A stretch of 49,856 nucleotides of DNA, taken from Thermoclostridium caenicola. Its GTDB lineage: Bacteria; Bacillota; Clostridia; DSM-8532. Each line of letters starts with the position of its first letter. Positions within the stretch are counted from its first letter, which is position 1. Shown here one piece after another: positions 1-49,856 of this stretch. The DNA lies in the NCBI RefSeq assembly GCF_900142095.1, contig NZ_FQZP01000015.1:1-49856 (forward strand), given 5' to 3'. The translations under genes were made by a program, and so were the position numbers. The notes below the pieces were generated by a model, which was not told the DNA's origin, searched no databases, and saw only the letters and a program-made list of their open reading frames with translations.

Positions 1-78
1 CGTCAACAGCTTTCGCGGCATAAACGCTTAGGCTATTGTCTCATTAGCTACCGTTTGATGACCGAGGTAATTTACACA

Positions 79-1281
79 CTAATTTGGACTTGACTGTGGC
101 ATGTTAGGGCCTTTATAATCATATATTATTAAATCACCCAGCTTTAATTTACTTTCATCAAATTTTCCATCAGTTTTGTAATCAACTTCCTTCCCCATAT
201 ATTTAAGATGATCGCACCCGCCATTTGCAGGATAGGGAACATATTTGTAATATTCTCTTATGTCGATATCAGGAAAGACTGATTTATACAACGATGATTG
301 CAACGATTGACAATCAAGATACATTTCACCTTCAACATACCTAATTGTACCATCCTCGTTAAACATATCTTTGGTAAGTGGGCCGTTTCCTGCTTTTGAA
401 TAGTTATAAATAGGTTCTCTTATTACTCGTTCATTACCCGATTTACTTAAATCATATGAAACTAATTTATAAGCATTGTCTACCAGTTTTTCCCTTAATC
501 GATCTGCTACAACCACATTGAAAGTTTCATTTTGGATACTCTGTTCATTTTTATACACTGATGTCTGATCCGTTTCATTTCTGTTATTTAGCCCTTTACT
601 TTTCTTGTATTCTTCCCAGGTATTTATCCTCCCTTCTCTGACCTGCATGAGTAAAGCCTTTAATTCTTCGTCTTTTTCATATTCAAGCAATTTATCGATG
701 GTACCATTTTTCTCACTCAACAGCTTGGCAATATGGTAAGTCGGATATATTTCACCTGCTATGATCTTTTGCTCGACCCGTAAGATTTCATCCAGCTTTG
801 CCATCGCCTCCTGTTGTTTTTTTTCGATTTTCTGCTCGTCGGCTACTCCTGCTTCATTTATCAGGGCAGGGATAAGCCCGGCTGCCAGCAATGCGGTAAC
901 CCTTCCAGTACCCAGTTTTATGTTCAAATTTCCCACTGCAAGCCTGCTGCCTATTGCGGTTGATACGCCCGTTACCCTGTATATCCCGCTTAGCGCCTTC
1001 TGCATGTCAAAGTTCAGCCCAAACTTTATACTGCTTTGCGCTATCAGCCGGGCTAGTTGACTTTCATTATTCCGATACCCAACAGCAGCATTGTGTGCTT
1101 CCTGTGACAGGGTATACAACTCCCAGGAAGCTTCTTCCGCATGCCTGTGCATCCTTTCCAGCACTTCACGTATCCTCCGGGTGTCTGCACGTACATAGCT
1201 CTCGTGATATTTTGCTTCCACCTGCCAAAGGAGGTTCATCACCGTTCTGTATATATGTCTTTCACAGTCTTCTATATCCAT
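79..1281 (-). CDS. WXG/LXG-like protein with truncated NlpC/P60-like C-terminus
   Basis: The predicted protein has 400 residues. The first ~100 residues are helical and rich in E/R with a conserved-looking SWEL segment, resembling the WXG100/LXG export domain of type VII secretion substrates. A short hydrophobic stretch (GRVTALLAAGLIPALI) follows near residue 140, then a charged helical region (EKKQQEAMAKLDEIL). Near residue 330 LDCQSLQSSL resembles the catalytic Cys region of NlpC/P60 or transglutaminase-type peptidases, and GDLIIYDY resembles the strand before the catalytic His. The protein stops soon afterwards with no His, so the enzyme domain looks cut short. The ATG at 1281 follows a weak AAAAGG site; an in-frame TTG lies 27 bases upstream. 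Base composition is AT-rich compared with the neighbouring operon. The family assignment is inference. Confidence 0.5.
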   Translation of the reverse strand: MDIEDCERHIYRTVMNLLWQVEAKYHESYVRADTRRIREVLERMHRHAEEASWELYTLSQEAHNAAVGYRNNESQLARLIAQSSIKFGLNFDMQKALSGIYRVTGVSTAIGSRLAVGNLNIKLGTGRVTALLAAGLIPALINEAGVADEQKIEKKQQEAMAKLDEILRVEQKIIAGEIYPTYHIAKLLSEKNGTIDKLLEYEKDEELKALLMQVREGRINTWEEYKKSKGLNNRNETDQTSVYKNEQSIQNETFNVVVADRLREKLVDNAYKLVSYDLSKSGNERVIREPIYNYSKAGNGPLTKDMFNEDGTIRYVEGEMYLDCQSLQSSLYKSVFPDIDIREYYKYVPYPANGGCDHLKYMGKEVDYKTDGKFDESKLKLGDLIIYDYKGPNMPQSSPN

Positions 1282-1420
1282 GCTGAACCTTTTTATTTGT
1301 TGGGACAACGTAACGGACGACTATATAGATTTTATGGCTGCAATTCTTTCCAATGGGAACGGTCGCAAAGCCTCAATGTATGGTTCCCATGAAGCCGTAA
1401 ATATCATCATGGGTGAATAA
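1280..1420 (+). other. Possible coding remnant upstream of lipoprotein pseudogene
   Basis: An in-frame stretch of 46 codons, too short to rank as a gene by itself. Its last part reads DDYIDFMAAILSNGNGRK and then SMYGSHEAVNIIMGE, which looks protein-like. The stop TAA is followed at once by GGAG and the lipoprotein start, as in an operon. It could be the 3' end of a decayed gene, or chance, since it spans the promoter area of the opposite-strand gene. Confidence 0.25.
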
Positions 1421-1650
1421 GGAGTGATATAGTTAGTGAAAAAAATAAAATGTCTACTACTGTTTTTGCTTATTTTTATAATAGCAAGCTGCAGTGCTAT
1501 TGAAAACAGAAGCAACCTGGACTCAGAAGTTAGTATAGCTTCATCGACCAGTTATACTGATTGGTGAGTGGTTATTGGTCTACGCGTTGGGGATTCCGTT
1601 GATAAACTGATGGATTTATATGGGAAGCCCGCTTCGGCATATAACGGTGC

Positions 1651-1676
1651 ATTCCTGTATCATATCATACAGGAAT
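1651..1676. repeat. Perfect 10-bp inverted repeat
   Basis: ATTCCTGTAT and ATACAGGAAT are separated by 6 bases. It lies inside the lipoprotein remnant, between convergent transcripts. No T-run follows on either strand, so it is not a standard intrinsic terminator; an mRNA stem or an operator is possible. Confidence 0.4.
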
Positions 1677-1711
1677 ACGGCTTTCATGATGATATTACCC
1701 TTCGAATCCAT

Positions 1712-1727
1712 GCACATCACCATGTGC
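1712..1727 (-). repeat. Small hairpin just after the Tad-like operon
   Basis: GCACAT and ATGTGC are separated by CACC, directly after the stop codon of the last minus-strand gene. It could stabilise the 3' end of the long operon mRNA, but no T-run follows, so terminator function is uncertain. Confidence 0.3.
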
Positions 1728-2726
1728 CTAAGGCCGGCATATGGGACAGGGATAATAGCCCTGGGATGCGGCATCCCGGGCATCGGTAAAGCGGATAAGG
1801 CTTTCCTGGTTAAAATCGGGCCTGCTGCTCAGCTCGATATACTGTCTGCAGGAATCCCGGCAATAGACCGGCTTCCCGTCATGTTCGTAGCCCACAAGCT
1901 CCGGCCTGCGCAGGATTCGGGCGCCGCCAAAGGCGTTGTTTTCATAAGGGACACCGGTTATGACCGGAAAGCCCTGAGCAAAGACCAGCATGCCCTCGTC
2001 GGTGAGGGCCCTTATCCAATCTGCGTCCTCAATCCTTGGGAACCGGAACTTATAGGTTACGCCCATTCGGGCGCTGAAGCCATTGAAACGCGCAATATGG
2101 CTTGCCAAGTCCTTTTCAATTGCCTGACTTACAGCTGCCAGACGGACTGCTTCAAAACCTTCCCGGGTCTGAAATTGGGGGAACATCGCCGTGAAATCCG
2201 TAAACAGGCCTTCCATTTCCTCACCGCTTGAAGCATCGCAAACGATCACCGCATCCTCCAGGGTATACCTGACGTAATACCGGCCATCCGCAGAGACGCC
2301 GGAGTAAGGTTTTTTCGGGTACCAACAGTAGTCCATGATAGTATAGCCATCAGGACCTTCATACTCGTTCAGCGCATAAACCACAAACCCGTCGCGCTCC
2401 AGAAAAACAATAACGGGCATACAGCCCTTCACGCGCATCATGCCCGCTCCATTGCCGTATACCCCGAAAGCATAGTACAGGGCATCAAATAAATGGGTCA
2501 CGGCGATCTCACGGGTGTTTTGGAGGGTCAATCCGCTTTCATCGGACATCCGCCGCCTTTGCTGCGCCAGCACCGTCACCGCATCCTGCACCGCGTTGTC
2601 CACCAACTGATCGTAATAGGCCCGAAGCTCACGATCCTTGTGCAGCATGCGGGATTGTATGCCGGAAATGGTTAAATAGGGACCGATAATCATGATGAAC
2701 ACTATCGCCAGGCTAGTCAGCCTCAT
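1728..2726 (-). CDS. Membrane-anchored protein with C-terminal Ada-like zinc motif (Tad-like locus)
   Basis: 332 residues. One N-terminal membrane segment (about residues 5-24) is followed by a helical segment containing LRAYYDQLVDNAVQDAV and a long probable extracytoplasmic domain. The last ~45 residues carry C-x3-C (YCRDSC) and then GYYPCPICRP. This spacing and the GY-x-PC-x2-C-x-P ending resemble the small zinc-binding module found in Ada proteins and at the end of some surface nucleases. It is the last gene of the Tad-like operon and overlaps the preceding gene by 14 bases. It could be a minor pilin or pilus-tip/wall component (inference). No class III signal-peptide cleavage site is visible. 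The whole protein was not recognised as a named family. Confidence 0.6.
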   Translation of the reverse strand: MRLTSLAIVFIMIIGPYLTISGIQSRMLHKDRELRAYYDQLVDNAVQDAVTVLAQQRRRMSDESGLTLQNTREIAVTHLFDALYYAFGVYGNGAGMMRVKGCMPVIVFLERDGFVVYALNEYEGPDGYTIMDYCWYPKKPYSGVSADGRYYVRYTLEDAVIVCDASSGEEMEGLFTDFTAMFPQFQTREGFEAVRLAAVSQAIEKDLASHIARFNGFSARMGVTYKFRFPRIEDADWIRALTDEGMLVFAQGFPVITGVPYENNAFGGARILRRPELVGYEHDGKPVYCRDSCRQYIELSSRPDFNQESLIRFTDARDAASQGYYPCPICRP

Positions 2727-3267
2727 TTCTCACAAGCCCTCCTGCCCGTACAAAAATGGTCGGCGTTCGGGTATCCGAAAGCAGGAGCATGTCTCGCAAA
2801 GCCGTAGCCATGGTTTTTCCCCTGTTGCGCACCTCCACAAACAGCAAATCGCCGGCCTTCATGTCATATCTTCTGGCCTTGTCAAACACATCCGGGCCGG
2901 GTTCATCCGGGAACAATACGGACAGGATGGCATCCTCTCCCCGGGATATGCGGTTGATCTCATACTCCCCCGTGAATTCAAGGACTGTACCGTTTTGACG
3001 GTATACCGGATTGATCAGGCTTTGCACATGCTCCATGCGGATATCAAAGGTGCATCCGGTGGCATTAAGCCTGCGCACGAACTCGTTGTACATGTTGGGC
3101 GTTATATAACCCGCATCCCTCGCGGAATCCACAAACCGGTTGGTTTCCGTGAAGACCACCGTGTAGGCGGCATCGTCCTGCCGTTCCAGCATGTTCATGA
3201 CAGGAACCAGGAACAGCAGGACCGCGGCCAGGAAGAATCCGAGTATCTTCCACAACGGGCTGTCCAT
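2713..3267 (-). CDS. Small single-pass membrane protein of the Tad-like locus
   Basis: About 184 residues, with a short N-terminus, one membrane segment (LGFFLAAVLLFLVPVMNML) and a soluble domain expected outside the membrane. The domain contains helical and beta stretches such as NRFVDSARDAGYITPNMYNEF, shortened here to its key part DAGYITPNMY; the latter resembles sequences in pilus-associated proteins. An ATG at 3273 overlaps the upstream stop (ATGA), but the AAGGGG site is only three bases from it. The ATG at 3267 has a nine-base spacing and is preferred. No prepilin cleavage motif (G followed by a Glu five residues on) is seen. A pseudopilin-like role is inferred from its size, topology and operon position. 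Confidence 0.6.
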   Translation of the reverse strand: MDSPLWKILGFFLAAVLLFLVPVMNMLERQDDAAYTVVFTETNRFVDSARDAGYITPNMYNEFVRRLNATGCTFDIRMEHVQSLINPVYRQNGTVLEFTGEYEINRISRGEDAILSVLFPDEPGPDVFDKARRYDMKAGDLLFVEVRNRGKTMATALRDMLLLSDTRTPTIFVRAGGLVRNEAD

Positions 3268-3269
3268 GC

Positions 3270-3698
3270 TCATCTTCCCCTTATCTCTATTCTGACCGGC
3301 CTCCCGTAGGCATTGAAGCGGATATCGGCCTGATAGGTGCCGTCAGGATCGATGGACTCAAGCCGGAAGTCCTCATAGCTTTCGCCGTCTATCACAAGCT
3401 CAGGCAATTCCCCAAATTCGGACGGGCCTGCCGTATCTTCATACAGGCTATTCAGAATCCGCTCCCTGTCCGTCCGCCTTCTGGCAAGGAGCAAGTTGGC
3501 TACTTCGTGGCCTGTCATATCACCGAAGCATCCGGAAAAAGTCTCCATCGTGGCCACACCGGGCGTATCCGTATATTCCCTGACGCGGGAAGCATAGTCC
3601 CGGTAATCCCGGTATAGCGAGAAGAAGGACGTAAAGGCCAGAACAAGCAACAGTAAGGCGCAGCCTATGTACAAGGCCCGGTTCATCTGTTCGTTCAT
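3270..3698 (-). CDS. Small single-pass membrane protein of the Tad-like locus
   Basis: 142 residues with a membrane segment at about residues 9-27 (IGCALLLLVLAFTSFF), then a charged region (RDYRDYASRVREY) and a short mixed domain. The start ATG follows the stop of the upstream gene directly, with a GGTGG site inside that gene's end, so the two are probably translationally coupled. It was not recognised as a named family. Context and topology suggest a minor pilin or assembly component, but no processing site for a prepilin peptidase is visible. Confidence 0.6.
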   Translation of the reverse strand: MNEQMNRALYIGCALLLLVLAFTSFFSLYRDYRDYASRVREYTDTPGVATMETFSGCFGDMTGHEVANLLLARRRTDRERILNSLYEDTAGPSEFGELPELVIDGESYEDFRLESIDPDGTYQADIRFNAYGRPVRIEIRGR

Positions 3699-4277
3699 TT
3701 ATTCCACCTGGGCGCAGATGATGCCCCTGACCACCTGGTTGCTGTCATAGATCAAATAGGAACGGAACTTGCCTGCCGGATTGATATATTTCCCGGGAAG
3801 GTTGCTGTTCTCCGCATCCCTTCTTGCCGCATCCCGCGCGGTTTTGCTGACGCTTTTCAAAAGCTCGTCCGATCCGTTGGACAAGATGACGCAGTTGCCA
3901 TCGGCAGAGAGTGACCCCTTTGTTTCAGACACATACTGGGTGTAGCTGCTGATGCTGAGACCCGTGCCCCTTTTAGGATCCAGGTCCAGGGAGCGCCCAC
4001 CGTTTGATCCCAATGTGGCAACAAGGACGATCACTTCTCCGCTTCTGCCTGACAGCGTATTGATGGCGCTGAGGATCTGTTCCCCCCTGACCTCTTTTCC
4101 GTCAAAGGCGCGCAAGTCTTCTTCCGCCATGCTTTGGGCAATGGAATTGATGTTGCTGTTGGCGGCGGCGCTGGCATTCTTCATGGAGCCGAATACGCTC
4201 AGTCCAATGGTAACAACGGCTATGAAAAGCAGAATGGAAACTCCCAGCCAAAGCGCTTTTGAAATGTTACTGTCCAT
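3699..4277 (-). CDS. Pilin-like single-pass membrane protein of the Tad-like locus
   Basis: 192 residues. The N-terminus MDSNISKALWLG leads into a hydrophobic segment (VSILLFIAVVTIGLSVFG), then an Ala/Asn-rich linker (NASAAANSNINSIAQSM) and an outer domain of about 140 residues. It is the first of four small membrane proteins after the TadB/C-like gene, the position where Tad loci usually carry pilin-type genes. It is therefore the best candidate for the assembled or exported subunit (inference). GGAG sits eight bases before the ATG. It lacks the short Flp-pilin length and the usual G/xxxxEF-type cleavage site. Confidence 0.6.
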   Translation of the reverse strand: MDSNISKALWLGVSILLFIAVVTIGLSVFGSMKNASAAANSNINSIAQSMAEEDLRAFDGKEVRGEQILSAINTLSGRSGEVIVLVATLGSNGGRSLDLDPKRGTGLSISSYTQYVSETKGSLSADGNCVILSNGSDELLKSVSKTARDAARRDAENSNLPGKYINPAGKFRSYLIYDSNQVVRGIICAQVE

Positions 4278-4316
4278 ATCGGCATCTCCTTTCCTGATAT
4301 TTTGCTTATTCCAGAT

Positions 4317-6347
4317 TTAAAATCCCGATAGTTGTTCATAAAATGCCGAAATGCTCTGCATTCCGGTTACCACCATGGGAACGATCAGATACAGGATGAT
4401 GAGTGCGTAAACCGGCAAAAAGCCCACGATGTTTCCCAGGTTTTTTCTGCTTTCGACAATATGCTCGTTGAGCTCCTTGCGTTTTTCCTGGTTGTAGCGC
4501 ATTTCATCCTCCAGTTCCTCAAAGGCTTTCTGAACTCCCAGCTCCTCATTGGCCAGCTGGAGGTTTTCAATGATCCCGTCCAGCGGTGGGAATGCGACAT
4601 CCTCCTTGAGCTGTTCCAAGGCTTCTTCGGAACCCGAACTGAAATTGGCCAAACATTTCTGGATGGGATCTTTAAACTGGACCGAAAACATCTCCATCCA
4701 CTCCAGGATCTCCTCCACATGGATTCGGTTCATGTCCTTGAGCATCAGGATAATGGTGTGAAACTGGGCCACTTCCTCCTCCATATCGATCCGCCTGACG
4801 GCTTTCAGAAAGCGAAGGTTCAGAACAGGTATCTGGTATCCCAGTACAAAAAACAACAGGCACAGGAGCAATTCATACCATTTGAACTTGCAGTTGCCCA
4901 GGCGATGGCATTTATCCAGAATCCTCTGGACGGCCAGGTCCTGGGCCGCCTGATCCTGTATTCCCTCTTCCGCCAGCGCCTCTCGGATAAGTGCTTCATC
5001 GGGCTTATGGCGGATCCGCGTCAGGATGTTCCTGTCCATATCGGTTATCTCCTGAAGTTTCTCATACTCCGCGTCGGACAGCCTGCCTCCCAGGTACCCT
5101 CTCGGAATCTCCGGAACATGCAGGATGCGGTGGGCATAGTTCAGATTGAGCCCGATAAACAGGGCAAGCCCAATGATGAACGCCGCAAGGCCTGCCAGGA
5201 TCCTGCGCGTATAAAGAATCCGGATATTGATGCCCGACATGCTCCCCTTGATCAGGGATTCCAACTTCGCTCTTTTCGTCGTGTAGTTGCCGGGCACCAG
5301 CCGGTCCACGACAGCATAAAGGCCCATGTCATACAGCCGGTTCACCAGGGATTTTCGTTCACCGTAAAGCCTTTCCGGCCCGTCAAAGCGTTGGATTCTT
5401 CGTAAGGCCATGCACGCCGCCAATGCGGCGATAATCGTTCCAAGCCCCAGGACGATGCCGACCCGGCTGTTGTAAAAGTTGTCCAGTGGGGTAAAACTGT
5501 TTCCTGCCCATTGCCGCAGGGGCTTGATGAAGAAAATCGGCAGAAGCGAGATAACGTTCAGGCTTCTTAAGGCAAATCTCAGCCTTTCCCGCTTGAAGAT
5601 CTCCGCCCGTATTTCGCCGCTCAGGTGGCTGATCCCCCTGACAAACACCGAACCCCCGTCCTTCCAGGTATCCCCATACTCCCTGGTGATGTAGATCATG
5701 CCTGCCAGGAGCTTCAGGTATTTGTTGGGCGCCACCTCATAGTAATGCTCAAGCCCGGTCTCCTGATCCGCTCCGGACAGGATGTCGCTGATGCGTTCAG
5801 CCTGCATGTAAATCTCATACAATCCTCTTTTATTCAAGGCCTCACAAGCCTCTGACTGGGCATCCTCCACCGACTTGAGCTCGTAATACTTGTGCCTGAG
5901 CAGTTCATGGTATACAAGCTGCTGTTTCAGCAGCCTAATATGGATATGAGATACGAAGATATCCATAACGGTATCCCCCAGGAGGAGCAAGACCAGCACA
6001 AATATAAGCAGCATACCCGGATCGCGGGTGATAAGCCAGAAAAACAGCACCAGCATCACAAAAGCGGACACCGTGATGAGAAATACGGAAGCGGTTTTTC
6101 TGCGGACGGTCCGTTCGTCGAAATGGGTATAAAACTCCAGCCGCTTTCGGATATAGTGAAGGATATATCTTGAGAAACGGCAGCGGTTCAAAATGGCATA
6201 CAGGTATATGAGAAAGGCGGTTATGATCCCACTGCCGCTTCTCAGGCTTTTGCCTCCAAGACTCGCTTTTTGCTGTCTGACGGCCAGCAGGGCAAGCATT
6301 GCCGCGCCCAGGCCGCATGCAATGGCAACGATAAGGTAAGCGTTCAT
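4317..6347 (-). CDS. TadB/TadC-like inner-membrane platform protein, double length
   Basis: 676 residues, about twice the length of an ordinary TadB or TadC. Hydrophobic segments occur at the N-terminus, as a pair near residues 90-130, as a pair near residues 260-310, singly near 385-405, near 490-510 and at the C-terminus (IVGFLPVYALIILYLIVPMV). The segments are separated by charged cytoplasmic loops, including acidic helices near the end (FEELEDEMRYNQEKRKEL) typical of the T2SS-F/GspF fold. The layout suggests TadB-like and TadC-like halves in one chain. The start ATG overlaps the TadA-like stop (ATGA), implying coupled translation with the ATPase that would drive this platform. Family-level identity is fairly secure; the two-half reading is inference. 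Confidence 0.75.
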   Translation of the reverse strand: MNAYLIVAIACGLGAAMLALLAVRQQKASLGGKSLRSGSGIITAFLIYLYAILNRCRFSRYILHYIRKRLEFYTHFDERTVRRKTASVFLITVSAFVMLVLFFWLITRDPGMLLIFVLVLLLLGDTVMDIFVSHIHIRLLKQQLVYHELLRHKYYELKSVEDAQSEACEALNKRGLYEIYMQAERISDILSGADQETGLEHYYEVAPNKYLKLLAGMIYITREYGDTWKDGGSVFVRGISHLSGEIRAEIFKRERLRFALRSLNVISLLPIFFIKPLRQWAGNSFTPLDNFYNSRVGIVLGLGTIIAALAACMALRRIQRFDGPERLYGERKSLVNRLYDMGLYAVVDRLVPGNYTTKRAKLESLIKGSMSGINIRILYTRRILAGLAAFIIGLALFIGLNLNYAHRILHVPEIPRGYLGGRLSDAEYEKLQEITDMDRNILTRIRHKPDEALIREALAEEGIQDQAAQDLAVQRILDKCHRLGNCKFKWYELLLCLLFFVLGYQIPVLNLRFLKAVRRIDMEEEVAQFHTIILMLKDMNRIHVEEILEWMEMFSVQFKDPIQKCLANFSSGSEEALEQLKEDVAFPPLDGIIENLQLANEELGVQKAFEELEDEMRYNQEKRKELNEHIVESRKNLGNIVGFLPVYALIILYLIVPMVVTGMQSISAFYEQLSGF

Positions 6348-8221
6348 CCCACCAAACCCCGGTTCTTCTCAAGAAACCCGGAAAAGGCTTCACCATCCTC
6401 CTGGGACATGGCCTGGAGCATGCGGCGGACCTTTTCCCGGCTGATGGGGTTGACGATGCGGTATTCCCCATCCTGGAATTCTATAATGTTCCGCGTTTCA
6501 AAGCTCGGTCTGTCGGTCATTCTGGCGTAGAATTCAGCGGTGGTCTCCATGAAATCGGTTTGCTTCTGAGCCATGGTCTTTGCCTCTCTGAACGCCTGGG
6601 GATAAGGCTTTTGCGCAGGCAGTTCGATGATCTCGGTGATGCGCTCGATGTACCTTTTCCCCCTGAAATCCCTGGCAAGATGGATGTCGAAGTCCAGGAC
6701 CGACACCACCTGCTGTTCGGCGATCTTTTCATTGTTGAACATCTCGCATTTGAGCAGGGAATTCCTCAGGGAATAGACCAGATCCCTGGTCGTTTTGGCA
6801 TGATGGGTGAAAAGGGTGAACAGGGAAGCCACCTGTGCCATCTGCACCATCCATGCCGCGACTGGGTCGGTGGCCACTTCCCCGAGGATATTGACGCTGC
6901 CGTCGGTCTTTTTCTGGATGTCAAGACCCTCCTGGCCCGAGATGTTTTCAGTTTCCCGGAAGGTGAGGATATTGCGTTCCGGGTAGAGTTTTCTCAGGTG
7001 AAGCTCAAAGGCCATTTCCTGGACCCGCAGGGTCAATGTGGGATAAATATGCCGTACCATGGCCATGAGCAGGGTGGTTTTCCCGCTGCCCTGCTGGCCG
7101 GTGATTGCGGTGATCATACAGCCTTTGACCAGGTACTTGATAAGACTGACGGGAAGTTCTGCGCCCTTGTCGGTGATCAGTCCCTCAAGCGTCACATCGC
7201 GGATATGGAACTTGCGGACAAAGAAGGCCCAGGATTCCGAAAACGGTGGCCTGACCACCAGAACGCGGCTTCCGTCCTTCATCTCGTTCACACGGTAACC
7301 GGTAGCTTCGGACAGCTGGCCGCCCCGGTTATACCGGTAGATGTTCTGGCAGACCCGGCGCAGTTCCTTTTCGCTTTCAAAGCTCAAAAAATCCAGCTTG
7401 ATGGTTTTCCCCCTGAAAAAGATCCATATGCTTTCATAGGATCTCGGCACCTTTTGGGCCGGCTCCCGGGACGGCCAGCCTGATGAAGGCCCGTAGAAAT
7501 CCGCATCGGTAACGCCGGAAACGCCTCCCGAAACGCCGTCGATGTTCATATCCCGGATTTCATCAATGACGCCAAGCCCCTTGTATTTTTCATAAACGGC
7601 CTGGGTGATGATCTCAAGCTTGTCCTCATGGCTCAGCACGGGGCTTTCACGTTCATAGAGTTCCTCTATCTCCCGGGCCGTGATGATATAGCAGGAGCTG
7701 TCGTCATCGGATAATTTTTTCTCACGGTCCAGCCCGTTGGACTCAATCAGGACGGCCAGGGCATCCTGACCATACCGTTTTTTATACTCATGGAGCAGGA
7801 TGAAGAATTTTTCCTTTACCGACAGCAGAAAAGGATTATCGAAGGGTATGGCGCTGCCAAGCCTATCCCTGGGTATATAGGCGCTCAGGATATCATAGAT
7901 AAATGCCTTGACAAACTGCTTGTCCTCGATGGAGCCATGCATGCAGTTTTTCAAAGCCTTCTTCAGCACCAGGCGCTTATTGGCCTGCTTTTTGTATTCC
8001 ACTTCATTGAGACCCAGTTCCAGAAGGTTTGCCCTGGTTATGGCGTCAAGGGATTCCTTGATATGTTCCACCAGGCTCGGTATGGTGTATTTGGAGGCAT
8101 CCTGGTCCTTTTTGAACTCAGGCCTCATCTGGCGGCTTTTCAGAAAGAGCACCAGAAAAAGCGCCAGAGAAGCTAAAATAACGATGATGAACAGCGTGTT
8201 GATCAGGTCGGCGACGGGCAT
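6344..8221 (-). CDS. TadA/CpaF-like secretion ATPase with N-terminal membrane anchor
   Basis: 625 residues. The ATPase half carries a Walker A motif GQQGSGKTT (375-383), the Walker B-like ILGEV with Glu448 and a His-box-like TLFTHHAKT (469-477). The region GLGVIDEIRDMNIDGVSG (215-232) matches the GLGPL-type N-terminal domain of CpaF/TadA. The Asp-box is altered (RVQEMAFEL). Unusually, residues 7-28 form a clear membrane segment, whereas TadA proteins are normally soluble. A ~200-residue helical region lies between the anchor and the conserved part. It probably energises the adjacent TadB/C-like platform. The ATG lies inside the end of the upstream MinD-like gene (19-base overlap) with an AAAGGG site eight bases before it. 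Confidence 0.82.
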   Translation of the reverse strand: MPVADLINTLFIIVILASLALFLVLFLKSRQMRPEFKKDQDASKYTIPSLVEHIKESLDAITRANLLELGLNEVEYKKQANKRLVLKKALKNCMHGSIEDKQFVKAFIYDILSAYIPRDRLGSAIPFDNPFLLSVKEKFFILLHEYKKRYGQDALAVLIESNGLDREKKLSDDDSSCYIITAREIEELYERESPVLSHEDKLEIITQAVYEKYKGLGVIDEIRDMNIDGVSGGVSGVTDADFYGPSSGWPSREPAQKVPRSYESIWIFFRGKTIKLDFLSFESEKELRRVCQNIYRYNRGGQLSEATGYRVNEMKDGSRVLVVRPPFSESWAFFVRKFHIRDVTLEGLITDKGAELPVSLIKYLVKGCMITAITGQQGSGKTTLLMAMVRHIYPTLTLRVQEMAFELHLRKLYPERNILTFRETENISGQEGLDIQKKTDGSVNILGEVATDPVAAWMVQMAQVASLFTLFTHHAKTTRDLVYSLRNSLLKCEMFNNEKIAEQQVVSVLDFDIHLARDFRGKRYIERITEIIELPAQKPYPQAFREAKTMAQKQTDFMETTAEFYARMTDRPSFETRNIIEFQDGEYRIVNPISREKVRRMLQAMSQEDGEAFSGFLEKNRGLVG

Positions 8222-9021
8222 TTTTCACACCCTTTCAGCACATGGTCAACAAGCCCCGAAAAGGCCTGGGCGAACTCATGATCCGGTCCTTTCCTGGCCT
8301 GCAGGCAGTATGCCATAAAGTCAAAAACCCGGCCGGTATTGCAGGCATCCATGAACCCCACATGATAGGGAACCGGAAAAAGAGATTTGGCATCTAAACC
8401 GTATTCCCGGGCGATGTTGCCCAGCGTGAGCGATGATGCGGGTTCATAGCGGGAGATGACGTAAGCGGTCCTTTTGCCAGCCAGCACCGGGTGTTCCTCC
8501 ATGGTCCTGCGGAAATCATCCAGGAGCACCCGGTTCTGACTGAGGCAGCAGACGATAATATCCGAATTCTCCAGAAGTCTGCGGCTGTTGGTCCCTTCAA
8601 GCCCGCTGTGCAGGTCCAGAATGATCAGGTCATAACACGCTTTGGCGCACATGAAAATGTTCAGCAGCAGATCCTGTTTTTCGGCGCACAGGTTTTCCCT
8701 CTTCGCGCTTCCAAACAGGAGATCCAGGCCATGGTTTTTCATCAGGGACCAGGTATAGTCCGGAATCATCTCGGGCCGAAGCCTGCCGTTCCTGTATAGG
8801 CGGATGAGGGCATCCAGTCCCTGATTCGTATAGTCCAGCATCCTGATGGCCGCCTGTTCCCTTTTCCTTAACAGGTAATGTTCCAGGGCATTCATTTCGA
8901 TATGGTTCTGGGTTACCAGGATCCGGTAAGATGTTTTCAGGGCCAGAAAACAGGCTGCGGCCACGGCATTGGCCGTTGTGGCTGCCTGTCCGTGCATGTT
9001 TGACCAAAACGCGATTTGCAA
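8203..9021 (-). CDS. MinD/ParA-like protein with degenerate P-loop (CpaE-like)
   Basis: 272 residues. The fold is suggested by FWSNMHGQAATTANAVAAA at the N-terminus, where a ParA-family P-loop (KGGxGKTT) is expected. Here it reads HGQAATTA, with both signature lysines missing. A Walker B-like strand YDLIILDLHSG follows near residue 135, and later DIIVCCLSQNR matches the typical ParA strand after it. Tad loci usually encode a CpaE-type MinD-like protein that localises the machine, and this gene sits just before the ATPase. The start is TTG, nine bases after AAAGGA. Loss of the lysines suggests weak or absent ATP hydrolysis (inference). Confidence 0.65.
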   Translation of the reverse strand: MQIAFWSNMHGQAATTANAVAAACFLALKTSYRILVTQNHIEMNALEHYLLRKREQAAIRMLDYTNQGLDALIRLYRNGRLRPEMIPDYTWSLMKNHGLDLLFGSAKRENLCAEKQDLLLNIFMCAKACYDLIILDLHSGLEGTNSRRLLENSDIIVCCLSQNRVLLDDFRRTMEEHPVLAGKRTAYVISRYEPASSLTLGNIAREYGLDAKSLFPVPYHVGFMDACNTGRVFDFMAYCLQARKGPDHEFAQAFSGLVDHVLKGCEKCPSPT

Positions 9022-9022
9022 A

Positions 9023-9679
9023 CTACTTCATCCTTTCCGCCTTTTTCAGGCATTCCTTCAACTGCTTCAGCTCAATCCCCGTAAGGCTGTTGAGGATGTT
9101 GAGAACCTGCGCTTTCCAGACCGGAGAAAACCTCCTTATATGAAGCTTTTCCTCGTAAAGGCTCTCCATAAAGGCCGCAGCATTTCCTTCCTCAAAGTAA
9201 AGGACATGGTTCCAGGTCACATTGACCGCATCATACATCCTGCGGTAATAGAGCTTTTCCAAAAAGCCCGGGCTGACCCGGCAGTATTCATAGATGTCAT
9301 AATAGATGATGTGGATATCGGTATAGGGGTATTGCTGCAGCAAGGCCCGGGTCTGCTCCACGGTATGCTCAAAGGCTGAGCGCTCGGCCTTGAGCAGGGA
9401 GACCAGCTTGACATCACGACCAGCATTCAGCGCAAGCTCCGTATCAATCAGCGCATAATCGCATGGATTGGTCTGCAGGAGCTGCTCAAGCTGTTCCCCG
9501 TTATGAAACTGGCGCACCTCGGTCCCGCAAAAATCGTATACATCCCCGTGATCCTCATCATAACCATACCGGCAGGCCGAGTATATCCTGACCGAATAGG
9601 CTGAAGCCAGTATCCGGGCGATGCTCAGCAGGAGTACCTTTTTGCTCTCGGTATGGGAGCCCAGAAAAACGATCCGCAT
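9023..9679 (-). CDS. Degenerate ParA-like protein of the Tad-like locus
   Basis: 218 residues. The N-terminus MRIVFLGSHTESKKVLLLSI has the beta-strand/loop/helix of a ParA P-loop, but the GKT core is replaced by HTESKKV. CDYALIDTELAL near residue 95 looks like the Walker B strand. The C-terminal ~90 residues are helical with many Tyr residues. It sits one base from the next MinD-like gene and has a good GGAGG site seven bases before the ATG. It is probably a sister of its neighbour that has lost nucleotide binding. The assignment rests on short motifs and position and is less certain than for the neighbour. Confidence 0.5.
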   Translation of the reverse strand: MRIVFLGSHTESKKVLLLSIARILASAYSVRIYSACRYGYDEDHGDVYDFCGTEVRQFHNGEQLEQLLQTNPCDYALIDTELALNAGRDVKLVSLLKAERSAFEHTVEQTRALLQQYPYTDIHIIYYDIYEYCRVSPGFLEKLYYRRMYDAVNVTWNHVLYFEEGNAAAFMESLYEEKLHIRRFSPVWKAQVLNILNSLTGIELKQLKECLKKAERMK

Positions 9680-9692
9680 GCCGCATCCTCCT

Positions 9693-10643
9693 CTACAGCC
9701 GGTTGTTCAGATCATCGGTCCGGGAATCTTCCACGGGCCGGTCATCGGGTTGCTCCGTTGCGATATCTGAAGGGGACGGACCGAACCGGCCGGGTTCCCC
9801 ATAGACACCCCTTTTGCCTGAAAAGACAAGCTCCTCATCGATCCGTTTTTCAAAATTCATGCGGTTTCTCACTTCCAGCGCCTCGATGGCGCGGTCCACG
9901 ATGTTCGGATTGGTGCTGATGAGCTCCAGGACCTCAAGATTAGCCGGATAGGTTTTTATAGCATCTTTCTGGATATCGGGCGCCACATACTGGACCGCAT
10001 AAAGGGTGGACCCTTCCACCAGGCTGGCATCGACAATGGCACTGGACATGCGGAGGATCTCCTCCTCGGTCATGTGAAGCCAAATCAGGCTGTTTTGCCC
10101 GTTTTCCCCATGCCGGCAGTCAACCACCCTTTTCTTGGAAAGGATGATATAGTCAAGGCCATTGGGAAACATGATCCGCACATCAACGAATCCGCCTTTT
10201 TCCAGCCTTTCCGGCAGGTTCACCACCGTGTATTCCATCACCCTGAGATCATCCGGATACTCCTCCTCGGCGTAGAACAGGGACCGCGTCACGATGGTGT
10301 TTTTGGTGATATCACAACGCATGACCATCCCCAGGGCTTCCTCCAGGATCAGAACGGCATCGGATGGTATGACCCGTTCATTTACCTCCGCGGGTACCAA
10401 ATCCGTATCCGCAATGGTTTCACCGGCTTTTTTATCCGACTGGAAGACATAGACAAGCGACATGGGATATTCCTCATTGAAGGCCTGCCGGGTTTCCTCC
10501 GTGATCTGCGCCCGCATCTCGGATTCCAGCCGGGCCAGGTTCGAGCGGTAGTACAGATAGCCTCCTGTCAGCAGGAGAACCGATATGGCCAGTCCCAGCA
10601 AAAAGGCCAGGACCATGTGAAAGCGGCGGGGCTTGATAAACAA
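9693..10643 (-). CDS. SAF-domain protein, CpaB/RcpC-like
   Basis: 316 residues. There is one membrane segment at about residues 10-31, then a SAF-type domain beginning near residue 63: YVFQSDKKAGETIADTDLV, then ERVIPSDAV. This 'made permanent by/transitional at' pattern is typical of CpaB/RcpC proteins of Tad and Flp pilus systems. The C-terminal ~60 residues are rich in P, D and E and probably disordered. CpaB normally links the assembly machine to the envelope; with no outer membrane here, a wall-facing role is likely (inference). The start is TTG with GGAGG eight bases upstream. Confidence 0.75.
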   Translation of the reverse strand: MFIKPRRFHMVLAFLLGLAISVLLLTGGYLYYRSNLARLESEMRAQITEETRQAFNEEYPMSLVYVFQSDKKAGETIADTDLVPAEVNERVIPSDAVLILEEALGMVMRCDITKNTIVTRSLFYAEEEYPDDLRVMEYTVVNLPERLEKGGFVDVRIMFPNGLDYIILSKKRVVDCRHGENGQNSLIWLHMTEEEILRMSSAIVDASLVEGSTLYAVQYVAPDIQKDAIKTYPANLEVLELISTNPNIVDRAIEALEVRNRMNFEKRIDEELVFSGKRGVYGEPGRFGPSPSDIATEQPDDRPVEDSRTDDLNNRL

Positions 10644-10688
10644 AACCCTCTCCTCCTTTGAGCAGATTATGCGTTATGGGTGCATGCA

Positions 10689-12128
10689 TCAAACCGGAAC
10701 ACACCCGATTCCCGACATCAGCATGGCCTCATCGAGAACCGCCTGAATATTCTTTTGTTCATTCCTGTTTTGACTGAAAGGATTGGAGACATGGGGAAAA
10801 ATCAAAACATGGTTTGTCTGAAGTGTTTTTTTAAGTTGCCTGATGTCTGCCTTTCCGAAAGGCATAAACACATAAATCCATTCCCGGTTGGGATCAAAGA
10901 GGCGCATCCGATCCATGAAATCCCGGATCAAAGCCAGCTTCCAGTCTGCCGTGGGGCAAAGGACCAGCCGGATATCCGAGCGGTTGAATTCACTGATGGC
11001 TCTTTCGCCGCTAAGGCAGCCAAAATCCCCAACAATCCTGCTGAAACCCCTTCCATAGGGGTTGGCTGGTGTGCTGTGCGCCTTAAAATAAGTGATACCG
11101 TCCGCCACAAAAATGTCCTCATCCACATGGGTCAACCGGTTGCTTCTGCCCATCACGGCTTCCAGGCGCGCCAAATCCCCGTTGCCGCAGTGTTCGGCAA
11201 AGGCTGTCCTGTATCCCCTGGATGCAAAGTAATTGGCAAGGCAGAGCGCGGCGAAGGTGACCCCGGTACCGCGGGCGATACCCGCCACACCTATGATCAG
11301 GCGTCCGGCATAGTTGCCATGCGTACCTGACACGGTCCTTCCGGAATGCTGCAGGCTGTTCATCCGGCTGAGCAAAGCCAGGCAGGTCCTGGCATCCCCG
11401 ATGCGTTTTGCGGGATCATGCCTGACAAGATCCTTTATAAAGTTTGCAAATGCCTCCGAAACACTGCTTTGATCCAGGTGATGCCCAATCTCATCATGGG
11501 TGATGGTTGCCGGATGGACACCCGTAGCCAGATGGAAAAGGGTCATCCCCAGGTTGTACAGGTCGGTTCGTTCATCGGATTTTCCGGAACCGAACTGCTC
11601 CGGCGCCGCATATCCCTGTGTCCCGATATAGACCGTATCCTCCAGAGATTGCTCATTGAAGGACTTGGCGGTACCGAAATCCACCAGGTGCAGCCTGCCG
11701 CTGCCATCCAGGATGATGTTGGAAGGTTTCAGATCCCGGTAGATGACCGGCGGCTGCCTGGAATGCAAATAGTCCAGCACATCGCAGAGCTGCCTGGCCC
11801 ATTCGATCAGCTGCGCTTCGCCGACCTTTCCTCCCGCCTTCAGAAGTTCGGCCAGGGTTTTTCCCTCGATGTAATCCATGACGATGTAGGTGTACCGTTC
11901 ATCCTCGAACAGATCGGCTACTCTTGGCAGCATGGGGTGATTCAGGCATTTCAGGATGTTGACCTCTTGCATCTCGCCGACGGCTGAGGGATTGCCCCTG
12001 TCGATGACTTTGATGGCCCAAAGGTTGGACAGGACCATGTTCTCGGCAAGGAAAACGGTGGAATAGCCGCCCTGACCAATGCGCTTCAATATTCTGTATC
12101 TGAGCCCAATAATCTCCCCTTGCTTCAT
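10689..12128 (-). CDS. Ser/Thr protein kinase fused to a ParA-like domain
   Basis: 479 residues. Residues 10-260 form a Hanks-type kinase: glycine loop GQGGYSTV (18-25), Lys40, YRDLKPSN (130-137, with Tyr in place of the usual His), DFG (150-152) and APE (175-177). All catalytic residues are present, so it should be active. From residue 277 a second domain begins: RLIIGVAGIARGTGVTF, placed like a ParA P-loop but without its lysines, then FSRIVGDFG near 365 resembling a Walker B/switch strand. There is no PASTA or membrane segment, so it is cytosolic. As the first gene after the operon promoter it is well placed to control the Tad-like machine, perhaps by phosphorylating the other ParA-like proteins (inference). 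Confidence 0.85.
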   Translation of the reverse strand: MKQGEIIGLRYRILKRIGQGGYSTVFLAENMVLSNLWAIKVIDRGNPSAVGEMQEVNILKCLNHPMLPRVADLFEDERYTYIVMDYIEGKTLAELLKAGGKVGEAQLIEWARQLCDVLDYLHSRQPPVIYRDLKPSNIILDGSGRLHLVDFGTAKSFNEQSLEDTVYIGTQGYAAPEQFGSGKSDERTDLYNLGMTLFHLATGVHPATITHDEIGHHLDQSSVSEAFANFIKDLVRHDPAKRIGDARTCLALLSRMNSLQHSGRTVSGTHGNYAGRLIIGVAGIARGTGVTFAALCLANYFASRGYRTAFAEHCGNGDLARLEAVMGRSNRLTHVDEDIFVADGITYFKAHSTPANPYGRGFSRIVGDFGCLSGERAISEFNRSDIRLVLCPTADWKLALIRDFMDRMRLFDPNREWIYVFMPFGKADIRQLKKTLQTNHVLIFPHVSNPFSQNRNEQKNIQAVLDEAMLMSGIGCVPV

Positions 12129-12164
12129 ATTTCACCATAATTATGTATGTATTTACAGTTTAGT

Positions 12165-12193
12165 ATTATACCAGCATTTTTTATATTTTTCAA
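12165..12193 (-). promoter_or_regulatory. Sigma-A promoter of the kinase/Tad-like operon
   Basis: On the minus strand TTGAAA (12188-12193) and TATAAT (12165-12170) are separated by 17 bases in AT-rich DNA. The predicted transcript starts near 12158, giving a leader of about 30 bases before the kinase ATG. Confidence 0.75.
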
Positions 12194-12230
12194 TATAAAA
12201 TTAGGAATGTTGTTAAAATATAGCGAAAAT

Positions 12231-12264
12231 GAAAAAGGATAGCTGTCATAGCGACAGCTATCCT
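12231..12264 (-). terminator. Intrinsic terminator after hisE
   Basis: A perfect 12-bp stem (12236-12247 with 12253-12264) and a 5-base loop are followed on the minus strand by TTTTTC. It separates hisE from the promoter of the kinase operon, so the two units are independent. Confidence 0.85.
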
Positions 12265-12289
12265 CATTTTTCACCGGTCAACGGGAAAA

Positions 12290-12577
12290 TTATCTTCTTT
12301 TTTGGAGCTCCTGGCAGATGTCATCCCAGGTAAGGCCCCTGTCAACCATCAATACGGTGAGGTGATAGAGCAGATCGGCAATCTCGTATCGGATCTCATC
12401 GGGATTGTTGTTCTTGGCGCCGATGATCACCTCGGCTGCCTCCTCCCCGACCTTTTTGCAGATCTTGTCTATCCCCTTGTCAAACAGGTAATTGGTATAG
12501 GAACCCTCCTTGGGATTCACCTTTCTGTCGGACACCACCTGGTATATTTCATCCAGAATTTGGAATGACGCACTCAT
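12290..12577 (-). CDS. hisE: Phosphoribosyl-ATP pyrophosphatase HisE
   Basis: 95 residues, cytosolic. It removes pyrophosphate from phosphoribosyl-ATP, the second step of histidine synthesis. The MazG-like helical motif is clear: KVGEEAAEVIIGAKN and then EIADLLYHLTVLM, with the Glu/Asp residues that bind magnesium. The start is the ATG at 12577, preceded by GAGGAGG. Longer in-frame starts would run into hisI and lack similarity. It lies 11 bases after hisI and ends in a strong terminator. In many bacteria hisI and hisE are fused; here they are separate genes. Confidence 0.92.
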   Translation of the reverse strand: MSASFQILDEIYQVVSDRKVNPKEGSYTNYLFDKGIDKICKKVGEEAAEVIIGAKNNNPDEIRYEIADLLYHLTVLMVDRGLTWDDICQELQKRR

Positions 12578-12588
12578 CGTAATCCTCC

Positions 12589-12921
12589 TCAAAACTCTAT
12601 CTCGTTGAAAAAGCAGGTCCTGTTTCCGGTATGGCATGCAGGCCCCGTTTGTCTTACCTTCAGCAGGATGGTATCCCCGTCGCAATCAAGGAACAGGGAA
12701 ACAAGCTGCTGGCGGTTTCCCGATGTTTCGCCCTTGGTCCAGAGGCACTGGCGGCTCCTGCTGTAATAGGTCACCTGACGGGTTGCCAGTGTTTTATTCA
12801 GGGCCTCCTCGTTCATCCAGGCCATCATGAGGACTTCTCCGGACTCAATATCCTGCGCGATGGCGGGAACCAGCCCCTGGCTGTTCCATTTGACGCTTTC
12901 CAGAAGTTTCTGACCGTCCAT
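12589..12921 (-). CDS. hisI: Phosphoribosyl-AMP cyclohydrolase HisI
   Basis: 110 residues, cytosolic. It opens the adenine ring of phosphoribosyl-AMP, the third step of histidine synthesis. Typical family motifs are present: VLMMAWMNEEAL, YYSRSRQCLWTKGETSGN, the metal-binding CDGDTILLKV and GPACHTGNRTCF. The length fits stand-alone HisI. It lies between hom and hisE with short gaps, so these amino acid genes are probably cotranscribed from the hom promoter. No other his genes are present in the window. Confidence 0.95.
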   Translation of the reverse strand: MDGQKLLESVKWNSQGLVPAIAQDIESGEVLMMAWMNEEALNKTLATRQVTYYSRSRQCLWTKGETSGNRQQLVSLFLDCDGDTILLKVRQTGPACHTGNRTCFFNEIEF

Positions 12922-12932
12922 GCGCCGCCCTC

Positions 12933-14198
12933 CTAACGTTCCACCCGGATCATGCTCTCAATGGAGGAAACGGCAGCACAGCCCTTCATATCCTCCAGGG
13001 CACGAAGCAGGGATTGCTCATGGGCTTCATGAGTGATGAAGATGAGGCTGGCGTTTTCGCCCCTGTTCTTCTGGATGACCGATTCAATGCTCACGCCATG
13101 CTTGCCGAACAGGCCGGCAATCTCCGCCAGGACACCGGGACGATCGGAAACCAGCATGCGTACATAATACCGGGAAATCCAGTCCTTTTCAAAGATCACA
13201 GGCGCCCCGTCCATCCCCGTCCGGTGATGCCCGTTCTCGTTCTGGCAGGCCGTGATGATATCCGAGACTATCGCGCTGGCCGTGGGAAAATCCCCCGCTC
13301 CCCTGCCATAGAACATGAGGTTCCCCACGATATCCCCCTCAATGAAAATCGCGTTGTAGGAATCCCTCACCGCGCAGAGGGGATGGGATAGCGGAATAAA
13401 GGTGGGATGCACCCTGGCTTCAATCCTGTCGCCATGCTTCTTGCCGATGGCCAAAAGCTTAATGCCATATCCCAGTTGCTGCGCAACGGCGATATCCTCC
13501 GCAGTCACCCGGGTAATGCCCTCGCAGAAGACGTGTTCCAGCGGCACCTGGTTTCTGAAACAGATGGTGGAAAGGATGGAGAGCTTGAACTTGGCGTCAA
13601 GGCCCTCGATATCCGCGGTCGGGTCGGGTTCCGCATAACCCAGGCGCTGGGCTTCTTTCAATGCTGTGTTGAAATCGGATCCATCCTCCGACATCCGCGT
13701 GAGGATATAGTTGGTGGTGCCGTTGATAATCCCCATGAACTTTTGGATGTGGTTAGCCTGGAGAGAGCGTCGGATGGTTTTGATGATGGGAATGCCGCCG
13801 GCGACACTGGCTTCATAGTAAAGCCCGGCTCCGCTTTTCACAGCCTCCTGCTCCAGTGTGTGCCAATGCTTGGCGATGACTTCCTTGTTGGCGGTTACCA
13901 CCGACTTGCCGTTCATAAGGGCTTTTCTGATATAGGTAAATGCAGGCTCCTCGCCACCCATGAATTCGGCCACCAGGTCTATCTCCGGATCGTTAAGGAT
14001 CGTCCCGGCATCGGTCGTCAGGGTGGCGGGATCGATATCGACGGCACGCGGCTTGGACTTGTCCCTGACAAGCACCCATTTCACATCCAGATCCAGGCCT
14101 TCCCGTCTCTTGAACATTTCGGCGTTTTGCCTGAGGACCTTCATGACGCCGCATCCAACTGTTCCCAGTCCAAGGAACGCCAGTTTCACTTTTTTCAT
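12933..14198 (-). CDS. hom: Homoserine dehydrogenase
   Basis: 421 residues. It reduces aspartate semialdehyde to homoserine, feeding threonine and methionine synthesis in the cytosol. The nucleotide-binding fold starts at KKVKLAFLGLGTVGCGV (GLGTVG at 10-15), the catalytic domain contains GIINGTTNYILTRM and EPDPTADIEGLDAKFK, and a C-terminal ACT domain (YYVRMLVSDRPGVLAEIAGL) points to feedback control by threonine. The ATG at 14198 is chosen because GGAGG lies five bases upstream and the GLG fold follows directly. A longer frame to 14249 has no ribosome site. hisI follows after 11 bases. Confidence 0.95.
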   Translation of the reverse strand: MKKVKLAFLGLGTVGCGVMKVLRQNAEMFKRREGLDLDVKWVLVRDKSKPRAVDIDPATLTTDAGTILNDPEIDLVAEFMGGEEPAFTYIRKALMNGKSVVTANKEVIAKHWHTLEQEAVKSGAGLYYEASVAGGIPIIKTIRRSLQANHIQKFMGIINGTTNYILTRMSEDGSDFNTALKEAQRLGYAEPDPTADIEGLDAKFKLSILSTICFRNQVPLEHVFCEGITRVTAEDIAVAQQLGYGIKLLAIGKKHGDRIEARVHPTFIPLSHPLCAVRDSYNAIFIEGDIVGNLMFYGRGAGDFPTASAIVSDIITACQNENGHHRTGMDGAPVIFEKDWISRYYVRMLVSDRPGVLAEIAGLFGKHGVSIESVIQKNRGENASLIFITHEAHEQSLLRALEDMKGCAAVSSIESMIRVER

Positions 14199-14222
14199 AA
14201 ATCCTCCAAACCCCTTTTTCAT

Positions 14223-14263
14223 GTGGCTAAAGCCGCACTGCATATGCACATGGGCTTAGCCAC
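14223..14263 (-). promoter_or_regulatory. Leader hairpin before hom
   Basis: GTGGCTAAAGCC and GGCTTAGCCAC form an 11-bp stem with one bulged A and an 18-base loop, just upstream of the hom ribosome site. There is no T-run, so it is not a terminator. It could control translation or mRNA stability. No T-box or known riboswitch core was recognised. Confidence 0.4.
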
Positions 14264-14278
14264 CCGGTTGTATATGCG

Positions 14279-14294
14279 TTACCCTTTAGGGTAA
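14279..14294. promoter_or_regulatory. Palindrome between hom promoter and hairpin
   Basis: TTACCC TTTA GGGTAA is a 6-bp inverted repeat close to the predicted start of the hom transcript. It is a candidate operator or a short mRNA stem. Confidence 0.3.
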
Positions 14295-14302
14295 AATGTT
14301 AC

Positions 14303-14332
14303 TATAAAAATGTTTAAGGCCGATTATGCCAA
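14303..14332 (-). promoter_or_regulatory. Candidate hom promoter
   Basis: On the minus strand TTGGCA (14327-14332) and TTTATA (14303-14308) are separated by 18 bases. The match to consensus is moderate, but it is the best minus-strand candidate in the gap. Confidence 0.35.
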
Positions 14333-14472
14333 ATCCCGGCGAAAAATGCCGGAATGAAACAGACATAATGACCTCCCATCCAAAGACAGGGATATTGCTG
14401 TTTATTTATAACATTATACCAAAAGGGACCGGGGCATTAAAGACCTTTTCTCTTAGGCACAGGAGGCACTTC

Positions 14473-15078
14473 ATGCGCATATTGGCGGTAGCCGATACCG
14501 AAAGTGAATATATATGGGACCATTTTGACGCGTCAAGGTTTGAGGGCGTTGATCTGATCATCTCATGCGGTGACATCAAGAGCCAGTACCTGTCTTTTCT
14601 GACCACCATGATCAAGGCCCCTCTGTTCTATGTTCATGGCAACCACGATACCGGCTATGCGACAAACCCTCCCGAAGGCTGCGACAGCATTGAAGACAGG
14701 CTTGTCGAATACAAGGGACTGCGGATCGTGGGCCTTGGGGGCAGCATCAAGTACAATGATCATCCCTACCACAGCGTTCCGCCCTGGCAATACACCGAAA
14801 AACAGATGGCCAGGCGCATCCGGAGACTGGAAAGGAAGATCTGGATCAAAAAAGGTTTCGATATCCTTGTCACCCATGCGCCGGCTTACGGCATCTCGGA
14901 CGACAAGGACCTCTGCCATACCGGATTTCAATGTTTTGTGCCGTTTCTGGACAAATACCGGCCACGTCTCATGATCCATGGCCACATGCACAGAAAATAC
15001 GGCAAGGCGCCGCGTTCCATCGTATATAACGATACGCTGGTGGTGGACGCTTTCGGCTATTACCTGCTGGACATCTGA
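14473..15078 (+). CDS. Calcineurin-like metallophosphoesterase
   Basis: 201 residues, cytosolic. Metal-binding motifs of the calcineurin-like family appear in order: CGDI (GD), HGNHDTG (GNHD), VTHAPAYG and GHMHRKYG (GHxH). The first motif, normally D-x-H, reads ADTES, so the usual His is replaced by Glu. The substrate cannot be deduced. The ATG at 14473 has AGGAGG six bases before it; an open frame further upstream lacks a ribosome site. It stands alone on the plus strand and meets the convergent BMP gene after four bases. Confidence 0.85.
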   Translation: MRILAVADTESEYIWDHFDASRFEGVDLIISCGDIKSQYLSFLTTMIKAPLFYVHGNHDTGYATNPPEGCDSIEDRLVEYKGLRIVGLGGSIKYNDHPYHSVPPWQYTEKQMARRIRRLERKIWIKKGFDILVTHAPAYGISDDKDLCHTGFQCFVPFLDKYRPRLMIHGHMHRKYGKAPRSIVYNDTLVVDAFGYYLLDI

Positions 15079-15082
15079 AGCA

Positions 15083-17044
15083 TCATGCGCCCGCGATCTT
15101 GCCCGTGGAAAGATCGCTCAAGGGGTTGAGGCCCTTGGATTCCGGCATGGAGCATATCACGCCTTCCGCCAGCCAGTCCATCATCAGGATCTGAGGATGT
15201 TCCAGGATCTCGTCTTCTTCCACCACAAGCCTTCCTTCCCTGTCGCGGATCGGGCCTGTGAAGACCTTAAAGCTCCGGGAAATGATGGCGCTCTTGAAAA
15301 GTTCAATGAGTTTCCGGGTCTCAATGGGGATATGGGTTCTCGCATAGAAAAAGTCCAGCAAACCGGAGTCGAGGCCCCACCAGTAGTTGCGCATGGTACC
15401 GGGGGAGGACGGATCATGGCCCAGCCTGGTACCGCCCGCCAATACGCTCCTGATATACTTCTCATAAAAGATTCCCCAGTTCCAGACAGGCACGGCCAGG
15501 TATTTCTCAGGGACATAGTCGCCGTTTTCGTCCCGCTTGATAGTATACACGCCGTACTCCCTTGAGAACTGGCGGTTGACAAGGGTATTGTGGTGGCAGA
15601 TGATATCGGCCCCCTGTTCGGCTATCCTTTTGGTGCATTCGGGCGTTGCGAGGGCAAAGTTCCATGTCTGCATCCATTCCACATAGACCTGCACCTCCGG
15701 CCTGATCATGCGCGCACCCAGCGTAAACGCATTGATACTGCTGATGACGTCATTGACAGGGAAAGGGGCGATATAGCCCAGTTTTCCCGTCCGGGTCATG
15801 GCGCCGGCCACAATGCCGCACAGGAACCTGGGCTCATGGATCCTGCCGAAATAGGTGTTCACATGTTTGAAGGAATGCATAGCCGAACAGTTGAGCAGGT
15901 TTACCCCGGGATTTTCCATGGCCACCTTCAGGGTCGCGTTGATCAGGGACGGGCTGGTGGTGAATATGATCTGGCAGCCCGCATCAATCATTTTCTGGAG
16001 GATGGGCGCAGCCTCAATGCTCTCCGGCAGCCCGGTGACCGTCACGGTCTCCACGTTCTGGGCCAGCACATGTTCCAGGTGCATCCGTCCCAGCTCATGG
16101 GAATAGACCCAGCTTGAAGAAGCGGCGTCATTGACATGGGCAAAGCCTACCTTCAGCTTTTCATTGCGCATTCTGCCGGTCAGCCTGCCGATGAAGCCGG
16201 ATTCCACCTTGAGCTGCGGGCTTTTCTGCACCTCAACGGCCTGCTCACCCTTATGATATTCCATTTCGGCGATAAACCGCTTCATGATGGCCCGAAGTTC
16301 ATCCTCCGGTATGGCGTCTTTGATGCCATGGATCTTGAGATAATCCAGGAAGGCATCGCCCGTCGTGATGGGCAGATTCCCGCCTCCCAGTTCATAGAAT
16401 ATATTTCTGAAAGCGTTGTAAACGGCGCTCAGAAAATACCTGAACCTGTCCTCTTCATTGATCATCCTGCTGGACGGTCGGTAATCCTTGATAAGCTCCC
16501 AGAGTTCCTGGAAGCTGCCTTCCTTTGAGAACCATATCTCATTGATGCCCGTCTTCTTGTTAAAGTCCATGAACTCATAGTACAGGCGGATATCCTTGTT
16601 GTTCTCATCATATTTCGGGATCAGCCGGGTCACATGCCCCTGGTAGGAATAGTTGTCCAGGTATTTGAGGACGCTGACCCGTTTATTTCCCTCCACAACA
16701 TAGAACCAGTTCAGGTACTCGTATACCTTTATCGGATCGGAAAGGCCCTTCTTATTCTGAATGTTGTATACATGCTGCCACTTCATGGCAAACTCAGTGT
16801 CCACATCCATGAGCGGCATGTAATTGCGGGCGAAGGATATGCTCCGAAGATAGGTATAGGTGCCGCGGATCTTTTTCAGGGGTATATCCACAATGCCCAT
16901 ATCCACTTCGGACACGATGTCGATATTCTTCAGGGCACCGTCCAGAAACGGCAGGTAACCGTTCCGGCCCTGGGATATATAATTGGAATATTCTTTAAGC
17001 CCCAGCTTCCGTGCGTTTATGTAGGCCGTCAAGTCCTGACTCAT
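15083..17044 (-). CDS. Cytosolic ParB-like/BMP (PnrA-like) fusion protein
   Basis: 653 residues with no signal peptide or membrane segment. Residues ~50-140 resemble a ParB/Srx-type domain, with GLSDPIKVYEYLNWFY followed by VVEGNKRVSVLKYL (EGNKR at 118-122). A helical linker runs to ~residue 295. The C-terminal half matches the BMP/PnrA/Med family of nucleoside-binding proteins: KVGFAHVNDAASSSW, QIIFTTSPSLINATLK, FCGIVAGAMTRTGKLGYI (read here as FLCGIVAGAMTRTGKLGYI) and QGADIICHHN. BMP proteins are usually exported lipoproteins serving ABC importers. This one must act in the cytosol, perhaps as a nucleoside sensor or as an enzyme using the ParB-like fold (inference). The start overlaps the DUF402 stop by four bases (ATGA), so the two are coupled. 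Confidence 0.8.
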   Translation of the reverse strand: MSQDLTAYINARKLGLKEYSNYISQGRNGYLPFLDGALKNIDIVSEVDMGIVDIPLKKIRGTYTYLRSISFARNYMPLMDVDTEFAMKWQHVYNIQNKKGLSDPIKVYEYLNWFYVVEGNKRVSVLKYLDNYSYQGHVTRLIPKYDENNKDIRLYYEFMDFNKKTGINEIWFSKEGSFQELWELIKDYRPSSRMINEEDRFRYFLSAVYNAFRNIFYELGGGNLPITTGDAFLDYLKIHGIKDAIPEDELRAIMKRFIAEMEYHKGEQAVEVQKSPQLKVESGFIGRLTGRMRNEKLKVGFAHVNDAASSSWVYSHELGRMHLEHVLAQNVETVTVTGLPESIEAAPILQKMIDAGCQIIFTTSPSLINATLKVAMENPGVNLLNCSAMHSFKHVNTYFGRIHEPRFLCGIVAGAMTRTGKLGYIAPFPVNDVISSINAFTLGARMIRPEVQVYVEWMQTWNFALATPECTKRIAEQGADIICHHNTLVNRQFSREYGVYTIKRDENGDYVPEKYLAVPVWNWGIFYEKYIRSVLAGGTRLGHDPSSPGTMRNYWWGLDSGLLDFFYARTHIPIETRKLIELFKSAIISRSFKVFTGPIRDREGRLVVEEDEILEHPQILMMDWLAEGVICSMPESKGLNPLSDLSTGKIAGA

Positions 17045-17532
17045 AGCATGATTCCCCCTTTATGGGTATAGTTTGTTATCATCACAGTTATCCAGGAAGG
17101 AACATCCGTGGTGTAGATCTTCTGAAGTAGCTTATTGCATCGTTTGAGTGCCAGTAACAGCTGTTCTTTTGTGACGAGTCCCTGTTCATAGGCTTCGGCC
17201 AGTTCATCCAGATCCAGGACCTCAAGCCTTGCACCTTTCCTGAGCACCACATCCACAAGCAAATCGTGAAAATACAGGGCATCCTCTTCCGCATCGTAGC
17301 GGACATCGACGATATCGCAGTACCATGTGATATTGCCCTGCGCATCCTTCATGGCATTAATTTTCCATCCCTCGTCAAGAAAAATGCAGGAAATGCCGCT
17401 CTTGATATCGTTCCTCGGATGGATGGGATCCCATGACGTGACAAGATACCGGTGATCCCTGAAAAGAATCCTGTCGGAGGAAAGTTCCACAATCTCATAG
17501 GGCATGTAGCGGACGCGATAGAGCCTGGGCAT
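17041..17532 (-). CDS. DUF402 family protein (possible nucleotide phosphatase)
   Basis: 163 residues, cytosolic. The DUF402 pattern is visible: a beta-rich N-terminus, NITWYCDIVDVRYDAE, then LYFHDLLVDVVL with acidic residues that bind metal, and a helical tail (DLDELAEAYEQGLVTKEQLL). Some DUF402 members hydrolyse nucleoside di- and triphosphates. The overlap with the BMP-domain gene suggests a shared role around nucleosides (inference). A GGAGGG site lies directly before the ATG at 17532. Confidence 0.7.
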   Translation of the reverse strand: MPRLYRVRYMPYEIVELSSDRILFRDHRYLVTSWDPIHPRNDIKSGISCIFLDEGWKINAMKDAQGNITWYCDIVDVRYDAEEDALYFHDLLVDVVLRKGARLEVLDLDELAEAYEQGLVTKEQLLLALKRCNKLLQKIYTTDVPSWITVMITNYTHKGGIML

Positions 17533-17751
17533 GGTCCCTCCTGTCTGCGCCTGCAGCGCGGGTCGGTTGCCTGGAACGCCTTTCTGTCTGACGGATGACG
17601 AGCGGCTTTGGCGTTTTGATGATGCATATGCCGTGCCTAGATCTTGTTGGATAAATTTTATCAGAGCCGCAGGAAAAATAAAAGTCCATCATTTTGCACC
17701 TCCGCAACATCATAATCATATGTGGGTTTTTCCCGGTCCATTCGGGCAATA

Positions 17752-17760
17752 TGCTATAAT
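17752..17760 (+). promoter_or_regulatory. Extended -10 promoter of the Cys-rich gene
   Basis: TGCTATAAT is a TGn extended -10 with a perfect TATAAT. The -35 region is weak. The predicted start near 17767 gives a leader of about 65 bases. The rest of the 299-bp gap 17533-17831 holds no other gene. Confidence 0.5.
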
Positions 17761-17831
17761 CTCTTTGACGAACACCGACGTTTTATGGTTTGACGTTTCC
17801 ACCAGTGTGGTGAAAGGCGGAAAGCGGGCAG

Positions 17832-18203
17832 ATGAGAAAGAAGAAGGATATAAAAAGGAATATACGAACGGAAAACCTGCCTGCCGTCATCCAGCCCAAA
17901 GCGAGAATGTGCATGAACTGTGTCAAAGGGCTGCCTGTAGGGATAAACGGTGACGTTTTATGCCGCGAAAAAGGCATTGTCACCTGGGATTACTGCTGCC
18001 CAAATCACCGTTTCTTCTACATGGAAGATCTTATGAAGATGGAATTCTACAGGTGTTCAAACTGCGAGTTCTTCACATTCCATCCCCATCCCTACATCCC
18101 GTCCTATGGCGTCTGCAGCCTGTTCTCTGTCAGAAAATGCGACGGCAGCGCAAAGAAGGCATGTTCCAAATTTGTGAAGAGAAAGGAAAGGAACGTTTCC
18201 TGA
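17832..18203 (+). CDS. Cysteine-rich small protein, function unknown
   Basis: 123 residues with ten Cys (positions 27, 30, 44, 55, 56, 75, 78, 95, 103, 111), including CMNC and CSNC pairs, a CC pair and several His (HRFF, FHPHPY). The N-terminus is strongly basic (KKKDIKRNIR) and there is no signal peptide or membrane segment. The pairing pattern suggests a zinc-binding or Fe-S protein in the cytosol. The ribosome site at the first ATG is weak; ATGs at codons 26 and 28 are alternatives. It is monocistronic, with an extended -10 promoter upstream and a shared terminator downstream. Not recognised as a named family. Confidence 0.6.
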   Translation: MRKKKDIKRNIRTENLPAVIQPKARMCMNCVKGLPVGINGDVLCREKGIVTWDYCCPNHRFFYMEDLMKMEFYRCSNCEFFTFHPHPYIPSYGVCSLFSVRKCDGSAKKACSKFVKRKERNVS

Positions 18204-18214
18204 CAGATAACACC

Positions 18215-18247
18215 AAAAAAGGGTATCCCGCGTTTTGCAGGATACCC
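18215..18247 (-). terminator. Terminator after rpoC
   Basis: GGGTATCC pairs with GGATACCC (18221-18228 and 18240-18247) across an 11-base loop, followed on the minus strand by six T. It may also slow transcripts of the convergent Cys-rich gene. Confidence 0.85.
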
Positions 18248-18272
18248 ATCTTGTTTATGGTCATGGATTCTC

Positions 18273-21200
18273 TCAGACAGCCTCTTCCGGATCGTTGATA
18301 TCCAGTTCGATATCCCGGTATCTTGACATACCGGTTCCGGCCGGAATGAGCTTTCCGATGATGATGTTCTCCTTCAGACCGATCAGCGGATCGACCTTGC
18401 CCTTGATGGCCGCCTCGGTGAGTACGCGGGTGGTTTCCTGGAAGGAAGCAGCCGAGAGGAAGGACTCGGTGGCCAGGGACGCCTTGGTGATACCCAGCAG
18501 CGCCCGCTTGCCGGTGGCCGGTCTCAGGCCCTTTTCCTCAGCTTCCTGGTTCTTCCGCTCAAATTCAAACATATCCACCAGGCTGCCGGGGAGCATATCG
18601 GTATCGCCAGCTTCATCAATCTTGACTTTCCTGAGCATCTGCCTGACGATGACCTCGATATGCTTGTCGTTGATATCCACGCCCTGCAGGCGATAAACCT
18701 TCTGGACTTCCTGGAGCAGATAGGACTGCACCGCCTGCACGCCTTTGATCTTGAGGATGTCATGCGGGTTGACTGAACCTTCCGTCAGCTCGTCGCCCGC
18801 TTCAACGTAATCGCCGTCCATCACCTTGATGGTGGAACCGTAAGGAATGAGATAGGTCTTGATCTCGCCGGTCTCGTTGTTAACAACCTCGATCTCGCGC
18901 TTCTTCTTGGTGTCCTTGATCCTGACAACACCGGCAATCTCGGAGACGATGGCAAGTCCCTTGGGTTTGCGCGCTTCAAAGAGCTCTTCAACACGCGGCA
19001 GACCCTGGGTAATATCTTCTCCTGCGACACCACCCGTATGGAACGTACGCATGGTGAGCTGGGTACCCGGTTCACCGATGGACTGGGCGGCGATGAAGCC
19101 GACGGCTTCGCCCACGTTGCTTTCTTCACCCACTGCCAGGTTGATACCATAACAATGGGCACATACGCCGATCCTGGAGCGGCAGGTGAGCACGGAGCGG
19201 ATCTTGGCCTTCTTGATGCCCAGGCGCTCTATCTTCTCGGCCATATCCTCGGTGATCAGTTCATTGGTTCTGACCAGCACCTCGCCGGTAGCGGGATCAA
19301 CGATATCGGCCGCCGCATACCGACCGGACAGGCGCTCGGCCAGGGATTCGATGGGCTTGCCGCTGGCAACGATCTCCTGGACCTCGATGCCGTCGGTGGT
19401 GCCGCAGTCCTCTTCGCGGATGATCACATCCTGGGCAACGTCCACAAGGCGGCGGGTCAGGTAACCGGAGTCCGCCGTTCTCAGGGCGGTGTCAGCCAGA
19501 CCCTTTCTTGCACCGTGGGTGGAGATGAAGTATTCCAGAACGTTCAGACCTTCACGGAAGTTGGACCGGATCGGGATTTCGATGGTTTCACCCGATGTAT
19601 CGGCCATCAGACCGCGCATACCGGCCAGCTGGCGGATCTGGTTGATGTTACCGCGCGCACCGGACTGGGACATCATGTATACGGGGTTGAAGCGATCCAG
19701 TGTGTTGACCAGGGCATTCTTGATATCCTCGGTGGTCTTGCTCCAGGCCGTGATGATGGCACGCTTTCTCTCTTCCTTGTTGAGAAGACCGTTCCTGTAG
19801 TGTCTTTCGATCTCCTCGATCTTCCTGTCGGTCTCTTCGAGGTAACGCCGCTTGACTTCAGGAATAACCATATCGGTAATACCGATAGTGATGGCGCCCC
19901 TTGTGGAGTACTTGAAGCCCAATGCCTTGATATCATCGAGCACAAGGGCCGTTTTATGGGCTCCGTTGATCTTGATGCAGCGATCGATGATCTTGCCCAG
20001 TTCCTTCTTGCCTGTCACAAAATCGACTTCGTAGTCGAACATGGTTTCAGGATTGGTCCTGTCCACAAATCCAAGGTTCTGCGGGATAGCACTGTTGAAG
20101 ATGATCTTGCCCACAGTGGTATTGATGACCTTGGACTTTTTGACACCATCTATTTCAAGGGTTCTCTTCACCTTGATCCTGGCATGGAGGCTGACATAGC
20201 CATTCTGATAGGCCATCAGCGCCTCCTCGGGAGACGAGAAGACCTTGCCCTCTCCGACAACACCGTTGATCACATTGCCGTTCTCATCCTTCACGGCTTC
20301 CTTCTCCATGGTCAGGTAGTAGCTGCCCAGAACCATGTCCTGGGTGGGAACGACAACCGGCTTACCGTCCTGAGGCTTCAAGAGGTTGTTGGCGGACAGC
20401 ATCAGGAAGCGGGCTTCCGCCTGTGCCTCGGCCGACAGCGGAACGTGTACGGCCATCTGGTCGCCGTCGAAGTCCGCGTTGTATGCGGTACAAACCAGCG
20501 GATGGAGCTTGATGGCGCGACCTTCAACCAGCACCGGCTCGAAGGCCTGGATACCCAGCCTGTGGAGCGTAGGCGCACGGTTCAGGAGCACGGGATGCTC
20601 CTTGATCACTTCTTCAAGGACGTCCCAGACCTCGGTCTTCACGCGCTCAACCATTCTCTTGGCGCTCTTGATGTTGTGGGCAAGCCCCTTTTCAACCAGC
20701 TTCTTCATGACAAAGGGCTTGAACAGCTCCAGCGCCATTTCCTTGGGAAGACCGCACTGGTAAATCTTCAGTTCGGGACCTACCACGATAACCGAACGTC
20801 CGGAGTAGTCCACGCGCTTACCCAGGAGGTTCTGGCGGAAGCGGCCCTGCTTACCCTTGAGCATGTCGGAAAGGGATTTCAGCGGCCTGTTGCCGGGGCC
20901 GGTGACGGGACGTCCGCGGCGGCCGTTGTCAATCAGGGCGTCAACGGCTTCCTGGAGCATTCTCTTCTCGTTTCTTACGATGATCTCCGGAGCGCCCAGG
21001 TCCAGAAGCCTCTTCAGGCGGTTGTTACGGTTGATGACGCGGCGGTAGAGATCGTTCAGGTCGGATGTGGCAAAGCGTCCGCCGTCCAGCTGCACCATGG
21101 GGCGAAGTTCCGGGGGAATGACCGGAATGACGTCGAGGATCATCCATTCGGGCTTATTCCCTGAAGCACGGAAGGCTTCCACCACCTCAAGGCGCTTGAT

Positions 21201-21818
21201 GGCGCGCACCTTCTTCTGGCCGTTGGAGGTTTCAACCTCCTCGCGGAGTTCCTTGGACATCTTATCCAGGTCCAGGTTTTGCAGAAGTTCCTTAATGGCT
21301 TCGGCGCCCATGCCGGCGCGGAAATTGCTGCCGAACTTCTCAAGGCTTTCCCGGTATTCCTTCTCGTTCAATACCTGCTTGTAGGCAAGCGGTGTGGTAC
21401 CGGGATCAATGACCACATAGGCCGCGAAATACAGCACCTTTTCAAGGGCTCTCGGGGACATGTCCAGAAGCAGGCCCATGCGGCTCGGGATGCCTTTGAA
21501 ATACCAGATATGGGATACGGGAGCGGCCAGTTCAATATGGCCCATCCTTTCGCGCCTTACCTTGGAACGGGTGACTTCAACGCCGCAACGGTCACAGATG
21601 ATCCCCTTGTAGCGGACCCTCTTGTACTTGCCGCAATGGCATTCCCAGTCCCTGGTGGGACCGAAGATCCTTTCACAGAACAGGCCGTCCCTCTCGGGCT
21701 TCAGCGTTCTGTAGTTGATGGTTTCCGGTTTTTTGACCTCTCCCCGGGACCATTCCCTGATTTTCTCCGGGGAAGCCAGGCCAATCTGTATGGCATCGAA
21801 ATTGTTCAGTTCAAACAT
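18273..21818 (-). CDS. rpoC: RNA polymerase beta' subunit
   Basis: 1181 residues, the usual length for Gram-positive bacteria. It forms the catalytic cleft of RNA polymerase with beta. The N-terminal zinc site (CHCGKY...CDRCGVEV), the clamp and rudder region ([20 protein letters not shown]), the catalytic [15 protein letters not shown] with three Asp that hold magnesium, the trigger-loop region ([22 protein letters not shown]) and the second zinc site (CGTTDG, then C-x6-C-x2-C ending in CAHCYG) are all present. It lies 14 bases after rpoB in one operon and ends at a strong terminator. No rpsL/rpsG/fusA genes follow, unlike in many Bacillota. Confidence 0.98.
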
Positions 21819-21832
21819 CGCCCGTCACCCTC

Positions 21833-24800
21833 CTATATCTCATCGTCATCGTCTGAGATCAGATCGCCCCCGCCAAGCAGGTCGGTGACCAGATCCTCGT
21901 TCAGCTCATCGGCCGCGTTGAACTCGGCCTCGCTGATGGTGTCAATCTCAAACTCGTCATCTATCACATCTTTGCTTTCCTCATCCTCAAAGTCCAGATA
22001 GGATGCGGTCTCATCCTCACGGCCCTCGATGTTGACATCCAGCTCCTCCAGGTCATCGAAGACCGATTCCTTGATCTCGATCTCTTCGTTCTGGTCGCTG
22101 AATACCTTTACATCCAGGCACAGGCTCTGCAGTTCCTTCATCAGGACCTTGAAGGATTCAGGAATGCCGGGTTCAGGCACATTTTCGCCCTTGACGATGG
22201 CTTCGTAGGTCTTCACACGGCCAACCACGTCGTCGGATTTGACCGTGAGGACTTCCTGGAGCGAGTAGGCAGCACCATAAGCGGCGAGGGCCCACACTTC
22301 CATTTCACCGAAGCGCTGACCGCCGAACTGGGCCTTACCGCCCAGGGGCTGCTGGGTAACCAGGGAGTAGGGACCGGTTGAACGGGCATGGATCTTGTCG
22401 TCAACCAGGTGGGCCAGTTTCAGGAAGTACATGTATCCAACGGTGACGCGGTTGTCGAAGGGTTCACCGGTCCGGCCGTCATAGAGCACGGTCTTGCCGT
22501 CCTCGGGGAGCCCGGCCAGTTTCAGCGTCTCAAAGATGTCCTGCTCATTGGCGCCGTCGAATACAGGGGTGGCCACCTTCCAGCCCAGCGCCTTGGCCGC
22601 ATAACCCAGATGTGTCTCCAGTACCTGACCGATATTCATACGGGACGGAACGCCCAGCGGATTCAGCACGATCTGCAGCGGTGTGCCGTCCGGCAGGAAG
22701 GGCATATCCTCAACAGGCAGGATCCTGGAAATAACGCCCTTGTTACCATGGCGTCCGGCCATCTTGTCGCCTACCGATATCTTTCTCTTCTGCGCGATGT
22801 AGACGCGCACCAGCTGGTTCACTCCAGGCGGCAGCTCATCGCCGTTCTCGCGGGTGAACACCTTCACATCCACAACAATACCCGACTCGCCGTGGGGCAC
22901 TCTCAGCGAGGTGTCGCGGACTTCCCTGGCCTTTTCACCAAAGATAGCCCTGAGCAGGCGCTCTTCGGCTGTCAGCTCGGTCTCACCCTTCGGGGTGACC
23001 TTGCCCACCAGGATATCGCCTGAACGCACCTCGGCACCGATGCGGATAATACCCCTCTCATCCAGATCCTTGAGGGAATCCTCACCCACATTGGGAATAT
23101 CGCGGGTGATCTCTTCGGGACCCAGCTTGGTATCGCGGGATTCAGCTTCATATTCCTCGATGTGTATGGATGTATAGACATCATCCCGTACCAGCTCTTC
23201 GCTGATGAGGATGGCGTCCTCGTAGTTATAGCCTTCCCAGGTCATGAACCCGATCAGGACGTTCTTGCCAAGCGCGATCTCGCCGTTTTCAGTGGACGGA
23301 CCGTCGGCAATGACATCGCCCTCTTCAACCACATCGCCCTTCCTGACAATGGGGCGCTGGTTGATGCAGGTGCCCTGGTTGGAGCGCTGATATTTCAGGA
23401 GCTTGTAGTAGTCCTTGGTACCGGAATTGGTCCGGATGACGATTTCGTTGGCGGTAACCTTCTCCACCACACCCGAATTCCTGGCGATGATGCAGACACC
23501 GGAATCCCTTGCGGCCCGGTACTCAATACCGGTGGCAATGATGGGCGCTTCGGGCTTGATCAGCGGCACAGCCTGGCGCTGCATGTTGGAGCCCATGAGG
23601 GCGCGGTTCGCGTCGTCGTTTTCCAGAAACGGGATCATAGCCGTTGCCACGGAAACCAGCTGTTTCGGGGAAACGTCCATGTACTCGACCTTATCCCGAT
23701 CCACTTCGATGATCTGATCCTGGAAGCGGCAGCCGACGCGCTTGTTGACGAAATACCCGTTCTTATCAAGCGGCTCGTTGGCTTCCGCGATGATGTAGGG
23801 ATCCTCCTCGTCGGCTGTCATGTATTCGGTTTCGCCGGTAACCTGGCCGTTTACCACCTTCCGGTAGGGTGTTTCGATGAACCCGTACTCATTGACGCGG
23901 GCATAAGTACTCAAGGAACCAATGAGACCGATGTTGGGACCTTCCGGGGTCTCAATGGGGCACATGCGTCCATAGTGGGAGTGGTGAACGTCACGCACTT
24001 CGAAGCTTGCCCGGTCACGGGACAGACCGCCGGGACCCAGGGCGCTCAGACGGCGCTTGTGGGTCAGCTCTGCCAGCGGGTTGGTCTGATCCATGAACTG
24101 GGACAGCTGGCTGGAACCGAAGAATTCCTTGATGGCTGCAGCAACCGGACGGATGTTGATGAGCGCCTGGGGGGTTGCCGCATCGATATCCTGGATGGTC
24201 ATCCTTTCGCGGACCACTCTCTCCATACGGGCAAGCCCGATGCGGAACTGGTTCTGCAGGAGCTCTCCCACTGAGCGGAGACGCCTGTTCCCCAGGTGAT
24301 CGATATCGTCAACATGGCCAATGCCATGATCCAGGTTAAAGAGATAGTTGACGGTGGCAATAATATCTTCCCTGGTGATGTGCCTGGGCATCAGGCGGTC
24401 CCTGTTTTCCCTGAGCACGGCGATAAGCTCTTCTTCCTTGGCCTTTTTGTACTCGCTCAGGATCTCCATGAGGACATCGTAGCGGACCTTTTCGGAAATA
24501 CCGGCCCTGGCAGGATCGAAGCCCACATAGCCGGACATATCCACGGTCAGGTTACCGATAACCTTAACCGGCTTGCCCTCCACATCCACATGAACCACAT
24601 TGGTTCCTGAATTCTGGATCTTCCATGCCTTTTCCTCGGTGATTTCTTCTCCGGCCTTGACAATGACTTTTCCTGTATTATTATCTTTAATATCCTCAGC
24701 CGCTATCTGGCTCCTGATCCGGTTGGCAAGAGAAAGCTTCTTGTTGAACTTGTAGCGGCCAACATTGGACAGATCATAGCGCTTGGGATCAAAGAAAAGA

Positions 24801-25570
24801 TTGTTGATAAGCGTGCTGGCGCTCTCCTCGGTGGGCGGTTCACCCGGACGGAGGCGCTTGTACACTTCAAAGAGTCCTTCTTCCCTGTTCTTGGTACCAT
24901 CCTTGGCAATGGTGGCCAGAAGCTTGGGCTCCTCACCGAAAAGATCAAGGATCTCCGCGTCGGTACCGTAGCCCAAAGCGCGCAGGAACTGGGTGATAGG
25001 CAGCTTTCTGGTCCTGTCTATGCGCACATAGACGACCTCGGCAGAATCGGTTTCATATTCGAGCCAGGCGCCGCGATAGGGAATAACCGTATTGGAAAAG
25101 AGGTTATTGCCGGACCTGTCCTTCTCCCTGGCATAATAAACGCCCGGGGAGCGGACCAGCTGGCTGACGATAACACGCTCGGCGCCATTGATGACGAAGG
25201 TTCCGGTTTCGGTCATAAGCGGGAAATCACCCATAAAGATTTCCTGTTCCTTGACCTCGCCCGTCTCCTTGTTGATCAGGCGGACCTTCACCTTAAGGGG
25301 CGCGCAGTAGGTGGCGTCCCTCTCCTTACACTCCTCGACCGTGTACTTGATGTTGTCGGTTTCGAGGGTGTAGTCGATGAATTCCATGATTAAATTTCCG
25401 GTATAATCAGTTATGGGAGAAACATCCCTTAAAACTTCCCTGAGACCTTCTTCGAGAAAATGCTTGTATGAGTTTTTCTGGACTTCAATCAGATTGGGCA
25501 TTTCAAGGACTTCTTCGATTCTGGCATAACTCATGCGCGTCGTCCTGCCAAATTTGACCGGATGAACCAT
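21833..25570 (-). CDS. rpoB: RNA polymerase beta subunit
   Basis: 1245 residues. All usual landmarks are present: the rifampicin pocket ([21 protein letters not shown], key part [20 protein letters not shown]), [45 protein letters not shown] and the C-terminal [20 protein letters not shown]. The last 87 residues form an unusually acidic tail with 38 Asp/Glu and 3 Lys/Arg, ending SDDDDEI. The ATG has a modest GAGGTG site and is preceded by a 400-bp AT-rich gap. The usual upstream rplJ and rplL genes are missing. Confidence 0.98.
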
Positions 25571-25758
25571 TCATATCACCTCGTCGGACTCATTAATTAG
25601 GCAAAAAAACATAAAAATATAGAAGGGGGAAAGATCAATCTGTTCCGGCGGCTATGCTTGATTTTCCGCAAGTAATTGGCCGGTTGGATTATGCATGCAA
25701 ACAATACACTCCAAAGTATCATTCTCCCGCTCTATATTTTTAAGTTCCCAAAAGATTA

Positions 25759-25786
25759 TTGACATGTATTGTACTGTTCATACAAT
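25759..25786 (+). promoter_or_regulatory. Plus-strand promoter with internal dyad
   Basis: TTGACA (25759-25764) and TACAAT (25781-25786) are separated by 16 bases. A second overlapping pair, TTGTAC (25769) and TATACT (25792), has 17-base spacing. The region includes the inverted repeat ATTGTA ctgttca TACAAT, a possible operator. No protein gene lies downstream on this strand. Confidence 0.5.
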
Positions 25787-25792
25787 TGTGCT

Positions 25793-25926
25793 ATACTAGG
25801 GATGAATAAACTACGGTGAATATGCACAAATCAAAAGCCAAATACAACACGTCATTTACAATAATGCAGTTAATAATTCTAACACAGTGAAAAATCAATG
25901 TCAATAGAAGGCGTTGATTTTTTTAT
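25793..25926 (+). ncRNA. Candidate small RNA between rpoB and the 86-residue gene
   Basis: The predicted transcript runs from the plus-strand promoter to the stem AAAAATCAA/TTGATTTTT (25890-25898 and 25914-25922), followed by further T. The stem is AT-rich and weak. The stretch has no convincing reading frame. Both ends are predictions and no known RNA family was recognised. Confidence 0.25.
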
Positions 25927-25974
25927 TGGGCAAAAAACTGCCGATCAGCGCCTGTATCAAACACCACCTCAACG

Positions 25975-26235
25975 TTATTCGACAATCCGTATCTCAAACC
26001 TGTCAAAATGGACCGCACTGAAGAACTGGTCCGCATTGAAGGATGTCCGCCGGAACCGGACATACTCCCTTGTGTTTTTCGTAAGCCAGAGGGGCACTTC
26101 GATGGACAGCTGGGAGCATAATGCCACCAGGCATTGCTCAAGGCGGTCCTGGTAGGTGCCCGATTCATCGTCCACGTCCACGATCCTTTCATCAAGGATG
26201 GTTGCGCCCTTATACAGCTTGCCGGACATTTTCAT
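25975..26235 (-). CDS. Small hypothetical protein between truA and rpoB
   Basis: 86 residues, cytosolic, mixed alpha/beta, with an acidic patch (ERIVDVDDESGTYQD) and a central hydrophobic helix (RLEQCLVALCSQL). The C-terminal half is rich in Phe and Arg (YVRFRRTSFNADQFF). It has a GGGGGAG site and lies 89 bases after truA, with a hairpin between. The family was not recognised. Its amino acid composition and ribosome site suggest a real gene. Confidence 0.55.
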   Translation of the reverse strand: MKMSGKLYKGATILDERIVDVDDESGTYQDRLEQCLVALCSQLSIEVPLWLTKNTREYVRFRRTSFNADQFFSAVHFDRFEIRIVE

Positions 26236-26258
26236 CGCCTTGCTCCCCCTTGCACACG

Positions 26259-26292
26259 AAAAACCTCTGCCTGGCCGTTAGCCGGCCCGGCA
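26259..26292 (-). terminator. Terminator-like hairpin after truA
   Basis: TGCC and GGCCG pair with CGGCC and GGCA (26268-26292, one internal mismatch). Five T follow on the minus strand after a 4-base gap. It would reduce rather than fully block transcription into the 86-residue gene. Confidence 0.4.
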
Positions 26293-26324
26293 AAAGCATC
26301 CGCGCCTCAGCCTCACTTTCCATT

Positions 26325-27059
26325 CTAATAGAAGACCTCCACCAGGTACAACCCCATGGCTGGGGCTGTCATCCCCAGGGTATTCCTGTCGCCCGTCTCA
26401 AACGCCTCCAGGATGACCTCCGGCGCGTAGCGCCCTCTGCCAATATCCACCATGGCACCGGTCATGATGCGGACCATGTTATACAGAAACCCATTTCCCT
26501 TGGTGTCATAACACAGGATTTCACCCTGAAAGGTCCAGGCGGAATGGGTGATGGTCCTCTCAAAGGTCTTGTTCTGGTGTCCTGAAGCGCAGAAAGCCCG
26601 GAAATAATGGGTTCCTTCAAGATAGCTGGCAGCTTTGGCCATCGCCTCCAGATCCAGTTCATCCCGCACATGCCAGGCCCGGTTCTCCCAAAGCGGTGAG
26701 CGCTGCTTCCTGTTCAGGATCAGGTAGCGGTAATGCTTGCCTTTTGCCGAAAACCTGGGGTGGAAGTCGAGGGGCGCCTCCTCCGAACGCAGGACGCAGA
26801 CCCCCGGCGACAAAAGGCTGTTGAGGGCTAGGGCGAATTTCTCGGCAGGAATGTTGGATTGCGTTTTGAAGCAGGCCACCTGCCCCAGGGCATGAACGCC
26901 GGCATCAGTCCTTCCGGCACCGTCGGGCATCACCGTCTCACCGGTCAGCTTTCTGATGGCCTCAGCCAGCTCCTGCTGAACCGTCCAGGCATTGTCCTGG
27001 TACTGCCATCCGTGATATTTGGAACCGTCGTATTCCAAAATAAGCTTGATGTTTCTCAT
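26325..27059 (-). CDS. truA: tRNA pseudouridine(38-40) synthase TruA
   Basis: 244 residues. It converts uridines 38-40 of the tRNA anticodon arm to pseudouridine in the cytosol. Family motifs are complete: IKLILEYDGSKYHGWQ, the catalytic GRTDAGVHA with Asp52, RYLILNR and FLYNMVRIMTGAMVDIGRGR. In related bacteria truA follows ecfT in the ribosomal cluster. Here a ROK gene and two plus-strand genes lie between, and rplM/rpsI do not follow, so the neighbourhood has been rearranged. Confidence 0.96.
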   Translation of the reverse strand: MRNIKLILEYDGSKYHGWQYQDNAWTVQQELAEAIRKLTGETVMPDGAGRTDAGVHALGQVACFKTQSNIPAEKFALALNSLLSPGVCVLRSEEAPLDFHPRFSAKGKHYRYLILNRKQRSPLWENRAWHVRDELDLEAMAKAASYLEGTHYFRAFCASGHQNKTFERTITHSAWTFQGEILCYDTKGNGFLYNMVRIMTGAMVDIGRGRYAPEVILEAFETGDRNTLGMTAPAMGLYLVEVFY

Positions 27060-27097
27060 GAATCAGACCTTACAAACGCTGCTCAATCATGTTCGAT

Positions 27098-28048
27098 TCA
27101 GGCCCTGGATATGAACGCGGCCCCTACAATGCCGGCATCATTGCCCATTTGGGCGGCCACAAGGCGCGGGTTCTCGAGGCCCTCGGCACAATAGGTCCTG
27201 CCCTTCAGCTTTTCCCTTAAGGGGGCGAGCAGGTACTCCCCTTCCTTTGAAACACCGCCGCCCAGCACCACAACATTGGGCTGGAAGATGTTGATCATGT
27301 TGGCCAGACCCTCTGCCAGCATTTCTATATACTGATCCACCACTTTTTTACCGGTTTCATCGCCAAGTCGTGCAGCGTCGAAGGCGGTTTTGGCATTGAT
27401 CTTGCTCAGATCACCGTTGACCAGCTTGTGGATGGCCGACTGGGGATTCTCTTCTGCCGCCCGGATGGTTTGGCGAATCAGGGCGGTTGCCGAGGAGTAG
27501 GCCTCCCAGCAGCCTTTCCGTCCGCAGGTGCATGCTTCGCCGTTCATTTGAATCACAACATGCCCCAGCTCGCCGCCTGCGCCGTTGAAACCGATATACA
27601 GCTTATTATCGATGATCACGCCGCCGCCTATTCCTGTTCCGATGGTGATGACCACCGCATAGGGGTCGCCTTTCGCGGCGCCTGCCACGCTTTCGGCAAT
27701 GGCTGCACAGTTGGCGTCGTTTTCAAGGTATACGGGAAGGTTGAAATGCTTCTGGAAGAGATCCCGAATGGGTACATTCCTGAAGCCCAGGTTGTTGTTA
27801 TAGATGATGATGCCGTTCTTCCTGTCGGGTGCACCCGGGCTTCCAATGCCTATGGAATGGATCTGGTCCTCCTTAAGGCCCGCTTCCTCCATGAGCTGTT
27901 TCACCAGGGCGCACATATCCTCGACAATCGCTTCGGAAGCACGGGTCCTCCCTGTAGGAACACTGCCCTTCCTGACAATGGACCCGTTCTCATCCACAAT
28001 CCCGGCGGCAATATTGGTTCCGCCCAAATCAATCCCTATGTAGTACAT
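27098..28048 (-). CDS. glcK: ROK-family glucokinase
   Basis: 316 residues, cytosolic. It phosphorylates glucose to glucose-6-phosphate with ATP. It has the N-terminal phosphate loop GIDLGGTN, the catalytic LENDANCAAI with Asp, GTGIGGGVII, and the ROK zinc site ELGHVVIQMNGE followed by CTCGRKGCWEAY. Two in-frame ATGs exist. GGAGG touches the first (28054) but lies six bases before the second (28048), so the second is chosen. There is no helix-turn-helix domain, so it is an enzyme and not a ROK repressor. Sugar specificity is inferred from the family. Confidence 0.9.
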   Translation of the reverse strand: MYYIGIDLGGTNIAAGIVDENGSIVRKGSVPTGRTRASEAIVEDMCALVKQLMEEAGLKEDQIHSIGIGSPGAPDRKNGIIIYNNNLGFRNVPIRDLFQKHFNLPVYLENDANCAAIAESVAGAAKGDPYAVVITIGTGIGGGVIIDNKLYIGFNGAGGELGHVVIQMNGEACTCGRKGCWEAYSSATALIRQTIRAAEENPQSAIHKLVNGDLSKINAKTAFDAARLGDETGKKVVDQYIEMLAEGLANMINIFQPNVVVLGGGVSKEGEYLLAPLREKLKGRTYCAEGLENPRLVAAQMGNDAGIVGAAFISRA

Positions 28049-28078
28049 GGACATCCTCCCTGAAATTCCGCCTCAGAC

Positions 28079-28126
28079 GCCAAAGGGTATTGTCGGACAC
28101 GGCGGCAGGCACCCTCGGCCTTTGGC
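28079..28126 (-). promoter_or_regulatory. Inverted repeat in the leader of the ROK gene
   Basis: GCCAAAGG and CCTTTGGC (8 bp) flank a GC-rich 32-base loop, about 30 bases before the glucokinase start. It may form an mRNA stem. No known riboswitch was recognised. Confidence 0.3.
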
Positions 28127-28199
28127 CATTCTTCCTTCTGCATTCTGGGCGCTTTTATATGCAATAATAAGCGATAAACCTGCGTTATTTTCCTGAATC

Positions 28200-28232
28200 C
28201 TGCAAAATACCATGATTCGGGGCATTTTGCAG
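28200..28232. promoter_or_regulatory. Inverted repeat between divergent ROK and GNAT genes
   Basis: CTGCAAAAT and ATTTTGCAG (9 bp) are separated by 15 bases. They sit just upstream of the GNAT promoter and are a candidate operator. Confidence 0.35.
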
Positions 28233-28257
28233 TTGTTCGGAGATCGCATTCATTATA

Positions 28258-28266
28258 TGATATAAT
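28258..28266 (+). promoter_or_regulatory. Extended -10 promoter of the GNAT gene
   Basis: TGATATAAT is a TGn extended -10 with a perfect TATAAT. The start would lie near 28273, about 44 bases before the ATG. Confidence 0.55.
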
Positions 28267-28316
28267 GATGGCATGGTCAATAAAAGGTTGTTTTTCACGC
28301 AAAGAGAGGACAAGCC

Positions 28317-28874
28317 ATGATTAGAGGAAAGAAAGTCATCCTGAAAACCGTTTCCCCGGAAGAAGTGGATCACATATACGAACTCATCACCGACATCAAT
28401 AAAAAAGGGCCATACTGGCACCTGCAAATCCCTCCCCTGAACAAATTCAGGGAAGAATACAGGGAGACCGGCTTCTGGTCCCGCGACGAAGGACGCATGC
28501 TGATCCTTTCCCACGAAGGGGACTATGTGGGTGAGATACTCTATTTTAAAGGTCTGGACTACCAGTCGGGCTATGAGGTCGGCTACGAGCTGTTCGATTT
28601 GAAATACGCGGGCATGGGCTATATGACTGAGGCCCTCATGCTGTTCTGCGCCTATTTGTTCGCTGTCTGGCCCATCAACAGGCTCCAGGTGAATGTGATG
28701 AGCGGAAATCTTCCAAGCGCCCGCGTGGTGGAAAAATGCGGGTTCACCTATGAGGGAACCATGCGTCAGGCCACCTTCCACAACGGGGTTTATCACGATT
28801 TGAAACTGTACTCCATCCTCCGGGAGGAATGCCCCCCGCTGGCATCGCTCCTGGCTGAGGGAGATGCACCATAA
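28317..28874 (+). CDS. GNAT acetyltransferase, RimJ/RimL-like
   Basis: 185 residues, cytosolic. The fold is recognisable from the N-terminal MIRGKKVILKTVSPEEVDHI, a central EVGYELFDLKYAGMGYMTEAL (acetyl-CoA site region, here with AGMGYMTEA replacing the usual RGxGxA/G loop) and the C-terminal NVMSGNLPSARVVEKCGF. This arrangement is typical of RimJ/RimL-like N-acetyltransferases that modify ribosomal or other protein N-termini, or small amines. The substrate is unknown. GAGAGGA lies before the ATG. It is transcribed opposite to its neighbours, with its own extended -10 promoter. Confidence 0.85.
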   Translation: MIRGKKVILKTVSPEEVDHIYELITDINKKGPYWHLQIPPLNKFREEYRETGFWSRDEGRMLILSHEGDYVGEILYFKGLDYQSGYEVGYELFDLKYAGMGYMTEALMLFCAYLFAVWPINRLQVNVMSGNLPSARVVEKCGFTYEGTMRQATFHNGVYHDLKLYSILREECPPLASLLAEGDAP

Positions 28875-28906
28875 CCTGTGGTTTTCTTCGCATGTCTTAT
28901 CTTTCC

Positions 28907-28957
28907 GGCCGGCAGGGCTTATTCTGTAAATCCCGGGAACCATTCCTGCCGGCCTTT
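28907..28957 (+). terminator. Long hairpin after the GNAT gene
   Basis: GGCCGGCAGG and CCTGCCGGCC form a perfect 10-bp stem with a 28-base loop, followed by only TTT. It could be a terminator for the GNAT gene or a structured leader for the DUF421 gene. Confidence 0.4.
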
Positions 28958-28991
28958 CCCGGAAAACGCCTCCCTGCATGATCCGTGCTGG

Positions 28992-29022
28992 ACAGGGACA
29001 CACTAATTCATGCATTCCCTGT
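28992..29022 (+). promoter_or_regulatory. Hairpin just before the DUF421 ribosome site
   Basis: ACAGGGA and TCCCTGT (7 bp) with a 17-base loop end four bases before GGAGG (29026-29030). It could affect access to the ribosome site. Confidence 0.3.
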
Positions 29023-29039
29023 GACGGAGGTTGTATCAG

Positions 29040-29732
29040 TTGGAAGGCATTCTGCCTTTGATCTGGAAGACCCTGCTATTGTACATTGTGATAATTGTCA
29101 GCATGCGCCTTATGGGCAAGCGGCAGATCGGCCAGCTTCAGCCTTTTGAGTTTGCCGTAGCCGTTATGATCTCGGAGCTTGCGGCACTGCCTCTGACCGA
29201 GGATGACCGGAAGCTCCACCACGCCCTCATCCCCATCGCCGTGCTGGTCACCTGCCAGCTTTTGATCTCCTACATTTCCATCAAGGGTGTGAGGATAAGA
29301 GGCTACATCTGCGGAAAGCCCACCGTCGTGATCCGTAACGGCAGGATGCTTGAAAAGACCATGCGCAAGGAAATGTGCACCATCAATGAGCTCCTGGAAC
29401 AGCTCAGATTCCACAGCGTGCAGAACGTCAGCGACGTGGAGTATGCAATCCTGGAAACCAACGGTCAGCTGAGCGTCATCCTCAAGTCCCAGAAGCGCCC
29501 GGTCACACCTGAGGATCTGAAGATCGAAACGAAATACGAGGGATGCACCATCGATCTGATCATTGACGGAATCCTGATGGAAGAGACCATGAAGAAAATG
29601 AACATCGACAAAAACTGGCTGGACCAGCAGCTGAAAGAGCGAGGCATTTCCGATTACCGGATGGTCTTCTATGCTGCAGTGGACACATCGGGCAATCTTT
29701 ACGTTCAAAAAAAGGGAGAATACCTGGAATAA
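29040..29732 (+). CDS. DUF421 membrane protein (YetF/YdfR-like)
   Basis: About 230 residues. Three N-terminal membrane segments (IWKTLLLYIVIIVSM; FEFAVAVMISELAAL; ALIPIAVLVTCQLLISYI) are followed by a soluble DUF421 domain with RGYICGKPTVVIRNGRM, the LRFHSVQNVSDVEYAILE region and SVILKSQKRPV. Family members sit in the membrane; their function is not well defined. There is no usable ATG. TTG at 29031 touches the GGAGG site, whereas TTG at 29040 is nine bases away and is preferred. The MGKRQIGQLQPFEF segment after the first helix is a strong family mark. Confidence 0.88.
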   Translation: MEGILPLIWKTLLLYIVIIVSMRLMGKRQIGQLQPFEFAVAVMISELAALPLTEDDRKLHHALIPIAVLVTCQLLISYISIKGVRIRGYICGKPTVVIRNGRMLEKTMRKEMCTINELLEQLRFHSVQNVSDVEYAILETNGQLSVILKSQKRPVTPEDLKIETKYEGCTIDLIIDGILMEETMKKMNIDKNWLDQQLKERGISDYRMVFYAAVDTSGNLYVQKKGEYLE

Positions 29733-29752
29733 AAAAAGTTCCCCAAAGGAAC
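29731..29752 (-). terminator. Terminator of the 82-residue minus-strand gene
   Basis: GTTCC and GGAAC (29738-29742 and 29748-29752) form a short stem followed on the minus strand by seven T. The stem is short but the T-run is clear. Confidence 0.6.
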
Positions 29753-29759
29753 CCTGTGT

Positions 29760-30008
29760 TCATGCACGCGCATTGAGCAGAAGGAACTCGGCAATCTTGT
29801 TCAGGATCTCCAGTTCCAGCTTTTTGACATTGATATTCGGAAGTACGCTCCGTATCTCCTCCGGATAATTGATGGTGACCTTGGGCGGCTGTCTTAAGAC
29901 CTCCACCACAACGTCACTGAAGGAAACCTCCTGATCCTGGTAGCTGACCCTGACCTTGAAGACAGGATCAAAACTTTTTTCTTTGATAACGTTCACCGAG
30001 ATATACAT
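29760..30008 (-). CDS. Small hypothetical protein after ecfT
   Basis: 82 residues from the ATG at 30008, with GAGAGGA about 12 bases upstream; a longer frame starts at 30035. The protein is beta-rich at first (YISVNVIKEKSFDPVFKVRV), then VTINYPEEIRSVLPNINVKK, and ends in a helix (LELEILNKIAEFLLLNARA). There is no signal peptide or membrane segment. The family was not recognised. It lies 129 bases after ecfT and ends at its own terminator. The well-ordered composition suggests a real gene. Confidence 0.55.
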   Translation of the reverse strand: MYISVNVIKEKSFDPVFKVRVSYQDQEVSFSDVVVEVLRQPPKVTINYPEEIRSVLPNINVKKLELEILNKIAEFLLLNARA

Positions 30009-30137
30009 GAGAGCGCATCGTCCTCTCAAAATCATGTTGTTTTTGAGATCGGCACGGATGAATCATGCGCCTTCAATATGATCATATACCCGCTATTCCC
30101 TTTTAATAACAAAAAGTTCTCAAAATCTGTCACAGGT

Positions 30138-30947
30138 TCAGTGGGAGATCATCAAAAAGCGCGTTCCGAAAAGGATCAGGAGGAACAGGATGCCCGCCAG
30201 GCTTGCAACCAGATCCAGCCGGGTAAACCGGATCTGTTTCAGTCGCGTTCTGCCCTTGCTGCCGCAGTAACATCTTGCTTCCATGGCCTCCGCCAATTCA
30301 TCGGCACGCTTGAAGGCGCTGACGAAAAGGGGAACCAGAACCGGTATAAAGCTCTTGATCCGTTTCAGGATATTTCCCGTATCAAAATCCGCTCCTCTGG
30401 AAGCCTGCGCCTTCATGATGCGCCCGGTCTCCTCCATGAGGGTGGGAATGAACCGGAGAGCGATGGACATCATCATGGCGATCTCATGGGCAGGAACCCC
30501 CACCCGTTCCAGGGGCTTCATCATGCGTTCAATTCCGTCGGTCATGGCCATGGGCGTGGTGGTCAGGGTCATCAGCGACGCCACAATAACCAGCATCACA
30601 AGCCTGAAGAACAGCATTATCGCCGAAAGAAGGCCTTCATAGCTAATTACCACGGGCCCAATCTTTACCAGCGGCGTACCCTGGACAAAAAAGATGTTCA
30701 GGATGGCAGTTATGGCCAGGATCAGCATCAGGGGCTTGATGCCTTTCAGGGATTGCTTGATCGGAATACCGCTGATGACGAGCAGGATGGCGACAAAGGC
30801 GCCCATCATCACATATTCCTGCCATGTATTGATGATGAACACGGCCACCATGAGCAGGGCGGTCCAGATGATCTTGGACCGGGGATCCAGCCTGTGCAAA
30901 ACCGATTCGCCCGGGATATACTGTCCCAGCGTGATATTGCCGATCAT
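30138..30947 (-). CDS. ecfT: ECF transporter transmembrane component EcfT
   Basis: 269 residues with five to six membrane segments. It couples the EcfA ATPases to vitamin- or metal-binding S-components in the cell membrane. The N-terminal [19 protein letters not shown], the coupling-helix motif QASRGADF and the second motif EAMEARCY are typical. The start overlaps the ecfA stop by four bases (ATGA), so translation is coupled. No S-component gene is present, so this is the shared type that serves S-components encoded elsewhere. Confidence 0.95.
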
Positions 30948-32713
30948 GCGTTATTCCCCCCTTTGTGCGTTTCCTTGGCCAGCATAGTCTCTGAAATGCT
31001 TCTGACCGCCTCTGAAATGGTCAGTACATGGCCATTCACCGGATAGCCAGCCCGGTGCAGATTGCGGAAAAGCCGGGTGATTTCCGGAATATCCAGGCCC
31101 AGGCTGCGGAGCCGGTCCTCCTGGCTGAACACCTTTCTGGGGGTGTCCAGCATCTCAAGCCTTCCCCGGTTCAGCACGGCAATCCGGTCGCAATAGGCGG
31201 CAATCTGCTCCATGCTGTGGGAAATGATGAGTATCGTGGTACCCTGGGTCCTGTTGAGTTCGGTGAGAATGGCAAAGACCTCTTCACTTCCCCGCGGATC
31301 CAGTCCGGCTGTCGGTTCATCCAGTACAAGTATCTCGGGCTCCATCACCAGCACGCCCGCTATGGCCACCCTTCTTTTCTGTCCGCCGGATAGTTCAAAG
31401 GGCGATTTCCACAGCAGTTCCTCGGACAGTCCGATGATGTCCAGGACGCATTTTACGCGCCTTTCGATTTCGTCCTGGGGAAGTCCCAGCCTGGACAGCC
31501 CGAAAATGATATCCTTATAGACCGTTTCCTCAAAGAGCTGGTGCTCCGGGTACTGGAAAATGAGACCTACCTTCTGGCGCAGCTCCTTCAGGGACTTCCC
31601 GCCGCATTCCAGACCGTCCACCGTAACGCTGCCGGAGGTAGGCTTAAGAAGCCCGTTCAGATGCTGTACCAGCGTGGATTTCCCTGAACCGGTGTGGCCT
31701 ATGATGCCCAATATCTCGCCCTTCATGATATCCAGGCTCACTTCCTGGAGCGCCTTTCTCTCAAAGGTGGTCCCGGGCATGTAGGTATGGCTCAGATCAC
31801 GGATACTGACTATCACTTCTGCGGGTTCCTTCGCCACAGCCGGTTCCTGCAGGGCCGGATGATGAAACCCCGACTTTTTCAGCACTGCCTTCAGGCTTTC
31901 TTCCGCCTCTTCAAGGGTAAGGGCAGTTCCCGCCTGTACAAGCCCTTTGGCTTTCAGTTCATGCATGAGCTGCGTCACCTGGGGCACGCTGAGGCCTAGT
32001 TTTTTCAGTTCATCCACCCGGGAAAAAATCTCCCTGGGCGTGCCCTGCATCGCGATGCGCCCCCTGTCCATGACCAGCACCCGATCGGCATGTACCGCTT
32101 CCTCCATGTGATGCGTGATCAGGATGATGGTGATTCCCTTCTCCCGGTTGAGGGTGCGAATCAAATCGATGACCTCTTTCCGCCCTCTCGGATCCAGCAT
32201 GGACGTGGATTCATCCAAAACGATGCATTTGGGTTCCATGGCCAGTATGCCGGCTATGGCGACACGCTGCTTCTGTCCGCCCGACAGCATATGGGGCGAA
32301 TGCTTCATATGCTCTTCCATCCCCACATACCTGGCTGCCGCATCGATGCGCCTTCTGATTTCACTCGGATCCAGACCCAGGTTCTCCGGCCCGAAGGCCA
32401 GATCCTCCTCCACCGTTGTGGCGACCAGTTGGTTGTCAGGATTCTGGAATACCATTCCCAGGGTTCTTCTGATCTCCCAAATCTTATCGCCTTCAGCCGT
32501 GTTCATGCCATCTACCCACACCGTACCACCCGTGGGAAGCAACAAGGCATTCATCAATCGGGCCATGGTGGATTTTCCGGAGCCGTTTCGACCCAACACC
32601 ACGACAAATTCGCCTTCCCGGATGGATTCCGTAATACCGTTGACGGCCGGTGTGGAAGGCTGCCCGGCAGCATGTGTCCCATATTCAAAATAGACATCCT
32701 TGAACTCAACCAT
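30944..32713 (-). CDS. ecfA: Fused ECF transporter ATPase EcfA1-EcfA2
   Basis: 589 residues carrying two complete ABC ATPase domains that are usually separate proteins. Domain 1 has Walker [10 protein letters not shown] (41-49), LSGGQ (143-147) and CIVLDEST (163-170) followed by SMLDP, as in EcfA1. A ~90-residue linker includes AVAKEPAEV. Domain 2 has GHTGSGKST (339-347), a second LSGGQ and [13 protein letters not shown], as in EcfA2. Both nucleotide sites look intact. The chosen ATG at 32713 has AGGGG six bases upstream, while the ATG at 32743 has no ribosome site. Together with EcfT it makes the energising module at the membrane. Confidence 0.93.
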
Positions 32714-32832
32714 ATGCATCCCCTGATCCGCGACAGTTGCCATGATTTGTGTTCCGTGTTCCTGAAATCAAGAGCGGGGCGTTCCATCCAGTCATGGACT
32801 TGCAACACGAAAGCCCGTCCTGAAAGAACAAT

Positions 32833-32860
32833 GGAGAACGGAAACCCCTGCCCGCTCTCC
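32833..32860 (-). terminator. Hairpin between rplQ and the ecfA gene
   Basis: GGAGAACGG and CCGCTCTCC pair over 9 bp with one G-U. On the minus strand only scattered T follow (ATTGTTCTTTC), so this is a partial terminator or a processing stem at the end of the ribosomal cluster. Confidence 0.4.
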
Positions 32861-32891
32861 ATCGCTTACCCAAATTCTATTCAGTCGTATT

Positions 32892-33416
32892 TTATACAAG
32901 CTCCAGCACAACGATTTCCGCGCCGTCGCCTCTTCTTTGTCCGAGTTTGTACATACGGGTATATCCGCCTTTTCTGTCCTTGTACTTCGGAGCGATTTCA
33001 TCGAACAGCTTGTTGGTAAGGCTGATGGATTTACCCTCCTGATCCTTTACCCTGTAGACCCAGCTCATGATCTGCCTTCTGGCTGCAAGCCTTGAAGGAG
33101 CGTCTACAGTCCTCAATTCTTCCTTCTTTTCCCTCTCAACTACCTGATACTCGTTACCGTTTTTGCTGGTTACGGTTTTCAGGATTTTACGGCCTTTGCT
33201 GTCAACAACCGGAACGCTGACAGTGACACTCTTGGATGTAAAATTATCGCATTCCCTTACAGCAAGGGTAATGAGCTTTTCTGCGATATTCCTGACTTCT
33301 TTTGCCCTCATTTCGGTTGTCTCTATCCGTCCGTGCTGGAAAAGAGAGGTTACCAGGCCTTTCAGCATCGCCTTGCGCTGATCCGTAGGCCTTCCCAATT
33401 TCCTTTGTGCAGGCAT
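32892..33416 (-). CDS. rplQ: Ribosomal protein L17 with internal insertion
   Basis: 174 residues against about 115-130 in most bacteria. The conserved ends are clear ([39 protein letters not shown]). Between LITLAVRE (near residue 56) and [10 protein letters not shown] (near 107) lie about 50 extra residues, including [14 protein letters not shown] and [13 protein letters not shown], probably a beta-rich insertion on the ribosome surface near the tunnel exit. A second small addition (KDQEGKSIS) follows. It is the last gene of the alpha unit, with GGAGGG before the ATG. Confidence 0.96.
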
Positions 33417-33447
33417 TTTATATTCCCTCCCTAGTTACTGTTACTCA

Positions 33448-34395
33448 TTAATCTTCAGATGGAGCAAGCTTTAAGCCGAGCGCCGCCAGTTTCTGGACCA
33501 CTTCCTCAAGGGACTTGCGCCCGAGATTTCTCACTTTCATCATTTCTTCCTCGGTCTTGCTGATCAAATCTTCAACCGTATTGATACCGGCTCTCTTCAG
33601 GCAGTTGTACGACCTGACTGAAAGATCCAGTTCCTCAATGGTCATCTCCAGAATCTTGTCCCTTGCGGGCTCGCCCTTCTCAACAAGAACCTCCGTATTC
33701 TTGGCCCTGTCGGTCAGGTTGATGAAGAGATTCAGGTGATCGCTCAGTATTTTGGCCCCAAGGCTGATTGCTTCATCGGGAGCTATGGAACCGTCGGTCC
33801 ACACTTCAATGGTCAGCTTGTCATAGTCGGTAATCTGACCGACACGTGTGTTCTCAACCGTATAGTTGACCTTTTTTACAGGTGAGTAAATGGAGTCAAC
33901 CGGAATCATGCCGATGGGCTGATTGGACATCTTGTTCTTTTCAGCGGGAACATAGCCCCTGCCATGGCTCACGTTGAGCTCCATATAGAACCTGTTGTTT
34001 CCGCTCACCGTAGCAATATGCAAATCCGGATTCAGAATCTCAACGTCCGCATCCGGCTTGATATCGGACGCCTTGATTTCGCCCTCACCCTCAAAGTCGA
34101 TGTACAGGGTCTTGGGCTGTTCGCTGTGGAGCTTTAGCCGAAGTTCCTTGATGTTCAGGATGATTTCGGTCATATCTTCCACAACACCGGGAATGGTGGT
34201 GAACTCATGCAGCACGCCGTCGACCTTGATGGATGTAACCGCTACTCCCGGCAGAGATGAAAGCAGTATCCTTCTCAGGGAATTGCCAAGCGTGATGCCA
34301 TAGCCCCTCTCCAAAGGCTCAATGACAAACTTCCCGTAGGTATTGCCTTCCGCGCTCTCTACACACTCTATCCTTGGCTTTTCCATTTCGATCAT
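33448..34395 (-). CDS. rpoA: RNA polymerase alpha subunit
   Basis: 315 residues. The N-terminal domain dimerises and nucleates polymerase assembly ([34 protein letters not shown]). The C-terminal domain ([28 protein letters not shown]) binds UP-element DNA and activators. Length and domain order are standard. It lies between rpsD and rplQ, the classic alpha-operon position. GGAGG lies eight bases before the ATG at 34395. Confidence 0.98.
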
Positions 34396-34455
34396 CAGTC
34401 AACCCTCCTTGGGTTATTAGAATTCCGAGCGCAAGAGCTATCGTAACCCATAGGT

Positions 34456-35082
34456 TTACTTCGAGTACAGCTCTACGATCAGGTGCTCCTGTACCTGGAG
34501 GTCGATATCCTCGCGGGTAGGCAGTGCAACGACCTTGCCCGTAAGATTTTCCTGATCGACTTCAAGCCATTTCGGTACGACCTTGGAGCCGGTAACGTCA
34601 AGGATTTCCTTGAACCTGACGGATTTCCTGCTCTTTTCGCTGACGCTGATGGCGTCATTTACCTTTACAAGGTATGAGGGAATATTGACGCGCTTCCCGT
34701 TAACTTCGAAATGGCCATGTGTCACAAGCTGACGGGCTTCGGCACGGGTCGTGGCAAATCCCATCCTGTAAACCACATTGTCAAGCCTTGTTTCCAGTAT
34801 CTGAAGCAGGAGTTCGCCTGTGATACCCTTCTTGCGGGATGCCATTTCAAAATACTTTCTGAACTGACTTTCAAGAAGGCCATAGAACCTCTTTGCCTTC
34901 TGCTTTTCGCGAAGCTGAAGACCATATTCTGAGAGCTTCTTTCTCTGAGCGCCATGCTGGCCGGGAGCATATGCCCTTCTGCTGATAGCACACTTATTTC
35001 CATAACATCTTTCGCCCTTGAGGAAGAGTTTCTGCCCTTCCCTTCTGCAGAGCTTGCAAGATGCACCTGTATATCTAGCCAT
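34456..35082 (-). CDS. rpsD: Ribosomal protein S4, zinc-binding form
   Basis: 208 residues. It binds 16S rRNA early in 30S assembly and, in several bacteria, represses its own operon. The N-terminal four-Cys site (C-x2-C in SCKLC, then RCYGNKC) marks the zinc-binding type. The S4 RNA-binding domain ([34 protein letters not shown]) is intact. It lies between rpsK and rpoA with a GGAGG site about 11 bases from the ATG. Confidence 0.98.
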
Positions 35083-35099
35083 CGATTGCTACACCTCCA

Positions 35100-35498
35100 T
35101 TATACCCTTCTTCTCTTAGGCGGCCTGCAGCCATTGTGGGGGATCGGGGTTACGTCCTTGATCGAACTAACCTCAAGCCCTGCTGCCTGAAGCGCGCGAA
35201 TAGCGGCTTCTCTTCCCGCACCGGGTCCTTTTACGAAGACTGCTACTGTCTTCATTCCATGTTCCATGGCTGCCTTAGCCGCTGCTTCAGCTGCCTGCTG
35301 AGCCGCGAAGGGCGTGCTCTTCTTGGAACCTCTGAACCCGAGCCCGCCGGCACTTGCCCAGGATATAGCATTACCCTGAACATCGGTTATGGTAACTATC
35401 GTATTATTAAAAGAAGAATGAATGTGGGCAGCGCCACGTTCAATATTCTTTTTTTCCTTCCTCTTCCTTGCCCTTCTAACAACTTTTGCTGCTGCCAT
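35100..35498 (-). CDS. rpsK: Ribosomal protein S11
   Basis: 132 residues. A component of the 30S platform near the mRNA exit. The family signature [18 protein letters not shown] and the C-terminal [20 protein letters not shown] (key part [13 protein letters not shown]) are complete. The N-terminus is basic ([14 protein letters not shown]). GGAGG lies 13 bases before the ATG, slightly further than its neighbours. Confidence 0.98.
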
Positions 35499-35519
35499 TT
35501 TTATTCATCGACCTCCCGA

Positions 35520-35888
35520 CTACTTCTTCTTATTGGCAATGGTCTTTCTCGGACCCTTTCTGGTCCTGGCATTGGTCTTGGTCCTCTGCCCACGAACCGG
35601 CAGACCCATTCTATGTCTAATTCCGCGATAGCATCTGATTTCAATAAGACGCTTGATGTTCATGGCAATCTCTCTTCTGAGATCACCTTCAACGGTATAT
35701 TCCTTTTCAATGGTTTCGCGGAGCTTGCTGATCTCATCATCCGTCAAATCACGCACACGTGTATCGGGATTCACACCGGTCTTAGCCAGTATTTCCAGAG
35801 AGCGACTTCTCCCTATCCCGTAAATGTACGTCAGGCCGATTTCAACTCTTTTTTCTCTTGGCAAGTCTACACCTGCTATACGAGCCAA
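35520..35888 (-). CDS. rpsM: Ribosomal protein S13
   Basis: 122 residues. Sits in the 30S head and contacts the 50S subunit and P-site t[30 protein letters not shown] and [19 protein letters not shown] are typical. The start is TTG, with GGAGG nine bases upstream. It is the first gene of this part of the alpha cluster, separated from rpmJ by a 415-base gap instead of a few bases. Confidence 0.98.
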
Positions 35889-36176
35889 TTCACTACACCT
35901 CCGATTGGTTAGCTGTTTGATTAATCATTTTGATTTGGGTTATTCTATATGATAAAGATCTTTGCATGCTCCCCAGGGTTGAAAAGGCCCATAGGGATCA
36001 GCCGCCATACAAAAATCATTCTTCCCAATATTACACAACCTTAGACCATTTTGCTGCCAACCGGGCATAACACCGTCACGGTCCGCTGTACCTGTCGGGG
36101 ACGATCGCCGCAAAATAGCCTTTGATTCAGGACCATGCGGGATCCAGGTCACAACAGAACCCCTTATGCCTTGTTC

Positions 36177-36196
36177 GGTTTATTTCCCAATAAACC
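36177..36196 (-). repeat. 8-bp hairpin in the rpmJ-rpsM gap
   Basis: GGTTTATT and AATAAACC are separated by four bases. No T-run follows on the minus strand, so it is probably a structural stem in the mRNA. Confidence 0.45.
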
Positions 36197-36249
36197 CGGT
36201 CATGAGACGCTGTTTTCCGACTGACTGCAAAGCCCGGCTATGAATGATG

Positions 36250-36273
36250 ACCGGCGCCCTGAAGGTCGCCGGT
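36250..36273 (-). repeat. GC-rich hairpin after rpmJ
   Basis: ACCGGCG and CGCCGGT pair around a 10-base segment that adds two more C-G pairs after a mismatch, leaving a four-base loop. It starts about 30 bases after the rpmJ stop. No T-run follows, so it may block exonucleases or mark a processing point. Confidence 0.45.
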
Positions 36274-36303
36274 TGTCAATCCGTTTCATTGCTTTGCTGT
36301 GGT

Positions 36304-36417
36304 TCAACCCTGTCTCTGCTTATGCTTGGGATTTTCACAGATGACCATAACGCGGCCCTTTCTGCGGATAACCTTGCACTTTTCACAGATCTTCTTTACT
36401 GACGGCTTTACTTTCAT
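36304..36417 (-). CDS. rpmJ: Ribosomal protein L36, zinc-binding form
   Basis: 37 residues, too short for most automatic calls. Read from ATG at 36417: [14 protein letters not shown], then the basic KVIRRKGR, and [11 protein letters not shown] at the end. Cys11, Cys14, Cys27 and His32 form the classical zinc site. It binds 23S rRNA late in 50S assembly. It lies 33 bases after infA, as in most Bacillota. Confidence 0.96.
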
Positions 36418-36450
36418 TGTCTCAACCCTCCAATCATGCTGGCACTTGAA

Positions 36451-36672
36451 TCACGATTTACCTCTCCATGTAATTCTGCCGCGTGAGAGGTCATATGTGG
36501 ACATCTCAACGGTAACCTTATCGCCGGGAAGAATTCTTATATAATTCATTCTTAGCTTTCCGGATATATGGGCGAGAATGACATGTCCGTTTTCCAGCTG
36601 CACTCTGAACATGGCGTTCGGAAGCGCTTCCACAACCGTACCTTCCAGTTCTATGACATCTTCCTTCGACAC
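36451..36672 (-). CDS. infA: Translation initiation factor IF-1
   Basis: 73 residues, an S1/OB-fold protein that blocks the ribosomal A site during initiation. [34 protein letters not shown] and [14 protein letters not shown] are almost invariant family blocks. The start is GTG at 36672 (VSKEDVIE), with GGAGG six bases upstream. The longer frame to 36726 runs into the upstream gene. Only one base separates it from the KOW gene, so they are coupled. Confidence 0.97.
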
Positions 36673-36673
36673 T

Positions 36674-36979
36674 TTAACCCTCCTCGCACGCAGAATCAGC
36701 CGATTGCTCCTCCAAATACCTTTCAATCGCCTTCCTCAAATCGGCATCCGTCAGCTTCTTTCGACTCAGAACCGTTTGAGATATCTCATCTGCTATCTTA
36801 TGGGTAATCCTCAAATGTTTGAGTTTCTTCTTTTTTGGTTTGCTTACAGGCCTTAGATCACCGTCGGCAATCAGGACATGAGCATCATCAGCCACATCAA
36901 TAATGATGAAAAGCCTGTCTTTGTCCCTGCCAGCCTTGGACCATACATAGCGTCCGATCACGGCATCCAAGCCATTCAC
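36674..36979 (-). CDS. KOW-domain RNA-binding protein (L14e-like)
   Basis: 101 residues. The N-terminal half has the KOW pattern ([20 protein letters not shown], key part [13 protein letters not shown], then [14 protein letters not shown]) of L14e/L27e-type proteins. A very basic patch ([16 protein letters not shown]) and an acidic helical tail follow. The gene between map and infA is conserved in Clostridia and is thought to touch RNA or ribosomes; its role is not established. It starts about 22 bases after a strong promoter. Confidence 0.85.
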
Positions 36980-37008
36980 CCCGTTTCTGGACTAAAGCCC
37001 AAGTCAAT

Positions 37009-37037
37009 ATTGTATATGATTTTTCTTATTTTTTCAA
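37009..37037 (-). promoter_or_regulatory. Promoter before the KOW-infA-rpmJ genes
   Basis: On the minus strand TTGAAA (37032-37037) and TACAAT (37009-37014) are separated by 17 bases in AT-rich DNA. The transcript would start near 37002, just before the KOW gene. Confidence 0.7.
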
Positions 37038-37061
37038 TATTCTAATTCAGTTTCAGCAATT

Positions 37062-37829
37062 TCAATAAAGAGCGGTAAGGATTTCCGGTCCGTTGGGCGT
37101 TATGGCAATCGTGTTCTCATGATGGGCCGACAGTTTTCCGTCAGCCGTTACCACTGTCCACTTGTCACCCAGCACACGGACGCGCCAGGTTCCGACATTG
37201 ACCATGGGTTCGATGGCAAGCGTCATTCCAGGTGAGAGCCGAACCCCTTTATAGGAGGAAACATAGTTCGGTACCTGGGGTTCTTCATGCATCTCACGAC
37301 CAATGCCATGGCCCACATAATCCCTGACCACCGAAAAACCGTTCGATTCCACGTAATTCTGTATGGCCCGGGAAATGTCAATGATCCGGTTTCCTTCCAC
37401 CGCTTGCGCCATGCCCCTGTTGAAAGCTTCTTCGGTTACACGGATCAGCTTCATGGCTTCAGGCGACACCGCTCCGACGGGGTATGTACGGGCGGCATCC
37501 CCATGATAACCGTCCAGTATGGCGCCTGTGTCAATGCTGATGATATCTCCCGCTTTGAGGACTCTGTCCCCGGGAATACCATGAATCACTTCTTCGTTGA
37601 CCGATGCGCAGATGACTCCCGGAAAATCGATTCCACCGTAGGGACACGGCACGCCTTTGAACGAAGGAATTGCTCCCTTGCTCCTGATGACTTCTGCGGC
37701 AACCCTGTCCAGCTCCCTGGTGGTTACGCCCGGCGCGATCATCTCTTCCAGTTTTTTATGGACGAGCATGACCACTTCACCGGCTCGTCGCATCTTATCG
37801 AGTTCCCTTTGGGATTTGATACTGATCAT
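37062..37829 (-). CDS. map: Methionine aminopeptidase, type I
   Basis: 255 residues, cytosolic. It removes the initiator Met from new proteins. Metal ligands sit in SIDTGAILDGYHGDAARTY (two Asp), GHGIGREMHEEP (His), LAIEPM and HHENTIAI (Glu). The substrate-site His lies in EEVIHGIPG. Two starts are possible: the ATG at 37835 is one base after GGAG, while the ATG at 37829 is seven bases away and is preferred. It follows adk directly. Confidence 0.97.
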   Translation of the reverse strand: MISIKSQRELDKMRRAGEVVMLVHKKLEEMIAPGVTTRELDRVAAEVIRSKGAIPSFKGVPCPYGGIDFPGVICASVNEEVIHGIPGDRVLKAGDIISIDTGAILDGYHGDAARTYPVGAVSPEAMKLIRVTEEAFNRGMAQAVEGNRIIDISRAIQNYVESNGFSVVRDYVGHGIGREMHEEPQVPNYVSSYKGVRLSPGMTLAIEPMVNVGTWRVRVLGDKWTVVTADGKLSAHHENTIAITPNGPEILTALY

Positions 37830-37831
37830 GC

Positions 37832-38488
37832 TCATACTCCATCCGGTTGACGCCCAAGGGCTGCCATGATATCCCTGAATGTGGATTCAATGTCCTTGTC
37901 ACCGTCAACCTCGATAATCAGACCGCGTTTGCTGTAGAAGTCAATGAGTGGACTGGTCTGATCATGGTAAGTTTTCAGGCGCCTGAGGACAGTCTCCTCA
38001 CGGTCATCATCCCGGATATAGAGGGCCGAGCCGCAGGCATCGCAGATGCCCTCCTGCTTTGGCGGATTGCCGGTGATGTGGTAAACCTTTCCGCAGGAAC
38101 ACATCCTTCTGCCCGACATCCTTTTCACGATCACGTCGTCATCAACGGTAATATTGATCACGGTGTCTATCTTCTGGTTCCTGGCTTTCAGCATTTCTTC
38201 GAACATCTCGGCCTGTGGGAGCGTTCTCGGGAAGCCATCCATGATGAAGCCGTTACGGCAGTCATCCTGTTGCAGCCTGTCCTTCACGATCTCACAGGTC
38301 AGGTCATCCGGAACAAGCCCGCCTGATGCGAGGATGTCCGATACCTTTTTACCAAGCTCGGTTTGCTGTTTTATGTTTGACCTGAAGATGTCACCCGTTG
38401 AAATATGGGGAATCTTGAGTGCTCCGGACAGCAGCACGGCCTGCGTTCCCTTGCCTGCTCCGGGAGGCCCTAGCAGTATCAGATTCAT
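37832..38488 (-). CDS. adk: Adenylate kinase, zinc-type
   Basis: 218 residues, cytosolic. It balances AMP, ADP and ATP. P-loop GPPGAGKGT (7-15), the NMP-binding region (ISTGDIFRSNI), GFPRTLPQAEMFEEML and the lid are complete. The lid carries four Cys (MCSCGK and CDACGS) as in zinc-binding Gram-positive enzymes. The first pair is C-x-C in place of the usual C-x2-C. The ATG at 38488 opens the conserved NLILLGPPG; the extra 33 codons upstream lie over the promoter and are not coding. Confidence 0.97.
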   Translation of the reverse strand: MNLILLGPPGAGKGTQAVLLSGALKIPHISTGDIFRSNIKQQTELGKKVSDILASGGLVPDDLTCEIVKDRLQQDDCRNGFIMDGFPRTLPQAEMFEEMLKARNQKIDTVINITVDDDVIVKRMSGRRMCSCGKVYHITGNPPKQEGICDACGSALYIRDDDREETVLRRLKTYHDQTSPLIDFYSKRGLIIEVDGDKDIESTFRDIMAALGRQPDGV

Positions 38489-38515
38489 AGCGTATCCAGC
38501 CTCTTTTACATATAT

Positions 38516-38545
38516 AATATAATGTATTCTATAAGGCGTCGCCAA
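38516..38545 (-). promoter_or_regulatory. Promoter before adk
   Basis: On the minus strand TTGGCG (38540-38545) and TATATT (38516-38521) are separated by 18 bases. A 17-base alternative reads TTATAT. It would restart transcription after the secY hairpin. Confidence 0.5.
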
Positions 38546-38567
38546 AACCCAGTTGACAGTGGCGCGG

Positions 38568-38596
38568 CAAAAGCGGATGGTACACACCCGCTTTTG
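38568..38596 (-). terminator. Hairpin after secY
   Basis: CAAAAGCGG and CCGCTTTTG form a perfect 9-bp stem with an 11-base loop, 15 bases after the secY stop. The T-run is inside the stem's right arm, so termination may be partial. Confidence 0.5.
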
Positions 38597-38611
38597 TACC
38601 GCTGCCAGGTT

Positions 38612-39904
38612 TTATTCCAGGAATCCCTTGTAGTGCCTCATCATCAGCTGGGACTCAACAGCCTTCATGGTATCGAGGGCAACACCGACCATGATGAGAA
38701 CCGATGTACCGCCGAACCACACGTTCCGAAGGCCAGAAACGAATCCGAGCAGGATGGGCAGTACGGCTACTATAGCCAGGAAGAAGGCACCGAACCATGT
38801 GATGCGGTTCAGCACTTTCGATATATAGTCCGCGGTAGGCTTGCCCGGACGTATACCGGGGATGAACCCGCCGTTTTTCTTGATGTTGTTAGCCAGTTCC
38901 ACCGGATTGAACACCATGATGGTATAGAAGAAAGTAAAGAACAGGATCAGCAATGCATATACCACCATGTACAGCCAGTGCTGATGGAAGTTTGCAATCC
39001 AGAGGAGGAACTTGCTGGTGGTATTGGGGGCCACCAGTCCGATAAGGGTGGGCAGGAATGCCAGGAATGACATGGCGAAAATGATGGGAATAACGCCGGA
39101 AACATTCACCTTCAAAGGAATATGCGTGCTCTGGCCGCCATACATTTTCCGACCAACCACTCGCTTGGCATACTGGACCGGAATCCTTCTTTCTGCCTGG
39201 GTTACCCAAATGACGAACATGACCACCGCAACAAAGACCACGATGATGGCTGCCACGATCAGGATACCGATGGCCAGCTTATTGTCGAGGGAATAAGCCT
39301 TGACAATACCGTACAGTGTGCTTGCTGCCTGGGGTCCTCTAGAAATAATGTTAACGAAAATGATCAGGGATATACCATTTCCAATACCGTACTCGTTGAT
39401 CTGCTCACCAAGCCACATGATGAAGGCCGTACCTGCCGTCAGGGCGAAGGTGATGGTCAGATATGAAAGTACGCTGGGTTTCACGATTGCGCCTCTGAAG
39501 CCAATATAGGTGAAGGTGGCCTGCAGGAAACCCAAAATCACGGTTCCGTAACGCACCCACTGGGCCAGCTTCTTCCTGCCTTCCTCGCCTTCCTTCTGGA
39601 GCCTCTCCAGGGCTGGAATGGCGATGGTCAAAAGCTGCATGATGATGGATGCGTTAATATAGGGCGTAATGGACATGGTAAAGATACTGGCGTTTTCAAA
39701 CGCACCGCCGCCTATGATGTTCAGGAACCCAAACAAGCCGCTCTGGTTCTGAGCCATGCTGGCCAAAACGCTGGCGCTGAGTCCGGGTACAGGGATATAC
39801 ACGCCCACCCGGTAGACTACAAGAAGAAGGAATGTGATCAGGAGCTTCTTCTTGAGATCCGGGATCTTCCAGGCATTTTTGAGCGGGGCCAGAAAGTTTT
39901 CCAT
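38612..39904 (-). CDS. secY: Preprotein translocase subunit SecY
   Basis: 430 residues with ten membrane segments. It forms the Sec channel for protein export and membrane insertion. Typical segments are GVYIPVPGLSASVL, SITPYINASIIMQLL, GIGNGISLIIFVNI and the cytoplasmic loop RRIPVQYAKRVVGRKMYGG with Arg residues that contact SecA/ribosome. NGGFIPGIRPGKPTADYI marks the loop before the last helices. It starts right at the rplO stop and is followed by a hairpin. Confidence 0.98.
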   Translation of the reverse strand: MENFLAPLKNAWKIPDLKKKLLITFLLLVVYRVGVYIPVPGLSASVLASMAQNQSGLFGFLNIIGGGAFENASIFTMSITPYINASIIMQLLTIAIPALERLQKEGEEGRKKLAQWVRYGTVILGFLQATFTYIGFRGAIVKPSVLSYLTITFALTAGTAFIMWLGEQINEYGIGNGISLIIFVNIISRGPQAASTLYGIVKAYSLDNKLAIGILIVAAIIVVFVAVVMFVIWVTQAERRIPVQYAKRVVGRKMYGGQSTHIPLKVNVSGVIPIIFAMSFLAFLPTLIGLVAPNTTSKFLLWIANFHQHWLYMVVYALLILFFTFFYTIMVFNPVELANNIKKNGGFIPGIRPGKPTADYISKVLNRITWFGAFFLAIVAVLPILLGFVSGLRNVWFGGTSVLIMVGVALDTMKAVESQLMMRHYKGFLE

Positions 39905-40345
39905 TTATACCACCTCTGCTTTTCCTCCTAAAGCTTCAATCTTTTCGGAGGCTGTTTTTGTAAATCTGGCGGCCTTAACATGCAGCTTCTTGGTCAGGTT
40001 ACCGTTACCCAGAACGACAATGCCATCGTTGATCTTCTTGATGATGCCGTTTGCCTTAAGAAGCTCGGCTGTAACCTCGGTGCCGTTCTCAAACACTTCG
40101 AGATCGGAGAGCTTCACCTCGGTATATACCTTTCTGAACTCGTAGTTGTTGAAGCCCCTCTTGGGGATTCTTCTATAAAGAGGCATCTGACCGCCTTCAA
40201 ATCCCGGTCTTACGCCACCGCCTGATCTTGCGTTCTGACCTTTTGTTCCTCTGCCGGCTGTTTTACCGTTTCCGGAACCATGGCCTCTACCTTTTCTCTT
40301 GGGAGCCTTCTTGGGCGCTCCTGGTCTCAGTTCATACAGTTTCAC
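39905..40345 (-). CDS. rplO: Ribosomal protein L15
   Basis: 146 residues. A late 50S assembly protein with a long Gly/Arg/Lys-rich N-terminal arm ([20 protein letters not shown]) threading through 23S rRNA and a globular C-terminal half ([19 protein letters not shown]). The GTG at 40345 (KLYELRPG) has GGAGG eight bases upstream and fits the family start better than the GTG three codons earlier. It directly precedes secY. Confidence 0.97.
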
Positions 40346-40359
40346 CGGTTGCACCTCCT

Positions 40360-40539
40360 TTACACTTCCTCAACGCTCACAAGGTGTGATACCTTCTGGA
40401 TCATACCGCGAATCTGAGGATTGTCCTTCTGTTCGACTGTCTGTCCAACCTTGCGAAGGCCGAGAGCGGCTACTGTAGCCTTCTGATCCTGCTTTGCCTT
40501 TATTGTACTCTTTTTCAGAGTAATTTTTAAATTGCCCAT
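40360..40539 (-). CDS. rpmD: Ribosomal protein L30
   Basis: 59 residues, read from the ATG at 40539: [16 protein letters not shown], then [18 protein letters not shown] and [17 protein letters not shown]. This is the short bacterial L30 with its typical LGLRK and IRGMI motifs. It lies between rpsE and rplO, its normal place. A GGAGG-like site precedes the ATG. Confidence 0.96.
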
Positions 40540-40552
40540 TGAAAGCTACCTC

Positions 40553-41059
40553 CTAACCCCGGATTTCTTCAACGCTCTTACCTCTGTACTTGGCTACCTT
40601 TTCAGCGGTCATGAGCTTTGAAAGGCCGTCAATGGTTGCCTTGACCATATTGATCGGGTTGTTGGAACCCAATGATTTGGTGTAGATGTCGCGAATGCCC
40701 GCAAGTTCCAGCACAGCTCTGGCAGGACCGCCGGCAATAACACCGGTACCTTCCTTACCAGGCTTCAGCAGAACCTTGGACGCGCCAAACTCACCGACAA
40801 CCTCATGAGGAATGGTGGTGTTTTCCATGGGAACGAAGATAAGGTTCTTCTTGGCATCCTCGATGCCCTTGCGGATGGCATCGGGAATTTCCGTAGCCTT
40901 GCCGCTGCCGACGCCCACATAGCCGTTCTCGTCGCCGACAACCACCAAAGCGCTGAAACGGAAGTTTCTACCACCCTTAACAACCTTGGTAACACGGCCT
41001 ATATTAACAACCTTTTCCTTCAGGTCCAGCGTGTTCGGATCAATTTTCTGCAACTGCAA
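40553..41059 (-). CDS. rpsE: Ribosomal protein S5
   Basis: 168 residues. It helps decoding accuracy and mRNA unwinding at the entry channel. [37 protein letters not shown] and [20 protein letters not shown] are typical. The start is TTG, with GGAGG eight bases upstream. It lies between rplR and rpmD. Confidence 0.98.
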
Positions 41060-41089
41060 TGTGTTCCCCTCCTTACTCGGATATCCGGA

Positions 41090-41458
41090 CTAAAATTCCA
41101 GGCCGGCTTCTCTTGCACCCTCGGCCAGTTCCTTAACCCTGCCATGATAGAGGTAGCCGCCTCTGTCGAAAACGACGTGCTTGATTCCTTTTTCCAGAGC
41201 CTTGCTGCCAATCAGCTTACCTACTTCCCTGGCCGCAGCCTTGTTTCCTGTGCCGGCAAGCTTTCCTTTCAGGGCCTTGTCAAGGGTGGAAGCAGCAACA
41301 AGAGTGGTGCCGTTTGTATCGTCAATTATCTGGGCATAAATATGCTTTGCACTTCTGAAAACACTGAGCCGCGGCCTTTCGGATGTGCCGAAGATCTTCT
41401 TGCGCACCCGAACATGCTTGCGGATCCTGATTTTATTCCTGTCAATCTGCTTGATCAT
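41090..41458 (-). CDS. rplR: Ribosomal protein L18
   Basis: 122 residues. It binds 5S rRNA together with L5 and helps place it on the 50S subunit. [37 protein letters not shown] and [20 protein letters not shown] are family blocks. Spacing and order (rplF-rplR-rpsE) are standard. Confidence 0.98.
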
Positions 41459-41478
41459 GCCACACTCACTCTCCTTTC

Positions 41479-42015
41479 CTATTTACCGGTCTTGCCTTCC
41501 TTGCGGATGATGTTTTCACCGGTGTATCTGATTCCCTTACCCTTGTACGGCTCAGGCGGACGCTTAGCACGGATCTTTGCGGCCACTTCGCCGACTACCT
41601 GCTTATTGGCGCCTTTGACGATAATCTTTTCAGGCGACGGAACCTCAATGGTGATACCGGCGGGTTCCTCCACCTCTACGGGATGGGAATATCCGAGTGT
41701 CAGAATGAGCTTCTTTCCCTGCTTTTGGGCTCTGTAACCAACACCGACAATCTCAAGCTGTTTTTCAAACCCCTGTGTCACACCGACAACCATGTTGTTG
41801 ATCAGCGCCCTTGTCAGGCCGTGCAGGGCCTTGTTGAACTTCTCGTCATTGGGCCTTGTGACAACAATGGTATCTCCTTCTTTTTTAATGCTCATATTCT
41901 TGTGGAAAGTTTCAACCAGGGTACCCTTGGGTCCTTTTACGGTCACTTGCTGACCGTTGATCGTCACATCCACACCTGCCGGGATCTGCACCGGCAATCT
42001 ACCTATTCGGGACAT
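41479..42015 (-). CDS. rplF: Ribosomal protein L6
   Basis: 178 residues in two repeated domains. It sits near the factor-binding site of the 50S subunit. [19 protein letters not shown] opens the protein; [14 protein letters not shown] and the C-terminal [19 protein letters not shown] are typical. A 93-base gap with a small hairpin separates it from rpsH, wider than most gaps in this cluster. Confidence 0.98.
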
Positions 42016-42043
42016 GTTATGTGCACCTCCAGTCCTTAGATTG

Positions 42044-42061
42044 AGGACAGCTTCCTGTCCT
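42044..42061 (-). repeat. Hairpin between rpsH and rplF
   Basis: AGGACAG and CTGTCCT form a perfect 7-bp stem with a four-base loop. No T-run follows. It could be a regulatory or processing stem in the spc mRNA. Confidence 0.4.
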
Positions 42062-42108
42062 TTTCAGAACTCTTCCTTCCTGTTATTATCCTTTTATTGA
42101 TTATCCAA

Positions 42109-42507
42109 TTACCAGACAAAGGCAAGGACCTCTCCGCCAACGCCGAGCTTTCTTGCTTCCTTGTCCGTCATAACGCCCTTGGACGTAGAAACAATAGCGA
42201 TTCCCAGGCCGCCCAAAACTCTGGGAAGTTCATTCTTGCCGGCATACACCCTCAAGCCGGGCTTGCTGATGCGCTTGATGCCGGTGATGACATTCTTCTT
42301 GTTTTCAACATACTTCAGGGTGATCCTGATGATTCCCTGCTTCTTGTCGTCGATTTCAGTGAATTCCTTGATGTATCCTTCATCAAGCAGGATCTGGGCA
42401 ATCCGCTTCTTGAGCTTTGATGCGGGGATATCGACGGTTTCATGCTTTGCGTTCGCAGCATTCCTGATTCTTGTCAGCATATCCGCAATGACATCGGTTG
42501 CATGCAT
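42109..42507 (-). CDS. rpsH: Ribosomal protein S8
   Basis: 132 residues. It binds the central domain of 16S rRNA and, in several bacteria, represses spc genes. [37 protein letters not shown] and the C-terminal [18 protein letters not shown] are typical. It follows rpsZ, the standard order. Confidence 0.98.
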
Positions 42508-42532
42508 TGTTACAGACCTCCTTTCGCGACTG

Positions 42533-42718
42533 TTACCAACTTGCCTTCTTTACGCCGGGAATCTGACCCTTGTACGCCAGTTCCCTGAAGCAAATACGGC
42601 AAATGCCAAATTTTCTGAGATACGCATGGGGTCTGCCACAGAGCTTACAACGATTATAGTACCTGGTTGAGAACTTGGGTTTTCTTTGCTGTTTGATGAT
42701 CATGGATTTCTTCGCCAC
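42533..42718 (-). CDS. rpsZ: Ribosomal protein S14, zinc-binding type Z
   Basis: 61 residues, the short zinc-binding S14. Two Cys pairs ([11 protein letters not shown] and [10 protein letters not shown]) hold the metal, and the end [11 protein letters not shown] is typical. It joins the 30S head late in assembly. The start is GTG with GGAGG upstream. No zinc-free S14 paralogue is visible here. Confidence 0.97.
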
Positions 42719-42732
42719 TGCAAATACCTCCT

Positions 42733-43275
42733 TTAGCTCCTGGCAAACGGCATTCCGAGAAGTGTCAGCAATTCTCTCGCTTCTTCATCGGTCTTGGCTG
42801 TGGTAACAAACGTGATGTCCATACCACGCACCTTGTCGATCTTGTCGTATTCGATTTCCGGAAAGATCAGCTGCTCCTTGATGCCCAGGGTGTAGTTGCC
42901 TCTTCCGTCGAAGGAATCCGGGCTGACGCCCCTGAAGTCCCTTACCCTCGGAAGACCAACATTGAACAGCTTATCCACAAACTCGTACATCCTGTTTCCA
43001 CGCAGTGTTACCTTGCAGCCAATGTTCATGCCTGCACGAAGCTTGAACGCTGCCACTGATTTCTTGGCCTTGGTGATAACCGGCTTCTGCCCGGTTATGG
43101 TGGCAAGATCATTGGCTGCGCTCTCAATGGCCTTGGGGTTATCCTTGACATCCCCAACACCCATGTTGAGAACAACTTTTACAAGCTTCGGGATCTGCAT
43201 GGGGCTTTTGTAATTGAACTTGCTCTGAAGAGCCGGAGCCACTTCAGCATTATATTTGTCAAGCAATCTTGGCAT
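42733..43275 (-). CDS. rplE: Ribosomal protein L5
   Basis: 180 residues. It binds 5S rRNA and contacts P-site tRNA and S13. [40 protein letters not shown] and [20 protein letters not shown] are typical. It lies between rplX and rpsZ with a GGAGG site before the ATG. Confidence 0.98.
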
Positions 43276-43298
43276 GCTCGTGTCAACCTCCTTAAGGA

Positions 43299-43643
43299 TT
43301 AGTCTTTATTCTCTCGGATAATGTCAATGACTTCTCCGCACTTCTTGCAGACCCGCGCTTTTTTCCCGTCATCAAGAAATTTCTTGCCAACCTTGGTAGG
43401 AACACCGCATTTTTCGCAGATGAGCATGACCTTGTCAGCGTATATGAAAGCTTCCTGGTGAATGATTCCGCCCTGGAAGCCCTTGTTCGGTCTCGGCTTA
43501 ACATGCTTGGTAACGACATTCACACCTTCGACAAGAACCTTCCGGGCGCTGGGATCCACATCGAGGACCTTGCCCTTTTTGCCGGCGTCCTTGCCGCTGA
43601 GCACGTATACCATATCTCCCTTTTTAACATGCAACTTTCCCAT
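43299..43643 (-). CDS. rplX: Ribosomal protein L24, zinc-ribbon type
   Basis: 114 residues. It starts 50S assembly by binding 23S rRNA. The N-terminal KOW domain ([20 protein letters not shown]) and [19 protein letters not shown] are typical. The C-terminus carries a four-Cys zinc ribbon (CEKCGVPT and CKKCGEVID). Confidence 0.97.
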
Positions 43644-43661
43644 GAGCCAAGCCTCCTTCCT

Positions 43662-44030
43662 TTACAGCACTTCCGGAGCAAGAGAAATGATTTTCATGTA
43701 GTCCTTGTCTCTGAGCTCCCTTGCAACGGGCCCAAATATACGGGTTCCTCTCGGGTTACCGTCATCCTTGATAATAACGGCTGCATTCTCATCAAAACGA
43801 ATAACGGATCCGTCCGGCCTCTTCAAACCCTTTACCGAACGAACGATAACTGCCTTTACAATTTCACCTTTCTTGACAACACCGCCGGGCGTTGCATTCT
43901 TAACCGAACAAACGATCACATCGCCAATGTTGGCATACTTCCTCTTGGAACCGCCCAGGACTTTTATGCACATCAATTCCTTGGCGCCAGTGTTGTCAGC
44001 CGCCTTTAAATAGGTCTGTGCCTGAATCAT
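43662..44030 (-). CDS. rplN: Ribosomal protein L14
   Basis: 122 residues. It forms part of the bridge to the 30S subunit. [57 protein letters not shown] and [13 protein letters not shown] are near-invariant. It lies between rpsQ and rplX. Confidence 0.99.
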
Positions 44031-44045
44031 GTTCTGCGCCTCCTC

Positions 44046-44303
44046 TTACTTCGCCTTTTCGATGATCTCGACCAGACGCCATCTCTTGTCCCTGCTGAGC
44101 GGCCTGGTTTCCATAATCAGAACGCGATCACCGACTTTGCATTCATTATTCTCGTCATGGGCCTTGAACTTGGTTGTCCTCTTCACGGTCTTCTTATAGA
44201 TCGGATGCCTTACGTTATCTTCAACAGCCACGACAATGGTCTTATCCATTTTATCACTAACAACCCTGCCAACGCGGGTCTTTCTCAAATTCCTTTCTGC
44301 CAC
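44046..44303 (-). CDS. rpsQ: Ribosomal protein S17
   Basis: 85 residues. An OB-fold protein that binds 16S rRNA early. [39 protein letters not shown] and [19 protein letters not shown] are typical. The start is GTG with GGAGG ten bases upstream. Confidence 0.98.
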
Positions 44304-44335
44304 GCGAAACTAACCTCCTTCCGCCTGAAGGCCCA

Positions 44336-44548
44336 TTAAGCCTTCCTGATTCCGAGTTCCTTTTCACGGATGATGGTCTGCACCCGTGCGATATCCTTCT
44401 TTATCTGCCTCAGCTTCATAGGATTCTCCAGCTGGCTTGTGGCATGCTGGAACCTGAGCTTGAACAGTTCGGCCTTGAGCTCGTTGAGCTCCTCATTGAG
44501 TTCGTCACGCGTCTTTTCCCTGAGCGCTTTCAGTTCAGAAGCTTTCAT
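44336..44548 (-). CDS. rpmC: Ribosomal protein L29
   Basis: 70 residues, two long helices at the tunnel exit. [20 protein letters not shown], then [20 protein letters not shown] and [13 protein letters not shown] are typical. The ATG at 44548 follows the rplP stop by one base, with AGGTG six bases upstream. A GTG three codons earlier lies inside rplP and is less likely. Confidence 0.97.
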
Positions 44549-44549
44549 C

Positions 44550-44972
44550 CTATACACCTACCTCTTCATTACGCGCTATGATCTTGCACTTGATGGGCAA
44601 CTTGTGGGAAGCCAGTCTCAAGGCTTCTCTGGCAATATCTTCCGGTACGCCTGCGATCTCAAACAGCACACGGCCCGGCTTGACAACTGCCACCCAGTAT
44701 TCGGGGGAACCTTTACCGGAACCCATACGAGTCTCGGCTGGTTTCTTGGTAACCGGCTTGTCAGGGAAGATCTTAATCCATACCTGACCGCCCCTCTTGA
44801 CAAAACGTGTCATGGCAACACGCGCCGCTTCAATCTGATTGCTTGTGATCCATGCCGGTTCTACGGCCTGCAGTCCATATTCGCCATAGGCAATGGTGTT
44901 GCCGCGGGTAGCCTTACCGGTCATGCGGCCTCTCTGAACCCTTCTGTATTTAACCCTCTTGGGCATTAACAT
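44550..44972 (-). CDS. rplP: Ribosomal protein L16
   Basis: 140 residues. It sits near the peptidyl transferase centre and A-site t[63 protein letters not shown] and LPIKCKII are typical. The ATG overlaps the rpsC stop by one base (TAATG), so translation is coupled. Confidence 0.99.
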
Positions 44973-45637
44973 TACGCTTCTCCCCCTTCCTTCTTCTCCT
45001 TCTTCTTGCTGGGAAGAACCTCGCCTTTATAAATCCATACCTTTACGCCGATTTTTCCATAGGTTGTGTCGGCTTCAGCAAAACCGTAGTCGATGTCTGC
45101 ACGCAGTGTCTGCAGGGGTATTGTTCCCTCATGATAATGCTCCGTACGCGCGATTTCGGCACCGCCCAGTCTTCCGGAAACCTGGGTCTTGATACCCTTT
45201 GCACCGAACTTCATAGCCCTGGACATGGCCTGCTTCATGGCGCGACGGAAGGAAATACGCTTTTCAAGCTGAGAAGCGATGCTCTCGGCAACGAGCTGTG
45301 CATTCGTCTCGGGCGTCTTAATCTCTGTGATGTTGAGCAGAACGCTCTTGCCCGTCATCTTCTCCAGCTCCTTGCGGAGGGCTTCGATGCCCGCTCCCTG
45401 CTTGCCGATGATGATACCCGGCTTGGCGGCATGAATATTGATCTTGACCTTTGTCGCAGCCCTTTCGATTTCAATTCTGGCAACCCCTGCGATATAGAGC
45501 TTTTTCTTGATATACTTGCGAAGCTTGACGTCTTCTACCAGGAAGTTGCTGAAATCCTTGGCGCTGGCATACCATTTTGTGTCCCAGTCTTTAATGATTC
45601 CTATTCTCAGTCCATGCGGATTTACTTTCTGGCCCAT
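44972..45637 (-). CDS. rpsC: Ribosomal protein S3
   Basis: 221 residues. It forms part of the mRNA entry channel of the 30S head. [20 protein letters not shown] opens it; a KH domain with [20 protein letters not shown] and the C-terminal [20 protein letters not shown] are typical. GGAGG lies seven bases before the ATG. The last residues are rich in Lys and Glu. Confidence 0.98.
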
Positions 45638-45649
45638 AATGCAACCTCC

Positions 45650-46129
45650 TTATTTTGCCCTTTCCTTGAGAACCAGGGTAATATGGCTGGTCCTCTTGCG
45701 GATTCTGAATGCCTGTCCTCTTGCTCTTGGCATAATCCTCTTCAGGGTCGGACCCGGATCGGCGTAGATCTCAGAAACATACAGGCGATCCCTGTCCAGC
45801 TGGTTGTTGTTCACCGCATTGGCTTCAGCGGACTTCAACAACTTGTAGATGATCTCCGATGCATTTCTGGGCATATACTTCAAAATGGCATAAGCCTCAT
45901 CAATGTTCTTGTTCCTAATCAGATCGATAACCAGTTTGGCCTTCCTGGTGGAAACCCTGGCATACCTGACCACAGCACGGCCTTCGTTCTTGCCGATGCC
46001 AAGTACCTTCCGCTCCTTCTTTGTCAGAACAGGAAGCTTCTTGGATTTGCTGCGGGTCTTCGCATATTGTTCAAGCAGCTCGTCCTTTTTCTCGAGCAGC
46101 TCCTCTTTTGACATCACCTTTCTGCCCAA
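45650..46129 (-). CDS. rplV: Ribosomal protein L22 with N-terminal extension
   Basis: 159 residues from TTG at 46129 (GGAGG seven bases upstream), compared with about 110-115 in most bacteria. The L22 core begins near residue 50 (VRYARVSTRKAKLVIDLIR), with NASEIIYKLLKSAEANAVNN and the C-terminal beta-hairpin region (LKRIMPRARGQAFRIRKRTS) that lines the exit tunnel. The added N-terminus is highly charged (SKEELLEKKDELLEQYAKT; KKLPVLTKKERKV) and probably lies on the ribosome surface. An ATG at 46114 is an alternative start but lacks a well-spaced ribosome site. Confidence 0.95.
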   Translation of the reverse strand: MGRKVMSKEELLEKKDELLEQYAKTRSKSKKLPVLTKKERKVLGIGKNEGRAVVRYARVSTRKAKLVIDLIRNKNIDEAYAILKYMPRNASEIIYKLLKSAEANAVNNNQLDRDRLYVSEIYADPGPTLKRIMPRARGQAFRIRKRTSHITLVLKERAK

Positions 46130-46158
46130 ATCAATTCCTCCTTCCACTCAGACAGTGC

Positions 46159-46443
46159 TTACTTCTTAAGCTTTGTCCCTTTTTCGTCCTTGCCGTGGCC
46201 CCTGTAGGTACGGGTTGGAGCAAACTCTCCAAGCTTGTGTCCTACCATATCCTCGGTGATATATACCGGAACATGCTTGCGGCCGTCATGAACGGCAATC
46301 GTATGGCCAACCATCTGCGGAAAGATAGTGGACGCGCGGGACCAGGTCTTCAGAACCTTTTTCTCGTTTTTATCATTCATTTCAATAATTCTGGCCAGCA
46401 GCTTTTCATCAACATAAGGGCCTTTCTTCAGCGATCTACTCAC
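46159..46443 (-). CDS. rpsS: Ribosomal protein S19
   Basis: 94 residues in the 30S head. [38 protein letters not shown] and [20 protein letters not shown] are near-invariant. The start is GTG with GGAGG eight bases upstream. Confidence 0.98.
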
Positions 46444-46466
46444 GGTACAAACCTCCTTCCAGCCTA

Positions 46467-47294
46467 TTACTTGCGTCTCTTGACGATGAGCTTGTTGCTC
46501 TGCTTGTTCTTCTTACGGGTCTTGTAACCGAGAGTCGGCTTACCCCAAGGCGTAACAGGGCTCGGCATACCGATAGGAGACTTACCTTCACCACCACCGT
46601 GGGGATGATCAACAGGGTTCATAACAACACCGCGAACGGTTGGCCTGATACCCATCCAGCGTTTTCTCCCGGCCTTGCCTATAGAGATGTTCTCGTGGTC
46701 AACATTTCCGACCTGGCCAATGGTAGCCTTGCACTTGATGTTGATCTTGCGAACTTCACCGGAAGGAAGCCTGACTTGGGCATAGGAGCCTTCCTTTGCC
46801 ATGAGCTGGGCAAGGTTTCCTGCAGCCCTTACAAGCTGACCGCCCTTGCCGGGCTTTAATTCAATGTTGTGGATGACGGTACCTACAGGAATGTTCTCCA
46901 GAGGCAGCGCGTTACCCGGCTTGATATCCGCGTCGGGTCCGGAAATGACCTGATCGCCGACCTTCAGTCCGTCGGGCGCGATGATATACCTCTTTTCGCC
47001 GTCCACATAGGTAAGCAATGCGATACGGGCTGATCTGTTCGGATCGTATTCAATGGATGTAACCTTTGCAGGAATATTGTCCTTATCCCTCTTGAAGTCA
47101 ATGATTCTGTACTTCTTCTTGGCGCCGCCGCCATGATGGCGCACGGTGATCCTGCCGTAGGCGTTTCTTCCGCCCTTCTTCTTCAGCGGAGCAAGAAGGC
47201 TCTTTTCCGGTTCCTTCTTGGTTATCTCCTCAAATGTCGATACAGTCATGAATCTTCTTGCAGGAGATGTCGGATTGTACTTCTTGATTGGCAT
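46467..47294 (-). CDS. rplB: Ribosomal protein L2
   Basis: 275 residues, needed for peptidyl transfer and subunit joining. [40 protein letters not shown], and the C-terminal [20 protein letters not shown] with the essential His are typical. The ATG at 47294 has GGAG eight bases upstream. A GTG three codons earlier overlaps the ribosome site and is rejected. Confidence 0.99.
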
Positions 47295-47390
47295 TTCTTC
47301 CACTCCTTTATTCTATTGGGAACAGGCCGTTATCAGGACGACTGCGGATCCTATATCTCCGACCTGCCCGACTCTTTATGATCTCAAACT

Positions 47391-47747
47391 TTACTGACCT
47401 ACACCGAACTCTTCAATGCTGGTCTTATACTTCTTGGCGGTTGCGACTTCCTTGCCGCCCTTGGTCAGATAGGTAACCGGCTTGGGATCGGTGTCGATCT
47501 TGACAATCGCCTTTTTGAAAGCCTCGGTCTTGCCGACATGAACGCCCATCCTCTTCTGCTTGCCCTGATAGTTGATGGTGTTGACTGAGAGGACCTTCAC
47601 CTGGAAAAGCTTCTCAACGGCGTTCTTGATCTCTGTCTTGGTGGACCTTCTGTCCACAATAAAGGTGTACTTCCCCTCGGCTATTTCCTCATTGCTCTTC
47701 TCGGTAATGTAGGGGCGAAGGATGATATCCTCTGCGCGCTTCATCAT
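47391..47747 (-). CDS. rplW: Ribosomal protein L23
   Basis: 118 residues, compared with about 95-100 in most bacteria. It sits at the tunnel exit and docks SRP and trigger factor. [40 protein letters not shown] and [20 protein letters not shown] are typical. About 20 extra residues at the C-terminus ([20 protein letters not shown]) extend beyond the usual end. The start overlaps the rplD stop by four bases; the second ATG is an alternative. Confidence 0.97.
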
Positions 47748-48367
47748 GCATACACCTCCTCAATCTTCGCGATGGCTTCCCTGGTGGCGATGAACTTCTT
47801 GTACTTGAGAATGTCGTAGGTATTGATGGTGTTCACCAAAGCCGTCTTCACACCGCAGATATTTCTGGAGGACTTGATGACCTTTTCATCCACCGCAGGA
47901 AGCACGATCAAAGCTGAGGAATCCACTTTCAGGTTGTTCAGAACCTTCACCATCTGCTTGGTCTTGATTTCATCAAGCTTCAGATCGTCCAGAACCACAA
48001 TGTCGTTCTCCAGAACCTTGCTGGAAAGAGCGCTCTTGAGAGCAAGTCTCCTGACCTTCTTGGGCAGGGTGTACTTGTAGCTTCTGGGTTTCGGTCCCAG
48101 GGCGATACCGCCGCCAACCCACTGGGGTGAACGGATGCTGCCGTGACGGGCACGTCCGGTACCCTTCTGTCTCCAGGGCTTCCTGCCACCGCCTCTGACT
48201 TCGGCCCTTGTCTTTGTGGACTGGGTTCCCTGCCTTGCATTGGCAAGAATGTTTACAACTGCGGCATGCATTGCCACCGTATTGATTTCAACGCCGAATA
48301 TGTCATCACTGAGAATCATATCGCCGACCTTTTGGCCGTCCATATTATATACATCTACTTTTGGCAT
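47744..48367 (-). CDS. rplD: Ribosomal protein L4
   Basis: 207 residues. It lines the exit tunnel and, in some bacteria, represses the S10 operon through its leader. [40 protein letters not shown] and [20 protein letters not shown] are typical. The GGAGG site lies seven bases before the ATG. Confidence 0.98.
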
Positions 48368-48397
48368 ATCATATCCTCCTTCCGAGCCAGTATTTCG

Positions 48398-49036
48398 TTA
48401 TGCCTTTGCCTTCACTGAATCCTTAATCATAAGGAGGCCGCCCTTTGGCCCGGGTACTGCGCCCTTGACAAGCAAAAGCCCTCTTTCAGCATCTACCTTC
48501 ACAACTGTCAGATTCTGAACGGTCACTCTTTCAGCGCCCATATGCCCCGGCATGACCTTACCCTTGAATACGCGGCTCGGGTCGGAGTGCGCACCCATGG
48601 AGCCCAGGCCTCTGTGATAGCCCGAACCGTGGGACATACGGCCCCGTCCTGTTCCGAAGCGCTTGACGGTACCCTGGAAGCCTTTACCCTTGGAAATACC
48701 GGTAACGTCCACCTTGTCGCCATCGGCGAACATGTCTTCTACCTTGATGACGCTGCCGACTTCGAAACCGGAAATATCGTCAAGCCTGAATTCCCTCAGA
48801 TACCTCTTGGCAGGAACCTTAGCCTTCTCGAACTGGCCTTTCAGGGGTTTGTTGAGCTTCTTGGCCGGAACATCTTCATAACCGACCTTGAGAGCGTTGT
48901 AGCCGTCAATCTCCACGGTCTTCTTCTGGACAACCGCTACGGGTCCTGCGGAAATAACGGTTACCGGCACCATGTTGCCATCCTCTGTGAATACCTGGGT
49001 CATACCTATCTTTTTGCCAAGCATGCATTTTTTCAT
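48398..49036 (-). CDS. rplC: Ribosomal protein L3
   Basis: 212 residues, an early 50S assembly protein. [40 protein letters not shown] and [20 protein letters not shown] are typical, including the long central extension that reaches the peptidyl transferase centre. It follows rpsJ after 69 bases. Confidence 0.98.
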
Positions 49037-49105
49037 CTTGAATAATACCTCCTGTCATTGGTTCAGCCGTGCCGGCCGAACTTAACATTATATTTCATTT
49101 ATGAA

Positions 49106-49417
49106 TTAAAGCTTGATTTCGATATCCACACCTGCCGGAAGATCCAGCCTCATCAGGGCGTCTACCGTCTTGGGAGTGGGCATAAGTATATCGATAAGCC
49201 TTTTATGTGTTCTCATTTCGAACTGCTCACGAGAGTCCTTATATTTATGGGGAGCACGCAGGATGGTCACAACTTCCTTCTTGGTCGGAAGCGGAACCGG
49301 CCCCGATACTTTAGCACCCGTTCTCTTCGCTGTTTCGACGATCTTCTCTGCGGACTGGTCGATGACCTGATGATCGAAAGCCTTCAGCCTGATTCTGATT
49401 TTCTGTTTGTTCGCCAT
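49106..49417 (-). CDS. rpsJ: Ribosomal protein S10
   Basis: 103 residues. Part of the 30S head and, with NusB, of antitermination complexes. [39 protein letters not shown] and [20 protein letters not shown] are near-invariant. The ATG at 49417 has GGAGG seven bases upstream; the TTG two codons earlier is too close. It is the first gene of the S10 cluster, behind a long leader. Confidence 0.99.
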
Positions 49418-49503
49418 ATACAAACCTCCTCGAGTATTGATTTTGCTGGCGCAACAAGCTATACTCTGTACACTCTGCCGGGTGTTTCATGTCTAATCAT
49501 AGG

Positions 49504-49526
49504 AAAAGCCCAGATTTTACCTGGGC
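49504..49526 (-). terminator. Terminator-like hairpin in the S10 leader
   Basis: On the minus strand GCCCAG pairs with CTGGGC across a 7-base loop and is followed by TTTTCC. It lies about 90 bases before rpsJ and could act as an attenuator of the S10 operon. Confidence 0.45.
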
Positions 49527-49648
49527 CACAATACAAGCATACAAAAATAAACATGCATGATGTACAGTGACTTGTCGCCCGGTTTCTTGGAATCGGACAT
49601 TCTCCACTGCAGTTCCCAGTCTGTTTCACCTGCCATCTGCAGCTTCAT
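49517..49648 (-). CDS. Possible leader peptide of the S10 operon
   Basis: A 43-codon frame starting at ATG 49648, about 20 bases after the predicted transcription start, reading MKLQMAGETDWELQWRM and ending VLWPR. Its TAA stop falls in the loop of the terminator-like hairpin, so a ribosome finishing it would disrupt that hairpin. There is no clear ribosome-binding site, which weakens the case. The position rather than the sequence is the evidence. Confidence 0.2.
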   Translation of the reverse strand: MKLQMAGETDWELQWRMSDSKKPGDKSLYIMHVYFCMLVLWPR

Positions 49649-49674
49649 CGTATGCCAATGTCACAGCATGAAAT

Positions 49675-49703
49675 ATTGTACTACAGGATTCTTTGATTTG
49701 CAA
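49675..49703 (-). promoter_or_regulatory. Sigma-A promoter of the S10 operon
   Basis: On the minus strand TTGCAA (49698-49703) and TACAAT (49675-49680) are separated by 17 bases, with AT-rich DNA upstream resembling an UP element. Transcription would begin near 49668. Confidence 0.7.
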
Positions 49704-49856
49704 GAAAAATTTACGCTTCCGCCTGAAAATATAAATTGCAATATTAAATGCCGTGAAAAAATTGGTAAATCCATTGCTTACTGGAATAAATTCTATACAT
49801 CATACCGCCATTTCTATGGCTGACCTATAACCAAACATTCTTCTTGGATATTCATT

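Follow-up and report, generated by a model that had tools for sequence, protein, structure and literature searches.

Processed pilins are generally regarded as a requirement of type IV filament machines. In the Tad/Flp (type IVc) pilus, a TadA-type ATPase and a two-part platform are encoded together with a CpaB-like SAF protein and a ParA-like TadZ protein. These parts, and the operon layout, were found again in a ten-gene operon of Thermoclostridium caenicola, carried by a stretch of 49,856 nucleotides (contig NZ_FQZP01000015.1, positions 1 to 49,856) hereafter called the window. Compared with Tad/Flp, however, the ATPase of this system is membrane-anchored, TadB and TadC are fused, the ParA-like proteins are degenerate and, in one branch, the TadZ-like protein carries a kinase domain. 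Besides, the system has four unrelated outer proteins and a tie to DUF5704 proteins, and has neither Flp pilin nor prepilin peptidase. Type II secretion shares with it the ATPase, the platform, a pseudopilin-like layout and a partner probably exported first by Sec, but the ATPase studied here belongs with TadA, and neither a secretin nor recognised processed pseudopilins were found. Archaeal type IV pili also possess a single platform protein with two T2SSF-like halves (PMC6668835), whereas the present platform is ordered TadB-TadC and looks like a secondary fusion. Conjugative T4SSs of Bacillota plasmids share large plasmids with the system, which lies there near coupling and replication-relaxation proteins; in contrast, the operon has no VirB4. 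Finally, T7SSg and T7SSh clusters have Tad components in their neighbourhood in Paenibacillus and Acetivibrio (PMC11217815), whereas type VII genes are absent from the window and from almost every related locus. The reading that we favour, with somewhat better than even confidence, is that the operon would encode a Tad-derived motor assembling or displaying a wall-anchored DUF5704 attachment structure, the four outer proteins s7 to s10 acting as uncleaved pseudopilins.

Organization of the operon and its motor components

All ten ORFs were confirmed, in one run of minus-strand genes (12128 to 1728, Table 1), neighbours being separated by 0 to 45 bases or overlapping by 4 to 19 bases. A hairpin (12265 to 12235) separates the operon from hisE upstream. 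Both this hairpin and the single promoter were found by consensus scans alone, which are by themselves no proof of function. About 27 genomes of the same family show the order of the ten genes in their loci, within the reach of their contigs. Purifying selection was observed on all ten genes in the comparison with genome G003, with a dN/dS of 0.06 to 0.16 in eight of them, below 0.04 in M4 (synonymous sites being saturated) and of 0.30 in s8. The conserved order and these ratios speak against a chance arrangement. According to hydropathy, TadA5, SAF2 and s7 to s10 each carry an N-terminal transmembrane segment. A phage origin was rejected, as no phage match was found.

Table 1. Features of the operon and of its upstream border in the window.
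Feature	Position	Strand	Description	Basis
Terminator-like hairpin	12235..12265	-	closes upstream hisI/hisE; 14 pairs and T tail	consensus scan only
Sigma-70-like promoter	12165..12193	-	TTGAAA-17-TATAAT, TG before -10; 11/12 matches	consensus scan only
K1	10689..12128	-	479 aa; Ser/Thr protein kinase domain fused to degenerate ParA/TadZ-like domain	profile match and motifs
SAF2	9693..10643	-	316 aa; membrane-anchored SAF protein, CpaB/RcpC-like	PF08666
M3	9023..9679	-	218 aa; degenerate ParA/MinD-like, without intact Walker A	relatives' matches, alignment
M4	8203..9021	-	272 aa; degenerate ParA/MinD-like, deviant Walker A without lysine	relatives' matches, alignment
TadA5	6344..8221	-	625 aa; membrane-anchored TadA/CpaF-like ATPase	profile, hhalign, motifs, tree
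TadBC6	4317..6347	-	676 aa; double-length TadB/TadC-like inner-membrane platform	predicted structure; sequence evidence weak
s7	3699..4277	-	192 aa; single-pass, long N-terminal helix and alpha/beta domain; pseudopilin candidate	model, motif rule
s8	3270..3698	-	142 aa; single-pass; evolves fastest of the ten	dN/dS
s9	2713..3273	-	186 aa; single-pass; shows the highest conservation among s7 to s10; matches no known family	profile search
s10	1728..2726	-	332 aa; single-pass, extracytoplasmic domain and Ada-like cysteine tail	profile search

The original prediction, made from the sequence alone, had named ten tightly packed genes behind one promoter, among them a CpaB-like SAF protein, two degenerate MinD-like proteins and a membrane-anchored TadA-like ATPase, and each of these was recovered. 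The CpaB/RcpC part of the Tad/Flp set corresponds to SAF2, which scored 27.2 bits against PF08666 (cut-off 21) and of which 15 of 20 relatives matched TIGR03177 (best 4e-11). Taken singly, M3 and M4 are too degenerate for recognition, and their ParA/MinD likeness rests on their relatives, 6 of 21 for M3 and 12 of 25 for M4 matching the AAA_31 model. Together with the C-terminal half of K1, they form the TadZ/CpaE ParA-like part of the set, all three being degenerate. TadA5 has kept the catalytic motifs, i.e., the Walker A, the glutamate of the GEV motif and the His box, in the alignment. It matched TIGR03819 with an E-value of 6e-11, yet far under the cut-off of this model, and canonical TadA aligned with it over the whole core (hhalign, 98.4%, 268 columns). 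In the ATPase tree, where branches are long, the TadA5 group was placed with Tad ATPases and apart from PilB/PilT, while two intermediate genomes, in which TadB and TadC are still separate, were found at the base of the Tad grouping. On these alignments and this tree, the ATPase of the system is Tad-derived.

The platform was more difficult to assign from its sequence. Sequence comparison was weak (6 to 71%), none of the 29 family members gave a credible Pfam match, and searches of solved structures with the platform and s10 profiles returned nothing credible. In the predicted structure, residues 518 to 623 of TadBC6 were superposed on the PilC N-domain (2whn) with a Z of 8.6 over 101 of 103 residues, a score that lies within chance range for a helical bundle. 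A T2SSF-like fold is suggested for the platform by the predicted model. Its C-terminal half aligned with the TadC-like gene of an intermediate, hence the order TadB-TadC and the apparent secondary fusion.

Distribution on chromosomes and plasmids

Nearly every genome of the family was found to carry the core of the system (SAF, M3, M4, membrane-anchored TadA-like ATPase, fused TadB/C and four single-pass proteins), which also occurs in Paenibacillus, Tumebacillus, Anaerobacterium, numerous Clostridia and on 24 large plasmids. The operon of the window and the loci of its relatives follow the same order, SAF-M3-M4-TadA-TadBC-s7-s10. The genes travel together widely and the ATPase groups with Tad ATPases, so that the original prediction withstood the refuting conditions set out with it. 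The system is not confined to Clostridia; this unit is related to the Tad pilus motor of bacteria and is widespread, yet had not been described.

The first gene of the operon behaves differently. The predicted kinase-ParA fusion was borne out in K1, whose kinase domain (residues 11 to 244) matched with an E-value of 1e-48 and in which the YRDLKPSN and DFG motifs could be read directly, followed by the degenerate ParA/TadZ-like domain at about residues 263 to 464. This ParA half is common to receiver-like-ParA (TadZ-like) proteins of plasmids. On four plasmids, as well as in loci L114 and L121, the K1 slot is occupied by a gene that shares only the ParA-like half with K1 and has no kinase domain. 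Besides, no gene of either kind was found in 32 loci having enough upstream sequence, and most gut Clostridia are devoid of it. The kinase domain is the mark of one branch of the system and not a general trait. A Gram-positive variant controlled by phosphorylation had been proposed: the Tad-derived Bacillota apparatus is supported, but phosphorylation as a general control is not.

The presence of the system on 24 large plasmids also raises the question of a mating-pair apparatus, in which the VirB11-like TadA would move DNA or build a mating pilus and the chromosomal copies would be remnants or adopted. VirD4-type coupling and replication-relaxation proteins lie nearby on pTHECO01, pSSII-1 and a P. 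urinalis plasmid, and in L121. Moreover, L. sphaericus has self-conjugative plasmids of the pBsph-like type (PMC13239906), and the large plasmid pSSII-1, which carries the system, comes from the same species. However, no VirB4, coupling protein or relaxase was found among the ten genes, and a clear VirB4-type ATPase was present elsewhere on two of six plasmids, pTHECO01 (E 5e-84) and the P. urinalis plasmid (4e-81), pointing to a conventional transfer system there, with a coupling protein near the operon on some. A fully conjugative role is weakened by these two plasmids. In the window, and in the chromosomal loci checked, neither a coupling protein nor a relaxase came to light, and the coupling protein of pTHECO01 matched 20 plasmids that overlap only in part with those bearing the system. 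We consider conjugation unlikely as the primary role, and the display of an attachment structure is preferred.

Outer proteins and the question of processing

Four small single-pass membrane proteins had been predicted. All four are single-pass, but s10 is too long to be called small. No Flp pilin or TadE/F protein with a class III prepilin motif was found in the locus, no A24 prepilin peptidase or secretin among the ten genes, in agreement with the original prediction; a secretin is not expected for a one-membrane cell. None of the 78 members of the s7, s9 and s10 families carried a prepilin motif, while the same rule caught four of four canonical Flp/TadE controls; s8 was inspected by eye alone. 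The families of s7, s9 and s10 gave no credible Pfam match, and Ada_Zn_binding was matched weakly by 6 of 21 s10 relatives. The intermediate genome G032 encodes a relative of s7 (E 1e-7). Fold comparison of the s7 model returned no match, although a pilin-like fold may have escaped it. An apparent fusion between s10 and an SLH protein was discarded, as it most likely came from an s10 profile contaminated by the SLH protein of G014.

These proteins could instead belong to an ordinary Tad/Flp pilus, with pilin and prepilin peptidase supplied from a canonical locus elsewhere. Indeed, a distinct Tad locus of canonical type lies on contig C24 of the T. caenicola genome (TadA of 426 aa, TadB, TadC, TadE-like and large TadG-like proteins), C19 carrying a Flp1-like pilin and C46 one A24 peptidase, and the kinase-led module of G032 lies directly behind a canonical Tad operon. 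But the canonical locus owns a separate ATPase and platform pair, and the outer proteins proper to the kinase-led family are retained throughout it, those examined by the motif rule being devoid of a prepilin motif. In addition, G001, G002 and G004 carry the operon with no recognised A24 peptidase, although a divergent one may escape the search. That this absence proves a peptidase-free function was weakened in turn, as divergent A24 proteins of relatives, near Flp, scored around the threshold. Altogether, we regard an ordinary Tad pilus as improbable. Even less probable is a role in secreting soluble effectors, as a type II-like system or a type VII helper in a one-membrane cell, which would fit the type II layout of ATPase, platform and pseudopilin-like proteins, an FHA-EssC/FtsK-type ATPase gene after the operon in Anaerobacterium and the Tad genes adjoining T7SSg and T7SSh (PMC11217815), but this EssC adjacency was noticed in one of about 80 loci, the ten genes include neither an EssC/EccC ATPase nor a WXG100 protein, and no WXG100 gene or toxin-immunity array was found to recur beside the operon.

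DUF5704 link and proposed mechanism

A new element here is a candidate for the missing product. DUF5704 is found in a large protein with a Sec-type signal. In many lineages this protein, with a partner bearing an SLH or stalk domain, lies behind the operon or within it. On plasmids of four genera, s10 is followed by the SLH or stalk neighbour and then directly by DUF5704, while in L085 DUF5704 lies inside the operon. DUF5704 was found on 21 of the 24 plasmids bearing the system and, reciprocally, the system on 21 of 23 DUF5704 plasmids; among 398 phylum-wide genomes DUF5704 occurs only beside the system (four of four genomes), and all 11 DUF5704 genomes among 61 relatives carry the system too, these counts including related genomes and plasmids that are not independent. 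In T. caenicola itself, two C-terminal fragments of DUF5704 proteins (69% and 78% identity to that of G023) lie at contig ends away from the operon, the DUF5704 domain itself falling beyond the contig ends. Most gut Clostridia and several Paenibacillus have no DUF5704 gene beside the operon. From these neighbourhoods and counts, the DUF5704 protein and its SLH or stalk partner can be considered as a strongly linked candidate surface product.

A related protein with an Athe_2463 domain is secreted in abundance by Caldicellulosiruptor bescii (PMC5865380). This domain was rejected as a marker of the system, being present in 28 of the 398 genomes, 27 of which do not have the system. As a counterpoint to motor-dependent display, a DUF5704 protein with a Sec signal may leave the cell without the motor.

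In the Tad-derived display motor that we favour, TadA5 would drive the platform to move or assemble s7 to s10. These would be pseudopilins with no need of leader cleavage, forming a short structure that spans the wall of the cell. This structure may export to the surface, or display there, the Sec-secreted DUF5704 protein, anchored by its SLH or stalk partner and serving attachment to surfaces or to other cells. In the lineage of the window, the Ser/Thr kinase domain would stand where TadZ has its receiver-like half, gating the machine through phosphorylation. Mating contact could be aided by the same machine where large plasmids carry it. More tentatively, and with clearly less confidence, the system may be a distinct type IV filament branch, present on chromosomes and large Bacillota plasmids, in which subunits never cut by a prepilin peptidase form the outer structure and display the giant wall-anchored DUF5704 protein for cell contact, with a kinase-TadZ control in one branch. 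If true, a widespread relative that has the motor but neither a recognisable pilin nor a recognisable peptidase would reveal the essential parts of the machine and the way in which it was reused. DUF5704 had no mention in the literature searched, and this would be the first functional lead for it and for unnamed conserved protein families. It also suggests examining the contact mechanisms of large Bacillota plasmids typed as non-mobilizable by software. On several plasmids, GGDEF genes are next in line, which fits a control of attachment.

Operon layout and distribution

The ten genes are separated by intergenic gaps of at most 45 bases, with several overlaps, and a terminator-like hairpin lies between the operon and hisE. 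This is in line with the original prediction of ten tightly packed genes behind one promoter. All ten are under purifying selection, as judged by comparison with a genome of the same genus (G003). The window is the complete contig C15 of the genome (G000), and the genes upstream, named from sequence, have housekeeping functions (hisI/hisE, homoserine dehydrogenase, rpoB/rpoC and ribosomal proteins). Besides, a 409-aa protein encoded beside the contig end gave zero matches in an NCBIfam search, and an interrupted lipoprotein-like frame is possibly a pseudogene.

Locations of the operon, its surroundings and the features discussed in other replicons
Feature	Location	Strand	Remarks
Ten-gene operon	window 12128 to 1728	minus	K1 (kinase and ParA-like half), SAF protein, M3, M4, TadA-like ATPase, double-length platform protein, s7, s8, s9, s10
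Sigma-70-like promoter	window 12193-12165		good match, 5' of the operon
409-aa protein	window 79-1308	minus	N-terminal part helical-looking
Lipoprotein-like frame	window 1438-1789	plus	VKKIKCLLLLFLLIFIIASC..., interrupted by a stop
VirB4-type ATPase	NC_019898.1 33465-34490		plasmid typed non-mobilizable
VirB4-type ATPase	NZ_CP118110.1 38126-39145		plasmid typed non-mobilizable
FHA-containing EssC/FtsK-type ATPase	L134:16594-21183		Anaerobacterium chartisolvens, after the operon
Athe_2463-domain pairs at canonical Tad operons	L232, L234, L235, L236, L237		five genomes: G107, G222, G245, G342, G372

Among 61 genomes searched, 29 of the same family, counting G000 itself, have a full-length relative of the ATPase, and one further genome carried a copy with a stop. 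The ten-gene order was identical in the extracted loci, up to contig limits. Pattern scanning across 84,980 species genomes yielded 351 relatives, the best 80 of which include Paenibacillus, Tumebacillus, Anaerobacterium, a Vallitaleaceae metagenome-assembled genome (MAG) and many gut Clostridia MAGs; nearly all of these 80 keep the SAF, M3, M4, TadA, platform and s7-s10-like genes in order. The genes do travel together widely. The system is widespread yet patchy, since only 5 of 398 genomes evenly sampled from the phylum possess it. It also occurs on 24 large plasmids of PLSDB, all typed as non-mobilizable, while a phage search recovered no phage carrying it. In the plasmid records, telling names are borne only by the ATPase and by the SAF, SLH and DUF5704 proteins, and a literature search covering few subscription journals retrieved neither a description of the ten-gene unit nor a paper on DUF5704.

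Tad ancestry of the motor and its leading kinase

The ATPase aligns with canonical TadA across the whole core (98.4%), although it has an N-terminal transmembrane segment that canonical TadA lacks. In its tree, the unit's ATPases form a single clade (support 100/99) beside the Tad ATPases and apart from PilB/PilT, long branches calling for caution; grouping with an unrelated system was thus not observed. Because the Walker A motif, the catalytic GEV glutamate, the DGSR and RKF arginines and the THHAKT histidine box show little or no variation among 16 diverse members, the enzyme should hydrolyse ATP. In CpaF of Caulobacter, the corresponding Walker B glutamate is essential (PMC11300603). The platform protein gave no credible Pfam match. 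Its predicted structure has two similar halves made of long helices, arranged about a bundle of short helices, and the segment 518-623 corresponds to the N-terminal domain of PilC, with 101 of 103 residues aligned (Z 8.6). This modelled architecture fits a TadB-TadC fusion, without proving it. Among 20 members of the SAF protein family, 15 are CpaB-like, and M3 and M4 resemble ParA when judged at family level, with no normal Walker A, as expected for the two degenerate MinD-like proteins originally proposed.

Two genomes, G056 and G032, fall at the base of the unit's clade in this long-branched tree. Both encode a kinase, a SAF protein, a MinD, a shorter unanchored TadA and separate TadB-like and TadC-like genes; in G032 this set, which includes an s7-like gene (E 1e-7), directly follows a canonical Tad operon (Flp, TadE, CpaB, CpaE, TadA, TadB, TadC). 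They are read as stages between canonical Tad and the present form of the unit, which is clearly derived from the Tad pilus. However, it should not be classed as one, because a pilin and a prepilin peptidase, two defining features of Tad loci, are both absent from the operon, as first noted. The window's own genome, G000, holds a second, canonical-type Tad locus on contig C24 (L033, L161; TadA of 426 aa, TadB of 253 aa, TadC of 299 aa, a TadE-like and a large TadG-like protein), a Flp1-like pilin on C19 (L163) and its sole A24 peptidase on C46.

The view of a kinase-led apparatus held for the window, where direct reading shows intact catalytic motifs in K1 (YRDLKPSN, DFG), but not in general. 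Full-length relatives of K1 occur in the same family and, among other places, in four Paenibacillus loci, whereas 32 loci that reach 6 kb or more upstream showed no K1-like gene. On Alkalihalophilus, Paenibacillus and Lysinibacillus plasmids, its position is taken by a 460-480 aa protein that shares only the ParA-like half, the other, N-terminal half being receiver-like by eye. This plasmid protein matches the TadZ layout; therefore, judging from domain matches, the window's branch seems to have a kinase in place of the receiver-like half.

Outer proteins and the DUF5704 candidate product

No member of s7, s9 or s10 matched a known family, a weak Ada-like zinc motif at the end of s10 being the sole exception. 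One long N-terminal helix followed by a small alpha/beta domain is predicted for s7, a pilin-like layout, and a search for a fold match to this model returned none. The class III prepilin motif was found in 0 of 78 members of the s7, s9 and s10 families, Flp and TadE controls being positive. These outer proteins are candidates for pseudopilins that would not need cleavage. In kinase-less versions from gut Clostridia (L095-L150), three to five s7-like paralogues lie side by side, often close to spoIVB-like and murC-like genes.

The genes after s10 are the strongest new lead for a product. In Tumebacillus, Paenibacillus rubinfantis, the Vallitaleaceae MAG and others, the operon is accompanied by an SLH-domain protein and a DUF5704 protein of about 1,100 aa, located between s7 and s8 in Vallitaleaceae and after the operon elsewhere. 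On Thermobacillus, Alkalihalophilus, Paenibacillus and Lysinibacillus plasmids, s10 precedes an SLH or stalk-domain protein and then DUF5704, a GGDEF gene often coming next; in some cases a single small gene is interposed. DUF5704 occurs on 23 plasmids, 21 of them among the 24 with the system, in 4 of 398 phylum genomes, all with the system, and in 11 of 61 relatives, all in the family having it, counts which take in close relatives and do not represent independent events; adjacency in several genera supports the link. The genome itself holds two C-terminal pieces of DUF5704 genes (69% and 78% identity), each cut at a contig end, a pattern that a repeated gene would be expected to give. A conserved tail resembling GDVVFYHADKSSxDDFxxxGTH closes nearly all DUF5704 proteins (consensus GDVxFYxADKxSxDDxxxxGTH in L082, L086, L088, L121, L191, L192, L207 and plasmid loci L241-L244). 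This tail may serve as a sorting signal or simply mark where a domain ends. In L241 (pTHECO01), L242, L243 and L246, GGDEF and HD-phosphohydrolase genes follow DUF5704, hinting at cyclic-di-GMP control.

The Vallitaleaceae protein also matched the Athe_2463 domain; Athe_2463 of Caldicellulosiruptor bescii is a secreted protein abundant on xylan (PMC5865380). Athe_2463-domain proteins with an SLH or copper-amine-oxidase-N (stalk) like partner adjoin or lie within canonical Tad operons in five other genomes. This suggests that such surface pairs are generally linked to Tad-type machines, and they may form a surface pair common to the Tad pili of one-membrane bacteria.

Attachment and mating as possible roles

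The best supported reading is that the Tad-derived motor would assemble or display a wall-anchored attachment structure, in which s7-s10 would act as unprocessed pseudopilins and the DUF5704 protein and its partner would form the exposed part. The motor's homology, its conservation and the linkage with DUF5704 are demonstrated, while assembly, absence of cleavage, attachment and regulation are inferred. A mating apparatus is the chief alternative: several plasmids encode coupling and replication-relaxation proteins close to the system, and self-conjugation is known for pBsph-like plasmids of Lysinibacillus (PMC13239906). However, a clear VirB4 is also present on two of six plasmids checked, and no transfer genes were seen near the chromosomal copies checked. 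Both roles may be partly true, since attachment serves mating. Besides, in Anaerobacterium chartisolvens the operon is followed by a gene for an EssC/FtsK-type ATPase that contains an FHA domain.
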